Shown here: positions 1 to 64,000 of the stretch, in pieces
Numbering within the stretch: position 1 is the first letter of the stretch
Layout of the letters: each line of letters begins with the position of its first letter
Notes under the pieces: generated by a model
The model's database searches: none
Told to the model about the DNA's origin: nothing
Seen by the model: the letters and a program-made list of their open reading frames with translations, nothing else
Origin: Porphyra umbilicalis
Taxonomy: Eukaryota > Rhodophyta > Bangiophyceae > Bangiales > Bangiaceae
Direction: 5' to 3'
Assembly: GCA_002049455.2 (NCBI GenBank)
Contig: KV918778.1
Span: 186,001-250,000, forward strand
Length of the DNA stretch: 64,000 bases
Program-made: the position numbers and the translations under genes

Positions 1-484
1 CAAGCATGTCGAGGCCATGGGGCTTTGCTGAATACAAGAACCACCGCGGCAACAAGCAAGGAGGAGTATTAGACTGTGATGCTCGTCGCCGACTCCACTG
101 GCGGTTCGCGGATGGATGAAGGTCGGTGACCCTTATAGTACCCCACATGGTACATTTGCAAGACGTGGTCAAGTTGCACACATTCGTGTTGGGTGATCTT
201 GGGGCGTTACTTTTGGCATGTTTTGGATTTGATCTTCGCTTTGCTCTAGTGGCTTTTGGTTTGGTGAGTGATTCGATTTGGTGCGAGGGCGTGGGCGTCG
301 GTGTGGGCGCGAGAGGAGGGACCACTTGGGCCGGTGGGGACTATTTGAGAGGTGCTCTCGGTTGGGAGAGGCGGGCGAACCTTCGGACAACCAACAAAGC
401 ACGTTCGCACACACACACACACGCTCAAGCCACTCAACCACTTCACCGTGGACCCCCAACCCCTATCCCGCCTGCGTTTTAACA
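1..484 (+). mobile_element. Copia-A retrotransposon, 3' end (copy A1)
   Basis: The first 31 bases encode the last residues of the copia-A polyprotein, ending MGLC and TGA as in the copies at 32.66 and 53.73 kb. A purine tract (AAGGAGGAG) and a 418-bp LTR follow. The element enters from outside the window and sits inside the protease region of gypsy G1, whose coding resumes at 485. The expected 5-bp duplication after the LTR would be CGCCT, but its partner lies outside the window. Confidence 0.9.
67..484 (+). repeat. Copia-A 3' LTR (418 bp)
   Basis: It matches the LTRs at 28159, 32701, 48804 and 53771 along its whole length, including the (CA)n tract near 410-421 and the AACA end. The first bases are TATTAGACTG instead of TGTTGGACTG, so the terminal dinucleotide is mutated in this copy. 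Confidence 0.92.
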
Positions 485-485
485 C

Positions 486-1987
486 GCCTCGGGGCAGCTA
501 CTCAAGGTGAACGCGGAGGTGTCGCTGACGATCTACGTCGGGGGTGCCGCTATGGAGTACGAGTTCCTCGTGGTCAAGGCATTGTCGGTACCGCTCATCC
601 TCGGGTGGAACTTTCAGCGCAACTACGTGGACACCATCTCCCCCAAGACGCAGACGATCAAGTGGGACGACGGCACGTCCACGGTGGCGACGCGGAGCTG
701 GACTGGGAACACGCGGCCCGCGCCCCCTCGCCGAGGAAACAAGCCGAAGGCCCAAGCTGGGGCTATCCGGCTTCGGCAAGGGGTAACCGTCGGCCCGCGG
801 TGCATCCAGGCGGTCCAAGTGTGCAGCAACGTCAAGGGGGTCCACCTGGTACGGGACCGCCCAGTCACAATGAGCCGACGGAAGGTACTGTTGCACAACG
901 CGGTCGCGGAGTTCTCCCCCAACACCCCGCGGTCCCTCTACCTGACGAACATCGGGGACGTGCCGGTGCACCTAACGAAGGGGTATGTCATCGGAACCGC
1001 GACGGCCTACAATGGACCGCTGCACGTCGTCGAGGAGGAGGAACCGGGGGCGGTCCTGACGATGGGGGCGGACCCCCGTGACAAGGCCGACGAGGAGTTC
1101 AAGACGGGGCGGCAAGCCGACGAGAGGATCGACGAGGGACAACCTCCACCTCACCCGCCGGACAGGACGTATCCCAAGCCGGAGGTCCACTGGGAGGGCG
1201 TCCCCGACACGCTTCGTAGTGACGTGGACGACCTCCTCGAGGAATACAAGGCGCTCTGGGCGGGACAACTCGGCAAGGTCGACGTCACCCCGCACCGGAT
1301 CGAGGTGACCCCCGGGGCACGGCCACGGCGGGCCCAACCTTATCGGGCGAGCCACGCTTCGAGGGACATCATCGCCAAGGAGGTGCAACGCCAGCGGGAC
1401 CTCGGGGTTATCGAGCCCTCAAGTGCCGAGTGGGCCTTCCCTGTGGTTCTGGTTCCGAAACCCGACGGGACAGTGCGGTTCTGTGTGGATTACCGCCGAC
1501 TTAACGAGGTCACGGTGCGGGATGTGTACCCGTTGCCACGAATGGACGATTGTATTGACTTCCACGGGGACGCCAAGGTGTTTTCGACGCTCGACTGCAA
1601 CTCGGGGTATTGGCAGATCCCCGTGGCGGACGAGGACCGGGACAAGACGACCTTCGTTTGCCACGAGGGGGCCTACCGCTACATCCGCCTTCCCTTCGGG
1701 CTGTCCAATGCCCCGGCGACCTTCCAACGGGCCATCGACATGATCCTCGGGGGACTCAAGTGGAAGAGCTGCCTCGTGTACCTCGACGACATCATCGTCT
1801 TCTCGCAGACGGCGGGGGAACGCGTGGAACACCTCCGGGAGGTCTTCACGGCGCTGCGCGGCGGGGGTGTCTCCCTGAAGGCCAAGAAGTGCCACTTGTT
1901 CCAAGAGGAGGTGGAGTATTTGGGCCATATCGTGGGCCAGGGGGAGCTGAAGTTACAGGACAAGAACATCCGCGGACTCAAGGAGGC
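486..1987 (+). pseudogene. Gypsy G1 pol, protease C-term and first part of RT
   Basis: This is an open frame from the end of the copia-A LTR to the copia-B insertion. It begins with the second half of a retroviral-type aspartic protease (the LILGWNF motif at about 597-617). The catalytic DTG/DSG lies upstream, beyond the insertion. A linker of about 150 residues precedes the reverse transcriptase, with FCVDYRRLN, LPFGLSNAPATFQ and the catalytic YLDD at about 1780. The frame runs to KEAV and is cut at 1988, and the same domain resumes at 7365. Ty3/gypsy RT would copy element RNA in cytoplasmic particles. Interrupted by two insertions, it cannot be translated as one protein. Confidence 0.93.
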
Positions 1988-2064
1988 TGTTGAAAGGTCA
2001 AAAACCAACTACGCCACATGACCGGTGTGACTGGCCTGGGGAGCTGAACATCACCAGTTCAACA
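1988..2064 (-). repeat. Copia-B 3' LTR (77 bp)
   Basis: It starts TGTTGAAAGG and ends TTCAACA on the plus strand, giving TGTTG/CAACA ends. On the minus strand it is preceded by the polypurine tract CTGGGGGGAG (2065-2074). It differs from the 5' copy at one position (CAACTACG versus CAGCTACG). Confidence 0.92.
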
Positions 2065-2149
2065 CTCCCCCCAGCCCCTCAGGGCCAGGCTCGTCTAACC
2101 CACGACTTGGAATTGCCTCTCCTGCAAATTCCTCCGTCCCCCTCGTGGG

Positions 2150-2210
2150 GCGCAGCCGTGGCGAATCTCGAACCCGCGACCTCTCAGATCTAAATCCAGC
2201 GCGAGCTGGG
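2150..2210 (-). other. tRNA-Leu-like segment inside copia B
   Basis: On the minus strand this stretch reads GCGCTGGATTTAG, about 15 other bases, then GCGGGTTCGAGATTCGC. The first part resembles the anticodon arm of a tRNA-Leu(UAG). The second can form a T-arm with a TTCGA loop and is close to a pol III B box. No proper acceptor or D arm is visible. It could be a tRNA-derived SINE piece or captured tRNA sequence. The likeness comes from memory of tRNA sequences, not a search. Confidence 0.4.
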
Positions 2211-2219
2211 CCCATAAAC
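2203..2219 (-). other. Second, internal primer-binding-site-like sequence
   Basis: Minus-strand GTTTATGGGCCCAGCTC directly follows the internal LTR end at 2220. It matches the PBS of copia E (40373-40389) at 16 of 17 positions. An LTR-PBS junction inside an element that already has a 5' LTR and PBS at 7271-7364 is unexpected. Confidence 0.8.
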
Positions 2220-2641
2220 TGTGAAGCGAGAGGTAGATAGGTGGATGCGTTGGTTTACTTGGATGGCGGCTTTGGGCCCACTAGGACCGCCTGATATACC
2301 CCAGGCGACCCCTCTGCCAGTCCCAGATACGACCCTCTCTCAGTGCTCCCCCAGGCACTTCCACTCTCCGCGTGTGCAGGGCCTGCGGCGCACCTCCCAA
2401 AGCGGAGCATGCGCCTCCCCGGTGGTAAGCCGCCCACCGCCGCACAATCCAGTCATCACGCCACGCACAATCCCCCCCCGAGCTCACCACGAGAAGGGGG
2501 GAGCTCACCAAGAGATACACAAATCAAGTACAAACAAGTAGAAGTCATACACAATGGAATGCCATCAAGTACACGAGCTTGAGTCACCAAGAGCCCCCGT
2601 GTAAGTATAGCTCCAATGGAATTCCCGAGCAGAGCTCAACA
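2220..2641 (-). repeat. Internal E-like LTR within copia B (422 bp)
   Basis: On the minus strand it runs TGTTGAGCTCTG to CTTCACA and is preceded by a purine tract (TTGGGGGAG, 2642-2650). About 35 bp at its PBS-side end align with the copia-E LTR (TGTGAAG.GAG..GTAG), while the rest has diverged. It lies just downstream of the gag-pol frame, where a 3' LTR belongs. It is probably the original LTR of this gag-pol, whose 5' partner was replaced by the 77-bp LTR. Confidence 0.75.
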
Positions 2642-2682
2642 CTCCCCCAATTACATTGGAGTTAATGTAAGTCCACCGGATC

Positions 2683-2702
2683 GGACGGTATCGATACCGT
2701 CC
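2683..2702. repeat. Perfect 20-bp palindrome in copia-B 3' region
   Basis: GGACGGTATCGATACCGTCC is a perfect palindrome between the polyprotein stop and the internal LTR. A second shorter one (AACGGTACCGTT, 2736-2747) follows. Copia E carries different palindromes in the equivalent place. Confidence 0.85.
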
Positions 2703-2952
2703 CAAGCACTCTGCGCGATTTTTCTTGTGGACGGTAACGGTACCGTTCACTAAAAAAAATCGCCGTTAGTGCAAAAAACAAAAGGGGCTCAGTCGACCCC
2801 CGCCGACTCGGACAGCAACATGACATACCCCAGCCGACCGTCCGGCCACCACAACCGGCCCAAACCGCCGTAAAGCCGATGCCAAACGCAAAGGGTACGC
2901 GGCCTGTCGCCTTGGTCACTCCGCCACAGACCTCCGCCGACCACGGAGGGGC

Positions 2953-5900
2953 TCAGCACGTGAAAGCAGGACGTGGGGCCGGCGTAGCGCAAAGTTCCCA
3001 GGTGCCCAGATCCGAGCCAACGCCGATGACGCGCCGAAACAGGATGAACGCCGGGGCCGGCAGCGGCTTCGTCAGCCCATCTGCCGGCATGTCCACGCTA
3101 GGGAGGAAGTAGAACGTCACCTCCCCGCGCGCCACGTAGTCACGCACCATGTGGTACGCGACGTCCACGTGCTTGGTACGCCCGGTGGCTTCGGGGTTCT
3201 TGACCAAGGCGAGGCAAGCCTGGTTGTCTTCCCCCATCGGCACGGCCCCGCCATCGACCCCCAGCGCTGACAGCAGCTTGCGTAGCCACAGCGCCTCCTT
3301 GGTTGCCATCGCGGCGGCCACGTACTCCGCTTCGGCCGTCGAGGTTGCCACCGTCGACTGGCGCTTGCTTGCCCACGCGATGGGCGCGCCATTGAGGGTG
3401 AAGACGAAGCCTGTCGTCGACCGACGGCCGTCAACGTCGCCCGCCCAGTCGGCGTCGACAAACCCCTGCAGCGGCTCGCTGCCGCCGTAGACCACCCCAA
3501 GGCGGGTTGTCCTGCGCAGGTAGCGCAATACCCCCTTTGCCGCGCGCATGTGGTCCTGCTCAGGGCAAGACATGAACCGCGACAGCACCCCCACGGCAAA
3601 GGCGATGTCCGGCCTTGTCGTGGTGGACAGGTAGAGGAGGGAGCCGACCAACTCGGCGTACCGGTTACCCTCCGGCAGCAGGTCCTCGCCCGTCTCAGTC
3701 AGCTTGACCCCTGACGCCATTGGCGCCTTGTTCGGGGTGGAGGTCTCCATCCCAAACGCCTCCAGCAGCGTCGCCGTGTGCCCCGGGTTGCTCAGAGTGA
3801 GCGTCTTCGCCGCACGGTCACGCATGACCTTCATGCCAATAAAGTCGTAGACCTGCCCCATGTCGCGTACTTCAAACTTCGCCGACACGAAGCGCTTGAC
3901 GGCAGCAACCCCAGCCAGCTTCTCGCCCGCCACGATAAGGTCAACGACGTACACGAGAATGAAGACGCGCCCGTGCACAGGGTGGCACCACTCGAAGAGG
4001 CACGGGTCCACCTTGGACCTCACTGCACCGATCTCCTTGAGCTCCTTGTCGAGCTTGATGCCCCACAACCGCCCAGCCTGCTTTGTCCCGTAGAGCGCCA
4101 GGTTAAGCCGACACATCTCCTCCACGCCCTCCGACTCGATACCGTCAGGGAGTTTAATGTACATCTCCTTGTCCATTTTGGCGTTGAGGAAGGCTGTCTT
4201 GACGTCGACATGGTGAACCTCCCAGCCCGTGGCTGCAGCCACAGCAAAGAGGGCCCGTGTGGTAGCCGCGTTGGGCACCGGCGCCCACGTCTCGTCAAAG
4301 TCCCGCCCCGGCACTTGGTTGAAGCCTTGGGCCACGAGTCGGGCCTTGTAGCGCGTCATCTTGCCCTCCGCGTCGTGCTTGATGTCGAACACGAATCGCG
4401 TCTTGATGGCCTTTTGCTTCTTGTTGTTCACCTTAATCTTGGACCAGGTGCCAAGCTTCTTGTGTGCTGCCACTTCTTCCTTGACGGCCTGCTTCCACCG
4501 CGGCCAATCAGGACGAGCACGCGCCTCCTTCTCGTTCACAGGGGGCTTGTGCAGGTCGCAACCCGCTTCAGCCGAGGACTTGGTACCGCTTGCCAGGTAC
4601 GCCTTGGGTTCCTTCTCCCACCATGTTACCTTGGGAGCTGGCTTTCGTTTCGAGCGACGAGGCCCAGGTGCGGCGCCGTCACAGGTAGCAGGTCCTTGAC
4701 CGACCGCCGGTATCGAGCCGTCGGGGCCGTCCTCGTCTTCCTCCTCGCTATCTTCAGAAAGGGAGGGAGCACTGCCTGCGTCATCGCTGTCGGAGGTGTC
4801 GTCGGGGGCATACTCGTCCTCTCGCCCGCGTTCAGCGTCGAGCATGTCCATTGCCCCTTCCGTGGCGTCCTCCTTGTCGCCGTCATAGTCCGCAGTCAGC
4901 CGGGGACCAGCGCTTGACCCGCCTGCCGACGCCTCGACCATAGCCGGGTTCTCCTCCATCAGCACGTCTCGACGCTCAAAAACTTGGTTCGTCTCGTCCT
5001 CGAGGATGCGGTAGGCCTTGCCACCGACCGTGTAGCCGACAAAGCGGCCGACGTCGGTCCTTGGCTCCAGCTTGCGTTGCTGCTTCTTGGGCTTGAGCGC
5101 CCACGCCCGACTCCCCCAAACGCGGAATCCCGCGACGTTGGGGCGTCGACCCGTTATAGCCTCCAGCGGTGTCACGTCCAACCCCGCTTTGGGGGACCGG
5201 TTGAGCACATGGACGACGGAGGCCAACGCCTCAGCCCACAGCTCTTCCTCCGCTCCGGCATGGAGCAGAGCAGCACGCACGCGCTCCATCAGCGTGCGGT
5301 TAATCCGCTCCGCTTTGCCGTTCTGCTGTGACTTGTACGGCGCTGTCATCTCCGACGTGATGCCCTTGTCCTCGTACCACGCCTTGAGTTCGTTGGTGAC
5401 GTACTCTTTGGCACCGTCATGACGGAAGCGCTTGACCTTGACTCCCGTCAGCGTCTCAAGCTGCTTGATACGCGTCTTGAGAACCTGCGGTGCCATCCCT
5501 TTCGTCTTGATAGGCGTTGCCGTGATGAACCCCGTGGAGTCCTCCAGCGCCGTCATAAAGTAGATGGAACCACCCAGCGACTCCGTGAGTGGGCCACCAA
5601 TGTCGGTGTGCACCAGCTCGCACTTGGTCGTCGCTGTAGATGAGCGGGGGCTCGGCGCCTGAACCATCTTGCCGTCCACACACGGCACACACACAGTGTC
5701 AATGACGCGCATGGCGTCTGCCACTGACGACGGCATGCCGTCGACCATTGTGGCCGCCCGCTTGAGGTTCTCTAACCCCAAGTGGTTGAACCGGCGGTGC
5801 CACAGCTCCGCCTCCCCGGCTATGCGCGTGGATGCCGCGTTAGCCGACGCCTGGACCGGCGTCACCTTGAGCACATACGGCTCCAGGTCGTTCACCTTGC

Positions 5901-7130
5901 CGACCACCGACGCCTTGTCGAGCACCTCGCTCAAGCGTACAGCATCCCCGTCGCTAAGAATGTAGCAGGCGTTGTCGACAAACACCACCGCACCTCGATT
6001 GCGGTCGACTGCTCGAACCGACAGCAGGTTGCTAGTCAGGTCCGGAACGAGCATAGCCTCCCCGAGCACCATGCGCGTCTTGGTGTTTCCTTTGCCAACG
6101 TCCATGGAGACGTGGCCGTGCCCCTTGATGGGCACGTTATCGCCGTTGGCCAAGGTGACCTCGGCCCCGCTTCCCGCCGTCCGGACGGTAAAGCCCTTAT
6201 CCCCGGCGGCCATGTGGTTGGTTGCGCCAGAGTCGAGCACCCAGGTTGACAACCCGCGTGTGCTCCCGTGAGCCTTGCTGCTCCCGGCATTGCCGGTGGA
6301 AGCAGTGTAGGCCAGAGCGGCACCCGCGTGGGGCCCGCCGCCTTGGCCGCCTTCACGACCACCACCGCCGGGCTTGCCCTTGCCCTTGGCCTCATCCGCC
6401 TTCTTCTTGTAGCAGTCGCGCTGCATGTGCCCTTTCTTGTTGCAGTAGAAGCACACGACCGACTTCTTGTCAAACGACTTCTTGTGCGCCGCTGCAGCAA
6501 AGGCTTGTGACTTGACACTGCCAGAAGGCTTCGACGCGGCGACGGTAATGCTCCGCTGTTCCACTTGCAGCAGCTTAGCCGTCACGTCCGACATGACGAG
6601 CTTGGTGTCCTTGTTCTCCAAGAACGTCCTGAGCGTCCCGTACTCTGACGGAAGCCCCGACAAGACACGCAGTGCTAGTGTGTTGTCGTCCACCGGGTTT
6701 CCGAGCATGGCAAGCTCGTCCCGGATTATCTTGGCGCGCGACGCAAACTTGATGATGATTTCGTCGTCGCCCTTCTTCAGGCTGCTCAGCTCGTCCATGA
6801 GCCGCAGCAGCTGCGCATTGTCACGTGCCTCGAACATGACCTTGAGCGCGTCCCACGCCTCCTTGGCCGTGTCAACCGACGTGACCGTGTTGAGATGCAC
6901 GGGCTTGACCGACATCTGGATGGTCGCCAGCGCCGCCTCGTTCATGGCGTCCCACGCTTCGACCACCGGGTCGGCCTTCTTGTCGTCCGAACCAGAAGCA
7001 GGGCGGTCCGTCACGACGGCCGTCCACAGCTTCTCTTTCTTGAGCTGCGCACGCTGGTACGCCGCCCACACCTTGTAATCGTTTCCAGCTGCGCGAACCG
7101 TGGGCCGCTAAGGCGGCCGTAGTACGACAT
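2953..7130 (-). CDS. Copia-B gag-pol polyprotein (RT active site mutated)
   Basis: One frame of 1372 codons runs 7071-2953. By comparison with copia E the true ATG is at 7130, with one base lost near 7084. Residues below count from 7071. The order is gag helical domain (1-190), CCHC knuckle (C207-C220), aspartic protease with DSG at 280, integrase with HHCC (H425, H430, C461, C464) and catalytic D490, D552, E588, then RT and RNase H with DADWAGD and TAEAEY. This is the Ty1/copia order, with IN before RT. The RT catalytic YVDD reads YVVD (3943-3945, GTT for GAC), so one metal-binding Asp is lost. Apart from that and the early frameshift it is intact, so its RT activity probably came from another copy. 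Confidence 0.95.
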
Positions 7131-7270
7131 GTTGACGACAGCGGCGCGACCAAGCACCGCACTGACGACGTCGTCGGCGGTATCGGCCCGCGCGACGCCG
7201 GAACACACCGCAACCCGAGCAACGTCGTCCGACCAGCGACCGCACGGAAGACGACGATGACCACCAGCGA

Positions 7271-7287
7271 CAGCTGGGCCCATAACC
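7271..7287 (-). other. Copia-B primer-binding site, half-tRNA iMet type
   Basis: GGTTATGGGCCCAGCTG abuts the 5' LTR. GGTTATGGGCCCAG is what follows the Drosophila copia LTR. There the primer is initiator tRNA-Met cleaved in its anticodon loop, so the PBS pairs with the anticodon arm and not the CCA end. The same core follows the copia-A and copia-E LTRs. Confidence 0.85.
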
Positions 7288-7364
7288 TGTTGAAAGGTCA
7301 AAAACCAGCTACGCCACATGACCGGTGTGACTGGCCTGGGGAGCTGAACATCACCAGTTCAACA
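7288..7364 (-). repeat. Copia-B 5' LTR (77 bp)
   Basis: It is identical to 1988-2064 except for one base, has TG..CA ends and is flanked by the TSD GAGGC. At 77 bp it lies below the minimum length used by many LTR-finding programs. Confidence 0.92.
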
Positions 7365-9589
7365 GAGGCGTCTCCCCCGCGGTGCAAGAAGGACCTACGT
7401 AGCATCCTCGGGATGTGCAACGTGTATCGGAGGTTCGTCAAGGACTACGCCCAAGTGGCGCGGCCGTTGGCCGCCATGACAAGTTCCAAGAGGCCCGACC
7501 GGTGGGGGACGCTGTCCAACGAGGCCCTGGGGGCATTCGAGGAACTCAAGAGGCGACTCACGGAGGCCCCCATCCTCGCCCTGCCGAGGCGACAAGGGAA
7601 CTACACGTTGGACACGGACGCAAGTGCGGGGCAGGTCGGCGCGGTGCTTTTACAAGAACAACCCGACCAATCCACGCGGCCCGTTGGCTATTGGAGCCGC
7701 TCCCTCACCGCGGCGGAGCGAAACTACAGTACGACGGAGCGGGAGTGCCTCGCGGTTGTGTGGGCGTCCCTCCTTCTTCGCCCCTACGTCGAGGGGACCC
7801 GCTTCACGGTGCGCACGGACCACGCGGCGCTCAAGTGGATGCTGCATATGGACGGGGCTCATGGGAGGCTGGCGCGGTGGCGGTTGCGACTGGCGGAATT
7901 CGACTACGTGGTACAGACACGCCCCGGGGCGTCACACCACGCGGCGGACACGATGTCGCGCATCTCAACACCCGCGGGAGACAAGGGGGTGATACCCGAC
8001 GCGGTACCTTCTCTGGCGTTGCCCAACTCGTCGACCGCGTGGCAGTTACCGCCGGAGACCAAGGGGGGACTCCTAGGACCCCTAACGCTCGCCGAGCTCC
8101 TCGAGGGGCAGGCGGAGGACGGACGGTGCAAGGAGGTCCGCGCGGCGATGGACAGCAACGACAAGTCGCGGTTCCGCGAGGATTCGAACGGCCTGTTGGT
8201 ACGTACGGCGCCGTTGGACGGGGCCACGCAAGTCTACGTGACGACCCACATGCGCTACGGGGTGATGATGCGGGAGCACTACCCTCCGCAGGCCGGGCAC
8301 CCGGGGGCGAACAAGATGTACACGTCGATGCGACGGTGGTTTTATTGGGAATCAATGGTGGTGGACGTCTACGCCTTCGTGGCCAACTGCACTCAGTGCG
8401 CGAGGAACCGCGTCGGAAAGCGACGCAAGACGAACAACCTCAAGACCTTCCCCCTGACGGAACCGCTGACGGATCTGTGTATGGACCTGCTTGGGCCCCT
8501 TCCCCGGACGGCGGCGGGGAACGAACATCTGTTGGTCATCGTGGACCGCTTCTCGAAGATGACGCGGGCCATCCCCCTTCAGCGGATCGACGCGGAAACC
8601 ATCGCGGCAGCCTTCTTGGACCACTGGGTGGCCGCGTACGGACCCCCGGCGACGGTATTGTCGGACAATGGCCCCCAGTTCCGCTCCACATTCTTCCAAG
8701 GGGTTTGCTCGCTCCTCGGGATCTTCAACCGGTACTCCACGACGTACCACCCGCAGACGAACGGCCAAGTGGAACGTTACAACCGGACCATCGTGGGCCA
8801 GTTGCGGACGTACGTCGAGGACCACCAAGACCGATGGGACGAGTTGGTGTCGATGCTGACGTTGGCCTACAACGGCCGACCGCAGCCGAGCACCGAGGTG
8901 GCGCCCCTCGAGTTCGTCACCCCCGAGCGGGTACGGAGTCTCTTCGTGGAACGCCTCGTCGGCTCCCCGGCACCCGAGGATACTGAAGGCAGCCCACGAG
9001 CCGTCCGCGAGGGCATCCGAGCGCGGCTGCGGAACCTGATCACAAGGTGCGGAAGTCCCTCACGCTGGCACAGCGGCGGTACAAGAGGAACTACGACGCC
9101 CGCGTACGACCGGTCAACAAGGACGTCCACGCGGGGGACTGGGTTTTCGTCGATGGCCACGCGCGGACCAAGTATAAGCTCGGGACCCGCGCAGCCGGAC
9201 CGTACAAGGTGTTGTCCCGCGGGGAGGGTACGTTCTCGCAGGACATCGGCGGGTACCCTGAGACGGTAAGCAGCGACCACGTGACGGCGGCGCCGGGCCC
9301 GCCGGGGGATCCGCAGACGCTCCTGCAGAACCTCCGGGTGCCCCAAGACATCGTGGTCCCCGAGAGGCATCAACACACGGGCAAGGAGCTCGTCTGGGAG
9401 GCCTCCATGGGCCACGAAGTCGCGGACGACGGCACGCTACGCCTGTGGACCCGCTGGTGGGGATATCACCTCGAGGAGGACACGCTCGAGTTGGCCAGTC
9501 GATTCGACAAACGTAAGGTGCACCAGTATATGCGGCGTGTGGGCCTACGAGTCGAAGAAGCCAGGTCGGTCGTCGACTTCCTCGCCTAA
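7365..9589 (+). pseudogene. Gypsy G1 pol: RT end, RNase H, integrase, chromodomain
   Basis: This continues the frame cut at 1987. It holds the RT connection (GMCNVYRRFV), RNase H (DTDAS at about 7615, TERECLAV, RTDHAALKW, HHAADTMSR) and integrase with an H-H-C-C finger (HYPPQAGH and CTQC at 8278-8400). The DDE residues lie in CMDLLGP, VLSDNGPQF and NGQVERYN. A lost or gained base near 9041 shifts the frame, and the rest reads on in 9047-9589. It ends in a chromodomain-like fold (LWTRWWGYHLEEDTLEL, about 9440-9500) and TAA at 9587. The chromodomain places G1 among chromoviruses, which use it to target chromatin. The shift and the two insertions make it non-functional. Confidence 0.92.
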
Positions 9590-12040
9590 GTCGATTTCCA
9601 TGCAGGACACGTGGGTTTTCAAGTTCCGAATCTTGGCCGATTTTCGTTTACCACACGTGTCCCGGTCGGAGCCACGTGGCCGTGGTGGTGACCATCACTG
9701 TCGCGCGGCGGGATCGTGGCCCTCCCCGTGGCCGTGCCGTTGGGCCAAATTGACCGGGCATCGTGGACGTGTCCTGAGGGGGCGGATCGGGCCGGCTGGC
9801 CCGTGCGGATCTGTCAGGAGGCGGATCGCAAGGTGGTATCAGGATTCCGTTCGAGGTACAAGGGGCGCTCTCGTGAGAGGTATGCAAATGACCTACGCGG
9901 GGTTTTCTGGTCGCTGACGTGCCGACCGGTACCGTCGACGCCACGACACCTTCTACACTCTGAGCTACTACAACCCCGTGGGGTGGTCCCCTCTGTCCCG
10001 TCGTGATTTTATCCTTCCCTTGTTCAGCGGCGCCTCGAGGCGGGCCCACTCGATACGGAGGATGGCCCACGGGGTATGCCGCCCCGCGTGGAGGTCGTCC
10101 GTCGTGTCCGCGGGGACCCACGAGAGTTCCGCCATGCTGCCGTATGGGACCCCCACCCCGTAGCACCATGCGGGAGTCGACTGGCTCAAGCGCGAGCTCG
10201 TCGCGGTGGCACAACTCAGGTACTCCTCTCGATGACGGGCTACGAGGTGGCCTGTGAGCCCGCCCCGGTGGTGGTTGCGGGCGGTCGTCGACTGGACCGT
10301 CGTGGTGTCTTCCTTGTCGGATGCCCCGATGAAAGAGGGAGACGTCAAGATGTAGGCGAAGGTCGGCACCCACGGCGAGTCCCCGGGGGCGTCGTCCATG
10401 AAGCCGACGTGAGAATGACGGTACCCCACCTCGCGGCTACGCCGCACCACGGTGATCGACGAGGCTCGGTCGTCGAGGGACGGTACGAGGGCGTGCGACA
10501 TGGCCGCGTTGTGCTTGGCGAACGGGTTGGCGGGGCGCACCGAGTCGATGCCCCGGAACGTCGCGCGGGCCAGCGCGTCGGCTTCGCCCATATGGGCCTC
10601 CTCGCGCCCCCACGCCGGCGCCCACGTCGACGGGTCGGACGACACGGGTAGGGCGCCCACGGCGGTGGAGGACGACATCTCCTCTTCTTGTCGGCCATCG
10701 CGGAGGACGACGCAGATGCGGACACCTTGTTGTCGGGGGGGGGGGGGGACCCCCCGAGGACCCATAGAAGCAAGAAGCAAGAAGCGACGGGCACCACGGG
10801 GGGGGGGTGGACGGCACGTCGTGTGGTGGGAGGAGGAACGAGTCGGCGAGCACCGCGTCGCAACCAGCGCGGATGGGTTACGTCGCGGGGTGGTGGGGAG
10901 GAGCCGCGAAGTTGAGCGTGGCGAAGGGGGGGGGGAACCCCCGGGGGCCGACAGAAGCAAGGAGCGGCGGGCGCCACGGGGGAGGGGTGGACGGCACGTC
11001 GTCGAGTGGGCGGAGGAGCGAGTCGGCGAACACCGCGTCGCAACGAGCGCGGAGGGTTACGCCGTGGGGTGGCGTGGAGGAGTCGTGGAGTCGCCTGTGT
11101 GGGGGTGGGGGGGGAGCCCGGAGTGTGCGTGTGGGCCCACGGGGAGGGGTGGGGCCAACGTGCGTCTCGGGGGGTGTGGGGGCCGCGGAACACCCGTGCG
11201 GGCCGCGCGCCACGCCACGCTGGTGTCGTGTGGGGCCGATCCCGTCCGCGGACCGACCTCGACAACCCCTCTGGGGCGAGGATCGGGGGGGGGGGTGGCG
11301 GTTGTGGCCGGCACCCGGCCAGGGGGCCGGGCCGGAACCCCCTCCCCGGGGGTCGTCGCGGGACGGGCAGGGACGCCACATCACGCGCCGAGGGGGCTGT
11401 GTGGCGGTCGGGGGTCTTACAGTTGGAAGGGGCGTGGCCCCTCAGCTGTGGACAGCACACCCCCGGGGGCCGTTCCGAAATATCCTGATCCGGGCCAGCA
11501 AGGGAATGATCTGTCCAGATCTCGGGGAGATCGAATTCGGTCGGGGGCGGGGCTTTTCCCCAGTGGTTTTCCCGACTCCCCTACTACTTGTTTGAACTTT
11601 TCGCTTTGGAGGGATTTATATGTTTGGCGCGTTTGGGGTGGCTACTTTGGCCACCGGCGTTCGGGTTGGGGAGGGGTTTATTGACAGCGGGGACGCCGTC
11701 CCCGTCGCCGTTTGATAAAACCAACTGTGCTTTGGACTACGACTTCCCCCTGGGATTTGCCGTGATCCTCTCCTCCCGTTGGGGGAAGGCTGGGCTGTGG
11801 GTCGATTTCCGGGGCAGTTCCTTCGACGGACCGAGCTGATCAAGAGGTCACTTCGGCCAGACGACGAACCAACGTGGTGGTGCTTAGAACCGCTACACTG
11901 AGGGAAGTTGAGGTGCTCGCTGCGGCAGTCAACCCAGATAAGTTGTCCCACCTCCCTCTCGTCCTTAGCGCTCATCTGCGTAAAGAAACTAAATTGGGTG
12001 GGACCGGACCGTCCACGACGGGAGAGGGCGGGGGCAGATG
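9590..12040. other. Non-coding 3' flank of G1, low-complexity G-rich DNA
   Basis: I see no convincing gene. This should include the 3' UTR and 3' LTR of gypsy G1, but with the 5' LTR outside the window the ends cannot be set. From about 11450 composition is less G-biased, with TATA-like TTTATATG near 11613 and a TGTGGACAG start near 11448, a weak LTR candidate. Open frames here are composition artefacts of G/C runs. Confidence 0.5.
10735..11105. repeat. Two imperfect ~185-bp tandem units with G-runs
   Basis: A run of ten G then C, the AGAAGCAAG motif, GGTGGACGGCACGTCGT and GAGTCGGCGAACACCGCGTC recur in the same order at 10735-10924 and 10925-11105. The units are diverged. No function is visible. 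Confidence 0.7.
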
Positions 12041-13600
12041 TCACAGAACGAGCTCAGCGTGGAGCCCCTCCATCACCTCGGGCATCACCGCCGCAGAGGC
12101 GAGCGACTGCTCCCCACCCTGCCTTGCCTCCTTGTTGGTCGCTCCCCGGACGTTTCTGACGTCCGCGGTCGCCATTGAGTTACAAACGAACGTACCCGGG
12201 TCCTCACGAACTGCTTCCTCCTTGGTCAACTCAGCCGCGCCCTTCATTTGCCACGGCGATAGGCGCTGGGCGCATTCCATGACCAGTGGCACAACGCAAA
12301 GCGGTCCGTCCAGCTTGGCTTCCAAAAAGAGAAAGGTAAGCGCCGACGCATAGTCTTTCAGCGTGATCGCCGTGAGGGGCTTGCCACCGCCGGCAATTGC
12401 GAAGCCGGCGCGGCGGCACTTGAGGAATGCGATGATGACAAGCTTTGTGAAGGGAGGGAGGCACTTGAAGAACTTGCGCACGCCCCGCTCAATCTCCGAA
12501 TCGACCAACCGATTGTCGCCGGCGTGGAGGCACACGGTGCGCCTGACGGAGTTGGCGAACGCGCACGCCGTGCGGCTGCGCGTGGACCAGGTCTTGAGGG
12601 TGGCGTTGGTACCCTCCGTCGGGTTGTTCGCGGCACCCGAGCAGTCGGCGCCGTCTAAGTTGAGCCGTCGGCGCTCCGCCGAGGCCACTGCTTGTGGCCA
12701 GCGCGCCACGATGGATAGCATCCACAGGCTGACGAACGCCTCCGTGCTTGCGGCGTACTGGGTGTTCAACAAAAGGGAGGCAGACTCAAACGCTGGCTCG
12801 ACCACCGTCGTTGGCGTGGCAAAGCTGCCGCCGCCGCGATCCTCATGGCCGCCACCAGTATTGCGGCTTTGATCAGGACCCGAAGGTTGTGACACCTGGT
12901 TGTCGCCTGGTGGTGGGCCACCCCAGGCAGGTGACTGGTGGTTGCCCGTGCATGGTTGCGCGTCGGCGGCCTCCGGCAAAGAGTCAAGAGGTGATCTCCT
13001 TTTCGTCACACGACGCGCTGCAGTTCCCCTGGTCGTTCGGGCGGCGGAGACAACAAATGTAGACGCCGGTCCCCCTTCGCTCGGCGACAACAGCGATCCA
13101 CCCGTGTAGTCGTCGGTCGCCCCGCCAGTGATTACGGCGGGACCGCAAGGATTTGCGATCGGCGCCAACCCGGCGGCAGAGGCAGTCCGCGCTTGTTCCG
13201 CATGCCGCTCCCTGCCCTCCTCCGCGTCGAAAAAACTGTCCAGCATTAGCTCTTGAACGGCCTGTGGCACGGAAGTGTCGTTGACGACGGGAGCACTAGC
13301 CCCTGGGGTGACGGCCGGGGGCGGCGTGGCGGACGAAGAGGAGCTCTCGTGCTCGGCAGAAGAGCGAGCAGCTACGCACAACCCAAGCTCTTGTAGCAAG
13401 GCCTCCATGAAGACTTGGAGACACAGGGCGAATCCGACTAAAGCCTGTCTGGCCTCGTGAATACAAAGCACAAAGGGGGGGGTGGGAGAATTGGGGGTGG
13501 AGCGGCCGCAACCGCGTGAGAACGCAAATTCGAACAAGCACAGGCGTACAGCTAGTAGAAAGGGAGGAAGAGAGGATGCTGGGGGGAAGGGCGACAACAT
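12041..13600 (-). CDS. Hypothetical protein, 519 codons
   Basis: Unrecognised. The frame opens at an ATG (13600), but composition suggests the real start may be the in-frame ATG at 13408. Roughly 100-250 is low-complexity Ser/Ala/Gly/Pro with short basic patches and no visible domain. From about residue 290 the sequence is mixed, with hydrophobic helices and TAITLKDYASALTFLF near 420. That piece vaguely recalls the N-terminal helical core-binding domain of tyrosine recombinases, but no catalytic R-H-R-Y set follows before the TGA. It may be a truncated mobile-element protein or a host gene. It lies between the G1 flank and a pogo-like transposase. Confidence 0.4.
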   Translation of the reverse strand: MLSPFPPASSLPPFLLAVRLCLFEFAFSRGCGRSTPNSPTPPFVLCIHEARQALVGFALCLQVFMEALLQELGLCVAARSSAEHESSSSSATPPPAVTPGASAPVVNDTSVPQAVQELMLDSFFDAEEGRERHAEQARTASAAGLAPIANPCGPAVITGGATDDYTGGSLLSPSEGGPASTFVVSAARTTRGTAARRVTKRRSPLDSLPEAADAQPCTGNHQSPAWGGPPPGDNQVSQPSGPDQSRNTGGGHEDRGGGSFATPTTVVEPAFESASLLLNTQYAASTEAFVSLWMLSIVARWPQAVASAERRRLNLDGADCSGAANNPTEGTNATLKTWSTRSRTACAFANSVRRTVCLHAGDNRLVDSEIERGVRKFFKCLPPFTKLVIIAFLKCRRAGFAIAGGGKPLTAITLKDYASALTFLFLEAKLDGPLCVVPLVMECAQRLSPWQMKGAAELTKEEAVREDPGTFVCNSMATADVRNVRGATNKEARQGGEQSLASAAVMPEVMEGLHAELVL

Positions 13601-16396
13601 TGGCGACTACGAAAGGGACACCATGGTTGGCCAGGGGGCTTCGTGAATACGAGAGGGGCCACAGGCGGGCGAGCTTGGGACAAGTGGCGCGGTGCCGCAG
13701 CGAGCGCACAGCTGTCAGATGTGCACGGGGATGCTGCTCCGCTGGTTTCCCTTCATGCTCCGGACCTGACGGCGGCCTGGCGAGATTCGAGCAGCCTCCA
13801 AAAATCAGACACGATGCTACTGATTTGTGGACAGCAGCGCACGAGCAGCATTTCACTCACCCCAGTGTGATCTGTGAGGCACGCCGTGTCTCTGCCATAT
13901 ATGAGACGCTTGAGCATGTACCACCTTTGAAACAAGCACGTCGATGCGATTCCGCGGCACCTGTCCCTGGCCACAGCAGTACTTGGATCTGAACCTCCCA
14001 GTTGATGACGTCTGCGACGTCGAGACGGTACGCGCCATCGACATAAGTCACTCATAACTACAGAGACAGGACGCTGGATTCCATGGTGCCTGTCACAGCG
14101 CAACAAATAGGCCACCATGCTCGCAGTATGATGTTGCAAAGCACCCACTGCGAACCCAGGTCGATGCTATATCATCAATGTCGTCTCAGTCTCGTCAGGC
14201 CACTGTCCTTGCCTACCTCCACCGTTCTGAACAGCCTGCAAACAGCGCGGCAGTCCAGACCGCCCCTCGTATCATCCGCTCCGCCACCTCTGCTGTGCTG
14301 ATTCTCCTGACAGACGATGGCGCGGAAATGTCATATCCTCGCAGCGCCCGCATCTGCTCCGAGCGCCGCGCGCTCCATTCTGCCCACCAGACCGCCCCAC
14401 CTACCGTGCGCGCCGCAATTCCCTCTGCAATGAGTGCCCATAAGAAGCATGCTGCGCAGATGGCACGCCCCCGTGGCACCGGAGCTTACTCCGCTCGCCA
14501 CGGGCCCCATGTGGCCGACCCGACAGCCTCACCTGCCGTCCGCTCCACGACGTCTTGTGCGCTGTACTTCCAGAGAAACGATTCCGCGGAGAGGCTATGC
14601 GCCCGCATTGCCCGCATCTGCTGTGAGCGACGCCTGTGGCGACAGCACGGCCGCCGGGGGACGCCTCGACACTGTTACCCGCACTCGCCGCAGATGGAGG
14701 CAGTCAGCTGGCAGGACTCAGACTGAGAGTCGGACACCGGTGATTCGTACGCTCAAACCCTCTGACAGTGTGAAGCAGATCATATCGGCCCGGCGCCGTA
14801 GAAACATGTTGCCTGGAGAACATCGAAAGCTAAGCTCGTCTCCTATAACGTGCTGGCCGTGTCCCACAATTGCGTCACGGGAGAACAACGGTGTGGTGGT
14901 AGTGCATCACACAGCATGCACCACAGTCGCACCGGAAGAGTTTCTGGACCGTGGCGCACGTACCGACAAAACATAATAAGGTTGGCCTGGTGCGGCAGCG
15001 CATCCTCCGATGTCTCCCACTTTCTCTCACCTGCACCTGACAGAAAACCCATCCCGACGCACCTGCGTCGTCGCCACTATCATTGCTCGCGAACGGGTGC
15101 TGAAGACATCCTACTCCACCATTCACCGGCCGTCTACACATTCAAGACACTTGCATTCGACTGATGTCCATGATTGGGGCATTGAGCCGAACAGTAGGCG
15201 GCTGCCTCTCAGCAGGCGAGGCAGTCGACAGGGAGACCAGGTCAGGCACGACGTGCCACACGAGCTAGCCATCAAGGACATCCAAAACTGCAAGGTATGT
15301 CTGGCATCAGCCGCAGTACTCGCCAGCCTGCGCCACTGCCGTTGTTGCCGCCGAGGTGTGGGGAGCACGGGCGTGCAGGCCGCCGGACGGGTGCCGGTGG
15401 AGATGGCTGTCCCCGGCGCTCTTACATAAGTCTGTGCCGTTACCGCCGCGGACGCTGGCATCAGCGCAGGGCTGACGCACAGATTACACTTGGTCCATTT
15501 GAATTTGGCGCGGATATGTCCGCCGCTGCTGCTTTTCCGGCGACGGAAGACGAGGCAAGGAGCCACAACGCGCTGCAATACTCCGTCCTGGGCGCTTTTT
15601 ATATCAACGCATGAAGCAGCGTCGTGAAAATGTGGCGCGCCGCGTTCGGACCATGCCCGTGCAGCGGTATCCTTGACGTGGAGGTAGTGGCTTCACGGAG
15701 AGACATGCGCCAACCACCAGATTGCGCTCAGTGGTGAGGAAAGAAGGACGACATGCGTGGTGAGCATGTGAGAGGAAAAGAACGCAGCACTCGAATGAGA
15801 CGATTATGAAGTATTCACACGCGTGTTGGAGGGCTATCATCTCCCAAAATGTCGCTCGCCGGCTCAGAACCGAGCTGGCCGAGACAGGCTCACGAGGAGC
15901 GGTTCACAACTTCCCCAGCCACCTTCAGCCCCAAAACGATGACGTTGCGGTGCTCGGCCGTGTCGTGCTTCCGTGGGGCATCACGCGGCCTGGGAGAGAA
16001 GGGAGCAGTCAGGCAAGGACCTAGAGCCGTGCAGAAGGCGGCGCCAGGAAGGCGACGGCTGCTGGCGTCGTCAGCTGGACATGTGTCAGCGTCCAGCAAG
16101 GCGCAAAGGAACCAGATGAGGAAAACGCACGGCGCAAAAACTATGTGGTGCGTGCTGGAGGCCGCTGGTGAGAGGGTGGGGGAGTCTTGGCAGTGGCGGG
16201 CTGGATGAGCCGCATCCGGATAGCACGTGGTGGTTGAATGTTAACCAATTACTCTCTCAGAAGGCGAAAATTAGCCGGACCGCGTCCAGAAAGAATAAGA
16301 ACAATATCAGGACGTACGACACACTCGAGTGGCGAATAAAAAAAGAGACACAGAGCACCACCCTGTCGCTTCCTGGCCATTAATTACTTAAAGCGC
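13601..16396. other. Intergenic stretch without a recognisable gene
   Basis: Composition is mixed and there are no LTRs or clear terminal repeats. The longest ATG-started frame is 14178-14726 (+, 182 codons), rich in Ser, Ala, Arg, Thr and Pro. It has loosely repeated motifs (RSAR-C-ER, TAP-VRAA) and no known domain, so I do not call it a gene. Nothing else is supportable. Confidence 0.5.
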
Positions 16397-17872
16397 TTAT
16401 TCCCCCAATGTTGACCGGTCACTCTTCAACCGACCTGCACGCTTCGGCCTCGGCTCTCCGACAAGAACTGCCCGCGCGACTGGTGTGTACTCATTAGTCC
16501 TCCGCAGTCGGTCCCTCTGCCGCTCGGCAGCACTCCGCCAGGCGTCTTTGCGTCGGCAAAAACCCGGGATTTGCCGTCGCTGGTCAGCGTCGCGCTCGTC
16601 CATGGCAAGTTGCGTAGCGCGCACTTCACGAGCGTGTGCTGCTTGAGCCTGCCTTACCTCCTTGGCCTTGAAGGCCACCTCCTTGGCCGCTTCCAGCTCG
16701 TGGATGGCCGCCAGCACGCCGTGACTGGTGGCAACGACCGCCCTGCCACGGTTCGAAATCGACCCGAAGGACAATACGGGCTTGTCAATCTCCCGCCTGG
16801 CCTCGGGCCCCAGGCGGACCATCAGTCGGTAGAGATCAACGCGACGGGTGGCGTACCCGGCGGCCATCCCAGTCAACAGCTTCGCAACCTCCACCTGGGA
16901 GGCATCCACAGGCCACGCACCCGTGTTCTTGAACCCGTTGATAACGTGCACGGTCGACAAACCGTGCAGGCCCGCCTCGGCAATGACCAGCATCAGGTGC
17001 TTGATGGTGGAGTGGGTGCCTGCCGGCACGGTGGGGAGCAGGGCGCGCGCCGAGCGGTAGGGGTGCGCCTTCACTTTTAAAAAAGGTTCATCGTCGCACT
17101 GCTGCAGTAGGTGGGAGAGAAGGGACGGAAGCATCAAGACCACCATGTTGGCAGCCTTCAAGAGGCCCAATCGCTTGGCTGACAAGTGCACCTTGCACCC
17201 GTCTATCAACATGAGCCTCCACTTCGTTGGCTGAGTAGAGCCCAGGTGCTTAGCCAAAAGACGTGTGTACTCAATCCACAAGTCCCCGTCAAAGCCGGGG
17301 TTCTTACGCCGATGGTCCTCGGCACCCTCCCCCACAAAGGGGCCCAGGGGGACCTTGGTGGTGGTGCCGTTGGGGCGCGTCTCCTGCACAAACGGCAGGC
17401 GCCCCCCGCTTCCGCGCACGACCGAGAAGAGCGGCAGCCGGGTACCGTCGGCACAGATGCAGGCCACCAAGCTGGCGGCATCCGCCCCGGAATGCATCAC
17501 CGGGGTGACAAAGTCCGCCCGCCGGCGGGTGGGGCTCGTGGTGTAGGCGTGCCTCCCGCAGCCGCGCAGCACGTCGGCCACTTTGATCATAGAGTCGTCC
17601 GTGTTGTAGAACTGGCTGGCCGACTCAATGTCGTACTGCCGCGTGACAGCGGACAGGGCCGCAAAGTACTTAGCGAACGCCTCGGGGGTGGCAGCCCTCG
17701 CGCAGGCCCTGTCGAGCCCGGCTGCCTTGACACGGCGCAGCGCCGGCTGAAGACGCAAAAGCGCGGCAAACCACGTCCCCGGCACCACGTCGTCGCCAAA
17801 GTAGGCCTTGGCCTGCGCCTCGCGCTCGGCACCCATGTCCGCGACGTAGTCACGGAAGATCGTTGCCATCAT
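16397..17872 (-). pseudogene. Pogo/Tc1-like DDE transposase, catalytic domain
   Basis: The 491 codons show the order of DDE_1 transposases: FYNTDDS (first Asp, residue 92 or 93), CICADGTRLPLFSVVRG (the sheet before the insert), MLIDGCKVHLS (second Asp, D224) and LLSHLLQQCDDEPFLKVK (third Asp, D260). The last two match the family consensus of DNHSSHL and SHLLQPLD type. This domain would cut and join DNA at terminal repeats. A basic coiled-coil-like tail (residues 390-450) ends at TAA. The frame abuts the upstream helix-turn-helix part, separated only by an in-frame TAG at 17873-17875. I found no terminal inverted repeats. It is a dead copy unless the TAG is spliced out or read through. Confidence 0.85.
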
Positions 17873-18496
17873 CTACCTTCTCAAAAGCCCACCGCTCGTC
17901 GTCCAAATTTCCATAGCCTCCGCAATAGTGGCCTCCCCACCGACGGTAAAAAATGTGGGGCGGCCGAGGCGGCGCACCTTTCGGCCGTTTCGCAGCCACG
18001 TGCGCACGCTGGAGCGGGTCGCGCCGGTGGCGGCCATCAGGTGCGCCACCACAGTGGTTTTGCTCGCCGGTACCGTCGTCAAAGCGGCCTCCAGCCTGGC
18101 CATCATGTCCTCCTTCAGGCGCACGCCCCAGAGCCGACGGAGGGCCGTCTTCTTGCTTGGGGGCGAGCTGGCCGCTGGGGTCCCTGTACCGCCAGTAGCC
18201 CGCCTGGGGCAACGACGTCCCCCCATGGCCTCGACCGGCGCCGAGCTGGCAGCACGTCTGGGGCCGCCGCGGCGCCGTGCTGGGTCTGACAGCACTGAAA
18301 GTTGGGGAGAGAGTCGGCGGCGGGTGTGCGGACAGACTCTGAGTGGGGGGAAGTTGCGGGTCTCATCAATGCTGATGTAGGGGGGGATGCGAGGCTGGTA
18401 GCGCCGGTCGGTGGTGCCACCGCTTGGGTGTGACGGGCGAGTGACATGCAAATGTGCGTGCAGACTGTTGGCCATCAGGGCACAGGATCGGATCAA
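17873..18496 (-). pseudogene. N-terminal DNA-binding part of the pogo-like transposase
   Basis: The 207 codons are in the same frame as the DDE domain and end in TAG directly before it. The first ~120 residues are low-complexity and may not be translated. The last ~85 form a helix-turn-helix region (KTTVVAHLMAATGATRSSV) followed by GRPTFFTVGGEATIAEA. That resembles the psq/CENP-B type HTH, in which a GRP motif precedes a second helical repeat. It would bind the transposon ends. Confidence 0.7.
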
Positions 18497-18952
18497 AAGC
18501 GCCGTTGGTCGGCACTGTTGGATTGGTCAACAATCAGCCGCCGTGGGCTACAGGTTTGTGCGTTCTGCGAGTGAGGGAGGACTGCGTGCCTCACGCCAGC
18601 CACAAACGAGTCACTGGCCGGCTTTGAGAACACTCGAAATGAGATAATTTCACGAAGCGACTGAGTCCCCGGCGAAGGAAGGGTGCTGGAGTCAGCCTGC
18701 CCGTCCCAGCCCTCCGACTCTCGGCTGCCGCCGCTCGCAGCGGCCGCACCCAAGGGCACCGACGACTTTCAGCCGTCGCCCTGCTGCATCCCGGAACGGC
18801 CCTTCTCACAACCGCTATTTAGAGATGGAGAGGTGCAGCAGAGATGGCCGCAGCTCAGCACAACTTGTCTAAGGGGTGTACTCAATTGACTGTGACGGGA
18901 CGGTCGGACGTTGACGAGTTCGACTTGATGGACGACAGGTCAACACTTCTCC
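18497..18952. other. Short spacer
   Basis: No gene or repeat is recognised between the transposase remnant and the F-box remnant. Confidence 0.5.
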
Positions 18953-20574
18953 ATGGGAAGGCTGAGCCGAACCATGGAGTCTTCCCCGCCTCCCCCTCCT
19001 TCCATCGGCATGGATGTTCTCATCCGGGTGCTTGCTTTGGTTGGCTGTCTCGCCGTTCCCCCTCTGAGACTTGTCTGCCGCGACTGGCGCCACGCAGCCG
19101 ACACGACCATGAAGACACGCGCCGTTGTCCGCGCCGTTGACGTGGCTTGCCGTGGACGCCTGACGAAGGTGCGCGTTGCCTCAGCTGTGCGGCTTCTACC
19201 CGCTCTAAGAATCCTGTGTTTTAGTCTTGGACGGCTCGGTGCGAGGCCGGGGTCGGCAGCCCGGGCGCGCAGCCGCGGCCCGTATTTTGATGGGCGGTCG
19301 GCTGAAGTCGTGAAGGCTGTCCTCGCGTCGTGGGGTGCATTCAGTCTCAACTACTAGCTGCGTGTTCCGCAGCTGTGCGACGTCGGCACCGACTCAAGAA
19401 CTCCCTCGAAGGCCGTTTTTGGGCCGCGGGACTAGGCGGTGGTTGCTGCGTCGGGCTCGGCACTCCGCGCTCTAAGAGTTGACCGCTGTGCGTGTTGGTC
19501 GGATACTTTTGCGTCAGCCCTGCTGGCAGATTCCGTGGCCGGGGCGCCAGTGATTGATGAGTTAATGATGAGCTTCACCGCCGCCACCGCGGTGAGCGTC
19601 CAGACGTGCTGGCGCGCCGGCGTGGTCAAGATTGACGCCAGGTCGTGCCAGCGTGTCGAGGGCGTCCTGAGGCTCTGGCTGATGTGGATTCCGCCGAGGG
19701 GTCCTTTGCTGGGAAGGGGCGAAGGCGGCGGCGGCGGTTCCATGGAGCTGGTGGCCGCTGCGGAACAGAGGGTGTCTCGAGGGACGACTGCAACAGCTGG
19801 ACGTCAAGGAGCCGCTTCGCGATTGTCAGGTAATGCCCGAGGAGGACAGAGCTTCGATGCGACTGCCTCGGCAGCACCGGCTGATTGTGGCACAAGCGGC
19901 CGCGACCTGGCGGCCCCTGCTCATGTCGCCGAGCTCAACCTTGGTGCAACGCGGCTGACTGGCCTGCACGTTGTGGGCCCCCCCAAAGCAGCCCCTCTCC
20001 TGTCCGTCAACATCGCGGGCTGCGGCGCGCTCGGCACTTTCTACGTCTCCCCGGCGCCACTTGTGTCAGCCAATTTCCTGCGTGCCGCAACCTTGCAGCG
20101 CTCCCTGTGCTAGGCGTCCTGACCACTGTAAGCGCCGCGATGGTCAGGGCTGGGGGGGCAGCGCGCGACGTAAGAGCTGTGCGGCCTGACTCGGTGAATG
20201 ACGAGTTGGTCTTTCCGGCGCTGAAGTCCTTTTCCCTCTTTCAGTGCCGATCGGTTCCTGTGCGAAGGCTGACGTGGACAAATACCTCTGTTCCCAGCCT
20301 TTCCAAGTTGTGCCTCATTGGGGTAGTCTTCTTAGCAGAGCTGAGCTTGCGGGACCTCCCGGTGCTGACGGGCATCGACGCGTGGGGGTGCACAAACTTA
20401 GCGACCGGGTCGATCGCGAGCTGCCAGGCGCTGCGGCTCGTTAACCTACGGGGGAAAAAGGCGCCTCTGAGCCGCGTGTCATTGCAACTGCAGGCGGGGG
20501 TTAATGTGAGAGGTGGGAGGTCGGCGTGGTCGCTCTGCTGGACAGTCAAGATGTTGCACGTCTTGCATGGATGA
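18953..20574 (+). pseudogene. F-box / leucine-rich-repeat protein gene, broken or intron-containing
   Basis: The frame starting at ATG 18953 (or 18974) encodes an F-box-like motif within 40 residues (MDVLIRVLALVG then LRLVCRDWRHAAD). F-box proteins use it to dock on Skp1 in SCF ubiquitin ligases. The frame stops at TAG 19355. The same frame reopens at about 19372-20113 with LRR-like strands (AELNLGATRLTGLHV, PLLSVNIAGCGALGTFYV). Another frame continues to 20574 (FPALKSFSLFQCRSV, LAELSLRDLPVLTGIDAWGC). Three pieces in two frames fit either small introns or a decayed gene. It is the only recognisable host-type gene in the window. Confidence 0.6.
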
Positions 20575-22238
20575 GGCTGGACGGGGCGAGGGGGCATTAG
20601 CGGTTGGCTCTGTGACCACGAAAGTGGGTCTTTTCTCCCTTCTGTTTTTCCTGTCCTGGCTCCAAAAAATGAGCATCAGGTTGTGGCGCGCCATGAAGGC
20701 GGCATCCCACGACGACTGAGGAAGGCGACGGCGGGTGAGCCTGGCGGGGCGGCAGCCCACGGTTGCTGCAGTGCCAGTGCCGGCGCCAGCGGAAGTTGTA
20801 GAAACAGCAAGCTCTCGGTGGGCTGTCCCCGCTGCTGCTTTCAGCGCGATACCATTGGTGCAAGGCAGGACGCGGCATCGGCGGCGCGACAGTAAGCATT
20901 TGCTGTCCTCTGCGGCGCGGCGGCGCCACACAGCGCCGGCGGCCGAGACGTTGTTCGGCGGTCATTTTGCGGCGGCGGCAGTGGTGAGCTCACTGCGTCT
21001 CTTCCTCCCAATTCTGTCCACAGCTGCCACCGTGTCTTCGGACGCGGTGAAGAAACGGCCGGTTCCTGAGACGACTGTCGCGGCCGCGTCGGTGGCGATA
21101 GCAATGCGACGTACCCTGTCGCCCAATGTCGCCCCCGACCCTACCGATCTGTGACGCGGTGCGGACTCGTTGTCAGCGGCGCGGTGGGACAAAATGGCCG
21201 CCGCTTCTCCCTCTTCCGAGTCAGACGGCGCCGGGTTCTGCGACCCCGCGACGCTATGGCGGTTTAGTACTCCCACCCTATTCAATGCCGAAACGCCCGC
21301 CGCCGCGGCGGCCAACGCTGGCGGCTTGTCTGGCGACGAGGCGGAGACCCTCTGCGAGGGTCACGTGCTGGCCGACGCCCCCCGCGCCAGGCGGACAGCC
21401 AACGCGCCAAGAACCATCCGGCAACGCAAGGCCCTCCCGCTGACTGCAGTCGGCCTGTGTTGGCGCAAAGTCCAGCCACGCGGGCGACGGGTGCCGCTTG
21501 CCCTCCCAGCGCCCCGGCGGTGCAAGCCTGGGCGCCGGACGCCGCTGCCGAGGCACCCGACGGCGCTGCCAACAGGCCGTCCCTCCCAACCACTCGGCGG
21601 GATGCCGCCACCAAGGCATCGTCGTGTCTTCTTCCTCGAACGCGTCGTCGTTAGGCCGTCCCCCGGCACCGAGGCGCCTGCGGTCAACAGTCTCCTGCCG
21701 TCGCCACGCTGTCGGGCCTCCCTGGGACACCCGACCGCAGACGGCAAAAGAGCCGCAACCGACGCACCGCGTCGCCAGCGCGGCCGCCCGGTCCGCCCCA
21801 CCACCAACGGCGAGCTATGCGGCCGTCCGCCTCAAAGGCGGGCGCACAGATTTCTGTCCCCTGTCCAGACTGCGCCAGATGGCCCCAATCCTCCCCTCTC
21901 TTCTCCGTACGTACCGAGCCCCCCCGCGCCGCAATTGCTTCCCTCCCGAGCCTGCCGTGCCGCGTCCGCCCCGGCATCCGTCCCCCCACTCTTACCGCGC
22001 CGCTACCGCCACCGCTTGCGTCCACCGCAACCGTCGCCCGAACAGCTGCGACAGGTGACTACCAATTTGCGCCATGACGGGTCTCCCCCGATGCATCCGC
22101 GCTGGCCACCGCCGCTGTCGCCGCGGCGGCCACCGCTACGGCCGCCGCGGCCGCAAACACCCTTTCCACCGCCGCCCGGGCCACCACCGCCAACTCGGCC
22201 AGCCATGCCGCTCACGTGAGGACGGAGGCGTCGCTCGG
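20575..22238. other. GC-rich stretch with ambiguous open frames
   Basis: Several frames are open on both strands. One, + 21194-22219, starts at ATG with MAAASPSSESDGAGF and becomes Pro/Arg-rich. Another, + 20735-21154, is Ala/Val-rich. No domain, zinc knuckle or catalytic motif is visible. A retroelement gag or a disordered host protein is possible, but I cannot support a call. Confidence 0.4.
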
Positions 22239-22358
22239 TGTAGCACAACCCCGTAGTCACTGTCCCGGGGAGTGAAGCAACCCACCGCGGCCGCCCAAAG
22301 AACGTGCCCCCTATAGGATCACCCGATCCGGGAAGATGGGCCGCCAAAGGTACAAGAC
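22239..22358 (-). repeat. Gypsy-C LTR fragment (copy C3)
   Basis: It matches the first ~120 bp (plus-strand view) of the LTRs at 24187 and 58060, starting TGTAGCACAACCCCGTAG. It is cut by the copia-A LTR at 22359. Its remaining part is not recognisable elsewhere in the window. Confidence 0.85.
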
Positions 22359-22868
22359 TGTTCGACTGTGATGCTCGTCGCCGACTCCACTGGTGGTTCG
22401 CGGATGGATGATGGTCGGTGACCCTTATGGTACCCCACATGGTACATTTGCAAGACGTGGTCAAGTTGCACACATTCGTGTTGGGTGATCTTGGGGCGTT
22501 ACTTTTGGCATGTTTTGGATTTGATCTTCGCTTTGCTCGAGTGGCTTTTGATTTGGTGAGTGATTCGATTTGGTGCAAGGGCGTGGGCGTCGGTGTGGGC
22601 GCGAGAGGAGGGAGCACTTGGGCCGGTGGGGACTATTTGAGAGGTGCTCTCGGTTGGGAGAGGCGGGCGAACCTTAGGACAACCAACAAAGCACGTTCGC
22701 ACACACACACACACGCTCAAGCCACTCAACCACTTCACCGTGGTTCCCCAACCCCTATCCCCACTGCGTTTCAACAGGTTATGGGCCCAGAGCCGGGGCT
22801 GTGACAAGAGCAAGGTGTGCCGGCTGGTGTCGCGGCGGTCGCGGCAAGTGCGAAGAGGACAAGGTCAA
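22359..22868 (+). mobile_element. Copia-A 5' LTR and leader, truncated
   Basis: A complete 418-bp LTR (22359-22776) is followed by the PBS GGTTATGGGCCCAG (22777-22790) and ~78 bp of leader matching 28591-28668. The copy then stops at the start of gypsy D (22869). No copia-A gag follows, so the rest lies beyond the inserted elements or is lost. Confidence 0.88.
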
Positions 22869-23267
22869 TGTTGTAGCATATCTCTGCTCCTAATTGGCAA
22901 TTGGCCACAAGTAGCCCCCTTGACTGACCAAAGCCCATGTATTGTGGGAATTGGCCTGTGGCACGCCCTTTGGGGGGTTACTTCCGCGTTGTTCATTTTT
23001 TATTGTTTGTTTGCTTGCCTGTCTTATCTGTCTGCCGGCACTCATTACGATCGCTTGTGATCGGACGGTCGATCGACCGGTGCTCTCATTTGTATAAAAT
23101 CACCGTGGGTCCGGGGTCGCCGTCGTGGGCGCCACCCGGCTCCCCATCGGATGCCCTTCAACAAAAGGTCTTTCTTCCTCGCCGCGACGGCGATAGAACC
23201 CGCTTTATCGCTTGGCTACGGTCGGTCTCAGTACACTGGTAATTGAACTAACCTTATTAATACCACA
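22869..23267 (+). repeat. Candidate 5' LTR of gypsy D
   Basis: Copia-A homology breaks at 22868. The new sequence begins TGTTGTAGC, is less GC-rich, carries TATAAAAT at 23093-23100 and ends in ACCACA. A PBS-like TGGTGGAGCAGCAGG at 23270 follows after two bases, the same spacing as at the gypsy-C LTR. A gag-like frame follows. No second copy is present, so the 3' boundary is inferred. Confidence 0.55.
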
Positions 23268-23332
23268 CTTGGTGGAGCAGCAGGTGATACCCTCGCCTTC
23301 TTCGTGCCTCGCGGGGCGTAAGCCATCGACTT

Positions 23333-24186
23333 GTGGGCGTGGTGCCGGGGACATCACGGTTGAGATCTTCGACGTTGGCGCGCAGGGCGTTAGCCAAGTC
23401 AGAACACTTTGTTCAGGTCCCAGTATGTGTATTGGTGGTACCGGCGGCGCTAGGCGAGCCAGAGCCGGCAAGTTGCCAGCTGGCTACCGGCCGCCGGGCG
23501 GGGGACAAAGGCACTCCTGCCGCCTCCGACGCCCCAACGGACGGTGCTCCAACTCCTCCCATCCCTGCGGATCAAGCCGCCTCCGGGCAGATGCAGGTGG
23601 TGGAGAGCCTGAAGGCGGCCGTTGAAGCACTTCAGCGACGCCTAACGGCCTAAGAACAGACTAACGAGTCTCTGGCGCGAGCCAATGACAAGTTGGTCGA
23701 CGACGTCGAGGCCCTGCGCAAGGTCGACTCCCACGAGGAGGAACGCCGTCTGGCTAAGTCTCGCCGCCAGTCGGGCGACAAGACCAAGAATGTCAAGAAG
23801 ACGAGCAAGGTGACTAAAGACAAGTTCGTCCGCAAGGACGATCCGGCTTACGCCGCGCCTTCCTCATCTTCCGACGATTCCGCCTCTGGGTCAAGCCCGA
23901 CGTCGTCAGACGACGACAACCCCAACGCGACGGACACGTCCTCTTCGGACGATGGCCACGGGCCTCCAGGCCCGCCGTCGCCCCTAAATGGGTCCTCACC
24001 GAGCGACAGCTCGAGCGAGTCGGACGCGGCCGCGCGCAAGTGCCCCACGCCCCCCACCAAACGGAAAGAGCGACTTCAAAAAGCCGATAGGATCAAGGTG
24101 ATCAGACCGGCTTATAGCCGCTTCAAGACACTTCTGGACTGCAGGACGAACTTCCTGATGCGCCGTCAACTGACGTATACGCCTAA
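23333..24186 (+). pseudogene. Gypsy D gag, N-terminal part
   Basis: One frame runs from 23333 to the gypsy-C LTR with a single TAA at 23651-23653. Around the stop is a coiled-coil-like helix (MQVVESLKAAVEALQRRL, then LARANDKLVDDVEALRKVD), next a basic stretch, an acidic Ser/Asp-rich linker, and the beginning of a folded segment (RPAYSRFKTLLDCR). The gypsy-C gag (56626-57936) has the same order: coiled coil, acidic Ser linker, then DPRFVRLFKTDAYRLYD. Gag would form the particle shell. The reading is cut at 24187 by the gypsy-C LTR, and the continuation is not found at 58605. Confidence 0.65.
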
Positions 24187-24733
24187 TGTAGCACAACCCC
24201 GTAGCCACGGGCCCGAAGAGGGAAGCAACCCACCGCGGCTGCCCAAAGAACGTGCCCCCTTTAGGATCACCCGATCCGGGAAGAGGGGCCGCCGAAGGTA
24301 CAAGACAAAAGGCACGGTTTACTTGCCGGCGACGACGGTGCCTCCCACCGTCGTCGCCCTTCGTCCTAAATCAGGCGGAAACCGTTGCGAGGGCCCAATG
24401 CCCCTAATGGGAATTGGCCCCGGCCGCCGACCAACCAATACAACTAAGTACATTACGAGGCAATTCCCCCAATGCCATAAGTAGAGACGAGGGGGATCGC
24501 GGCTGCCGGGGCGCGCCTGACGTGGCGGCCCCTGATGAGGCCACGCGGCGCCGCGCGCGGGCCCCAAAACCGCCTCGGCGCGCGGCGCCCGGATTGGGCG
24601 CGGGGCCCACGCCACCGCTCCCCGCGTGGCCGTGTGGCCCGTGCCGCGCGTCCCGCTGCTTGCCACCCGCGGGCCGCGTCCCCCCAGTACCCGTCAGGGG
24701 TTGCCAGCACCACACCCGCCCGCTGGTGCTACA
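24187..24733 (-). repeat. Gypsy-C LTR C1 (547 bp), 3' LTR
   Basis: It has TGTAGCAC/GTGCTACA inverted ends. It aligns along its length with 58060-58604 with roughly 40 differences by eye (about 92% identity). A purine tract on its right side (minus-strand view) marks it as the 3' LTR of a minus-strand element. The five bases to its left, CCTAA, do not match those right of LTR C2, GTCGC. Confidence 0.88.
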
Positions 24734-24749
24734 TCACCCCCTTTCAAGC
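24734..24749 (-). other. Gypsy-C polypurine tract
   Basis: Minus-strand TTGAAAGGGGGTGA lies directly before the TG of LTR C1. A purine run here primes plus-strand DNA synthesis. It supports C1 being a 3' LTR read on the minus strand. Confidence 0.7.
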
Positions 24750-25302
24750 GAACGCCGTCCTCGGCGGCGCATGGCGGGGGCGGCTCGGCCCGGGGGACCC
24801 GTGACACGGACGGCGGCGGGGCGGCGCTCCCGAGTCACGGCCACGGCGTTGGCGGCGTCGGCCGGTGCGGCCACCGACGGGTGCCGAGTGCCGGGGACCC
24901 CCGCGGCGTCGGTGGCGGTGGAGACGTCGGGCACCGCGCCCCGGGGTTCGTCGGGCATGGCGGGGCAACGCCCCTGCTTGACGACGCCGCCTCCCGTGCC
25001 GGGCTGTGCCGCGGCGGTGGCGGCGGCCGGAGGTACGTCCTGAGGCAAGGCGTCGGCCGCGGCGGCGGGGGCCGCCGGCCGCGGGCGTGGCGGGACGGGG
25101 TGCGCCGGCAGCGTCGTCGGCGGCGTCTGGAGGGCGGTCGCGCTCGGAGCTCGCAGAGAATCTTCTCCGAACGGCGACAAGGGCCCGGGTCCCCGATTGG
25201 TACCATCTGCGACCGACGCCGCGGCCGCCACGGGCGTTCCCGCCGGGACAACGGGACCCAGTCCCCAACACGGTCGTTCTCCCGCCGCCGGGAGCCCCTG
25301 CA

Positions 25303-28158
25303 ATGCTGCCCGTCGGGGAGCCGATCGAGGTCGCGGACGCCTGTGACGTGGACGGCAAGGGCCCTTGGCCGCCGGTGCGCGCCGCGTCCGGGGGCGCCAA
25401 GCCGGGGCCCGGCGACACGGCGGCCATCGACGAGGCATGGACCCGCATGCTCACCGTGGGCGAGGCGGGCGGGTACTTGGCTTCGGACGCGGCGCCGAAT
25501 GTCTTGAAGTCGTTGGCCGCCGTCGACCTCCCGCTCGCCGCCGAGTACTTCCGCCGGATTCTGCGGGTGAACGAGGTCGCCGTTCTCCTGCCGGAGCCGA
25601 TGGCGGACGTCACCGAGATGTTCTGCATCGACGGCGCCGCGGGGTTCGCGTGGCTGGTGGCGCTACAGCGCCAGCTGCCGACGCGGCTAGCGCCGGTGGC
25701 CCGTGCGGGCCACGGCGCGATGCGCCTGCCGCTGCTTGAGTCCGCCGACCGCACGTTCCTCCTGCCGCCGGCTCCCTCCTACTGCGACTTTGTTTTCGCC
25801 GCGCTGCGGCTGCTTCCTTGGTTCTTGCCGCGGGTTTTCACTTATCACGCGCACCGCCTAGCCACGGCTACAAGGGACCCCCTTCTTGGCGTAGCGCGCC
25901 TCGCGGCGGCCTGTGCGATGGTGAGCGCCGTCCTTGCCGCGTACGAGCGGAACTGCCGCTTGTTCCGGCCCCCGCCCTTGGCGACTCAAGCGCTCACCCG
26001 CTTTAAGCCGGTCACTCTCGCCCAAAGGGACACTCGGCGGGCCACCACGCTGCGCCTCATCCTGGCAGCGTGGCCGCACGTCCCGTGGCGCCTTGTGCGC
26101 CAGCGCCTTCCTTACTTCACCCCGGGGAAGGCACCCCCCATCAACCCCTACGCTCACCGGGGGACGATGATGAGCGCCGAGCGCCACTGGGTGGGCGTAG
26201 CGCCCTGCGCGTCGTCGCCGACAGGGTTGGGGTGCACGGAGGCCGCTCTCTAGGCGGACGTGCCGCCTCAGTTTCCCTACGTGGACATCGGCGGGGACAC
26301 GTACGGTGCTCCGCACCCGGCGGCGTCCGCCGAGCCCCGTGGGGCCGGCGGGGCTGGTCCGCCGCGGTCCCCGCGGTCGGAGCCTTAAGGGGGCAGCGCC
26401 GACGCTCCTTCGGACGCGGGTGGTGTCGCATCGCTTGGCGGCGGGGTCGGGCGTGCCAGCGGCCGCGGCGGAGCCGACCCAGGCGGGGGCCGGCGGTATC
26501 TCACCGCCGGTGCGGCCGCTACGGGGTGGGAGCCACCGGCGTACGCCGGGGGCCGCGGGGGCCGTGACTACCCGGCCGGCGGTGGCGCGGCCTGGCCTGG
26601 CGGCCAGGGGGCCGGCACCAGTGGCCCGCGCCACGGCGGGGGCTGGCAGCCCGGCAGTGACGACGGCGGCGGCGAGTACGGCGGCAGGTACCGTGGGGGC
26701 GGCGGGTACTACAGTGCCAGCGGCAGCGGCGGCGGTGACGGCGACGGCGGTTACCGCGACGGTGGCGATCGCGACGGCGAGTACCGCGGCGGTGGCGGCT
26801 ATGGCGGCGGCGAGTACCGCAGCGGCGGTGACCGCGGCGGGGAGGGCCGTGGCGGCGGCTACCGCGGCGATGATGGCCGCCGGTACGACCGCCGTGACCA
26901 CCAGCGCAGTGGCGGGTACCGCGGCGGCGACGACCGCAGCGGCGAGTACGACGGCGATTATCGCGGTGGCGAGTACGGCGGCGGCGAGTATCACAGCGGT
27001 GGCGACCGCGGCGGCAAATACCGCGACGGCGGGTGCCACGGCGGTGACGAACGCGGTAACGACCGCTACGGCGGCGGATACCGCGGCGCGGATGACCGCG
27101 GGTACGACGGGTACTGCAGCGTCGGGTACCACGGCAGGGGCGACCGCGGAGATGGGCGCAACGGCGGCGGCTACCGCGAGGGCGGCCAGGCCGGCGGATG
27201 GGGCGACGGTGCCGGCGCGCCCGGGTCCGAGGGCGCTTGGGGTGATGACCCCTGTCCCGGGTACGGCCGGGGCCTGGGCGGCGGGCGACGTGATTGGGCG
27301 CCACCGCCGGTGTCGCCCCTCGACGGGCGTGGGCATCCGAGACGTGGCGGGGGTGGGGCCCTGCTGACGCCGCCGCGCCGAGTGCCCACACCCGTGGCGT
27401 CGCTGGTGCGGCCGCGCCGGGAGCCCTCGCCCGCTGCGCCCCCGCCGGCGCCGCCGCCGGTGTTGTCGGCGGGGGGTCCGCCGGTGTCTGGCCGATCCCT
27501 CGCCCCTGCCAGCGTCCCCGCGTCTCCGACCCTGCCGTCTCAGGAGGTGCCGGCCGCGGCGCCGCCATTCCCCGCCGCGGGGAGCTGCAGCGCCCGCGCC
27601 GGTGCTGCCGGCGTCCGGACGGTCCGCCGCGCCTGCCGTGGCCGCCCCGTCGTCGACCCTGCCGTCCCCGGGGTTGGCGCCCGCGGCGCCGCCGGTTTCG
27701 GTTGGGGGAGCTTCAGCGCCGGGCACGCCCTTGTTTCGCCGCCGGCCACGCCGGGGCCGGGGGCTGGCGTCGCCGTGGGTGTCGTCCCCGTGGCGCCGGT
27801 GGCGGCGTCCGACTTCGAGCCGCGTGTGGCCACGTCGGGTGCCCCGCTAACGGGGGACCCCCCCCGCGGCGTTCTCGGGCGGGACGCCCCCGGACATACC
27901 CCCTTCCGGCCGAGACGACGCCGGGTCCCGACGGCGGGAGCGGCAATACCGCGGTGGAGGGGGGGGGCAGCGGTGGCCGTCGGGGCGCGGCGGCGCGGGG
28001 ACGACGACGCCGCCTGTCGGCGGATGGCGGCGCGGACCAGCGGTGGGGACGTGGCCGCGGGGCGGGAGTCGCGCCGTTCGGGCGGCCAGGACGCCACCGT
28101 GTCGGCGTTCTACCTGACGGGGACGGCCCATACCGCTCAGGCGGGGCCGCCCCGTCCG
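25303..28158 (+). pseudogene. Antisense gene in gypsy C: unknown protein with RGG/Tyr-rich region
   Basis: Unrecognised. One plus-strand frame stays open from about 25006 to the copia-A2 insertion with only two stops (TAG 26251, TAA 26386). It resumes at 33119. The first in-frame ATG is 25303. The first ~310 residues look folded, with aromatic and hydrophobic spacing (YFRRILRVNEVAVLL, FVFAALRLLPWFLPRVFTYH). From about 26500 to 27200 the protein is Gly/Arg/Tyr/Asp-rich, with repeated GGEY, YRGG and DRGG motifs typical of RNA-binding RGG tracts. A Pro/Ala-rich linker follows. It is antisense to gypsy C, between satellite and PPT. Some plant gypsy lineages carry extra, sometimes antisense, genes in this position. 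A host gene captured by the element is possible. Confidence 0.55.
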
Positions 28159-28576
28159 TGTTCGACTGTGATGCTCGTCGCCGACTCCACAGGCGGTTCG
28201 CGGATGGATGATGGTCGGTGACCCTTATGGTACCCCACATGGTACATTTGCAAGACGTGGTTAAGTTGCACACATTTGTGTTGGGTCATCTTGGGGCGTT
28301 ACTTTTGGCATGTTTTGGATTTGATCTTCGCTTTGCTCTAGTGGCTTCTGATCTGGTGAGTGATTCGATTTGGTGCGAGGGCGTGGGCGTCGGTGTGGGC
28401 GCGAGAGGAGGGAGCACTTGGGCCGGTGGGGACTATTTGAGAGGTGCTCTCGGTTGGGAGAGGCGGGCGAACCTTAGGACAACCAACAAAGCACGTTCGC
28501 ACACACACACACAAGCTCAAGCCACTCAACCACTTCACCGTGGTCCCCCAACCCCTCTCCCCTCTGCGAATCAACA
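28159..28576 (+). repeat. Copia-A2 5' LTR
   Basis: It has TGTTCGACTG and TCAACA ends. Toward the 3' side is a TATA-like CTATTTGAGAG (TATTTAAGAG in the 3' copy at 32977) and a (CA)n tract at about 28500-28513. The PBS GGTTATGGGCCCAG follows at 28577-28590. Confidence 0.93.
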
Positions 28577-28737
28577 GGTTATGGGCCCAGAGCCGGGGCT
28601 GTGACAAGAGCAAGGTGTGCCAGCTGGTGTCGCGGCGGTCGCGGCAAGTGCGAAGAGGACGAGGTCAAGGTGGTTCAAGGACGTGACGGTCAAGGCGCAC
28701 GGCCCGGCAAGGTCGGGCGCTACGACAAGAAGACATC

Positions 28738-31700
28738 ATGGACGGGGGCGCTGCCGGCATGGGCGGCATCAAGATCGACAAGTTGACGGAGACGAGCTTC
28801 CACGAGTGGCGTCAGCGCATTAAGATGGTCCTCGCGCTGCGCGACCTGGACGATATGCTTGACGAAGACGGCAAGCCGACGGACGCGGATGCCCGCGAGT
28901 TGGCAGTATGGAAGCGTCGAGACACGATGGCGAGCGCCATCATCGGGCTCACCCTTGGGTCTGAGCAGCTCGAGCACGTGTCGGGCTGCAAGACGACGGC
29001 GGAAATGTGGTCGACGCTGCAAGGTGTCTTCCAGCGCAAGAGTTTTGATGAACAAGATGAAGGCGCGACGCGAGTTCTACACCGTCGAAATGACCGTCGG
29101 CGAGGGCATGCTGGGCTACATCAACCGCGTGCGCAACCGCGGCGAGAACCTCAAGGCCATGGGCGGCGAGGTGACGGAGATGGACGTTGCCATGAGCGTC
29201 CTGAACGGGCTGACGTCAAAGTACGAGAACCTGTTGGTGGCTCTCGACGCCAAGGGCGAGGATGAGCTCAGCCTCGACTTTGTCAAGAGCCGCTTGCTTC
29301 AGGAGGAGCGGCGGCAGGCGGACAAGTCACCGGCGACGAAGCGCATTGGCGACATGGCACTCGTCGGCGCCAACTATCGAGGTCAAGGCCGCCGTGGTGA
29401 CCTCTCCAAGATCGAGTGATACTACTGCCATAAGTTTGGGCATATCTCTCACGATTGCCCAGAGCTCAAGGCCAAGAAGCAGAGACAGGACAAGGTGGCC
29501 GCGATTGCGGCTGACGATGGTAGCGACAGCGACGACGCCATCTGTCTGGTGGGCAATGCGGCTGACACCGATGACATCTCCAAGTCGTGGCTTGTCGATT
29601 CTGCGGCGTCTGCACACATGTGCTGGATGCGCGGGTGCTTCGACGACTACCAGACGACCACGGGACGCAGCGTCACCATGGGTGACAAGGGGTCCGTAGC
29701 CACGGCGGGCGTCGGAACCGTCGTGCTCAATGTCATCGTTCACGGCAAGACGCGCAAGATCAAGTTGGAGAAGGTACTCCATGTTCCTACCATGGGCTTC
29801 AACCTCATGTCGGTCGGCATGATAGAGGAGCGTGTGGCGGAAGTGTCATTCAAGAGCGGTAAGACGATCATCAAGATGAACGAGAAGACTGGTGCGTGCG
29901 GCACTCGTAAGAACGGGCTCTACCACTTGGACATGGCCCCACTGTCGGATATTGCTGCGGTGGCCTCTCTTCAGCTTTGGCATGAGCGCCTTGGGCACGT
30001 CAACGTGGCTGGCGTTAAGCGGATGATCAAGAACAAGGACATCAATGGACTCAAGTGCTCTTCCATGGCGGTTAAGGACGTCTGCGAGCCGTGCGTGTAT
30101 GGGAAGGCAGCTATGACGCCTATGCCTAGTGCAGGAGGAGGTCGAGTCAGCAAGCGCCTGCAGCTCGTGCACTCGGACCTGGGCGGGCCAATGTCGGAGC
30201 CGTCGCGTGGCGGTGCGCTCTACTTTGGCACCTTCACTGACGACTTCTCCCGCTGGACAGACGTGGTATTCCTGCAGAAGAAGAGCGATCTGCTCTCGGA
30301 GTACAAGAAGTGGCTGAAGAAGGCCCAGCTGCACATGGGAACCAAGATCAAGATCCTACGCTCCGATAATGGCGGCGAGTATGTGTCGAATGCATTAAAG
30401 GCTCTTCACGATGAGAACGGCACGACGCACCAGACCACGGTGCCCGACACGCCGCAGCAGAACGGAGTTGCTGAGCGGCTCAACCGAGTGCTCGTGGAGA
30501 TGGCTCGCACCATGATGCGACACAAGGACGTCGATCAAGAACTTTGGGCGGATGCCATCAAGACGGCGGTCTACATCAAGAACCGCGTCACTAGCCGGGC
30601 GCTTCCCGTCGGCGAGACGCCTTTTGAGCTGTGGACCGGAAATAAGCCCAACGTAAGCCACATGCGGGTTTTCGGGTCGACATGCTGGGTGGTGCTGCAC
30701 AAGAGTCACATCGACGGCAAGTTTGGCGACAAGGCGGCGAAGGGCGTCTTCTTAGGCTATCCCGACGGCAGCAAGGCGTACAAGGTCATCCTCGACGACG
30801 GCAAGGTCGTCAAGGCACTAAGCGTCGTGTTCGCCGAGACGAACGTAAGCGAGGTGGCAGAAGTTGCAGAGGAGCTTCCCGGAGACGAAAACGTCGGAGT
30901 CGAGACGGGTTTGCGCTCTGAAAGCGACGGCGGAGTCGTGGATGCTGACAATGACGACAAGGATGACAAGCAAGACGATGGATCTGACAAGTCCGCGGAC
31001 GACAATCAAGGTTGTGGCGGCTCTCAAGACACGCTGCGTCAGAGCGGCAGAGCGCGGCGACCCCCTGTCGAGTACTGGCGCCCGGTGAGCCTGGTTGCTC
31101 ACGAGGCGCCCACGACGTACGTGCAAGCCGTTCAAGGGCAGGAATCGGCTAAGTGGCAGATTGCCATGGACGAGGAGATGGAGGCCATCCGCAAGAACAA
31201 GACTTGGCGCTTGACGGATCGCCCGGCCAGTCGACGCACGCTGAAGGGCAAGTGGGTTTACGAGGTCAAGAACGAGGTTGACAAGAACGGGAGCACCACA
31301 ACGCGTCACAAGGCGCGCCTGTGCTTCATGGGAAACCGGCAGATCAAGGGGCTCGACTTCAACGAGACGTTCGCGCCGGTGGCCAAGTTCACCACCATTC
31401 GATGCATCCTGGCGATGACGGCGGCGAACGGGTGGGAGCTGCATCAGATGGACGTCAAGACGGCATTCCTCAACGGCGACCTTGACGAGGAGGTCTACAT
31501 GGAGCAGCCAGACGGCTATGTCGATCCGACGTATCCTGAAAAAGTGTGTCGTCTCCTCCAAGCGCTGTATGGGCTGAAGCAAGCTCCCAAGATGTGGTAC
31601 GCCAAGCTCGACGACTTCCTCAAGTCGCAGGGGTTTGACAACATAGACCCGGATGCATGCCTCTACCTCCTCATGAATGACGGCGAAATCATCATCGTCC

Positions 31701-32663
31701 TGGTGTACGTCGACGATCTTCTTTTGGTGGCATCAAGCCTGGCGGCGATCTACAAGATTAAGGACGCTCTGCACAAGCGTTTTGATATGAAGGACCTGGG
31801 CGAGGCGAAGGTCATCCTCGGGCTAGAGATTAGGCGTGACAAGGCGTTGGGCACCCTCAAGCTGTCGCAGGGCAAGTACGCGGCGCAAGTGCTGGAGAAG
31901 TTCGGGATGGCGGAGTGCAACCCGATCGGAACGCCGCTGGAGGTGCGCCTGCAGCTGGTCAAGGCCGACGAGAGCGACGACGGGCTGCCCTACCGCGAAG
32001 CCGTCGGCAGTCTGATGTACCTGATGGTCGGGACACGTCCTGACCTCGCCTTCGCCATCGGGAAGCTGAGTCGTTTTGTTTCGTGCTACGGCAAGGAGCA
32101 TTGGGCGGCGATCAAGCGCGTTCTACGGTACGTCAAGGGTTCGATGGACAAGGGGCTGGTCTTCGACAAGAACTCTTCCTGTGTTCTACAAGGCTTTAGT
32201 GATGCCGACTGGGCGGGTGACCACGAGACGCGACATTCTACGACGGGCTTCACCTTCATCTTTGGCGAAGCAGCCGTCAGCTGGAGTTCTAAGTTGCAGA
32301 AGACGGTGGCGCTGTCGACGATGGAAGCCGAGTAAATGGCTCTGTGTGAGGCCAGCAAGGAAGCTGTTTGGCTCAACAAGCTCGTGCAAAGCGTGGCAAC
32401 TCAAGGGCTGCGGACAGCGATCTGGGGCGGGCCGATCAACATCAAGGTCGACAACAGCGGGTGCATTGACTTCTCCAAGAACCCCGTCGAGCACAAGCGC
32501 ACCAAGCACATCGACATTCGATACAACTTTGTCCGCGAGGCCATCACGACGGACAAGGTGACACTGGAGCATTGTGCAACGGACGACATGGTGGCGGGCC
32601 CGATGACGAAGGAGCTCGGCAAGACCAAGCACGAAACGCATGACGAGGCCATGGGGCTTTGCT
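28738..32663 (+). pseudogene. Copia-A2 gag-pol polyprotein, three lesions
   Basis: It starts at ATG 28738 (MDGGAAGMGG). The domains are gag, CCHC knuckle, aspartic protease (VDSAASAHMC at about 29597, with DSA in place of DSG/DTG), GAG-pre-integrase and integrase (HSDLGGP, RSDNGGEY, QNGVAERLN), RT with YVDD (about 31705) and RNase H (DADWAGD, then LSTMEAE). Compared with copy A3 there is one extra T at about 29044 (frameshift). A TGA at 29417 replaces the first Cys codon of the knuckle, and a TAA at 32333 replaces a Tyr codon in RNase H. Otherwise the frame runs to TGA 32661. The RT and IN catalytic residues are kept. DSA also occurs in A3, so it is a family feature. Confidence 0.94.
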
Positions 32664-32700
32664 GAATACAAGAACCGCCGCGGCAACAAGCAAGGAGGAG

Positions 32701-33118
32701 TGTTGGACTGTGATGCTCGTCGCCGGCTCCACTGGCGGTTCGCGGATGGATGATGGTCGGTGACCCTTATGGTACCCCACATGGTACATTTGCAAGACGT
32801 GGTCAAGTTGCACACATTTGTGTTGGGTGATCTTGGGGCGTTACTTTTTGCATGTTTTGGATTTGATCTTCGCTTTGCTCCCGTGGCTTCTGATTTGGTG
32901 AGTGATTCGATTTGGTGCGAGGGCGTGGGCGTCGGTGTGGGCGCGAGAGGGGGGAGCACTTGGGCCGGTGGGGACTATTTAAGAGGTGATCTCGGTTGGG
33001 AGAGGCGGGCGAACCTTAGGACAACCAACAAAGCACGTTCGCACACACACACACACGCTCAAGCCACTCAACCACTTCACCGTGGTCCCCCAACCCCTCT
33101 CCCCTCTGCGATTCAACA
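32701..33118 (+). repeat. Copia-A2 3' LTR
   Basis: It is 418 bp, TGTTGGACTG to TTCAACA, directly after the purine tract and followed by the TSD GTCCG. Confidence 0.93.
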
Positions 33119-33363
33119 GTCCGAGTGAACGCCGTGACGGCGTGTGGGCCGAGTGGGGGTACGTCCCGGCGGTGAACTGGGGTCAGGTGACGGATACGAT
33201 GCTGGGGTTGGCGCTCCTGGAGTATGGCCGGGCCGCGCGTCAGGTGGGTGGGCCGTTGGCCGGGAGCCCGACGTGGCACGCGGTTCTCCCGATCCAGGCG
33301 GTGCGCGCTCAACTGCGGAAAGGCGGGTTCCCCTTGGTGGATCCCGCCTATGTACTCTCGTAG
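33119..33363 (+). pseudogene. Antisense gene in gypsy C, C-terminal end
   Basis: The frame of 25303-28158 continues here after removal of copia A2. It gives about 80 residues with evenly spaced hydrophobics (WGYVPAVNWGQVTDTMLG, WHAVLPIQAVRAQL), ending at TAG 33361. The composition differs sharply from the Gly- and Pro-rich part before it, which suggests a small folded C-terminal domain. No family is recognised. The satellite begins about 60 bp later. Confidence 0.5.
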
Positions 33364-33419
33364 GGAGTGCCAACGTGGCGAGCAGGCAGTAAAGCCGGAT
33401 AGGCCCGCCGGGCGTTTGT

Positions 33420-34153
33420 GGCGCGGGGCCCCGGGGCGCCGCCTCACCGGCGATCCGCCCGTCGTGACGACCGGCGCGACCACGACTCGGTGGCGTTGCC
33501 GCACGGCCGATCCGCCCAGGGGCGCGTGGTGGCGTGCCCCACTGGCGACGCGACCTCTGGCAGAGCCGGCGCGACAGCGCCGTGGGGGCGTCACCCCGCC
33601 ACCGGCTCGCCCCCGGCGTGACGGGAGCGGGCCGACGTCGGGGCATTGCCCCGTTGGCGAAGCGCCCTCCGCCACGAGGCCGATGCCACAGCGCCGCGGG
33701 GCCGTCGCCCCACCGGCGATACGCCCATCGCCACGACCGGTGCACCAGCACCGTGGGGGCGTCGCCCCACCGGCGATGCGCCCTCCGCGACGGCCGGTGC
33801 GACAGCACCGTGGGGGCGTCGCCCCACCGGCGACACGCCCGGCGCGAACCGGTGGGCGCCAATTCCGGGGTGTGCCCCACCGGCGATGCGCCCTCCACCA
33901 CGTTCGGCGCAACAGCGCCGCGGGGGCGTCGCCCCAACGGCGACACGCCCTCTGCAAAACCGGTGGGCGCCGACCCTGGGGTGAGCCACTCCGGCGAGGC
34001 GCGCAGCCCCGACCGGTGTAACCGCCCCGCGGGGCCCTCGCTCGAGTGGCGACAAGCCCGCTTGGGACCCGGTCGGCCCCGATTCCCCGTGTGTTTCACC
34101 GGCGACGTACCCTCCACCACAACCGGTGCGCAGCGCCGCGGAGGCGTTGCCCC
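33420..34153. repeat. 57-bp satellite, left diverged edge
   Basis: About 13 monomers carry the core CACCGGCGA.(A/G)CGCCC, with GCGCC and CACCG blocks every ~57 bp. They are clearly more diverged than those right of 40788, as expected at an array edge. The array is split by copia E, whose TSD GCCCC is made of satellite sequence. Confidence 0.85.
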
Positions 34154-34551
34154 TGTGAAGTGAGCGCTAGTTCGATGGATGCGTTGCTTTTCTCGAGAGC
34201 GATCTAAGGCGCGAGGCCAGCACGCTCTTAAACCCTCCGTGTGCCTCTCTCGCCACGTTCTGCCGGCGCACCCCCCACCAGCGCAGTGCTCCCTCCCTTG
34301 CAGGGTACATGCTGTTACCATACCACAAATCGCGACGCCCCTCGATGACCGAACGAGAGTCCCCCCAAGCTCAGCTCCAAAAAGGGCTGCGCTCTATATA
34401 CAAACACAAGTAATTACATCACACACATACAGCAATGCATGCTAATGGCACAGAGAAACAAGCCGATGACCGCATAAGTACTCCCGCAATTAGTCAGGCA
34501 GTCCACGGTAACTCCAACTTACCTGCGCAGGCTTGGGGGGCTGCCTCAACA
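34154..34551 (-). repeat. Copia-E 3' LTR (398 bp)
   Basis: In plus view it runs TGTGAAGTGAG to CTCAACA. It is less GC-rich than its surroundings, with ATATACAAACACAAGTAATT (plus view) marking the likely promoter/TATA area. Confidence 0.93.
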
Positions 34552-34677
34552 CTCCCCCAGCGCCTCGCAGTCCGCGCCATGGACGCTCCGTCACGGCCAC
34601 AGCCAGTCCCGACCAGTGCGAGATCTTCCGCCACCATCCGCGGTCTAGAAAAAAAAAGGGCCCAGTCGATCTCATCG

Positions 34678-34755
34678 ACTTGGCCGAAATCGGCTCGAAT
34701 TGCTGGGAGCAGTAGGCCTACAGCTCCCAGCGAGTCGATCCGATTTCGGCCAAGT
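34678..34755. repeat. 78-bp hairpin in copia-E 3' region
   Basis: ACTTGGCCGAAATCGG (34678-34693) is exactly inverted at 34740-34755. Between them is a 30-bp near-perfect palindrome centred on GTAGGCCTAC (34702-34731). The same core recurs as a perfect 22-bp palindrome at 34890-34911 and imperfectly at 34990-35012. Confidence 0.88.
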
Positions 34756-35293
34756 AAAATCGATCTCCGCCGAAATCGCCAAAATCACCATTGACGTGAA
34801 GCAGACGTCGAGGTGAGTACAGCGCACCCGGGTGCGTCTCGAACGGAGACGATCCGGCGTATCGGCGGCCCGTCAAAGTCTGCTCGCTCGGAGCAGTAGG
34901 CCTACTGCTCCCGGTCAAAATCGGGGCCCACTACTTCCGACCAAAATCGACCAAATTCGACTTGCACCAAAATCCATTCAGGCCCGTCGGGAGCAGTAGG
35001 CCTACTACTTCCAACCAAACGCGACTTGCACAACGTATTGAGAAGGGCGACCACCGCAAGCCCGCGGCTGCGCCACTGGACGTCCCCAGTGGCGCCGCAG
35101 CGCCCCAGGACGGTCCCAACCGGCCGTCCCCCGAGTCTTCGCCCCGCGCAACCGCGCCTCATTGCCCGTTCCACGCAAGTGGACGGTAGCGCAACCGTCC
35201 ACGGCCGACACCGGCCCGCAGCAAAGTCGACGGGGGTCGCTGCCGCGAAACCGGGGCTGCTCCACTGGACGCCACCAGTGGCGCCGTGGCGCC

Positions 35294-38200
35294 TCAGCAC
35301 TCCCTTAACGGGGGGTCGCCAAGCTCGGCGCCCTGCGCAACCGCGCCCAGGTCTTCACCAACCCCGACGGCAGCCCGGAAAGCCGTGAACGCCGGCGACG
35401 GCAGCGGCTTGGTGAGCCCATCCGCCGGCATTTCGACTCTCGGGAGGAAGGAGAAGGCCACATTCCCACGCGCCTGGTAGTCGCGAACCATGTGGTAGGC
35501 GACGTCGACATGCTTGGTCCGCCCCGTCGCCTCGGGGTTGTTGACCAGCGCGAGACACGATTGATTGTCCTCCCCCATAGGCACGGCTCCGCCGTCGCCG
35601 CCCAAAGCGGACAGCAGCTTGCGTAGCCACAGCGCCTCCTTGGTCGCCATCGCGGCGGCCACGTACTCGGCCTCGGCTGTCGAGGTGGCCACGGTCGACT
35701 GGCGCTGACTTGCCCACGCAATCGCCCCGCCATTGCAGGTGAAGACGAAGCCGGTTGTTGACCGACGACCGTCGATGTCGCCGGCCCAGTCGGCGTCGAC
35801 ACACCCTTGCAGCGGCTCGCTGCCGCTGTAGACCACACCCAGGCGAGTCGTCCCGCGCAGGTAGCGCAGAACCTCTTTGGCCGCGCGCATGTGCTCCTCC
35901 TCAGGGCAGGACATGAAGCGCGACAGCACCCCCACGGCAAAGGCGATGTCTGGCCTCGCCGTGGTTGACAGGTAGAGGAGGGAGCCGACCAACTCGGCGT
36001 AACGGTTGCGCTCTGGCAGCAGGCCCTCCCATGTCTTGGTTAACTTGACCCCCGACGCCATCGGCGTCTTGTTTGGATTCGCCTTGTCCATCCCAAACGC
36101 CTCCAGCAGCGTCGCGGTGTGCCCCGGGTTCCTCAACGTGAGAGTCTTGGCCGCCCGGTTGCGCATGACCTTCATGCCGATAAAGTCCCTGACCTTCCCC
36201 ATGTCGCGCACCTCAAACTTGGCAGACACGGAGCGCTTGACGGCCTCGACCCCAGCCAGCTTCTCGCCTGCCACGATAAGGTCGTCGACGTACACGAGGA
36301 TGAAGATGCACCCGTGCACGGGGTGGTGCCACTCATAGACGCACGGGTCCACCTTGGACCGGACCGCCTTCATCTCTTTAAGCTCTTTGTCTAGCTTGAT
36401 GCCCCACAGCCGCCCCGCCTGCTTTGTCCCGTAGAGCGCCAGGTTAAGCCGACACATCTCATCCAGCCCCTCCGGTGCGACACCGTCAGGGAGTTTTATG
36501 TACATCCCCTTGACCGTCTTGGCGTTGAGGAAGGCTGTCTTGACGTCGACACGGTGAATCTCACAGCCCATGGCTGCCGACACAGCAAAGAGAGCACGTG
36601 TCGTGGCCGCGCTGGGTACCGGAGCCCACGTCTCGTCAAAGTCTCGTCCGGGCACCTGGTTGAGCCCTTGGGCCACGAGTCGAGCCTTGTAGCGCGTGAG
36701 CTTGCCCTCCGCGTCGTGCTTGATGTCGAACATGAATCGCGTCTTGATGGCCTTGTGATTCTCGTTGTTCCCCTTGGTCTTGGACCAGGTGCCAAGGTGC
36801 TTGTGTGCCACCACCTCCTCCTTAACGGCCTGCTTTCACAGCGGCCAGTCAGGACGAGCGCGCGCCTCCATCTCGTTTGCAGGCGGCTTGTGCAAGTGCC
36901 AGCCTGCCTCAGCCGCGGAAACGTTACCGCTTTCCAAGTACGCCTTGGGTTCCTTCTCCCACCATGTTATTTTGGGAGCTGGCTTGCGCTTCGAGCGACG
37001 AGGCCCCGGTGTGACGCTGTCACTGGCCGCAGGTGCTTGAGCAGATGCGGGTGTCGAGCCACCGACGCCGTCCTCGTCCTCCTCCTAGCTATCGCGAGCA
37101 AAAGAAGGAGGACCGACCTCGTTGTCTCTGTCAGAGGTGTCGTCGGGGGAGTACTCGTCCTCTCGCCCGCGTTCATCGCCGAGCATGTCCATTGCACCTT
37201 CTGTGGCGCCATCCTTGTCGCCGTTATATTCCGCATTCAGCCGGGGACCAGCGCTTGACCCGACTGCTGACGTCTCAACCTTCCCCGGGTTCTCCTCCAT
37301 CAGCTCATCCCGACGCTCGAATTCTTGGTTTGTCTCGTCCTCGAGAATGCGGTAGGCCTGGCCACCGACAGTGTAGCCGACAAAGCGGCCGACGTCGGTC
37401 CTCGGCTCCAGCTTGCGCTGCTGCTTCTTTGGCTTGAGCGCCCACGCCCGACTCCCCCGAACGCGGAATCCCGCGACGTTGGGGCGTCGACCCGTCAGCG
37501 CCTCGAGCGGCGTCACATCGAGCCCCGCCTTGGGAGATCGGTTGAGCACATGGACGACGGAGGCCAACGCCTCGGCCCACAGCTCTTCCTCCCCACCGGC
37601 GTCAAGCAGGGCAGCACGCACGCGCTCCATCAGCGTGCGGTTCACCCGCTTCGCCTTGCCGTTCTGCTGCGACTTGTACGGCGCCGTCATCTCAGACGTG
37701 ATGCCCTTATCCTCATACCACGCCTTAAGATCGTTCGTGACGTGCTCCTTTGCACCTTCGTGACGGACACGCTTCACTGTCACGCCCGTCAGCGTCTCAA
37801 GCTGCTTGATGGGCGTCTTGAGCACCTCCGGCGCCATCCCCTTTTTCTTGATAGGCGTAGCCGTGATGAACCCCGTTGAGTCCTTCAGCGCCGTCATAAT
37901 GTAGAGGGAGCCACCCAGCGACTCAGTGAGTGGGCCACCAATGTCGGTGTGCACCAGTTCGCACTTGTTTGTCGCTGTCGACGAGCGGGGGCTGGGCGAC
38001 TGAACCATTTTGCCGTCCACACACGGCACACACACCGTGCCAATGACGCGCTCGGCGTCTGCCACTGACGAAGGCATGCCGTCGACGTTTGTGGCCACCC
38101 GCTTGAGGTTCTCCAACCCCAAGTGGTTGAACCGACGATGCCACAGCTTCGCCTCCCAAGCGATGCGCGTCGATGCCGCGCACGCCGAAGCCTAGACCGG

Positions 38201-40232
38201 CGTGACCTTGAGCACGTACTGCTCCAGGTCGTTGACCTTGCCGACAACGGACGCCTTGTCGAGCACTTCACTCGAATGGACAGCATCCCCGTCGCTGAGG
38301 ATCAGGGGTTGTCAGGATATGCATTTCGAGGCGAAATAGGATACGGATACACTCCGATGCGGTGTATCTGATTACGGATAAATCGCTTAACTAAGATCCG
38401 GATGCGGATATCTGCCTCCGACACCGGATTATTACGTAGATTACATCCGTATCTGAGTACGATTATCGTATCCGATTATATTCCTACAAGTCCGTCAGGC
38501 CGCACAATTAGGGCCAGAGAAAGACACCATTCAGACACTTGTTGAGTGCTAAATGGACATCAAGTACGACGTGATATTCACATTTGATGTGTGCGCCCAA
38601 ACGGGCGCGGTCCAGGCAGTTCCCCCCGTTTTTGTAAACTGTCGTCAGATAGACCGTTCTGAAACTCGTGTCACACTTTGCTGATATGGCAAGAGGGCCG
38701 AGTCACGTGTTTGAACGGTTTCTTCCGGGTCGGACGGGATTGCCGCTTGTCGCTGCAACATGATTGCACATGAATCTCCCGATGGTCGGATTGGGAAAAG
38801 AGAGGTGGACTGCGTTGTACCGGAATTCTGTCGGTCCGAGAAGTTTATTAATCTTGTATATCCCTGTATCCCGCCTCTCATATCTGGAACACGGATCTGA
38901 CATAATCTTGCAATTTTTGTCGGACACGATAGATATATCCTCCCCTCTCTTTCTCATAATGCATTTAGAATATGCGTCCCCGGCGCGTATCCGAAGTGGA
39001 TACGGATATAATGCATGGATATATTCCTCAGTGATATATCCATGACAACCCCTGCTGAGGATGTAACAGGCGTTTCCGACGAACACTACCGCTCCAGGAT
39101 TGCGGTCAACCGCTCGAACCGATAGCAGGTTGCTGGTCAGGTCCGGCACGAGCATGGCCTCCCCGAGCACCATGCGCGTCTTGGTTTTGCCGTTGCCAAC
39201 GTCCATGGAGACGTGGCCGTGCCCCTTGATGGGTACCTTTTCGCCGTTGGCCAATGTGACCTCGGCCCCGCTTCCGGCCGTCCGGACGCTGAAGCCCTCA
39301 TCCCCGGCGGCCATGTGGTTGGTTGCGCCAGAGTCGAGCACCCAAGTTGATGAACACAGGGAGCTCCCGCGAGCCTTGCTGCTCCCGTTATTGCCATTAG
39401 AAGCACTGTAGGCCAGAGCGGCACCCGCGTGGGGCCCGCCGCCGTGACCGCCTTCACGGCCACCACCGCCATGCTTGCCCTTGCCCTTGGCCTCGTCCGC
39501 CTTCTTCTTGTGGCAGGCCCGCTGCATGTGTCCCTTCTTTTTGCAGTAGAAGCACACGACCGACTTCTTGTCAAACGGCTTATTAGGCGCCGCTGCCGCA
39601 AAGGCTTGTGACTTGACACTTCCAGAAGGCTTGGAAGCGCCGACAGAAGTGTGCCGCTGCCCGACTTGAAGCAGCTTACCCGTCACGTCCGACATGACGA
39701 GCTTAGTATCCTTGTTCTCCAACACCGTCCTAAGCATCCCGTACTCTGCCGAGAGCCCTGCCAGGACACGCAGCGCAAGCGTGTTGTCGTCCACCGGGTT
39801 TCCGAGCATGGCGAGCTCGTCCCGGAGCATCTTGGCGCGCGACGCAAACTTGATAATGTTCTCGTCGCCGCCCTTCTTGAGGCTGCTCAGCTCGTCCATG
39901 AGCCGCAGCAGCTGACCGTTGTCTCTCGCCTCGAACATGACCTTGAGCGCGTCTAACGCCTCTTTGGCCGTGTCCACCGACGTGACCGTGTTGAGGTGCA
40001 CGGGCTTGACCGACATCTGGATGGTCGCCAGCGCCGCCTCGTTCATTGTGTCCCACGCGTTGACCACCGGCTCGGACTTCTTGTCGTCGGACGAAGATGC
40101 CCGTCGGTCCGTCACGACCGCCGCCCGGAGCTTCTCCTTCTTGAGCTGCGCACGCTGGTACGCTGCCCACACCTTGTAGTCGTCGTCCAGCTGCTCAAAC
40201 CGCGGGCTGCCATAGCGGCCGTGGTCTGCCAT
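35294..40232 (-). pseudogene. Copia-E gag-pol polyprotein, interrupted
   Basis: The minus-strand ATG at 40232 begins MADHGRYGSPRF. The order is gag, CCHC (CFYCKKKGHMQRAC), protease VLDSGATNHMA, then the hAT insertion (38303-39054), integrase, RT with intact YVDD (about 36287) and RNase H, ending at 35294. The lesions are TAG near 38191 (a Gln codon in copia B), TAG at 37085, and TGA near 36836 for a Trp codon. In the integrase the second catalytic Asp is Glu (RHEGAKEH versus RHDGAKEY in copia B). Copia B has the opposite pattern, with good integrase and mutated RT. The reading is dead in this copy. Confidence 0.93.
38303..39054. mobile_element. Non-autonomous hAT-like element (752 bp)
   Basis: It has terminal inverted repeats CAGGGGTTGTCA, a 12-bp perfect match with further similarity inward (GGATAT). 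It has an 8-bp direct duplication CTGAGGAT at 38295-38302 and 39055-39062. Eight-bp TSDs and CAGGG ends are typical of the hAT superfamily. Removing the insert and one TSD restores the copia-E reading (copia B has CTAAGAAT here). It has no transposase frame. It is strikingly AT-richer than the surrounding DNA and has repeated GGATACGGATA-type subterminal motifs. Confidence 0.93.
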
Positions 40233-40372
40233 GTTGAAGACCTCGCCGCCGCACAGCGCCGCACTAATGATGTACAGAGCAGAACACGCCCACCCGACGC
40301 CGGAACACATCGCGATCCCAGTGACGTTGTCTCACCAGCGACCGCACGGAAGTCGGAGGATACCACCAGCGA

Positions 40373-40389
40373 CAGCTGGGCCCATAAAC
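40373..40389 (-). other. Copia-E primer-binding site
   Basis: Minus-strand GTTTATGGGCCCAGCTG abuts the 5' LTR end. It is the half-tRNA iMet type with one change (GTTTATG for GGTTATG). Confidence 0.82.
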
Positions 40390-40787
40390 TGTGAAGTGAG
40401 CGGTAGTTGGGTGCATGCGTTGCTTTTCTCGAGAGCGGTCTAAGGCGCGAGGCCAGCACGCTCTTAAACCCTCCGTGTGCCTCTCTCGCCACGTTCTGCC
40501 GGCGCACCCCCCACCAGCGCAGTGCTCCCTCCCTTGCAGGGTACATGCTGTTACCATACCACAAATCGCGACGCCCCTCGATGACCGAACGAGAGTCCCC
40601 CCAAGCTCAGCTCCAAAAAGGGCTGCGCTCAATATACAAACACAAGTAATTACATCACACACATACAGCAATGCATGCTAATGGCACAGAGAAACAAGCC
40701 GATGACCGCATAAGTACTCCCGCAATTAGTCAGGCAGTCCACGGTAACTCCAACTTACCTGCGTGGGCTTGGGGCGCTGGCTCAACA
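40390..40787 (-). repeat. Copia-E 5' LTR (398 bp)
   Basis: It aligns end to end with 34154-34551 and is followed on the plus strand by the TSD GCCCC and satellite monomers. Confidence 0.93.
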
Positions 40788-43700
40788 GCCCCACTGGCGA
40801 CTCGCTCTCTGCGAAGCCGGCAAGCTCCGGCCCCGGGGTATGCCCCACCGGCGAGGCGCCCTTCGCTCGGACCGATGCCCCAGCACCGCGGGGGTGTCGC
40901 CCCCCCCCGCGACGCGCCCTCCGCCATGACCGGTGCACCGGCACCGCGGGGGCGTCGTCCCACCGGCGACGCGCCCTCCGCCACGACAGGTGCACCAGCA
41001 CCGCGGGGGCGTTGTCCCACCCGCGACGCGCCCTCCGCCAGGACCGGTGGACCTGGACCGCGGGGGTGTCGCCCCACGGGCGACGCGCCCTTCGCCACGA
41101 CCGGTGCACCAGCACTGCGGGGCCGTCGCCCCAGCGGCGACGCGCCGTCCGCCACGATCGGTGGACCGCCATCGAGGGGCCGTTGACCCACCGGCGACAC
41201 GGTTTCCGCCACGACCGGTGCAACAGCACCGCGCGGGCGTCGCCCCACTGGTCATGCGCCCTCCGCCACGACCGGTGCGGCAGCACCGTGGGGCCGTCGC
41301 CCCACCGGCGACACGCCCACCGCGAAGCGGCGGGCACCGACTCCGGGGTGTGCCCAACCGGCGAGGCGCTCTCCGCCACGACCGGTGTAACAGCCCCGCG
41401 GGGCTGTCGCCCCACCGGCGACGCGCCCTTCGCTTGGACCGATGCCCCAGCACCGCGGGAGTGTCGCCCCCCCCCGCGACGCGCCCTCCGCCATGACCAG
41501 TGCACCGGCACCGCGGGGGCGTCGTCCCATCGGCGACGCGCCCTCCGTCGCGACAGGTGCACCAGCACCGCGGGGGCGTTGTCCCACCCGCGACGCGCCC
41601 TCCGCCAGGACCGGTGGACCTGGACCGCGGGGGTGTCGCCCCACGGGCGACGCGCCCTCCGCCACGACCGGTGCACCAGCACTGCGGGGCCGTCGCCCCA
41701 GCGGCGACGCGCCGTCCGCCACGATCGGTGGACCGCCATCGAGGGGCCGTTGACCCACCGGCGACACGGTTTCCGCCACGACCGGTGCAACAGCACCGCG
41801 CGGGCGTCGCCCCACTGGTCATGCGCCCTCCGCCACGACCGGTGCGGCAGCACCGTGGGGCCGTCGCCCCACCGGCGACACGCCCACCGCGAAGCGGCGG
41901 GCACCGACTCCGGGGTGTGCCCAACCGGCGAGGCGCTCTCCGCCACGACCGGTGTAACAGCCCCGCGGGGCTGTCGCCCCACCGGCGACGCGCCCTTCGC
42001 TTGGACCGATGCCCCAGCACCGCGGGGGTGTCGCCCCCCCCCGCGACGCGCCCTCCGCCACGACCGGTGCACCGGCTCCGCGGGGGCGTCGTCCCACCGG
42101 CGACGCGCCCTCCGCCACGACAGGTGCACGAGCACCGCGGGGGCGTTGTCCCACCCGCGACGCGCCCTCCGCCAGGACCGGTGGACCTGGACCGCGGGGG
42201 TGTCGCCCCACGGGCGACGCGCCCTCCGCCACGACCGGTGCACCAGCACTGCGGGGCCGTCGCCCCAGCGGCGACGCGCCGTCCGCCACGATCGGTGGAC
42301 CGCCATCGAGGGGCCGTTGACCCACCGGCGACACGGTTTCCGCCACGACCGGTGCAACAGCACCGCGCGGGCGTCGCCCCACTGGTCATGCGCCCTCCGC
42401 CACGACCGGTGCGGCAGCACCGTGGGGCCGTCGCCCCACCGGCGACACGCCCACCGCGAAGCGGCGGGCACCGACTCCGGGGTGTGCCCAACCGGCGAGG
42501 CGCTCTCCGCCACGACCGGTGTAACAGCCCCGCGGGGCTGTCGCCCCACCGGCGACGCGCCCTTCGCTTGGACCGATGCCCCAGCACCGCGGGAGTGTCG
42601 CCCCCCCCCGCGACGCGCCCTCCGCCATGACCAGTGCACCGGCACCGCGGGGGCGTCGTCCCATCGGCGACGCGCCCTCCGTCGCGACAGGTGCACCAGC
42701 ACCGCGGGGGCGTTGTCCCACCCGCGACGGGCCCTCCGCCAGGACCGGTGGACCTGGACCGCGGGGGTGTCGCCCCACGGGCGACGCGCCCTCCGCCACG
42801 ACCGGTGCACCAGCACTGCGGGGCCGTCGCCCCAGCGGCGACGCGCCGTCCGCCACGATCGGTGGACCGCCATCGAGGGGCCGTTGACCCACCGGCGACA
42901 CGGTTTCCGCCACGACCGGTGCAACAGCACCGCGCGGGCGTCGCCCCACTGGTCATGCGCCCTCCGCCACGACCGGTGCGGCAGCACCGTGGGGCCGTCG
43001 CCCCACCGGCGACACGCCCACCGCGAAGCGGCGGGCACCGACTCCGGGGTGTGCCCAACCGGCGAGGCGCTCTCCGCCACGACCGGTGTAACAGCCCCGC
43101 GGGGCTGTCGCCCCACCGGCGACGCGCCCTTCGCTTGGACCGATGCCCCAGCACCGCGGGGGTGTCGCCCCCCCCCGCGACGCGCCCTCCGCCACGACCG
43201 GTGCACCGGCTCCGCGGGGGCGTCGTCCCACCGGCGACGCGCCCTCCGCCACGACAGGTGCACCAGCACCGCGGGGGCGTTGTCCCACCCGCGACGCGCC
43301 CTCCGCCAGGACCGGTGGACCTGGACCGCGGGGGTGTCGCCCCACGGGCGACGCGCCCTCCGCCACGACCGGTGCACCAGCACTGCGGGGCCGTCGCCCC
43401 AGCGGCGACGCGCCGTCCGCCACGATCGGTGGACCGCCATCGAGGGGCCGTTGACCCACCGGCGACACGGTTTCCGCCACGACCGGTGCAACAGCACCGC
43501 GCGGGCGTCGCCCCACTGGTCATGCGCCCTCCGCCACGACCGGTGCGGCAGCACCGTGGGGCCGTCGCCCCACCGGCGACACGCCCACCGCGAAGCGGCG
43601 GGCACCGACTCCGGGGTGTGCCCAACCGGCGAGGCGCTCTCCGCCACGACCGGTGTAACAGCCCCGCGGGGCTGTCGCCCCACCGGCGACGCGCCCTTCG

Positions 43701-46700
43701 CTTGGACCGATGCCCCAGCACCGCGGGAGTGTCGCCCCCCCCCGCGACGCGCCCCCCGCCATGACCAGTGCACCGGCACCGCGGGGGCGTCGTCCCATCG
43801 GCGACGCGCCCTCCGTCGCGACAGGTGCACCAGCACCGCGGGGGCGTTGTCCCACCCGCGACGCGCCCTCCGCCAGGACCGGTGGACCTGGACCGCGGGG
43901 GTGTCGCCCCACGGGCGACGCGCCCTCCGCCACGACCGGTGCACCAGCACTGCGGGGCCGTCGCCCCAGCGGCGACGCGCCGTCCGCCACGATCGGTGGA
44001 CCGCCATCGAGGGGCCGTTGACCCACCGGCGACACGGTTTCCGCCACGACCGGTGCAACAGCACCGCGCGGGCGTCGCCCCACTGGTCATGCGCCCTCCG
44101 CCACGACCGGTGCGGCAGCACCGTGGGGCCGTCGCCCCACCGGCGACACGCCCACCGCGAAGCGGCGGGCACCGACTCCGGGGTGTGCCCAACCGGCGAG
44201 GCGCTCTCCGCCACGACCGGTGTAACAGCCCCGCGGGGCTGTCGCCCCACCGGCGACGCGCCCTTCGCTTGGACCGATGCCCCAGCACCGCGGGGGTGTC
44301 GCCCCCCCCCGCGACGCGCCCTCCGCCACGACCGGTGCACCGGCTCCGCGGGGGCGTCGTCCCACCGGCGACGCGCCCTCCGCCACGACAGGTGCACCAG
44401 CACCGCGGGGGCGTTGTCCCACCCGCGACGCGCCCTCCGCCAGGACCGGTGGACCTGGACCGCGGGGGTGTCGCCCCACGGGCGACGCGCCCTCCGCCAC
44501 GACCGGTGCACCAGCACTGCGGGGCCGTCGCCCCAGCGGCGACGCGCCGTCCGCCACGATCGGTGGACCGCCATCGAGGGGCCGTTGACCCACCGGCGAC
44601 ACGGTTTCCGCCACGACCGGTGCAACAGCACCGCGCGGGCGTCGCCCCACTGGTCATGCGCCCTCCGCCACGACCGGTGCGGCAGCACCGTGGGGCCGTC
44701 GCCCCACCGGCGACACGCCCACCGCGAAGCGGCGGGCACCGACTCCGGGGTGTGCCCAACCGGCGAGGCGCTCTCCGCCACGACCGGTGTAACAGCCCCG
44801 CGGGGCTGTCGCCCCACCGGCGACGCGCCCTTCGCTTGGACCGATGCCCCAGCACCGCGGGAGTGTCGCCCCCCCCCGCGACGCGCCCTCCGCCATGACC
44901 GGTGCACCGGCACCGCGGGGGCGTCGTCCCACCGGCGACGCGCCCTCCGTCGCGACAGGTGCACCAGCACCGCGGGGGCGTTGTCCCACCCGCGACGCGC
45001 CCTCCGCCAGGACCGGTGGACCTGGACCGCGGGGGTGTCGCCCCACGGGCGACGCGCCCTCCGCCACGACCGGTGCACCAGCACTGCGGGGCCGTCGCCC
45101 CAGCGGCGACGCGCCGTCCGCCACGATCGGTGGACCGCCATCGAGGGGCCGTTGACCCACCGGCGACACGGTTTCCGCCACGACCGGTGCAACAGCACCG
45201 CGCGGGCGTCGCCCCACTGGTCATGCGCCCTCCGCCACGACCGGTGCGGCAGCACCGTGGGGCCGTCGCCCCACCGGCGACACGCCCACCGCGAAGCGGC
45301 GGGCACCGACTCCGGGGTGTGCCCAACCGGCGAGGCGCTCTCCGCCACGACCGGTGTAACAGCCCCGCGGGGCTGTCGCCCCACCGGCGACGCGCCCTTC
45401 GCTTGGACCGATGCCCCAGCACCGCGGGAGTGTCGCCCCCCCCCGCGACGCGCCCCCCGCCATGACCAGTGCACCGGCACCGCGGGGGCGTCGTCCCATC
45501 GGCGACGCGCCCTCCGTCGCGACAGGTGCACCAGCACCGCGGGGGCGTTGTCCCACCCGCGACGCGCCCTCCGCCAGGACCGGTGGACCTGGACCGCGGG
45601 GGTGTCGCCCCACGGGCGACGCGCCCTCCGCCACGACCGGTGCACCAGCACTGCGGGGCCGTCGCCCCAGCGGCGACGCGCCGTCCGCCACGATCGGTGG
45701 ACCGCCATCGAGGGGCCGTTGACCCACCGGCGACACGGTTTCCGCCACGACCGGTGCAACAGCACCGCGCGGGCGTCGCCCCACTGGTCATGCGCCCTCC
45801 GCCACGACCGGTGCGGCAGCACCGTGGGGCCGTCGCCCCACCGGCGACACGCCCACCGCGAAGCGGCGGGCACCGACTCCGGGGTGTGCCCAACCGGCGA
45901 GGCGCTCTCCGCCACGACCGGTGTAACAGCCCCGCGGGGCTGTCGCCCCACCGGCGACGCGCCCTTCGCTTGGACCGATGCCCCAGCACCGCGGGGGTGT
46001 CGCCCCCCCCCGCGACGCGCCCTCCGCCACGACCGGTGCACCGGCTCCGCGGGGGCGTCGTCCCACCGGCGACGCGCCCTCCGCCACGACAGGTGCACCA
46101 GCACCGCGGGGGCGTTGTCCCACCCGCGACGCGCCCTCCGCCAGGACCGGTGGACCTGGACCGCGGGGGTGTCGCCCCACGGGCGACGCGCCCTCCGCCA
46201 CGACCGGTGCACCAGCACTGCGGGGCCGTCGCCCCAGCGGCGACGCGCCGTCCGCCACGATCGGTGGACCGCCATCGAGGGGCCGTTGACCCACCGGCGA
46301 CACGGTTTCCGCCACGACCGGTGCAACAGCACCGCGCGGGCGTCGCCCCACTGGTCATGCGCCCTCCGCCACGACCGGTGCGGCAGCACCGTGGGGCCGT
46401 CGCCCCACCGGCGACACGCCCACCGCGAAGCGGCGGGCACCGACTCCGGGGTGTGCCCAACCGGCGAGGCGCTCTCCGCCACGACCGGTGTAACAGCCCC
46501 GCGGGGCTGTCGCCCCACCGGCGACGCGCCCTTCGCTTGGACCGATGCCCCAGCACCGCGGGAGTGTCGCCCCCCCCCGCGACGCGCCCTCCGCCATGAC
46601 CAGTGCACCGGCACCGCGGGGGCGTCGTCCCATCGGCGACGCGCCCTCCGTCGCGACAGGTGCACCAGCACCGCGGGGGCGTTGTCCCACCCGCGACGCG

Positions 46701-46876
46701 CCCTCCGCCAGGACCGGTGGACCTGGACCGCGGGGGTGTCGCCCCACGGGCGACGCGCCCTCCGCCACGACAGGTGCACCAGCACCGCGGGGGCGTTGTC
46801 CCACCCGCGACGCGCCCTCCGTCACGATCGGTGCACCAGCACTGCGGGGGCGGTGCCCCACCGGCGACGCGCCCTC
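40788..46876. repeat. 57-bp satellite with 567-bp and 1134-bp higher-order repeats
   Basis: There are about 107 monomers of ~57 bp (core CACCGGCGACGCGCCCTCCG). Ten distinct monomers form a 567-bp unit. The block beginning ATGCCCCAGCACCGCGGG recurs at 40875, 41442, 42009, 42576, 43143, 43710, 44277, 44844, 45411, 45978 and 46545, exactly 567 bp apart. Units alternate between two versions (GGGAGTGTC versus GGGGGTGTC), giving a 1134-bp repeat. The alternation breaks once, at 44844/45411. Because 57, 567 and 1134 are multiples of three and no stops occur, several frames on both strands stay open for over 2000 codons. These are not genes on their own. Confidence 0.95.
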
Positions 46877-48803
46877 GGAGATGCGCGCTGCTCGGCGGGT
46901 CGGTGGCCGCCGGGTTTTCGGGCGTTCCCCCGACCGAGGTTGCGAGCGCGGCATTGGCCGTGGCGGCTGCCACGCTGTCCTCGCTCACGCCCGGGGGCCG
47001 GTCCGCGGCTGTTTGAAAGAGCCCCGGGCGGCTCGCTCGGCGCAGATACATCCGCAGGGTCTCGTGGGGTGCAACGGAGGCGTTCTCCCATGTGGCGTCC
47101 TCGTACCCGGTCCAGGTCACCTTGACCAAGAGGCGGCCATCCTCGCCGTCGGCGTGGTCCAGGTTTTGGTCGATATAGTACGTGTGCCCATCAAGGCTAG
47201 GCCCATGGGGCCGAACCGTCGCGTCCAAGGCGGGGTGCAGTGGTGGCTCGGCCGCGGGCCCCGACGGGGCGCGCACGAGGTGCACGATGTTCTCCCGGAG
47301 GTGGTCGCCCTTGATGTCGAGCACCGCGGTTGGCCCCTCGATGCAAGAGACGCGGAAGGGGCCTTGCGCCCGATGGCCGAGCTTTCTGCCCTTGTAGTCG
47401 AGGTGCCGCTTGAAGGCAAAACTGCCGACTTCTAGTCCGGTCGCCTGGGGCCGGATGCGCGCATCATGGTTGCGCTTGTACCGATGCTGCGCGGCTGTGA
47501 CGGCCTCCCGGATTCGTGGAATCAGGCGTACTATCCGCGTCAGGAAGGCGGCTTGCTCTTTCTTTTCGGCATGGGAGCCCCGCTGCGCCGTCGCCGGATG
47601 GCTCTTCCGCGTTAGGTCCTTGATGGACCAGCTGGCTATCCCAAATGGGTTGACGAGCTCCAACGGGGCGACCTTGGTCGCTGCATGCGGCTGTGTGTTG
47701 TAGGCCAAAGTAAGCGCCGGTAGGAGCTGGTTCCACATGGTGGGGTGCTCCGCGACGCAGTGGTCGAGGATGCGGCCCATTGTCCGGTTGAACCGCTCCG
47801 CTTGCCTGTTGGTCTGCGGTCGCGACGGTGTGGTAACCTTGGCCTCGACGGACAACAGGTTGCACACCTGGTGCCAAAACTGCGCGGTGAACTGGCGTCC
47901 GCCATCCGACAGGAATTGGTCTGGTGCGCCGTAGGCCCCGATCCAATAGTCCAGGAGGACGGAGGCACAGTCCACGGCGCGGTTCTGACCCATCGGGATC
48001 GCGCGTACCAGCTTGGAGAACCGGGCAGTGATGACCATGATGTACTCATGGCCGGCGGCCGTCTTGGCCAGCGGCCCCCGAACAAGTCCGTGGCGATGTC
48101 CTGGAAGGGCAGCGTGGCCGGGAAGAGTTGCAACGCGGCTGCCGTCCGCAGGGGGTGGACGCGGCCGCGGGCGCAGCTGGCGCAGTTTCGTACGTGCAGG
48201 ACGACGTTCGCCGCCATGCCTGGCCTGTAGTAGTACCGCCGCAAGGCGGCATACATCCGAGACTTGCCCGGGTGTCCCGCCAGCGTGGTCTCGTGCTCCA
48301 AACGCAGCACACGCCCCCGTTGAGACTCTAGCACGACGATTTGGGCCACCTTGTCGTACGTGGCGCGACGGCACACGAGGCCGTCGCTGTCCTAGAAGAA
48401 CGGCACCGCCCGACCGGCATTGAGCGCCTCTACGACCTTGCGGCATAGGGGATCCTCCCTCTGTGCCGTCGCCACCTCGCCCTTGTCGATGGCCCGAGTG
48501 GTCGTCCCCGACGCGTAGTTGGCGGTCTCCAGGCCCCGGGACGTCTCTGCCCGAGTTACGGCGAAAACATGGCTGTCTGTGTCGTCGGCCGAGCAGTGGG
48601 CCCCCGACGTGACGAGCCGGGACATGCCGTCTGCGAGCCAATGGGTCTGGCCAAGTTTGTACGCGATGTCGAAGGAGAGCTCATTCAGGCGCATGCGCCA
48701 GCGTGAGAGGCGTCCGTGCGCCGTCCCGTCGATGTTGAGTAGCCAGCGGAGGCAGTCGTGGACCGTTTGGACCAAGAAACGGTCGCCCTCCAGGTAGGCT
48801 CGC
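46877..48803 (-). pseudogene. Gypsy-C pol: RNase H end, integrase, chromodomain
   Basis: It resumes the frame cut at 54190. The content is the RNase H end (QTHWLADGMSRL), TAG at 48392, the integrase finger (H..H then CASC, 48310-48170), a frameshift near 48060, and integrase catalytic residues in IATDLFG, FLSDGGRQF and NRQAERFN. A chromodomain-like VKVTWTGYEDATWE lies at about 47115-47075. No stop follows. The integrase frame runs straight through the satellite to 40782, so the polyprotein would carry a basic 19-residue repeat tail (HRSWRRARR...). Integrase inserts cDNA and the chromodomain would steer it to marked chromatin. This copy is dead because of the stop, the shift and the insertion. 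Confidence 0.9.
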
Positions 48804-49222
48804 TGTTGGACTGTGATGCTCGTCGCCGACTCCACTGGCGGTTCGCGGATGGATGATGGTCGGTGACCCTTATGGTACCCCACATGGTACATTTGCAAGA
48901 CGTGGTCAAGTTGCACACATTTGTGTTGGGTGATCTTGGGGCGTTACTTTTGGCATGTTTTGGATTTGATCTTCGCTTTGCTCGAGTGGCTTTTGATTTG
49001 GTGAGTGATTAGATTTGGTGCGAGGGCGTGGGCGTCGGTGTGGGCGCGAGAGGGGGGAGCACTTGGGCCGGTGGGGACTATTTGAGAATTGCTCTCGGTT
49101 GGGAGAGGCGGGCGAACCTTAGGACAACCAACAAAGCACGTTCGCACACACACACACAAGCTCAAGCCACTCAACCACTTCACCGTGGTCCCCCAACCCT
49201 TATCCCCACTGCGTTTTCAACA
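48804..49222 (+). repeat. Copia-A3 5' LTR
   Basis: TGTTGGACTG to TTTTCAACA; one T longer at the end than the A2 copies. Confidence 0.93.
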
Positions 49223-49383
49223 GGTTATGGGCCCAGAGCCAGGGCTGTGACAAGAGCAAGGTGTGCCAGCTGGTGTCGCGGCGGTCGCGGCAAGTGCGAA
49301 GAGGACGAGGTCAAGGTGGTTCAAGGACGTGACGGTCAAGGCGCACGGCTCGGCAAGGTCGGGCGCTACGACAAGAAGACATC

Positions 49384-52300
49384 ATGGACGGAGGCGCTGC
49401 CGGCATGGGCGGCATCAAGATCCACAAGTTGACGGAGACGAACGTCCACGAGTGGCGTCAGCGCATTTAGATGGTCCTCGCGCTGCGCGACCTGGACGAT
49501 ATGTTTGACGAAGACGGCAAGCCGATGGACGCGGAGACCCGCGAGTTGGCGGTGTGGAAGCGTCGAGACACGAAGGCGAGCGCCATCATCGGGCTCACCC
49601 TTGGGTCTGAGCAGCTCGAGCACGTGTCGGGCTGCAAGACGACGGCGGAAATGTGGTCGACGCTGCAAGGTGTCTTCCAGCGCAAGAGTTTGATGAACAA
49701 GATGAAGGCGCGACGCGAGTTCTACACCGTCGAAATGACCGTCGGCGAGGGCATGCTGGGCTACATCAACCGCGTGCGCAACCTCGGCGAGAACCTCAAG
49801 GCCATGAGCGGCGAGGTGACGGAGATGGACGTTGCCATGAGCGTCCTCAACGGGCTGACGTCCAAGTACGAGAACCTGCTGGTGGCTCTCGACGCCAAGG
49901 GCGAGGACGAGCTGAGCCTCGACTTTGTCAAGAGCCGCTTGCTTCAGGAGGAGCGGCGGCAGGCGGACAAGTCACCGGCGACGAAGCGCATTGGCGACAT
50001 GGCACTCGTCGGCGCCAACTATCGAGGTCAAGGCCGCCGTGGTGACTTCTCCAAGATCGAGTGCTACTACTGCCATACTTTTGGGCACATCTCTCGCGAT
50101 TGCCCAGAGCTCAAGGCCAAGAAGCAGAGACAGGACAAGGTGTCCGCGATTGCGGCTGACGATGGTAGCGACAGCGACGACACCATCTGTCTGGTGGGCA
50201 ATGCAGCTGACACCGATGACATCTCCAAGTCGTGGCTTGTGGACTCTGCGGCGTCTGCCCACATGTGCTGGATGCGCGGGTGCTTTGACGACTACCATAC
50301 GACCACGGGACGGCACGTCACGATGGGTGACAAGGGTTCCGTAGCCACGGCGGGCGTCGGAACCGTCGTGCTCAATGTCATCGTTCACGGCAAGACGCGC
50401 AAGATCAAGTTGGAGAAGGTACTCCATGTTCCTACCATGGGCTTCAACCTCATGTCGGTCGGCATGATAGAGGAGCGTGGGGCGGAAGTGTCATTCAAGA
50501 GCGGTAAGACGATCATCAAGATGAACGAGAAGACTGGTGCGTGCGGCACTCGTGAGAACGGGCTCTACCACTTGGACACGGCCCCACTGTCGGATATTGC
50601 TGCGGTGGCCTCTCTTCAGCTCTGGCATGAGCGCCTTGGGCACGTCGACGTGGCTGGCGTTAAGCGGATGATCAAGAACAAGGACATCAATGGACTCAAG
50701 TGCTCTTCCATGGCGGTAAAGGACGTCTGCGAGCCGTGCGTGTATGGGAAGGCGGCTATGACGCCTATGCCTAGTGCAGGAGGAGGTCGAGTCAGCAAGC
50801 GCCTGCAGCTCGTGCAATCGGACCTGGGCGGGCCAATGTCGGAGCCGTCGCGTGGCGGTGCGCTCTATTTCGGCACCTTCACCGACGACTTCTCCCGTTG
50901 GACCGACGTGGTCTTCCTGCAGAAGACGAGCGATCTGCTCTCGGAGTACAAGAAGTGGCTGAAGAAGGCCCAGCTGCACACGGGAACCAAGATCAAGATC
51001 CTACGCTCCGATAATGGCGGCGAGTATGTGTCGAATGCATTCAAGGCTCTTCACGATGAGAACGGCACGACGCACCAGACCACGGTGCCCGACACGCCGC
51101 AGCAGAACGGAGTTGCTGAGCGGCTCAACCGAGTTCTCGTGGAGATGGCTCGCACCATGATGCGACACAAGGACGTCGATCAGGATCTTTGGGCGGATAC
51201 CATCAAGACGCCGGTGTACATCAAGAACCGCGTCACGAGCAGGGCGCTTACCGTTGGCAAGACGTCTTTTGAGCTGTGGACCGGGAATAAGCCCAACGTG
51301 AGCCACCTGCGGGTGTTTGGGTCGACATGCTGGGTCGTGCTGCACAAGAGTCACATCGACGGCAAGTTTGGCGACAAGGCGGCGAAGGGCTTCTTCTTAG
51401 GCTATCCCGACGGCAGCAAGGCGTACAAGGTCATCATCGACGACGGCAAGGTCGTCAAGGCACGAAGCGTTGTGTTCGCCGAGACGAACGTAAGCGAGGT
51501 CGCAGAAGTTGCGGAGGAGCTTCCCGAAGACGAAGTCGTCGAAGTTGAGACGGGCTTGCGTTCTGCAAGCGACGGCGAAGACGTAGATGCTGACAATGAC
51601 GACAAGGACGACAAGCAAGACGATGGATCTCACACAAGTCCGCGGACGACAATCAAGGTAGTGGCGGCTCTCAAGACACGCTGCGTCGGAGCGGCAGAGC
51701 GCGGCGACCCCCTGTCGAGTACCGGCGCCCGGTGAGCCTGGTTGCTCACGAGGCGCCCACGACGTACGTGCAAGCCGTTCAAGGGCAAGAATTGGCTAAG
51801 TGGAAGATTGCTATGGACGAGGAGATGGAAGCCATCAGCAAGAACAAGACTTGGCGCTTGACGGATCGCCCGGCCAGTCGACGTGTGCGGAAGGGCAAAT
51901 GGGTTTACAAGGTCAAGAACGAGGTTGACAAGAACGGGAACAACACGACGCGGCGCAAGGCGCGCCTGTGCTTCATGGGGAACCGGCAGATCAATGGGCT
52001 CGACTTCAACGAGACGTTCGCGCCGGTGGCCAAGTTTACCACCATTCGATGCATCCTGGCGATGACGGCGGCGAACGGGTGGGAGCTACATCAGATGGAC
52101 GTCAAGACGGCATTCCTCTACGGCGACCTTGACGAGGAGGTCTACATGGAGCAACCAGACGGCTATGTCGATCCGACGTATCCTGACAAGGTGTGTCGTC
52201 TCCTCCAAGCGCTATATGGGCTGAAGCAAGCTCTCAAGATGTGGTACGCCAAGCTCGACGACTTCCTCAAGTCGCAGGGGTTTGACAACATTGACCCGGA

Positions 52301-53735
52301 TGCATGCCTCTACCTCCTTATGGATGACGGCGAAATCGTCATCGTCCTGGTGTACGTCGACGATCTTCTTTTGGTGGCATCAAGCCTGGCGGCGATCTAC
52401 AAGATTGAGGACGCTCTGCACAAGCGTTTTGAGATGAAGGACCTGGGCGAGGCGAAGGTCATCCTCGGGCTAGAGATTAGACGTGACAAGGCGTTGGGAA
52501 CCCTCAAGCTGTCGCAGGGAAAGTACGCGGCGCAAGTGCTGGAGAAGTTCGGGATGGCGGAGTGCAACCCGATCGGAACGCCGCTGGAGGTGGGCCTGCA
52601 GCTGGTCAAGGCCGACGGGAGTGACGACGTGCTGCCCTACCGCGAAGCTGTCGGCAGTCTTATGTACCTGATGGTCGGGACACGTCCTGACCTCGCCTTC
52701 GCCATCGGGAAGCTGAGTCGTTTTGTCTCGTGCTACGGCAAGGAGCATTGGGCGGCGATTAAGCGCGTTCTACGGTACGTCAAGGGTTCGGTGAACAAGG
52801 GGCTGGCCTTCGACAAGAACTCTTCCTGTGTTCTACAAGGCTGTAGTGATGCCGACTGGGCGGGTGACCACGAGACGCGACGTTCTACGACGGGCTTCAC
52901 CTTCATCTTTGGCGGAGCAGCCGTCAGCTGGGGTTCCAAGTTGCAGAAGACGGTGGCGCTGTCGACGATGGAAGCCCAGTACATGGCTCTATTGTTGAAA
53001 CGCAGTGGGGATAGGGGTTGGGGGACCACGGTGAAGTGGTTGAGTGGCTTGAGCTTGTGTGTGTGTGTGCGAACGTGCTTTGTTGGTTGTCCTAAGGTTC
53101 GCCCGCCTCTCCCAACCGAGAGCACCTCTCAAATAGTCCCCACAGGCCCAAGTGCTCCCCCCTCTCGCGCCCACACCGACGCCCACGCCCTCGCACCAAA
53201 TCGAATCACTCAGCAAATCAAAAGCCACTAGAGCAAAGCGAAGATCAAATCCAAAACATGCAAAAAGTAACGCCCCAAGATCACCCAACACAAATGTGTG
53301 CAACTTGGCCACGTCTTGCAAATGTACCATGTGGGGTACCATAAGGGTCACCGACCATCATCCATCCGCGAACCGCCAGTGGAGCCGGCGACGAGCATCA
53401 CAGTACCACATCTGTGTGAGGCCCCAAAGGAAGCTGTTTGGCTAAACAAGCTCGTGCAAAGCGTTGCAACTCAAGGGCTGCGGACAGTGATCTCGGGCGG
53501 GCCGATCAACATCAAGGTCGACAACAGCGGGTGCATTGACTTCTCCAAGAACCCCGTCGAGCACAAGCGCACCAAGCACATCGACATTCGATACAACTTT
53601 GTCCGCGAGGCCATCACGACGGACAAGGTGACACTGGAGCATTGTGCAACGGACGACATGGTGGCGGACCCGATGACGAAGGAGCTCGGCAAGACCAAGC
53701 ACGAAACGCATGACGAGGCCATGGGGCTTTGCTGA
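49384..53735 (+). pseudogene. Copia-A3 gag-pol polyprotein, interrupted
   Basis: ATG 49384 is followed by a TAG at 49468 (AAG in A2). Then 49471-51735 is open with gag, an intact CCHC (CYYCHTFGHISRDC), protease VDSAASAHMC and integrase (QSDLGGP, RSDNGGEY, VAERLN). Two extra bases near 51633 (TCACACAAG versus TGACAAG) shift the frame. The RT (YVDD at about 52350) and RNase H continue in 51732-52992. The solo LTR at 52993-53410 follows, then the RNase H end 53411-53735, closing with TGA. Only early and linker lesions hit the protein before the solo LTR, so a single ancestral repair separates A2 and A3 catalytic domains from activity. Confidence 0.93.
52993..53410 (-). repeat. Solo copia-A LTR inside A3
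   Basis: It is exactly 418 bp, reversed relative to A3. The flanks are TCTAT (52988-52992) and TCTGT (53411-53415), a 5-bp duplication with one mutation; copy A2 has TCTGT at this site. Such a solo LTR normally arises by recombination between the two LTRs of a full element. LTR plus TSD is 423 bp, so the frame would be kept, but the LTR itself contains stops. Confidence 0.92.
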
Positions 53736-53770
53736 ATACAAGAACCGCCGCGGCAACAAGCAAGGAGGAG

Positions 53771-54189
53771 TGTTGGACTGTGATGCTCGTCGCCGGCTCC
53801 ACTGGCGGTTCGCGGATGGATGATGGTCGGTGACCCTTATGGTACCCCACATGGTACATTTGCAAGACGTGGTCAAGTTGCACACATTCGTGTTGGGTGA
53901 TCTTGGGGCGTTACTTTTTGCATGTTTTGGATTTGATCTTCGCTTTGCTCTAGTGGCTTTTGATTTGCTGAGTGATTCGATTTGGTGCGAGGGCGTGGGC
54001 GTCGGTGTGGGCGCGAGAGGGGGGAGCACTTGGGCCTGTGGGGACTATTTGAGAGGTGCTCTCGGTTGGGAGAGGCGGGCGAACCTTAGGACAACCAACA
54101 AAGCACGTTCGCACACACACACACAAGCTCAAGCCACTCAACCACTTCACCGTGGTCCCCCAACCCCTATCCCCACTGCGTTTTCAACA
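53771..54189 (+). repeat. Copia-A3 3' LTR
   Basis: It is 419 bp, follows CAAGGAGGAG, ends TTTTCAACA and is flanked by CTCGC. Confidence 0.93.
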
Positions 54190-56520
54190 CTCGCAACTTG
54201 AGGGAGGCCCACACGACGGCGAGGCACTCCTTCTTTGTCACGCCGAAGGCCCGCTCGGCCCCTTCGAGGACGCGGCTGATGAACGAAACGGGACGGAGCC
54301 CGCCCTCTTGTTGTTCCTGCAGCAGGGCTGCGCCTACTTGCGTGCCGCAAGCATCCACGTCCAACACGTACTTGTGGCCGGCGCGCGGGAGGGCGAGCAC
54401 CGGGGGCTGCGTCGGCCGGCGCTTCAGCTCCTCGAAGGCAAACAGCTGTTCCGCGGTCGGAGGCGGCACCGTGACCGGTGCGGTCGAGCCCATGAGGTCC
54501 GTCAGGGGGGTGGCGGTCCGCGCGAAGTTCGGGACGAACCGTCGGAAGACGTTGCACATGCCAATGAAGCTCCGCACTCGGGTGTGCGTCGTCGGAAACG
54601 CCGCTTCCCGGAGGGCCTTGGTATGGGCATGCAACACGCGGAGGCGGCCAGGGGTGATCTCGTGGCCGACGTATTCCACCGTCGTGCGGAAGAAGCGGCA
54701 CTTGGGAAGTTTGAGGGTGACCCCCGCGGCCCGTAGGAGCCCTAGCACCTCGTCCAAATGCTGGACATGCGCCTCTGGCGTCTTGGAGTAGACGATGACG
54801 TCGTCGAGGTACACCAGGCAACTTTGCCAATTGACGCCGGACAGGATAATGTCCAGCGCCTTCTGGAACGTCGCGCGCGCGTTGGTCAGCCCGAACGGCA
54901 TCCGCATGTAGTGGTACGCCCCTTTGTGGCATACGAAGCCCGTCTTCTCCCGGTCACCGTCGGCGATGAGGACTTTCCAGTATCCGGCGTTGCAGTCCAG
55001 GGCAGAGAAGACCTTGGCTTCCCCGAGGCTGTCGATGCACTCATCAATGCGGGGCAGCGGGAAGGAGTCACGCTTGGTTACCGCATTCAGCAGGCGGTAG
55101 TCCACGCAGAACCGGAGTGTGCCGTCATTCTTGGGGACCAGGACCATGGGGAAGCCCGAGTCGGAGGAGGTCGGCTCGATGACGTCGGCCGCCAACTGGC
55201 GTTCAACCTCCGCGGCCTCCGCCTCTCGCGCCTTTGGTCCGGCCCGCCGGTGTGGAACGCGTACGGGCTTTGCCCCCGGGGTGAGCTCGATGTGGTGCCT
55301 TGTGGCCCTAATCGCGCCCAGCGCTTGGCCCGACCACATCGCCTCGTGCCGGCGGAGCACCGCTCGGATCCGGTCGTGGAGATGAGGTGGAGCCTCGGGA
55401 AGCAGGACGTCCGCCACGCGCGGGGGGCTCGGTGCCGCGGGCTCGGGTCCCTCCTTGGGGGGGTCCCCCTCGGGGCCGTCGGCCCCCGCGGGGGGTTCCG
55501 CCATCAGCAGGTCCCCACGCGCGGCGGCCATCGGGGTGGGTACCACCGGGGTCCCTGCGTCGGCCGGGTGGTCACCACAGAAGGAGGGGTCCCGGGCCGG
55601 CACGTCGACCCGCATCGGACCCCCGCCACCAGCCGACGGGCGTGCGGGCAAGGCGATGACGCCTGTATTGAGCACCTCGACGCGGCCGACGGCCGTCTTC
55701 GGGCGGAGGGTCACCTCGCAGTCCCCGAAGTTGGAGATCACGACCGGGAAGGCGATGTCAGGCAGAATCTCGTGGACCCCGTTGGCGACCGTCGCCCGGT
55801 ACATGGTCATCAGCCGGGACGCCCCAAAGCTCTGCCCTAGGCCCCCCCACGGTGTGCACACCCAGGCAATCGTCGCCGACCGAGGCGCCAACTGCGTCTT
55901 TTAGGCCAGCCTCAGGACGCGGGACGCCGAGGCGCGGCAATCGATCTTGTCGTTGGGCCCCCGAACGATTGCGGACGCCGTCCCATCTCGCCACCGCACC
56001 GCTTGGTCTGACGGCAGAATGGCGTGGGCATGCGCGTGCAGAAAGTTGCAGCCCAGCAGGGCGAGGACAGAAAGGCTGGCGACCACGTGGAAAGTGCAGG
56101 GCACGCACAGTCCCCCCGCCCGGAAGAGCAGGGAGATCGTCCCCGAGGTCACCAGCTGATTCCCGTTCGCGTCGCGCAGCCGGAGCCCGGCGCCCGGCGG
56201 GTGCGGCGTGATGGCCGCGTCCTATCCGTCGGGGAGGGCCTCCTGCCGAATGACGCTGGCGCCTGCTCCGATGTCGACGACGGCGGAGGTCGCGACCATG
56301 TTGGACGCCTCCCGTCCCATGGATGCCGTGATCCGGTAGTTGTGCAGCGTCGCAAGGAGGATCTCGGCGTCCTTGGTCGCGGGGGCCGGCGCGGCGGAGG
56401 CCGTGGTGACCGGGGCGGGTCCCTCTGTGCCGCGCGCCGCCGCGTCCGATTACGCTCTTGAACAGGGCGGTCGGGGCAGGATGCGGGGCCGAAAGGCCGG
56501 TAACGGCCGGTCGCCTCGTC
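54190..56520 (-). pseudogene. Gypsy-C pol: protease, RT and RNase H start
   Basis: On the minus strand the frame has the aspartic protease motif VVDIGAGAS (about 56280-56254; the family has DTGAS or DSGA), TAG near 56221, the protease C-term LLGCNFL and TAA at 55901. A long intact stretch 55891-54190 follows. It holds a linker, RT (RFCVDYRLLN, MPFGLTNARATFQ, YLDD at about 54800), a connection (SFIGMCNVFRRFV) and RNase H (DVDACGTQVGAALLQ, TKKECLAVVWA). It is cut inside RNase H by copia A3. The gag frame differs from this frame, so gag-pol needed a frameshift or has acquired one. The stops make it a pseudogene. Confidence 0.9.
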
Positions 56521-56625
56521 CGCAGCGCCACACGACCCGCTGCCGGGCCGCCGTCATGTAGGCCGGACGGCGTGCGGGTTTGAGGCGGACGGCATCAGTG
56601 GGCAGCCCACGTAGGAGGCTGCCCC

Positions 56626-57936
56626 TTAGGCGTTCCTCGTATCGCTGCTTATCGGCACCACGCGGCGGATGACCACCATGACGGTCTCGGAGACCAGCCA
56701 CTGAAGCAGGCACACAGCGGCTCCCTCGGCCACACCGAGGGCGTCGCAGGAGTTTTTCAGCTTTCGCAGGAAGTTGATGACGCTCACCCGATCCTTGGCG
56801 TCCCAACGCCGGTCCTCCGCTAGAATCATCTCCTTGAGGTCACGCCAGTTGTAGCGCTGCTGCGCCCGCTGCGTGCGCGAGAACCCGGGCGTGCGGTCGT
56901 ACAACCGATAGGCGTCCGTCTTGAACAGGCGCACAAACCGGGGGTCCGTGACCCGTTCCAACCGTTGATCGCGCCGCAGGCGGCGGACCGCCTCGCCCAC
57001 GATCGACTCGCGGAATTCCGCCATTGACGCCGCCGGTTCAGCCGTGTTGTCCGAATCAGCCTCGCTGTCGGAGGAGTGGGCCCCAGCATGGACGCCCCCC
57101 GCTGTAGAGGTGGCCCATCCGGGCGTAGGCGCCGCCGACCGGGTGGACGCGCTCGGTCCCGCGCGCGAGGCCACGCGAGAAGGCGCGGACGGCGCCTCGG
57201 GCATGGCTGCCGAGGAGGCCGTCTCGGCGATCTGGTCCCGCAGGCGGCGCAGCTCCCCCAGCTCTTGTCGCATCTCGGCCATGAGCAACTGCGACTTGGT
57301 CGTATCGAAGACCGGATCGAGGCGGTGCCCGCCCGACCGACGGGACCCACTCGTGGCATGACCTCGGCGCCCCGAGCGAGTCCCCATCTGGGCCGCGCTG
57401 CCATCCGTCGGCGGCGAGGCCCCGCGGCGACGCGCGCTGCGCGCTGCCGCCCATGCGGAGAACGTCTCCTCCGCCTCCGTCGTGTCCAATCTCGTCGTCT
57501 CCGCGTCCGCCCGTCGGCGCGCGTCGGACACCGGGGGCGGACGGGTCGCCCCTGTGTACCGGCGCCTCGGCGGGGCGAAAACGCCGCTCCGACGCGCCAC
57601 GTCCCGGGGGGTGTTCGCAAGCCCCCCCGGACCCCGTTGGGATGTCATCCCCGTCAGCCCCTGGTCTGAGGCGAATGCTCGGTCGGTCGCCGCGGGATGC
57701 GCGTGGTCGGGGTCAGAGGGCGACGTGCCATGCACCGTCGCCACCGAACCACCGCCCGCCGTCGACGCCGCCGGGCCCCCTCGCCCCAGGGCGATGAGGT
57801 CAGGCAAGGATAGCAGCCCGCCCCGTCCGTCCGGCCGGGCCCCGGCAACCGCGGCGACGTCGCCGTCGCTCACGAACGCGCGGGGAGCGCCCCCGGCGAG
57901 GGCCGGGGAAGAAGAAGAGGAAGCGACGCGGTCCAT
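56626..57936 (-). CDS. Gypsy-C gag-like protein
   Basis: From the in-frame ATG at 57936 (MDRVASSSSSP) there are about 436 codons. A disordered Ser/Ala/Pro/Arg-rich half is followed by a coiled-coil-like helix (LLMAEMRQELGELRRLRDQI), an acidic Ser-rich linker (SSDSEADSDN) and a folded segment (DPRFVRLFKTDAYRLYD, INFLRKLKNSCDALGV). The layout is shared with gypsy-D gag at 23333. No CCHC knuckle is seen. Homology appears to continue in another frame past the stop (KQRYEERLRGSLLRGLP, about 56645-56595), so the stop may follow a frameshift. It lies just after the PBS, the expected place for gag. Confidence 0.7.
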   Translation of the reverse strand: MDRVASSSSSPALAGGAPRAFVSDGDVAAVAGARPDGRGGLLSLPDLIALGRGGPAASTAGGGSVATVHGTSPSDPDHAHPAATDRAFASDQGLTGMTSQRGPGGLANTPRDVARRSGVFAPPRRRYTGATRPPPVSDARRRADAETTRLDTTEAEETFSAWAAARSARRRGASPPTDGSAAQMGTRSGRRGHATSGSRRSGGHRLDPVFDTTKSQLLMAEMRQELGELRRLRDQIAETASSAAMPEAPSAPSRVASRAGPSASTRSAAPTPGWATSTAGGVHAGAHSSDSEADSDNTAEPAASMAEFRESIVGEAVRRLRRDQRLERVTDPRFVRLFKTDAYRLYDRTPGFSRTQRAQQRYNWRDLKEMILAEDRRWDAKDRVSVINFLRKLKNSCDALGVAEGAAVCLLQWLVSETVMVVIRRVVPISSDTRNA

Positions 57937-58039
57937 GACCCCGAGGGCCGCGGCGCGTGCCTTGAGGCGGTTCCTCCCACGGGCCGGTACAACCTCGAGA
58001 TCGGGGCCGAGGGTCGTGCAACCGGGCGTAAGACCAATG

Positions 58040-58057
58040 GTCTCACCCGGAGCGCCA
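58040..58057 (-). other. Gypsy-C primer-binding site
   Basis: Minus-strand TGGCGCTCCGGGTGAGAC starts two bases after the LTR end. TGGCGC starts are common in gypsy primer sites that pair with a tRNA 3' end. The tRNA is not identified. Confidence 0.65.
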
Positions 58058-58059
58058 AA

Positions 58060-58604
58060 TGTAGCACAACCCCGTAGCCACGGTCCCGGGGAGGGAAGCA
58101 ACCCACCGCGGCTGCCCAAAGAACGTGCCCCCTATAGGATCACCCGATCCGGGAAGAGGGGCCGCCAAAGGTACAGGACAACAGGCACGGTTTACTTGCC
58201 GGCGACGACGGTGCCTCCCACCGTCGTCGCCCTTCGTCCTAAATCGGGCGGAAACCGTTGCACGGGCCCAATTCCCCTAACGGGAATTGGCCCCCGCCAC
58301 CGACCAACCAGTACAACTAATTACAATACGAGGCAAATCCCCCAAAGCGATAAGTAGAGACGAGGGGATCGCGGCTGCCGGGGCGCGCCTGACGTGAAGG
58401 CCCCTGGAGAGGCCGCGCGGTGGCGCGCGCGGGCCCCATAACCGCCACGGCGCGCGGCGTCGGATTGGGCGCGGGGCCCACGCCGCCGCTCCCCGCGTGG
58501 CCGTGTGGCCCGTGCCGCGCGTCCCGCTGCTTGCCACCCGCGGGCCGCGTCCCCCTGGTCCCCGTCGGGGGTTGCCAGCACCACCCCCGCCGGGTGGTGC
58601 TACA
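58060..58604 (-). repeat. Gypsy-C LTR C2 (545 bp), 5' LTR
   Basis: It has TGTAGCAC/GTGCTACA ends, is about 92% identical by eye to C1, and has the PBS and gag on its left (minus-strand downstream) side. Confidence 0.88.
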
Positions 58605-59560
58605 GTCGCCCTGGTCCGCGCGTCATCCGCCGTGCAACGGCGAGGGGGGGGGAGGGGAATGTGGTCGGGGGCGGCGACGACGGATACGTGTCAGCCGCCG
58701 CGGCGGTGACGCCGTCACCCGCCGAGCGAGGCGGCGGCGGCCAGCCGGACTCCACCCGCTGCTCCGCAAGGCGGCGGATCGAGTGGAGACGAACGGCTTT
58801 TGATGTGCCATGCCGCCCGCCCGATCTCTTCGCAGAAGCCGAGCTGCGCTCCACGTGCTACGCGCGGCGCACCGGCTCACGGCGGGTGAGGGCGGCGGCC
58901 ACCGCCGCTGGCGGCGTTGCCGCCGCGCATGCTGCCGACGCGGCGGTGGGCGGTGGACGATCTCACGAGTGACACGCGCCAGCACGTGGCGGCGACCGGC
59001 GGCCGCGGCGGTGGCTGCGGCGGTGGCGGCGGCGGCTGCAGGGGCGGCGGCGGTTGTGGCCCCCGTGGTGGCGGCGCGCGGGCGCCGTCTGTCTGCTAAC
59101 ACGTGCAGCTGCCGCCGTGGGATGCGCGACCGCCGCTGCCGTAGGGGTGACGCGGCCGCCCCCGCGGCGGCCGCGGCGTCGCTGCCCCCGCATCACGTCG
59201 CGTGGCGGCCGCCGGAGCAGTCGCACACGACCGCCGCGGCGGCGGCTGGACGGCGGGTGCCCCCACCACCGCCCAAAGTGGGGCACAGTCGGGCCACGTA
59301 CGGCTGGCGCGGCGCTGGCTTCGTCCTCGCCCCCCGACGCCGTGGGGCCCGGCCGGTGTTGGGGCACGCCCGACCCTGCCCCCCGCCGCCGGTAGTCCTC
59401 GTCCCCGCCAGTGGGCGCCCGCCGTTGACGATGCGCGTGTGCGTGCGCCGGGGCGGCCTGTCACGCCTAGTTTGTCGTGCTCTTCTGGGTCTGAGCTTTA
59501 CACGAGACGTTCGAAAATAGTTCCTTCAACGTGCTAAAATCTCAGTGGTCGAGAGAGCGT
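58605..59560. other. GC-rich unassigned DNA
   Basis: CGG/GCG-rich low complexity leaves frames open on both strands (for example + 58810-59520, Ala/Arg-rich). I see no domain or element end here. The continuation of gypsy-D gag, expected if gypsy C were one clean insertion, is not visible. Confidence 0.5.
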
Positions 59561-59563
59561 GAT

Positions 59564-59637
59564 CCCTCTCACAGAGGCCGTAGGGGCAGAATTGGCGACG
59601 CGTCGCCAATTATGCCTCTACGGCCTCTGTGAGAGGG
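59564..59637. repeat. 74-bp near-perfect palindrome
   Basis: Two 37-bp arms meet without a spacer at GGCGACG/CGTCGCC, with only two mismatched pairs. The arm ends read CCCTCTCACAGAGG. It would extrude as a hairpin. It could be two terminal inverted repeats joined head to head or a foldback remnant. Confidence 0.92.
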
Positions 59638-60093
59638 GTCGCCGGAACAGGGGACGCGACCCGAACCGGGCTTTCCGGCCAATTTGAGAGGGGTCTGCAA
59701 CAGAGGATGAGCCGGGGACGGCGTGTGACTTGATCGGCCGGATCAAGTCTTGCCCGCGCGCTGCTGCGCGTTGCGCCTGCAGGTGATTCAGAAGCCACTT
59801 AGTACTCCCTGTGCCGTTGCCGTCTTCCTGTGGTGGTTCCCAAAATGGCGGACGACGATGAAGACCGGACGTAAGTTCTGTTGTTGTGTAACGTTTGCTC
59901 GTGTTGACAGGACAAGCACACCAGCGGAGGGTCAACGGGGCTGACGGGGTTCGATAAATTCGTCCTGGGCTGGACGGGCGCAAGACGGACGCGTTGGGCA
60001 CGCAAAAGGAACTTACGCTCACCTTTTCCTCCTGTCCACGGCTTCAATCTATTGCATGTCAGCGTGCCACCTGTCCTTTTCGCTGCATCTTGA

Positions 60094-60810
60094 AACTACA
60101 CTGTAAACAGGGCAACCGCAGCAGACATTGGCGTTGCGTTCAAAGGCACAGTGTGGGCCTATCAATGCGTCGACTGCATGCGGCTCCTCCTCAAACCCAC
60201 AAAAGGGATGCAAGCGTGGCGGGAGTGGGCTCAGTCTCACCCTCCTGGCTCACCCCATGCCGTCGTTGCCAGCCTTCCAGTCATATTGTGCAAACAAGGG
60301 GCCCAGGTGCTTGGCATGGACGCGTCTGGCACTCCCCGCGGCCGTTGCGGCAAGTGCTATGCCAGGCGCACACGAGCGGCACGTCGCGCGGCGCCCGCTA
60401 CACCTGCTACTCCCACCCCCCACCCCCCCGCCTCTGCCGGCGTGCAGTCTCGCGTTTGGGGACCCTCTACGTGTCTGGCTTCGAGCACGATGGCTACGAG
60501 CGCGCCGGTGGTCAGCCTGATGCCTTCAGGGGGCTGCACAGATACTTCTGCATCCGTTGGGAACGCTCGGGTCACGGACGAGCCAGATGACGCGTGTCAT
60601 CTACAGGCACGGCAAGAGCGAGGCCGTGCTGCGGCGCCCATGCCTGGCGAGGCCGCAGACGCGCAGCTGTGTCCCCCGGCCGACCCCCACGAAGGTGCGC
60701 CAGCTGCGACGGGTGGCGCGGAGCCTTTACCCGCTCCGACGCAGGCGGCCGAGCCTGCGGCAATTCCAAGCTGCAAGGATTTCTTTGACTGTCTTGTGGA
60801 TGGGAATTAA
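60094..60810 (+). pseudogene. N-terminal zinc-binding part of the RAG1-like protein
   Basis: The frame after a TGA (60091) has a first in-frame ATG at 60178. The stretch at 60151-60180 (WAYQCVDCMRLL) precedes that ATG, so an upstream exon (TGTAAACAG at 60100-60108 could be a 3' splice site) or a near-cognate start is possible. Two CxxC pairs (CVDC, and CGKC about 60 residues on) suggest a zinc ribbon, followed by ~100 Ala/Pro-rich residues. It ends at TAA 60808, in frame with and 21 bp ahead of the core frame. The two are thus probably one protein broken by a stop. Confidence 0.5.
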
Positions 60811-60831
60811 GGCGGGGAGGAGGACAAGTCG

Positions 60832-62823
60832 GTGCTGGAGGCAATTGCCAACGCAATTTTGCTGCGTGGCAAGCGCCCCCAGATCCGGCTCAAGCACACG
60901 AATGGACGCGTGGTCGTGTACGCGCGGCAGATGTCGCCGCGGAAGGCTCTGGTCAAGAGCAGTCAAGCTAGCAAGCGTCGCGCTGCCGCGCGTAAGCTGC
61001 AGGAAGACACGCGCGGTGGGATGGTGGGGACGAGGCGCGACAGCCCGCGACCCGCCCGTGAGCCCGTGCGGCTCACTGTGGCCGAGCAGGTGGGCCTGGC
61101 AGCGGCCCTGCGACTGAGTCATATCGGGTTCAACCGGTGGCGCTTGGCTCTGGGGGGGCGCCGCAGTGGCTTAGCCAGTTTGTCTGTGCTCCGGGCTGCG
61201 CGGCGGCAGCTCTTTGATTTACCGGGGAAGCAGGTCATCGTCACGGGCTCGGGCGCCCATCTGGCATCCCTCACTGCGGCCATCCAGGAGAGGGTCTCGG
61301 CTCTGTGTGACGCGGACGCCTTCGTCGAGAGACCTCTGGCTGACACCCAACGGGAGCCCAGTGGCTCCGCCGGAGCCCCGGCGGTCGCGGTTCTTCCCGG
61401 GTCTCCCTCTCCGTCTGAACTCGACGTGCAGATCACCCTCGGCCTCGACAAAGGAGGCGACCCGGGGACGGTGAAAATTGTGGCAACAATTCTTAACCAA
61501 GCCCACCCCAACAGTCCATCCAACACGATACTGGTGGCCGTTTGCCCCTGCCAGGACGACAAGTACGAGGAGCTTGCGGCAATGCTCGAGACGCACCTCC
61601 CGCAGGTCGACGCTCTGCTTCGGGATGGGGTGTTGGTGCGCGGTGTGCACCGCCCAGTGCGGCTGCTGCTCGGCAGCGACTACGCAGCGCAGTACAACGT
61701 CCTGGGCCACAAGGGTGCGTCTGCGACGCAGCCCTGTCTGGGATGCAAGAGCACGCGGTTTCCGAGTGTCGCGCAGGCCGTACTCGACGATGCCTATGGC
61801 ACCCTCCAAGACGTTGACACCCGCAGGCACCTGCGAGAGGCAACGCACTTTGCCGATCGGATGGTTGCTGAAGGCGCTGCGGCGGTGGTGGGCGAGCCCG
61901 GCACAGCCGAGCACCACTGCTCGGTGGAGCGAAGCCCCCTACTTGCCATCAACCCGCGACAAATTGTACCAATTCCACTGCATTGCACGCTAGGAATTAA
62001 CCATCGGTATTTGCGGCTTGCTGTTGAGATGGTGATGGTCTTTCGGAGCTCAGCTGACGGCGCTGCTGCTGGGCGACAGGCGGGCGCCAGCTTTGCCCTC
62101 GAGCTTGTTGGCCTGCTGCACGAGAAGGTGCGCGTGCGGCCTACGCCGTACCATGGCGGGCTCTTCATTGGCCGCGACTGTCACACTATTGGGGACAGCA
62201 GTGCGCTCGTGTGTAACGCGCTCAAGGGAAAGGTCTCACAGAGCCACCTTGATGCCTACGAACAGGCGTGGTCGCTGTGGAATCGGGTGCGCAAAACCCT
62301 TAACCGTGCGTCGATCATCCCCCGCGCTGAGGCCGCGCTCTTTAGGGCGGACACCGCTGCAATGGTGCGCTTGCTGAAGGGAAGCTTTCCTTGGGTCTCC
62401 ATCTCACCGAAGTTGCACATCCTGATGTGCCATGCTCCGGCTTTTCTGGAGTCCTTTGGCAGTATCGGGCTGTATGGGGAGCAGGGCTTAGAGGCGTGGC
62501 ACGGCCGCTACGGCCAGAGTGCTGTCAAGTACCCCGGTGCCACGGAGCTGGAGCGTGCGGCGGCATTTATGAGGGCTATGGCACTCGCACGAGAGGCAGG
62601 GGCTGATGTGCTTGCGCGCTACGCGCCGCGACGAAAGCCTGCTGTACCGGGGGCCCGCATGGCACGTAAGGTCGGTGACAAGCGGCGGCGGGAGAACAAG
62701 CCGCAGCTCCCAATTTGTGGGGCAGAGAGCCGAAAAGCCGCGAAGAAGCGCAAGATGTGGGCGGCGGGGATTACCAAGGAGGCGGCTACAACAGTTGGCG
62801 CGCACATGCAGCGCGCCATCTGA
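60832..62823 (+). CDS. RAG1/Transib-like DDE transposase core
   Basis: There are 663 codons counted from 60832 (CTG); the first internal ATG is codon 34. Residues 201-220 (LGLDKGGD...KIVATI) hold the likely first catalytic Asp, D206. GSDYAAQYNVLG has D283, followed by C302 and C305 (PCLGCKSTR). LHCTLGINHRY lies at 383-393. H529 and H534 precede GSIG at 543-546 and E554. In vertebrate RAG1 the catalytic residues are D600, D708 and E962, with zinc ligands C727, C730, H937 and H942. The spacings D-19-C-3-C and H-5-H-20-E are identical here, as are LHC..G and GSIG. The enzyme would cut and join DNA at terminal repeats. A Lys/Arg-rich tail (from 625) may be a nuclear signal. It has a clean TGA end. 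Confidence 0.75.
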   Translation: MLEAIANAILLRGKRPQIRLKHTNGRVVVYARQMSPRKALVKSSQASKRRAAARKLQEDTRGGMVGTRRDSPRPAREPVRLTVAEQVGLAAALRLSHIGFNRWRLALGGRRSGLASLSVLRAARRQLFDLPGKQVIVTGSGAHLASLTAAIQERVSALCDADAFVERPLADTQREPSGSAGAPAVAVLPGSPSPSELDVQITLGLDKGGDPGTVKIVATILNQAHPNSPSNTILVAVCPCQDDKYEELAAMLETHLPQVDALLRDGVLVRGVHRPVRLLLGSDYAAQYNVLGHKGASATQPCLGCKSTRFPSVAQAVLDDAYGTLQDVDTRRHLREATHFADRMVAEGAAAVVGEPGTAEHHCSVERSPLLAINPRQIVPIPLHCTLGINHRYLRLAVEMVMVFRSSADGAAAGRQAGASFALELVGLLHEKVRVRPTPYHGGLFIGRDCHTIGDSSALVCNALKGKVSQSHLDAYEQAWSLWNRVRKTLNRASIIPRAEAALFRADTAAMVRLLKGSFPWVSISPKLHILMCHAPAFLESFGSIGLYGEQGLEAWHGRYGQSAVKYPGATELERAAAFMRAMALAREAGADVLARYAPRRKPAVPGARMARKVGDKRRRENKPQLPICGAESRKAAKKRKMWAAGITKEAATTVGAHMQRAI

Positions 62824-62886
62824 CGGTTAGGGCAAATAAAACACCACCGGTAGGCCACAAGTAGATTTGAATACGTCTGCTGCTCT

Positions 62887-63572
62887 GAGAGTCGCTCACA
62901 AAGAGAAGTGGCAGTGACATGAAAACGACGGACTATCTTTTTTCTGCGACATTTTCATGTTCATTTGTGCGCACGGCAGCGTTCCTCTCGCCGAGACCTA
63001 TCGAATGAGCTATAAAACACCGCCATAGCATAAGCACAGCCAGAGATAGTCGCATTTCCCACTCCGTGACCACTTGCACCCGGTTGCATTCTGAGTGTCC
63101 TGCGGCATGGGCCACGCAGGCCACAGTTGCAGAAGTTCCCCCTATATGTACATGGGTGCTGAGGGGACACTGAGTCATAATCTGCCGTCAGAAAATGGTT
63201 TTGAGCACGTCCGCGGCTCTGAGAGTCGCTCACAAAGAGAAGTGGCAGTGACATGAAAACGACGGACTATCTTTTTTCTGCGACATTTTCATGTTCATTT
63301 GTGCGCACGGCAGCGTTCCTCTCGCCGAGACCTATCGAATGAGCTATAGAACACCGCCATAGGATAACCACAGCCAGAGATAGTCGCATTTCCCACTCCG
63401 TGACCACTTGCACCCGGTTGCATTTTGAGTGTCGTGCGGCATGGGCCACGCGGGCCACAGTTGCAGAAGTTCCCCCTATATGTACATGGGTGCTGAGGGG
63501 ACACTGAGTCATAATCTGCCGTTAGAAAGTGGTTTTGAGCACGTCCGCGGCTCTGAGAGTCGCTCACACCGG
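62887..63572. repeat. 334-bp tandem duplication
   Basis: GAGAGTCGCTCACA recurs at 62887, 63221 and 63555, giving two complete 334-bp units that differ at a handful of sites and the first ~15 bp of a third. Each unit contains GAGCTATA(A/G)AACACC. The first begins 64 bp after the RAG1-like stop codon. No coding sense is evident. Confidence 0.93.
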
Positions 63573-64000
63573 ACAGTGGCGATGGTATTGGTACTGTCGT
63601 ACGATCCGTTGCGCAGTGTTGCGGGACGTCCGGAAGAGGCTCGGCCTCGCTTCCTTTTCGTCGGATCAACTCGAAACAATCGTTGCCCGACTGGTCCCAA
63701 TGCGTCAGTGAGAGCGGGTGGGCTTGGCCACGTTGTATTCCGCCATGGAAATCTGGCGCCTGATTCGAAGGACGGCCCGATCAGCTGACAAAATGTCAGG
63801 TGACCAATGAGCTATCGTATTTGGGACGAGGAGCCAACCAGGCGCATCAGTGCCCTTGAAAACCCAGAAGAGCACGAGCACTCAGTGCTAACTAGGCGTG
63901 CTGTGGTGGCCGTTCCGATAGTCGCCGACGCCGCAGCGTCGGCCCCCCCCCGTCCCGCGCGGCAGCGGCGGCGGGTACGCAGCGGCCGCCCCGCCAGCCG
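63573..64000. other. Unassigned end of window
   Basis: No gene or repeat is supportable. The last ~60 bp are C/G-rich low complexity. Confidence 0.5.

Follow-up and report, generated by a model that had tools for sequence, protein, structure and literature searches.

The transposon and its copies

The 64,000-nt stretch analysed here (the window) covers positions 186001-250000 of contig C18 in an 83.8-Mb assembly of 665 contigs, and it contains an open reading frame of 663 aa on the forward strand that forms the core of a transposase. The frame lies within a transposon copy whose borders we set by comparing copies. The features of this copy are as follows.

59458-59461 (no strand): left target-site duplication, CTGT
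59462-63900 (+): whole transposon copy, 4439 bp, CAC...GTG, probably Chapaev-type
59462-59490 (+): short (5′) end from copy comparison, with box 1 CACGCCTAGT at nt 1-10 and box 2 CTCTTCTGGGT at nt 19-29
60094-60807 (+): N-terminal stretch of the transposase, carrying a CxxC...CxxC module, from frame reading
60808-60810 (+): in-frame stop interrupting the window copy
60832-62823 (+): core frame of the transposase, 663 aa, with a DUF1280 match and a predicted fold like that of RAG1
61447-61449 (+): predicted catalytic D206, conserved, at the end of a predicted strand (198-206)
61678-61680 (+): predicted catalytic D283, conserved, after a predicted strand (276-281)
61735-61746 (+): C302-x2-C305, putative zinc ligands, ZnC2-like, from conservation and profile alignment
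62416-62433 (+): H529-x4-H534, putative zinc ligands, ZnH2-like, from conservation and profile alignment
62491-62493 (+): predicted catalytic E554, conserved, in a helix predicted in both models
62866-63568 (+): 334-bp tandem unit, 2.1 copies
63862-63900 (−): long (3′) end from copy comparison, with box 1 CACGCCTAGT at nt 1-10 and box 2 CTCTTCTGGGT at nt 29-39
63901-63904 (no strand): right target-site duplication, CTGT

The 663-aa frame covers just the 3′ portion of the gene, the in-frame stop having split off the N-terminal part. Related copies with frames of 909-941 aa are open through the stop position, and in five of the seven full-length copies of the family the frame is still 909-913 aa long. 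The CxxC...CxxC module recurs in several subfamilies; no Pfam family matched the N-terminal part of the frame. An upstream exon 5′ of 60094 is possible. In one copy (L014, C47:50000-59000), the N-terminal frame reads unlike that of its close relatives yet stays open, which suggests that small indels may lie behind the deviant reading.

The core protein matches at least 68 places in the genome, eight of them at 97% identity or more, and seven of these eight full-length, counting the window copy (L009, C18:243000-250000, with the element at C18:245462-249900). Copy-to-copy comparison gave sharp borders in three subfamilies, and inverted CAC...GTG ends were found across copies. With the ends set by these borders, an exact 4-bp duplication flanked 12 of the 15 copies in the three subfamilies; two of the 12 (L021 and L025) sit in runs of G. 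A 5-bp duplication was seen in one of the 15, L021, in a run of G beside its 4-bp one, and 3-bp matches were seen in two, both G-rich and both also 4-bp matches. Three full-length copies (L011, L014, and L022) had no matching 4-bp flanks, possibly owing to recombination between copies. A 4-bp duplication was also present in eight of nine divergent copies, for which duplication had been one of the grounds for choosing the ends. The preliminary description had proposed a search for further copies with shared ends and 5-bp duplications; the copies and the shared ends are there, but the duplications are of 4 bp. We conclude that this is a multi-copy element with precise CAC...GTG ends, 4-bp duplications, and short derivatives that carry the same ends.

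Short derivatives occur in several size classes (about 1.15, 1.28, 1.38, and 1.49 kb). The 334-bp array sits downstream of the transposase, ahead of the 3′ end, and its copy number varies between elements. In the family of the window copy (family A; L009-L015 and C9:255872-265654), most differences in element length are exact multiples of 334 bp (lengths of 4439, 4773, 5441, 5775, and 9783 bp, with 4438 and 4117 bp as exceptions), so the array grows and shrinks between near-identical copies.

Short and long ends

The same two boxes occur at both ends of the element at spacings that differ by ten bases, the short end being on the transposase-upstream side. Searching the genome for the pattern box 1-N{5,25}-box 2 returned 200 matches, compared to none for a backwards control, and 103 of the 200 had a gap of 8 (short ends). 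A search with N{18,48} returned 97 matches, all with a gap of 18 (long ends); one of these is an artefact of overlapping matches where box 1 is doubled at C89, leaving 103 short and 96 long ends. With exact boxes, no gap other than 8 and 18 was found genome-wide from 5 to 48. When 100 listed short ends of the 103 were paired with the 96 long ends, every one of the 59 convergent pairs lying no more than 15 kb apart consisted of one short and one long end, and 36 of them spanned less than 2 kb, too short for the gene. The 18-nt spacer took 20 distinct sequences among 49 of the listed ends.

Across subfamilies, the longest word common to both ends was shifted by +10 in all ten representatives, a shift that shuffles gave at a frequency of 0.027. 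In seven of the ten, which are divergent, the ends were chosen by scoring how well they matched, their duplication, and how long the shared word was; the shift did not enter the score, so that only the shift itself is unbiased. Comparison of left nt 17-29 with the right end gave an identity of 0.86 at a shift of 10 and at most 0.39 at the 15 other shifts tested. Box 2 varies by subfamily (CTCTTCTGGGT, CTCTTACGGGT, CTCTTTTGGAT, TGTCCGATCTGG, and GTCGCATA) and agrees between the two ends of each, with weaker agreement in L036 and L038 (a shared word of 5 bases) and in L029 (one box 2 mismatch). Three of the 12 divergent loci examined (L028, L030, and L031) lacked well-paired ends, and poorer candidate ends without a duplication gave a shift of 0 in L028 and L037.

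The element therefore has two boxes at two fixed spacings, with one of each spacing per element, which is an arrangement of the 12/23 type. This could be a frozen accident, in which an ancestral 10-bp insertion in the 3′ end was inherited by all subfamilies without having a role. All subfamilies are indeed related (40-77% identity), the 5′ and 3′ ends read as one sequence plus ten bases, and, because the subfamilies share ancestry, the 10/10 and 59/59 counts are not independent events. However, the ten extra bases vary in sequence (mean cross-family identity 0.41, vs. 0.83 for nt 1-14) and yet are constant in length, and box 2, which differs by subfamily, is in most of them alike at both ends. 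A spacer that keeps its length while its sequence drifts, together with boxes that change together, argues that one protein recognises both at two fixed phases. We infer that the short/long asymmetry is functional and consider a frozen accident possible but rather unlikely.

At nt 34-41 of the left end, beyond box 2, most of the ten 5′ ends carry a motif close to GCTTTACA / GCATTACA, which may be an additional binding site.

Residues, family, and predicted fold of the transposase

The preliminary description had read the frame as a RAG1/Transib-like core on the strength of D206, D283, C302, C305, H529, H534, and E554, and translation places all seven residues exactly where it put them. The intervals D283-C302 (19), C302-C305 (3), H529-H534 (5), and H534-E554 (20) likewise follow from the frame, while the RAG1 numbers to which they were likened are that description’s own. 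When the core was aligned with 16 other rows at 40-77% identity to it, D206, D283, C302, C305, H534, and E554 were invariant and H529 was present in 15 of the 16. In an alignment of 63 of 67 database proteins, many of them fragments, the counts with gaps set aside were D206 50/53, D283 51/54, C302 49/56, C305 48/54, H529 32/35, H534 33/37, and E554 28/31. Single-sequence search matched 46 proteins to the core at 40-99% identity, and profile searches with the core found 67 proteins, or 51 with a wider profile; none of these database relatives has a name from its source. Also conserved is a basic segment, SPRKxxVKxSQxNKRxAAAR, at core residues 35-54. The core has a D-D-E set in which C(2)C and H(3-4)H separate the second D from the E, the arrangement that defines CMCT in the cited passages of PMC12730594.

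Pfam assigned the core to DUF1280 (PF06918) with an E-value of 2.9e-6 and 27.5 bits against a cut-off of 25, in a match confined to the final third of the model (156-217 of 220); there are 25 DUF1280 matches in the genome. The sole other family listed was Fe-hydrogenase, at an unconvincing E of 0.25. At E up to 10, neither the RAG1 profile PF12940 (HMMER filters on) nor Transposase_21 was among the Pfam matches of the core. With a 25-homologue profile, RAG1 was the best PDB match at a weak E of 0.098, at which D/CxxC and H..H..GSIG stand in register with RAG1; no Chapaev is named among the PDB matches to compete with it. Two structure models of the core both matched RAG1, BbRAGL, and HzTransib far above all else, and the top 35 structural matches (VIA) were all to these proteins with either model; the structural match aligns model residue 127 with RAG1 506. 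Mean pLDDT was 58.7 and 59.4, and the D283-C305 and E554 regions were largely below 50. Because of this low confidence, the active-site geometry of D206, D283, and E554 is a prediction only, and it is as modelled that the core has the RAG1/Transib fold.

In the portions of Majorek 2014 (PMC3985635) used here, DUF1280 corresponds to Chapaev transposases, in one clade with RAG1, and in those of Kapitonov & Koonin 2015 (PMC4411706), Chapaev and Chapaev3 are distant clades of the Transib superfamily. The algal element shares with Chapaev, in the CMC/Transib group, its DUF1280 match, a D-D-E core with CxxC and HxxxxH, and CAC...GTG ends. Chapaev transposons make 4-bp target duplications, as does this element, and the N-terminal Cys-rich module may be a further likeness, to the Chapa zinc finger of that group. 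We conclude that 60832-62823 very probably encodes the transposase of a cut-and-paste DNA transposon of Chapaev type, an enzyme that would pair short with long ends. This filing is drawn from the DUF1280 profile, the residue motif, the ends, and the target-site duplications. The enzyme class is already known, and the resemblance to RAG1 is real but common to the whole group. What stands of the earlier reading is the RAG1-like predicted fold and the conserved residues; its filing as Transib/RAG1L gives way before DUF1280 and the 4-bp duplications.

That filing, as a true Transib or RAGL transposon on a protist branch of the RAG lineage, would suit the strong structural matches, which are to RAG1, BbRAGL, and HzTransib only, the place of RAG1 as top, though weak, PDB profile match, and ends that start with CAC and are bipartite and asymmetric; a few Transibs also have 12/23-like spacing in the excerpts of PMC8355894 considered. 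Nonetheless, the algal duplications are of 4 bp, whereas those of Transib are typically of 5 bp (PMC4411706 and PMC8355894, in the same excerpts), and Pfam gives DUF1280 and, at E up to 10, no RAG1-family match. The ends read CACGCC or CACGCG and have only CAC in common with the CACAGTG-like RAG heptamer, and the PDB matches against which RAG1 came first name no Chapaev as competitor. We regard a Transib or RAGL assignment as improbable. A CACTA/EnSpm element is disfavoured more strongly, as very improbable: the CAC...GTG ends would fit, as would the C2C/H(3-4)H core, common to the CMC group in the cited passages of PMC12730594, but Transposase_21 is missing from the matches up to an E of 10 and the duplications are 4 bp, vs. 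3 bp for EnSpm in those passages. A domesticated single host gene, which the long conserved frame might suggest, is refuted by the at least 68 matches, the precise ends, the duplications, and the short derivatives.

Proposed end pairing and the 12/23 rule

By analogy with RAG, a dimer of the DDE enzyme would cleave at the terminal CAC. Much as RAG brings together a 12RSS and a 23RSS, the enzyme would pair a short end, whose box starts at nt 19, with a long end, whose box starts one helical turn further in, at nt 29. The basic segment at core residues 35-54 would perhaps hold the inner box, and the element would then be joined to target DNA with a 4-bp stagger. This segment is upstream of the catalytic core, and counting back from the alignment of residue 127 with RAG1 506 puts it approximately at the RAG1 nonamer-binding domain, given the limits that we take that domain to have, in a region that both models resolve poorly. 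The domain order of RAG1 was taken from part of PMC7204232.

The algal ends resemble a 12/23 rule outside the RAG/Transib lineage. They share with the V(D)J RSS and RAG1/RAG2 a CAC at the cleavage end, two boxes, a predicted RAG1-like core, and two fixed spacings that differ by about one helical turn, with variable spacer sequence. In contrast to the V(D)J RSS, the inner box starts at nt 19/29 rather than at the 20/31 computed from 12/23-bp spacers, the box sequences are different, the duplication is 4 bp, and the ends belong to one mobile element. The window copy has 13 further frames of at least 100 aa, and a scan of 10 of them gave no RAG2-like domain (kelch or PHD families). ProtoRAG of amphioxus (BbRAGL) differs in its 27/31-bp spacing, which is not one helical turn, and in encoding RAG1L and RAG2L.

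The sections of the review PMC8355894 drawn on here name a few Transibs as the sole further case in which transposition is known to show 12/23 asymmetry. Taken together with sections of PMC8289069 and PMC7204232, it gives 12/23-like ends for a few Transibs only and 27/31 for ProtoRAG, and invertebrate RAGL is expected in PMC7204232 to be relatively insensitive to end asymmetry. In the sections of the RAG/Transib/RAGL literature covered, Repbase Chapaev descriptions aside, we saw no Chapaev-type element described as following a one-turn short/long rule. The strict short/long bipartite ends are presented here as a feature of the algal element. With confidence evenly balanced, we propose that a one-turn short/long rule operates in an algal Chapaev-branch transposon without RAG2, and that it would either be ancestral to the RAG/Transib/Chapaev group, and hence pre-animal, or have evolved more than once on a RAG1-like scaffold. 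Short/long ends bear on the open question of how the 12/23 rule arose, and those described here suggest that the logic of pairing did not have to originate together with RAG2 or in vertebrates. Compact and multi-copy, with several nearly identical copies, an enzyme resembling RAG1, no RAG2-like domain in the frames scanned, and ends strictly paired as 19/29, the algal element could serve as a simple test system for the rule.

DUF1280/Chapaev is described as present in animals in the portions of PMC3985635 used here, whereas the present host is an alga with a red plastid. On contig C665, a cbbX-like frame comes after a form ID-like rbcL (gene types named from sequence), and this pair indicates a red-type plastid contig in the assembly. 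The rbcL may be haptophyte-like; GC content is 34% around the rbcL gene, vs. 65% in the window.
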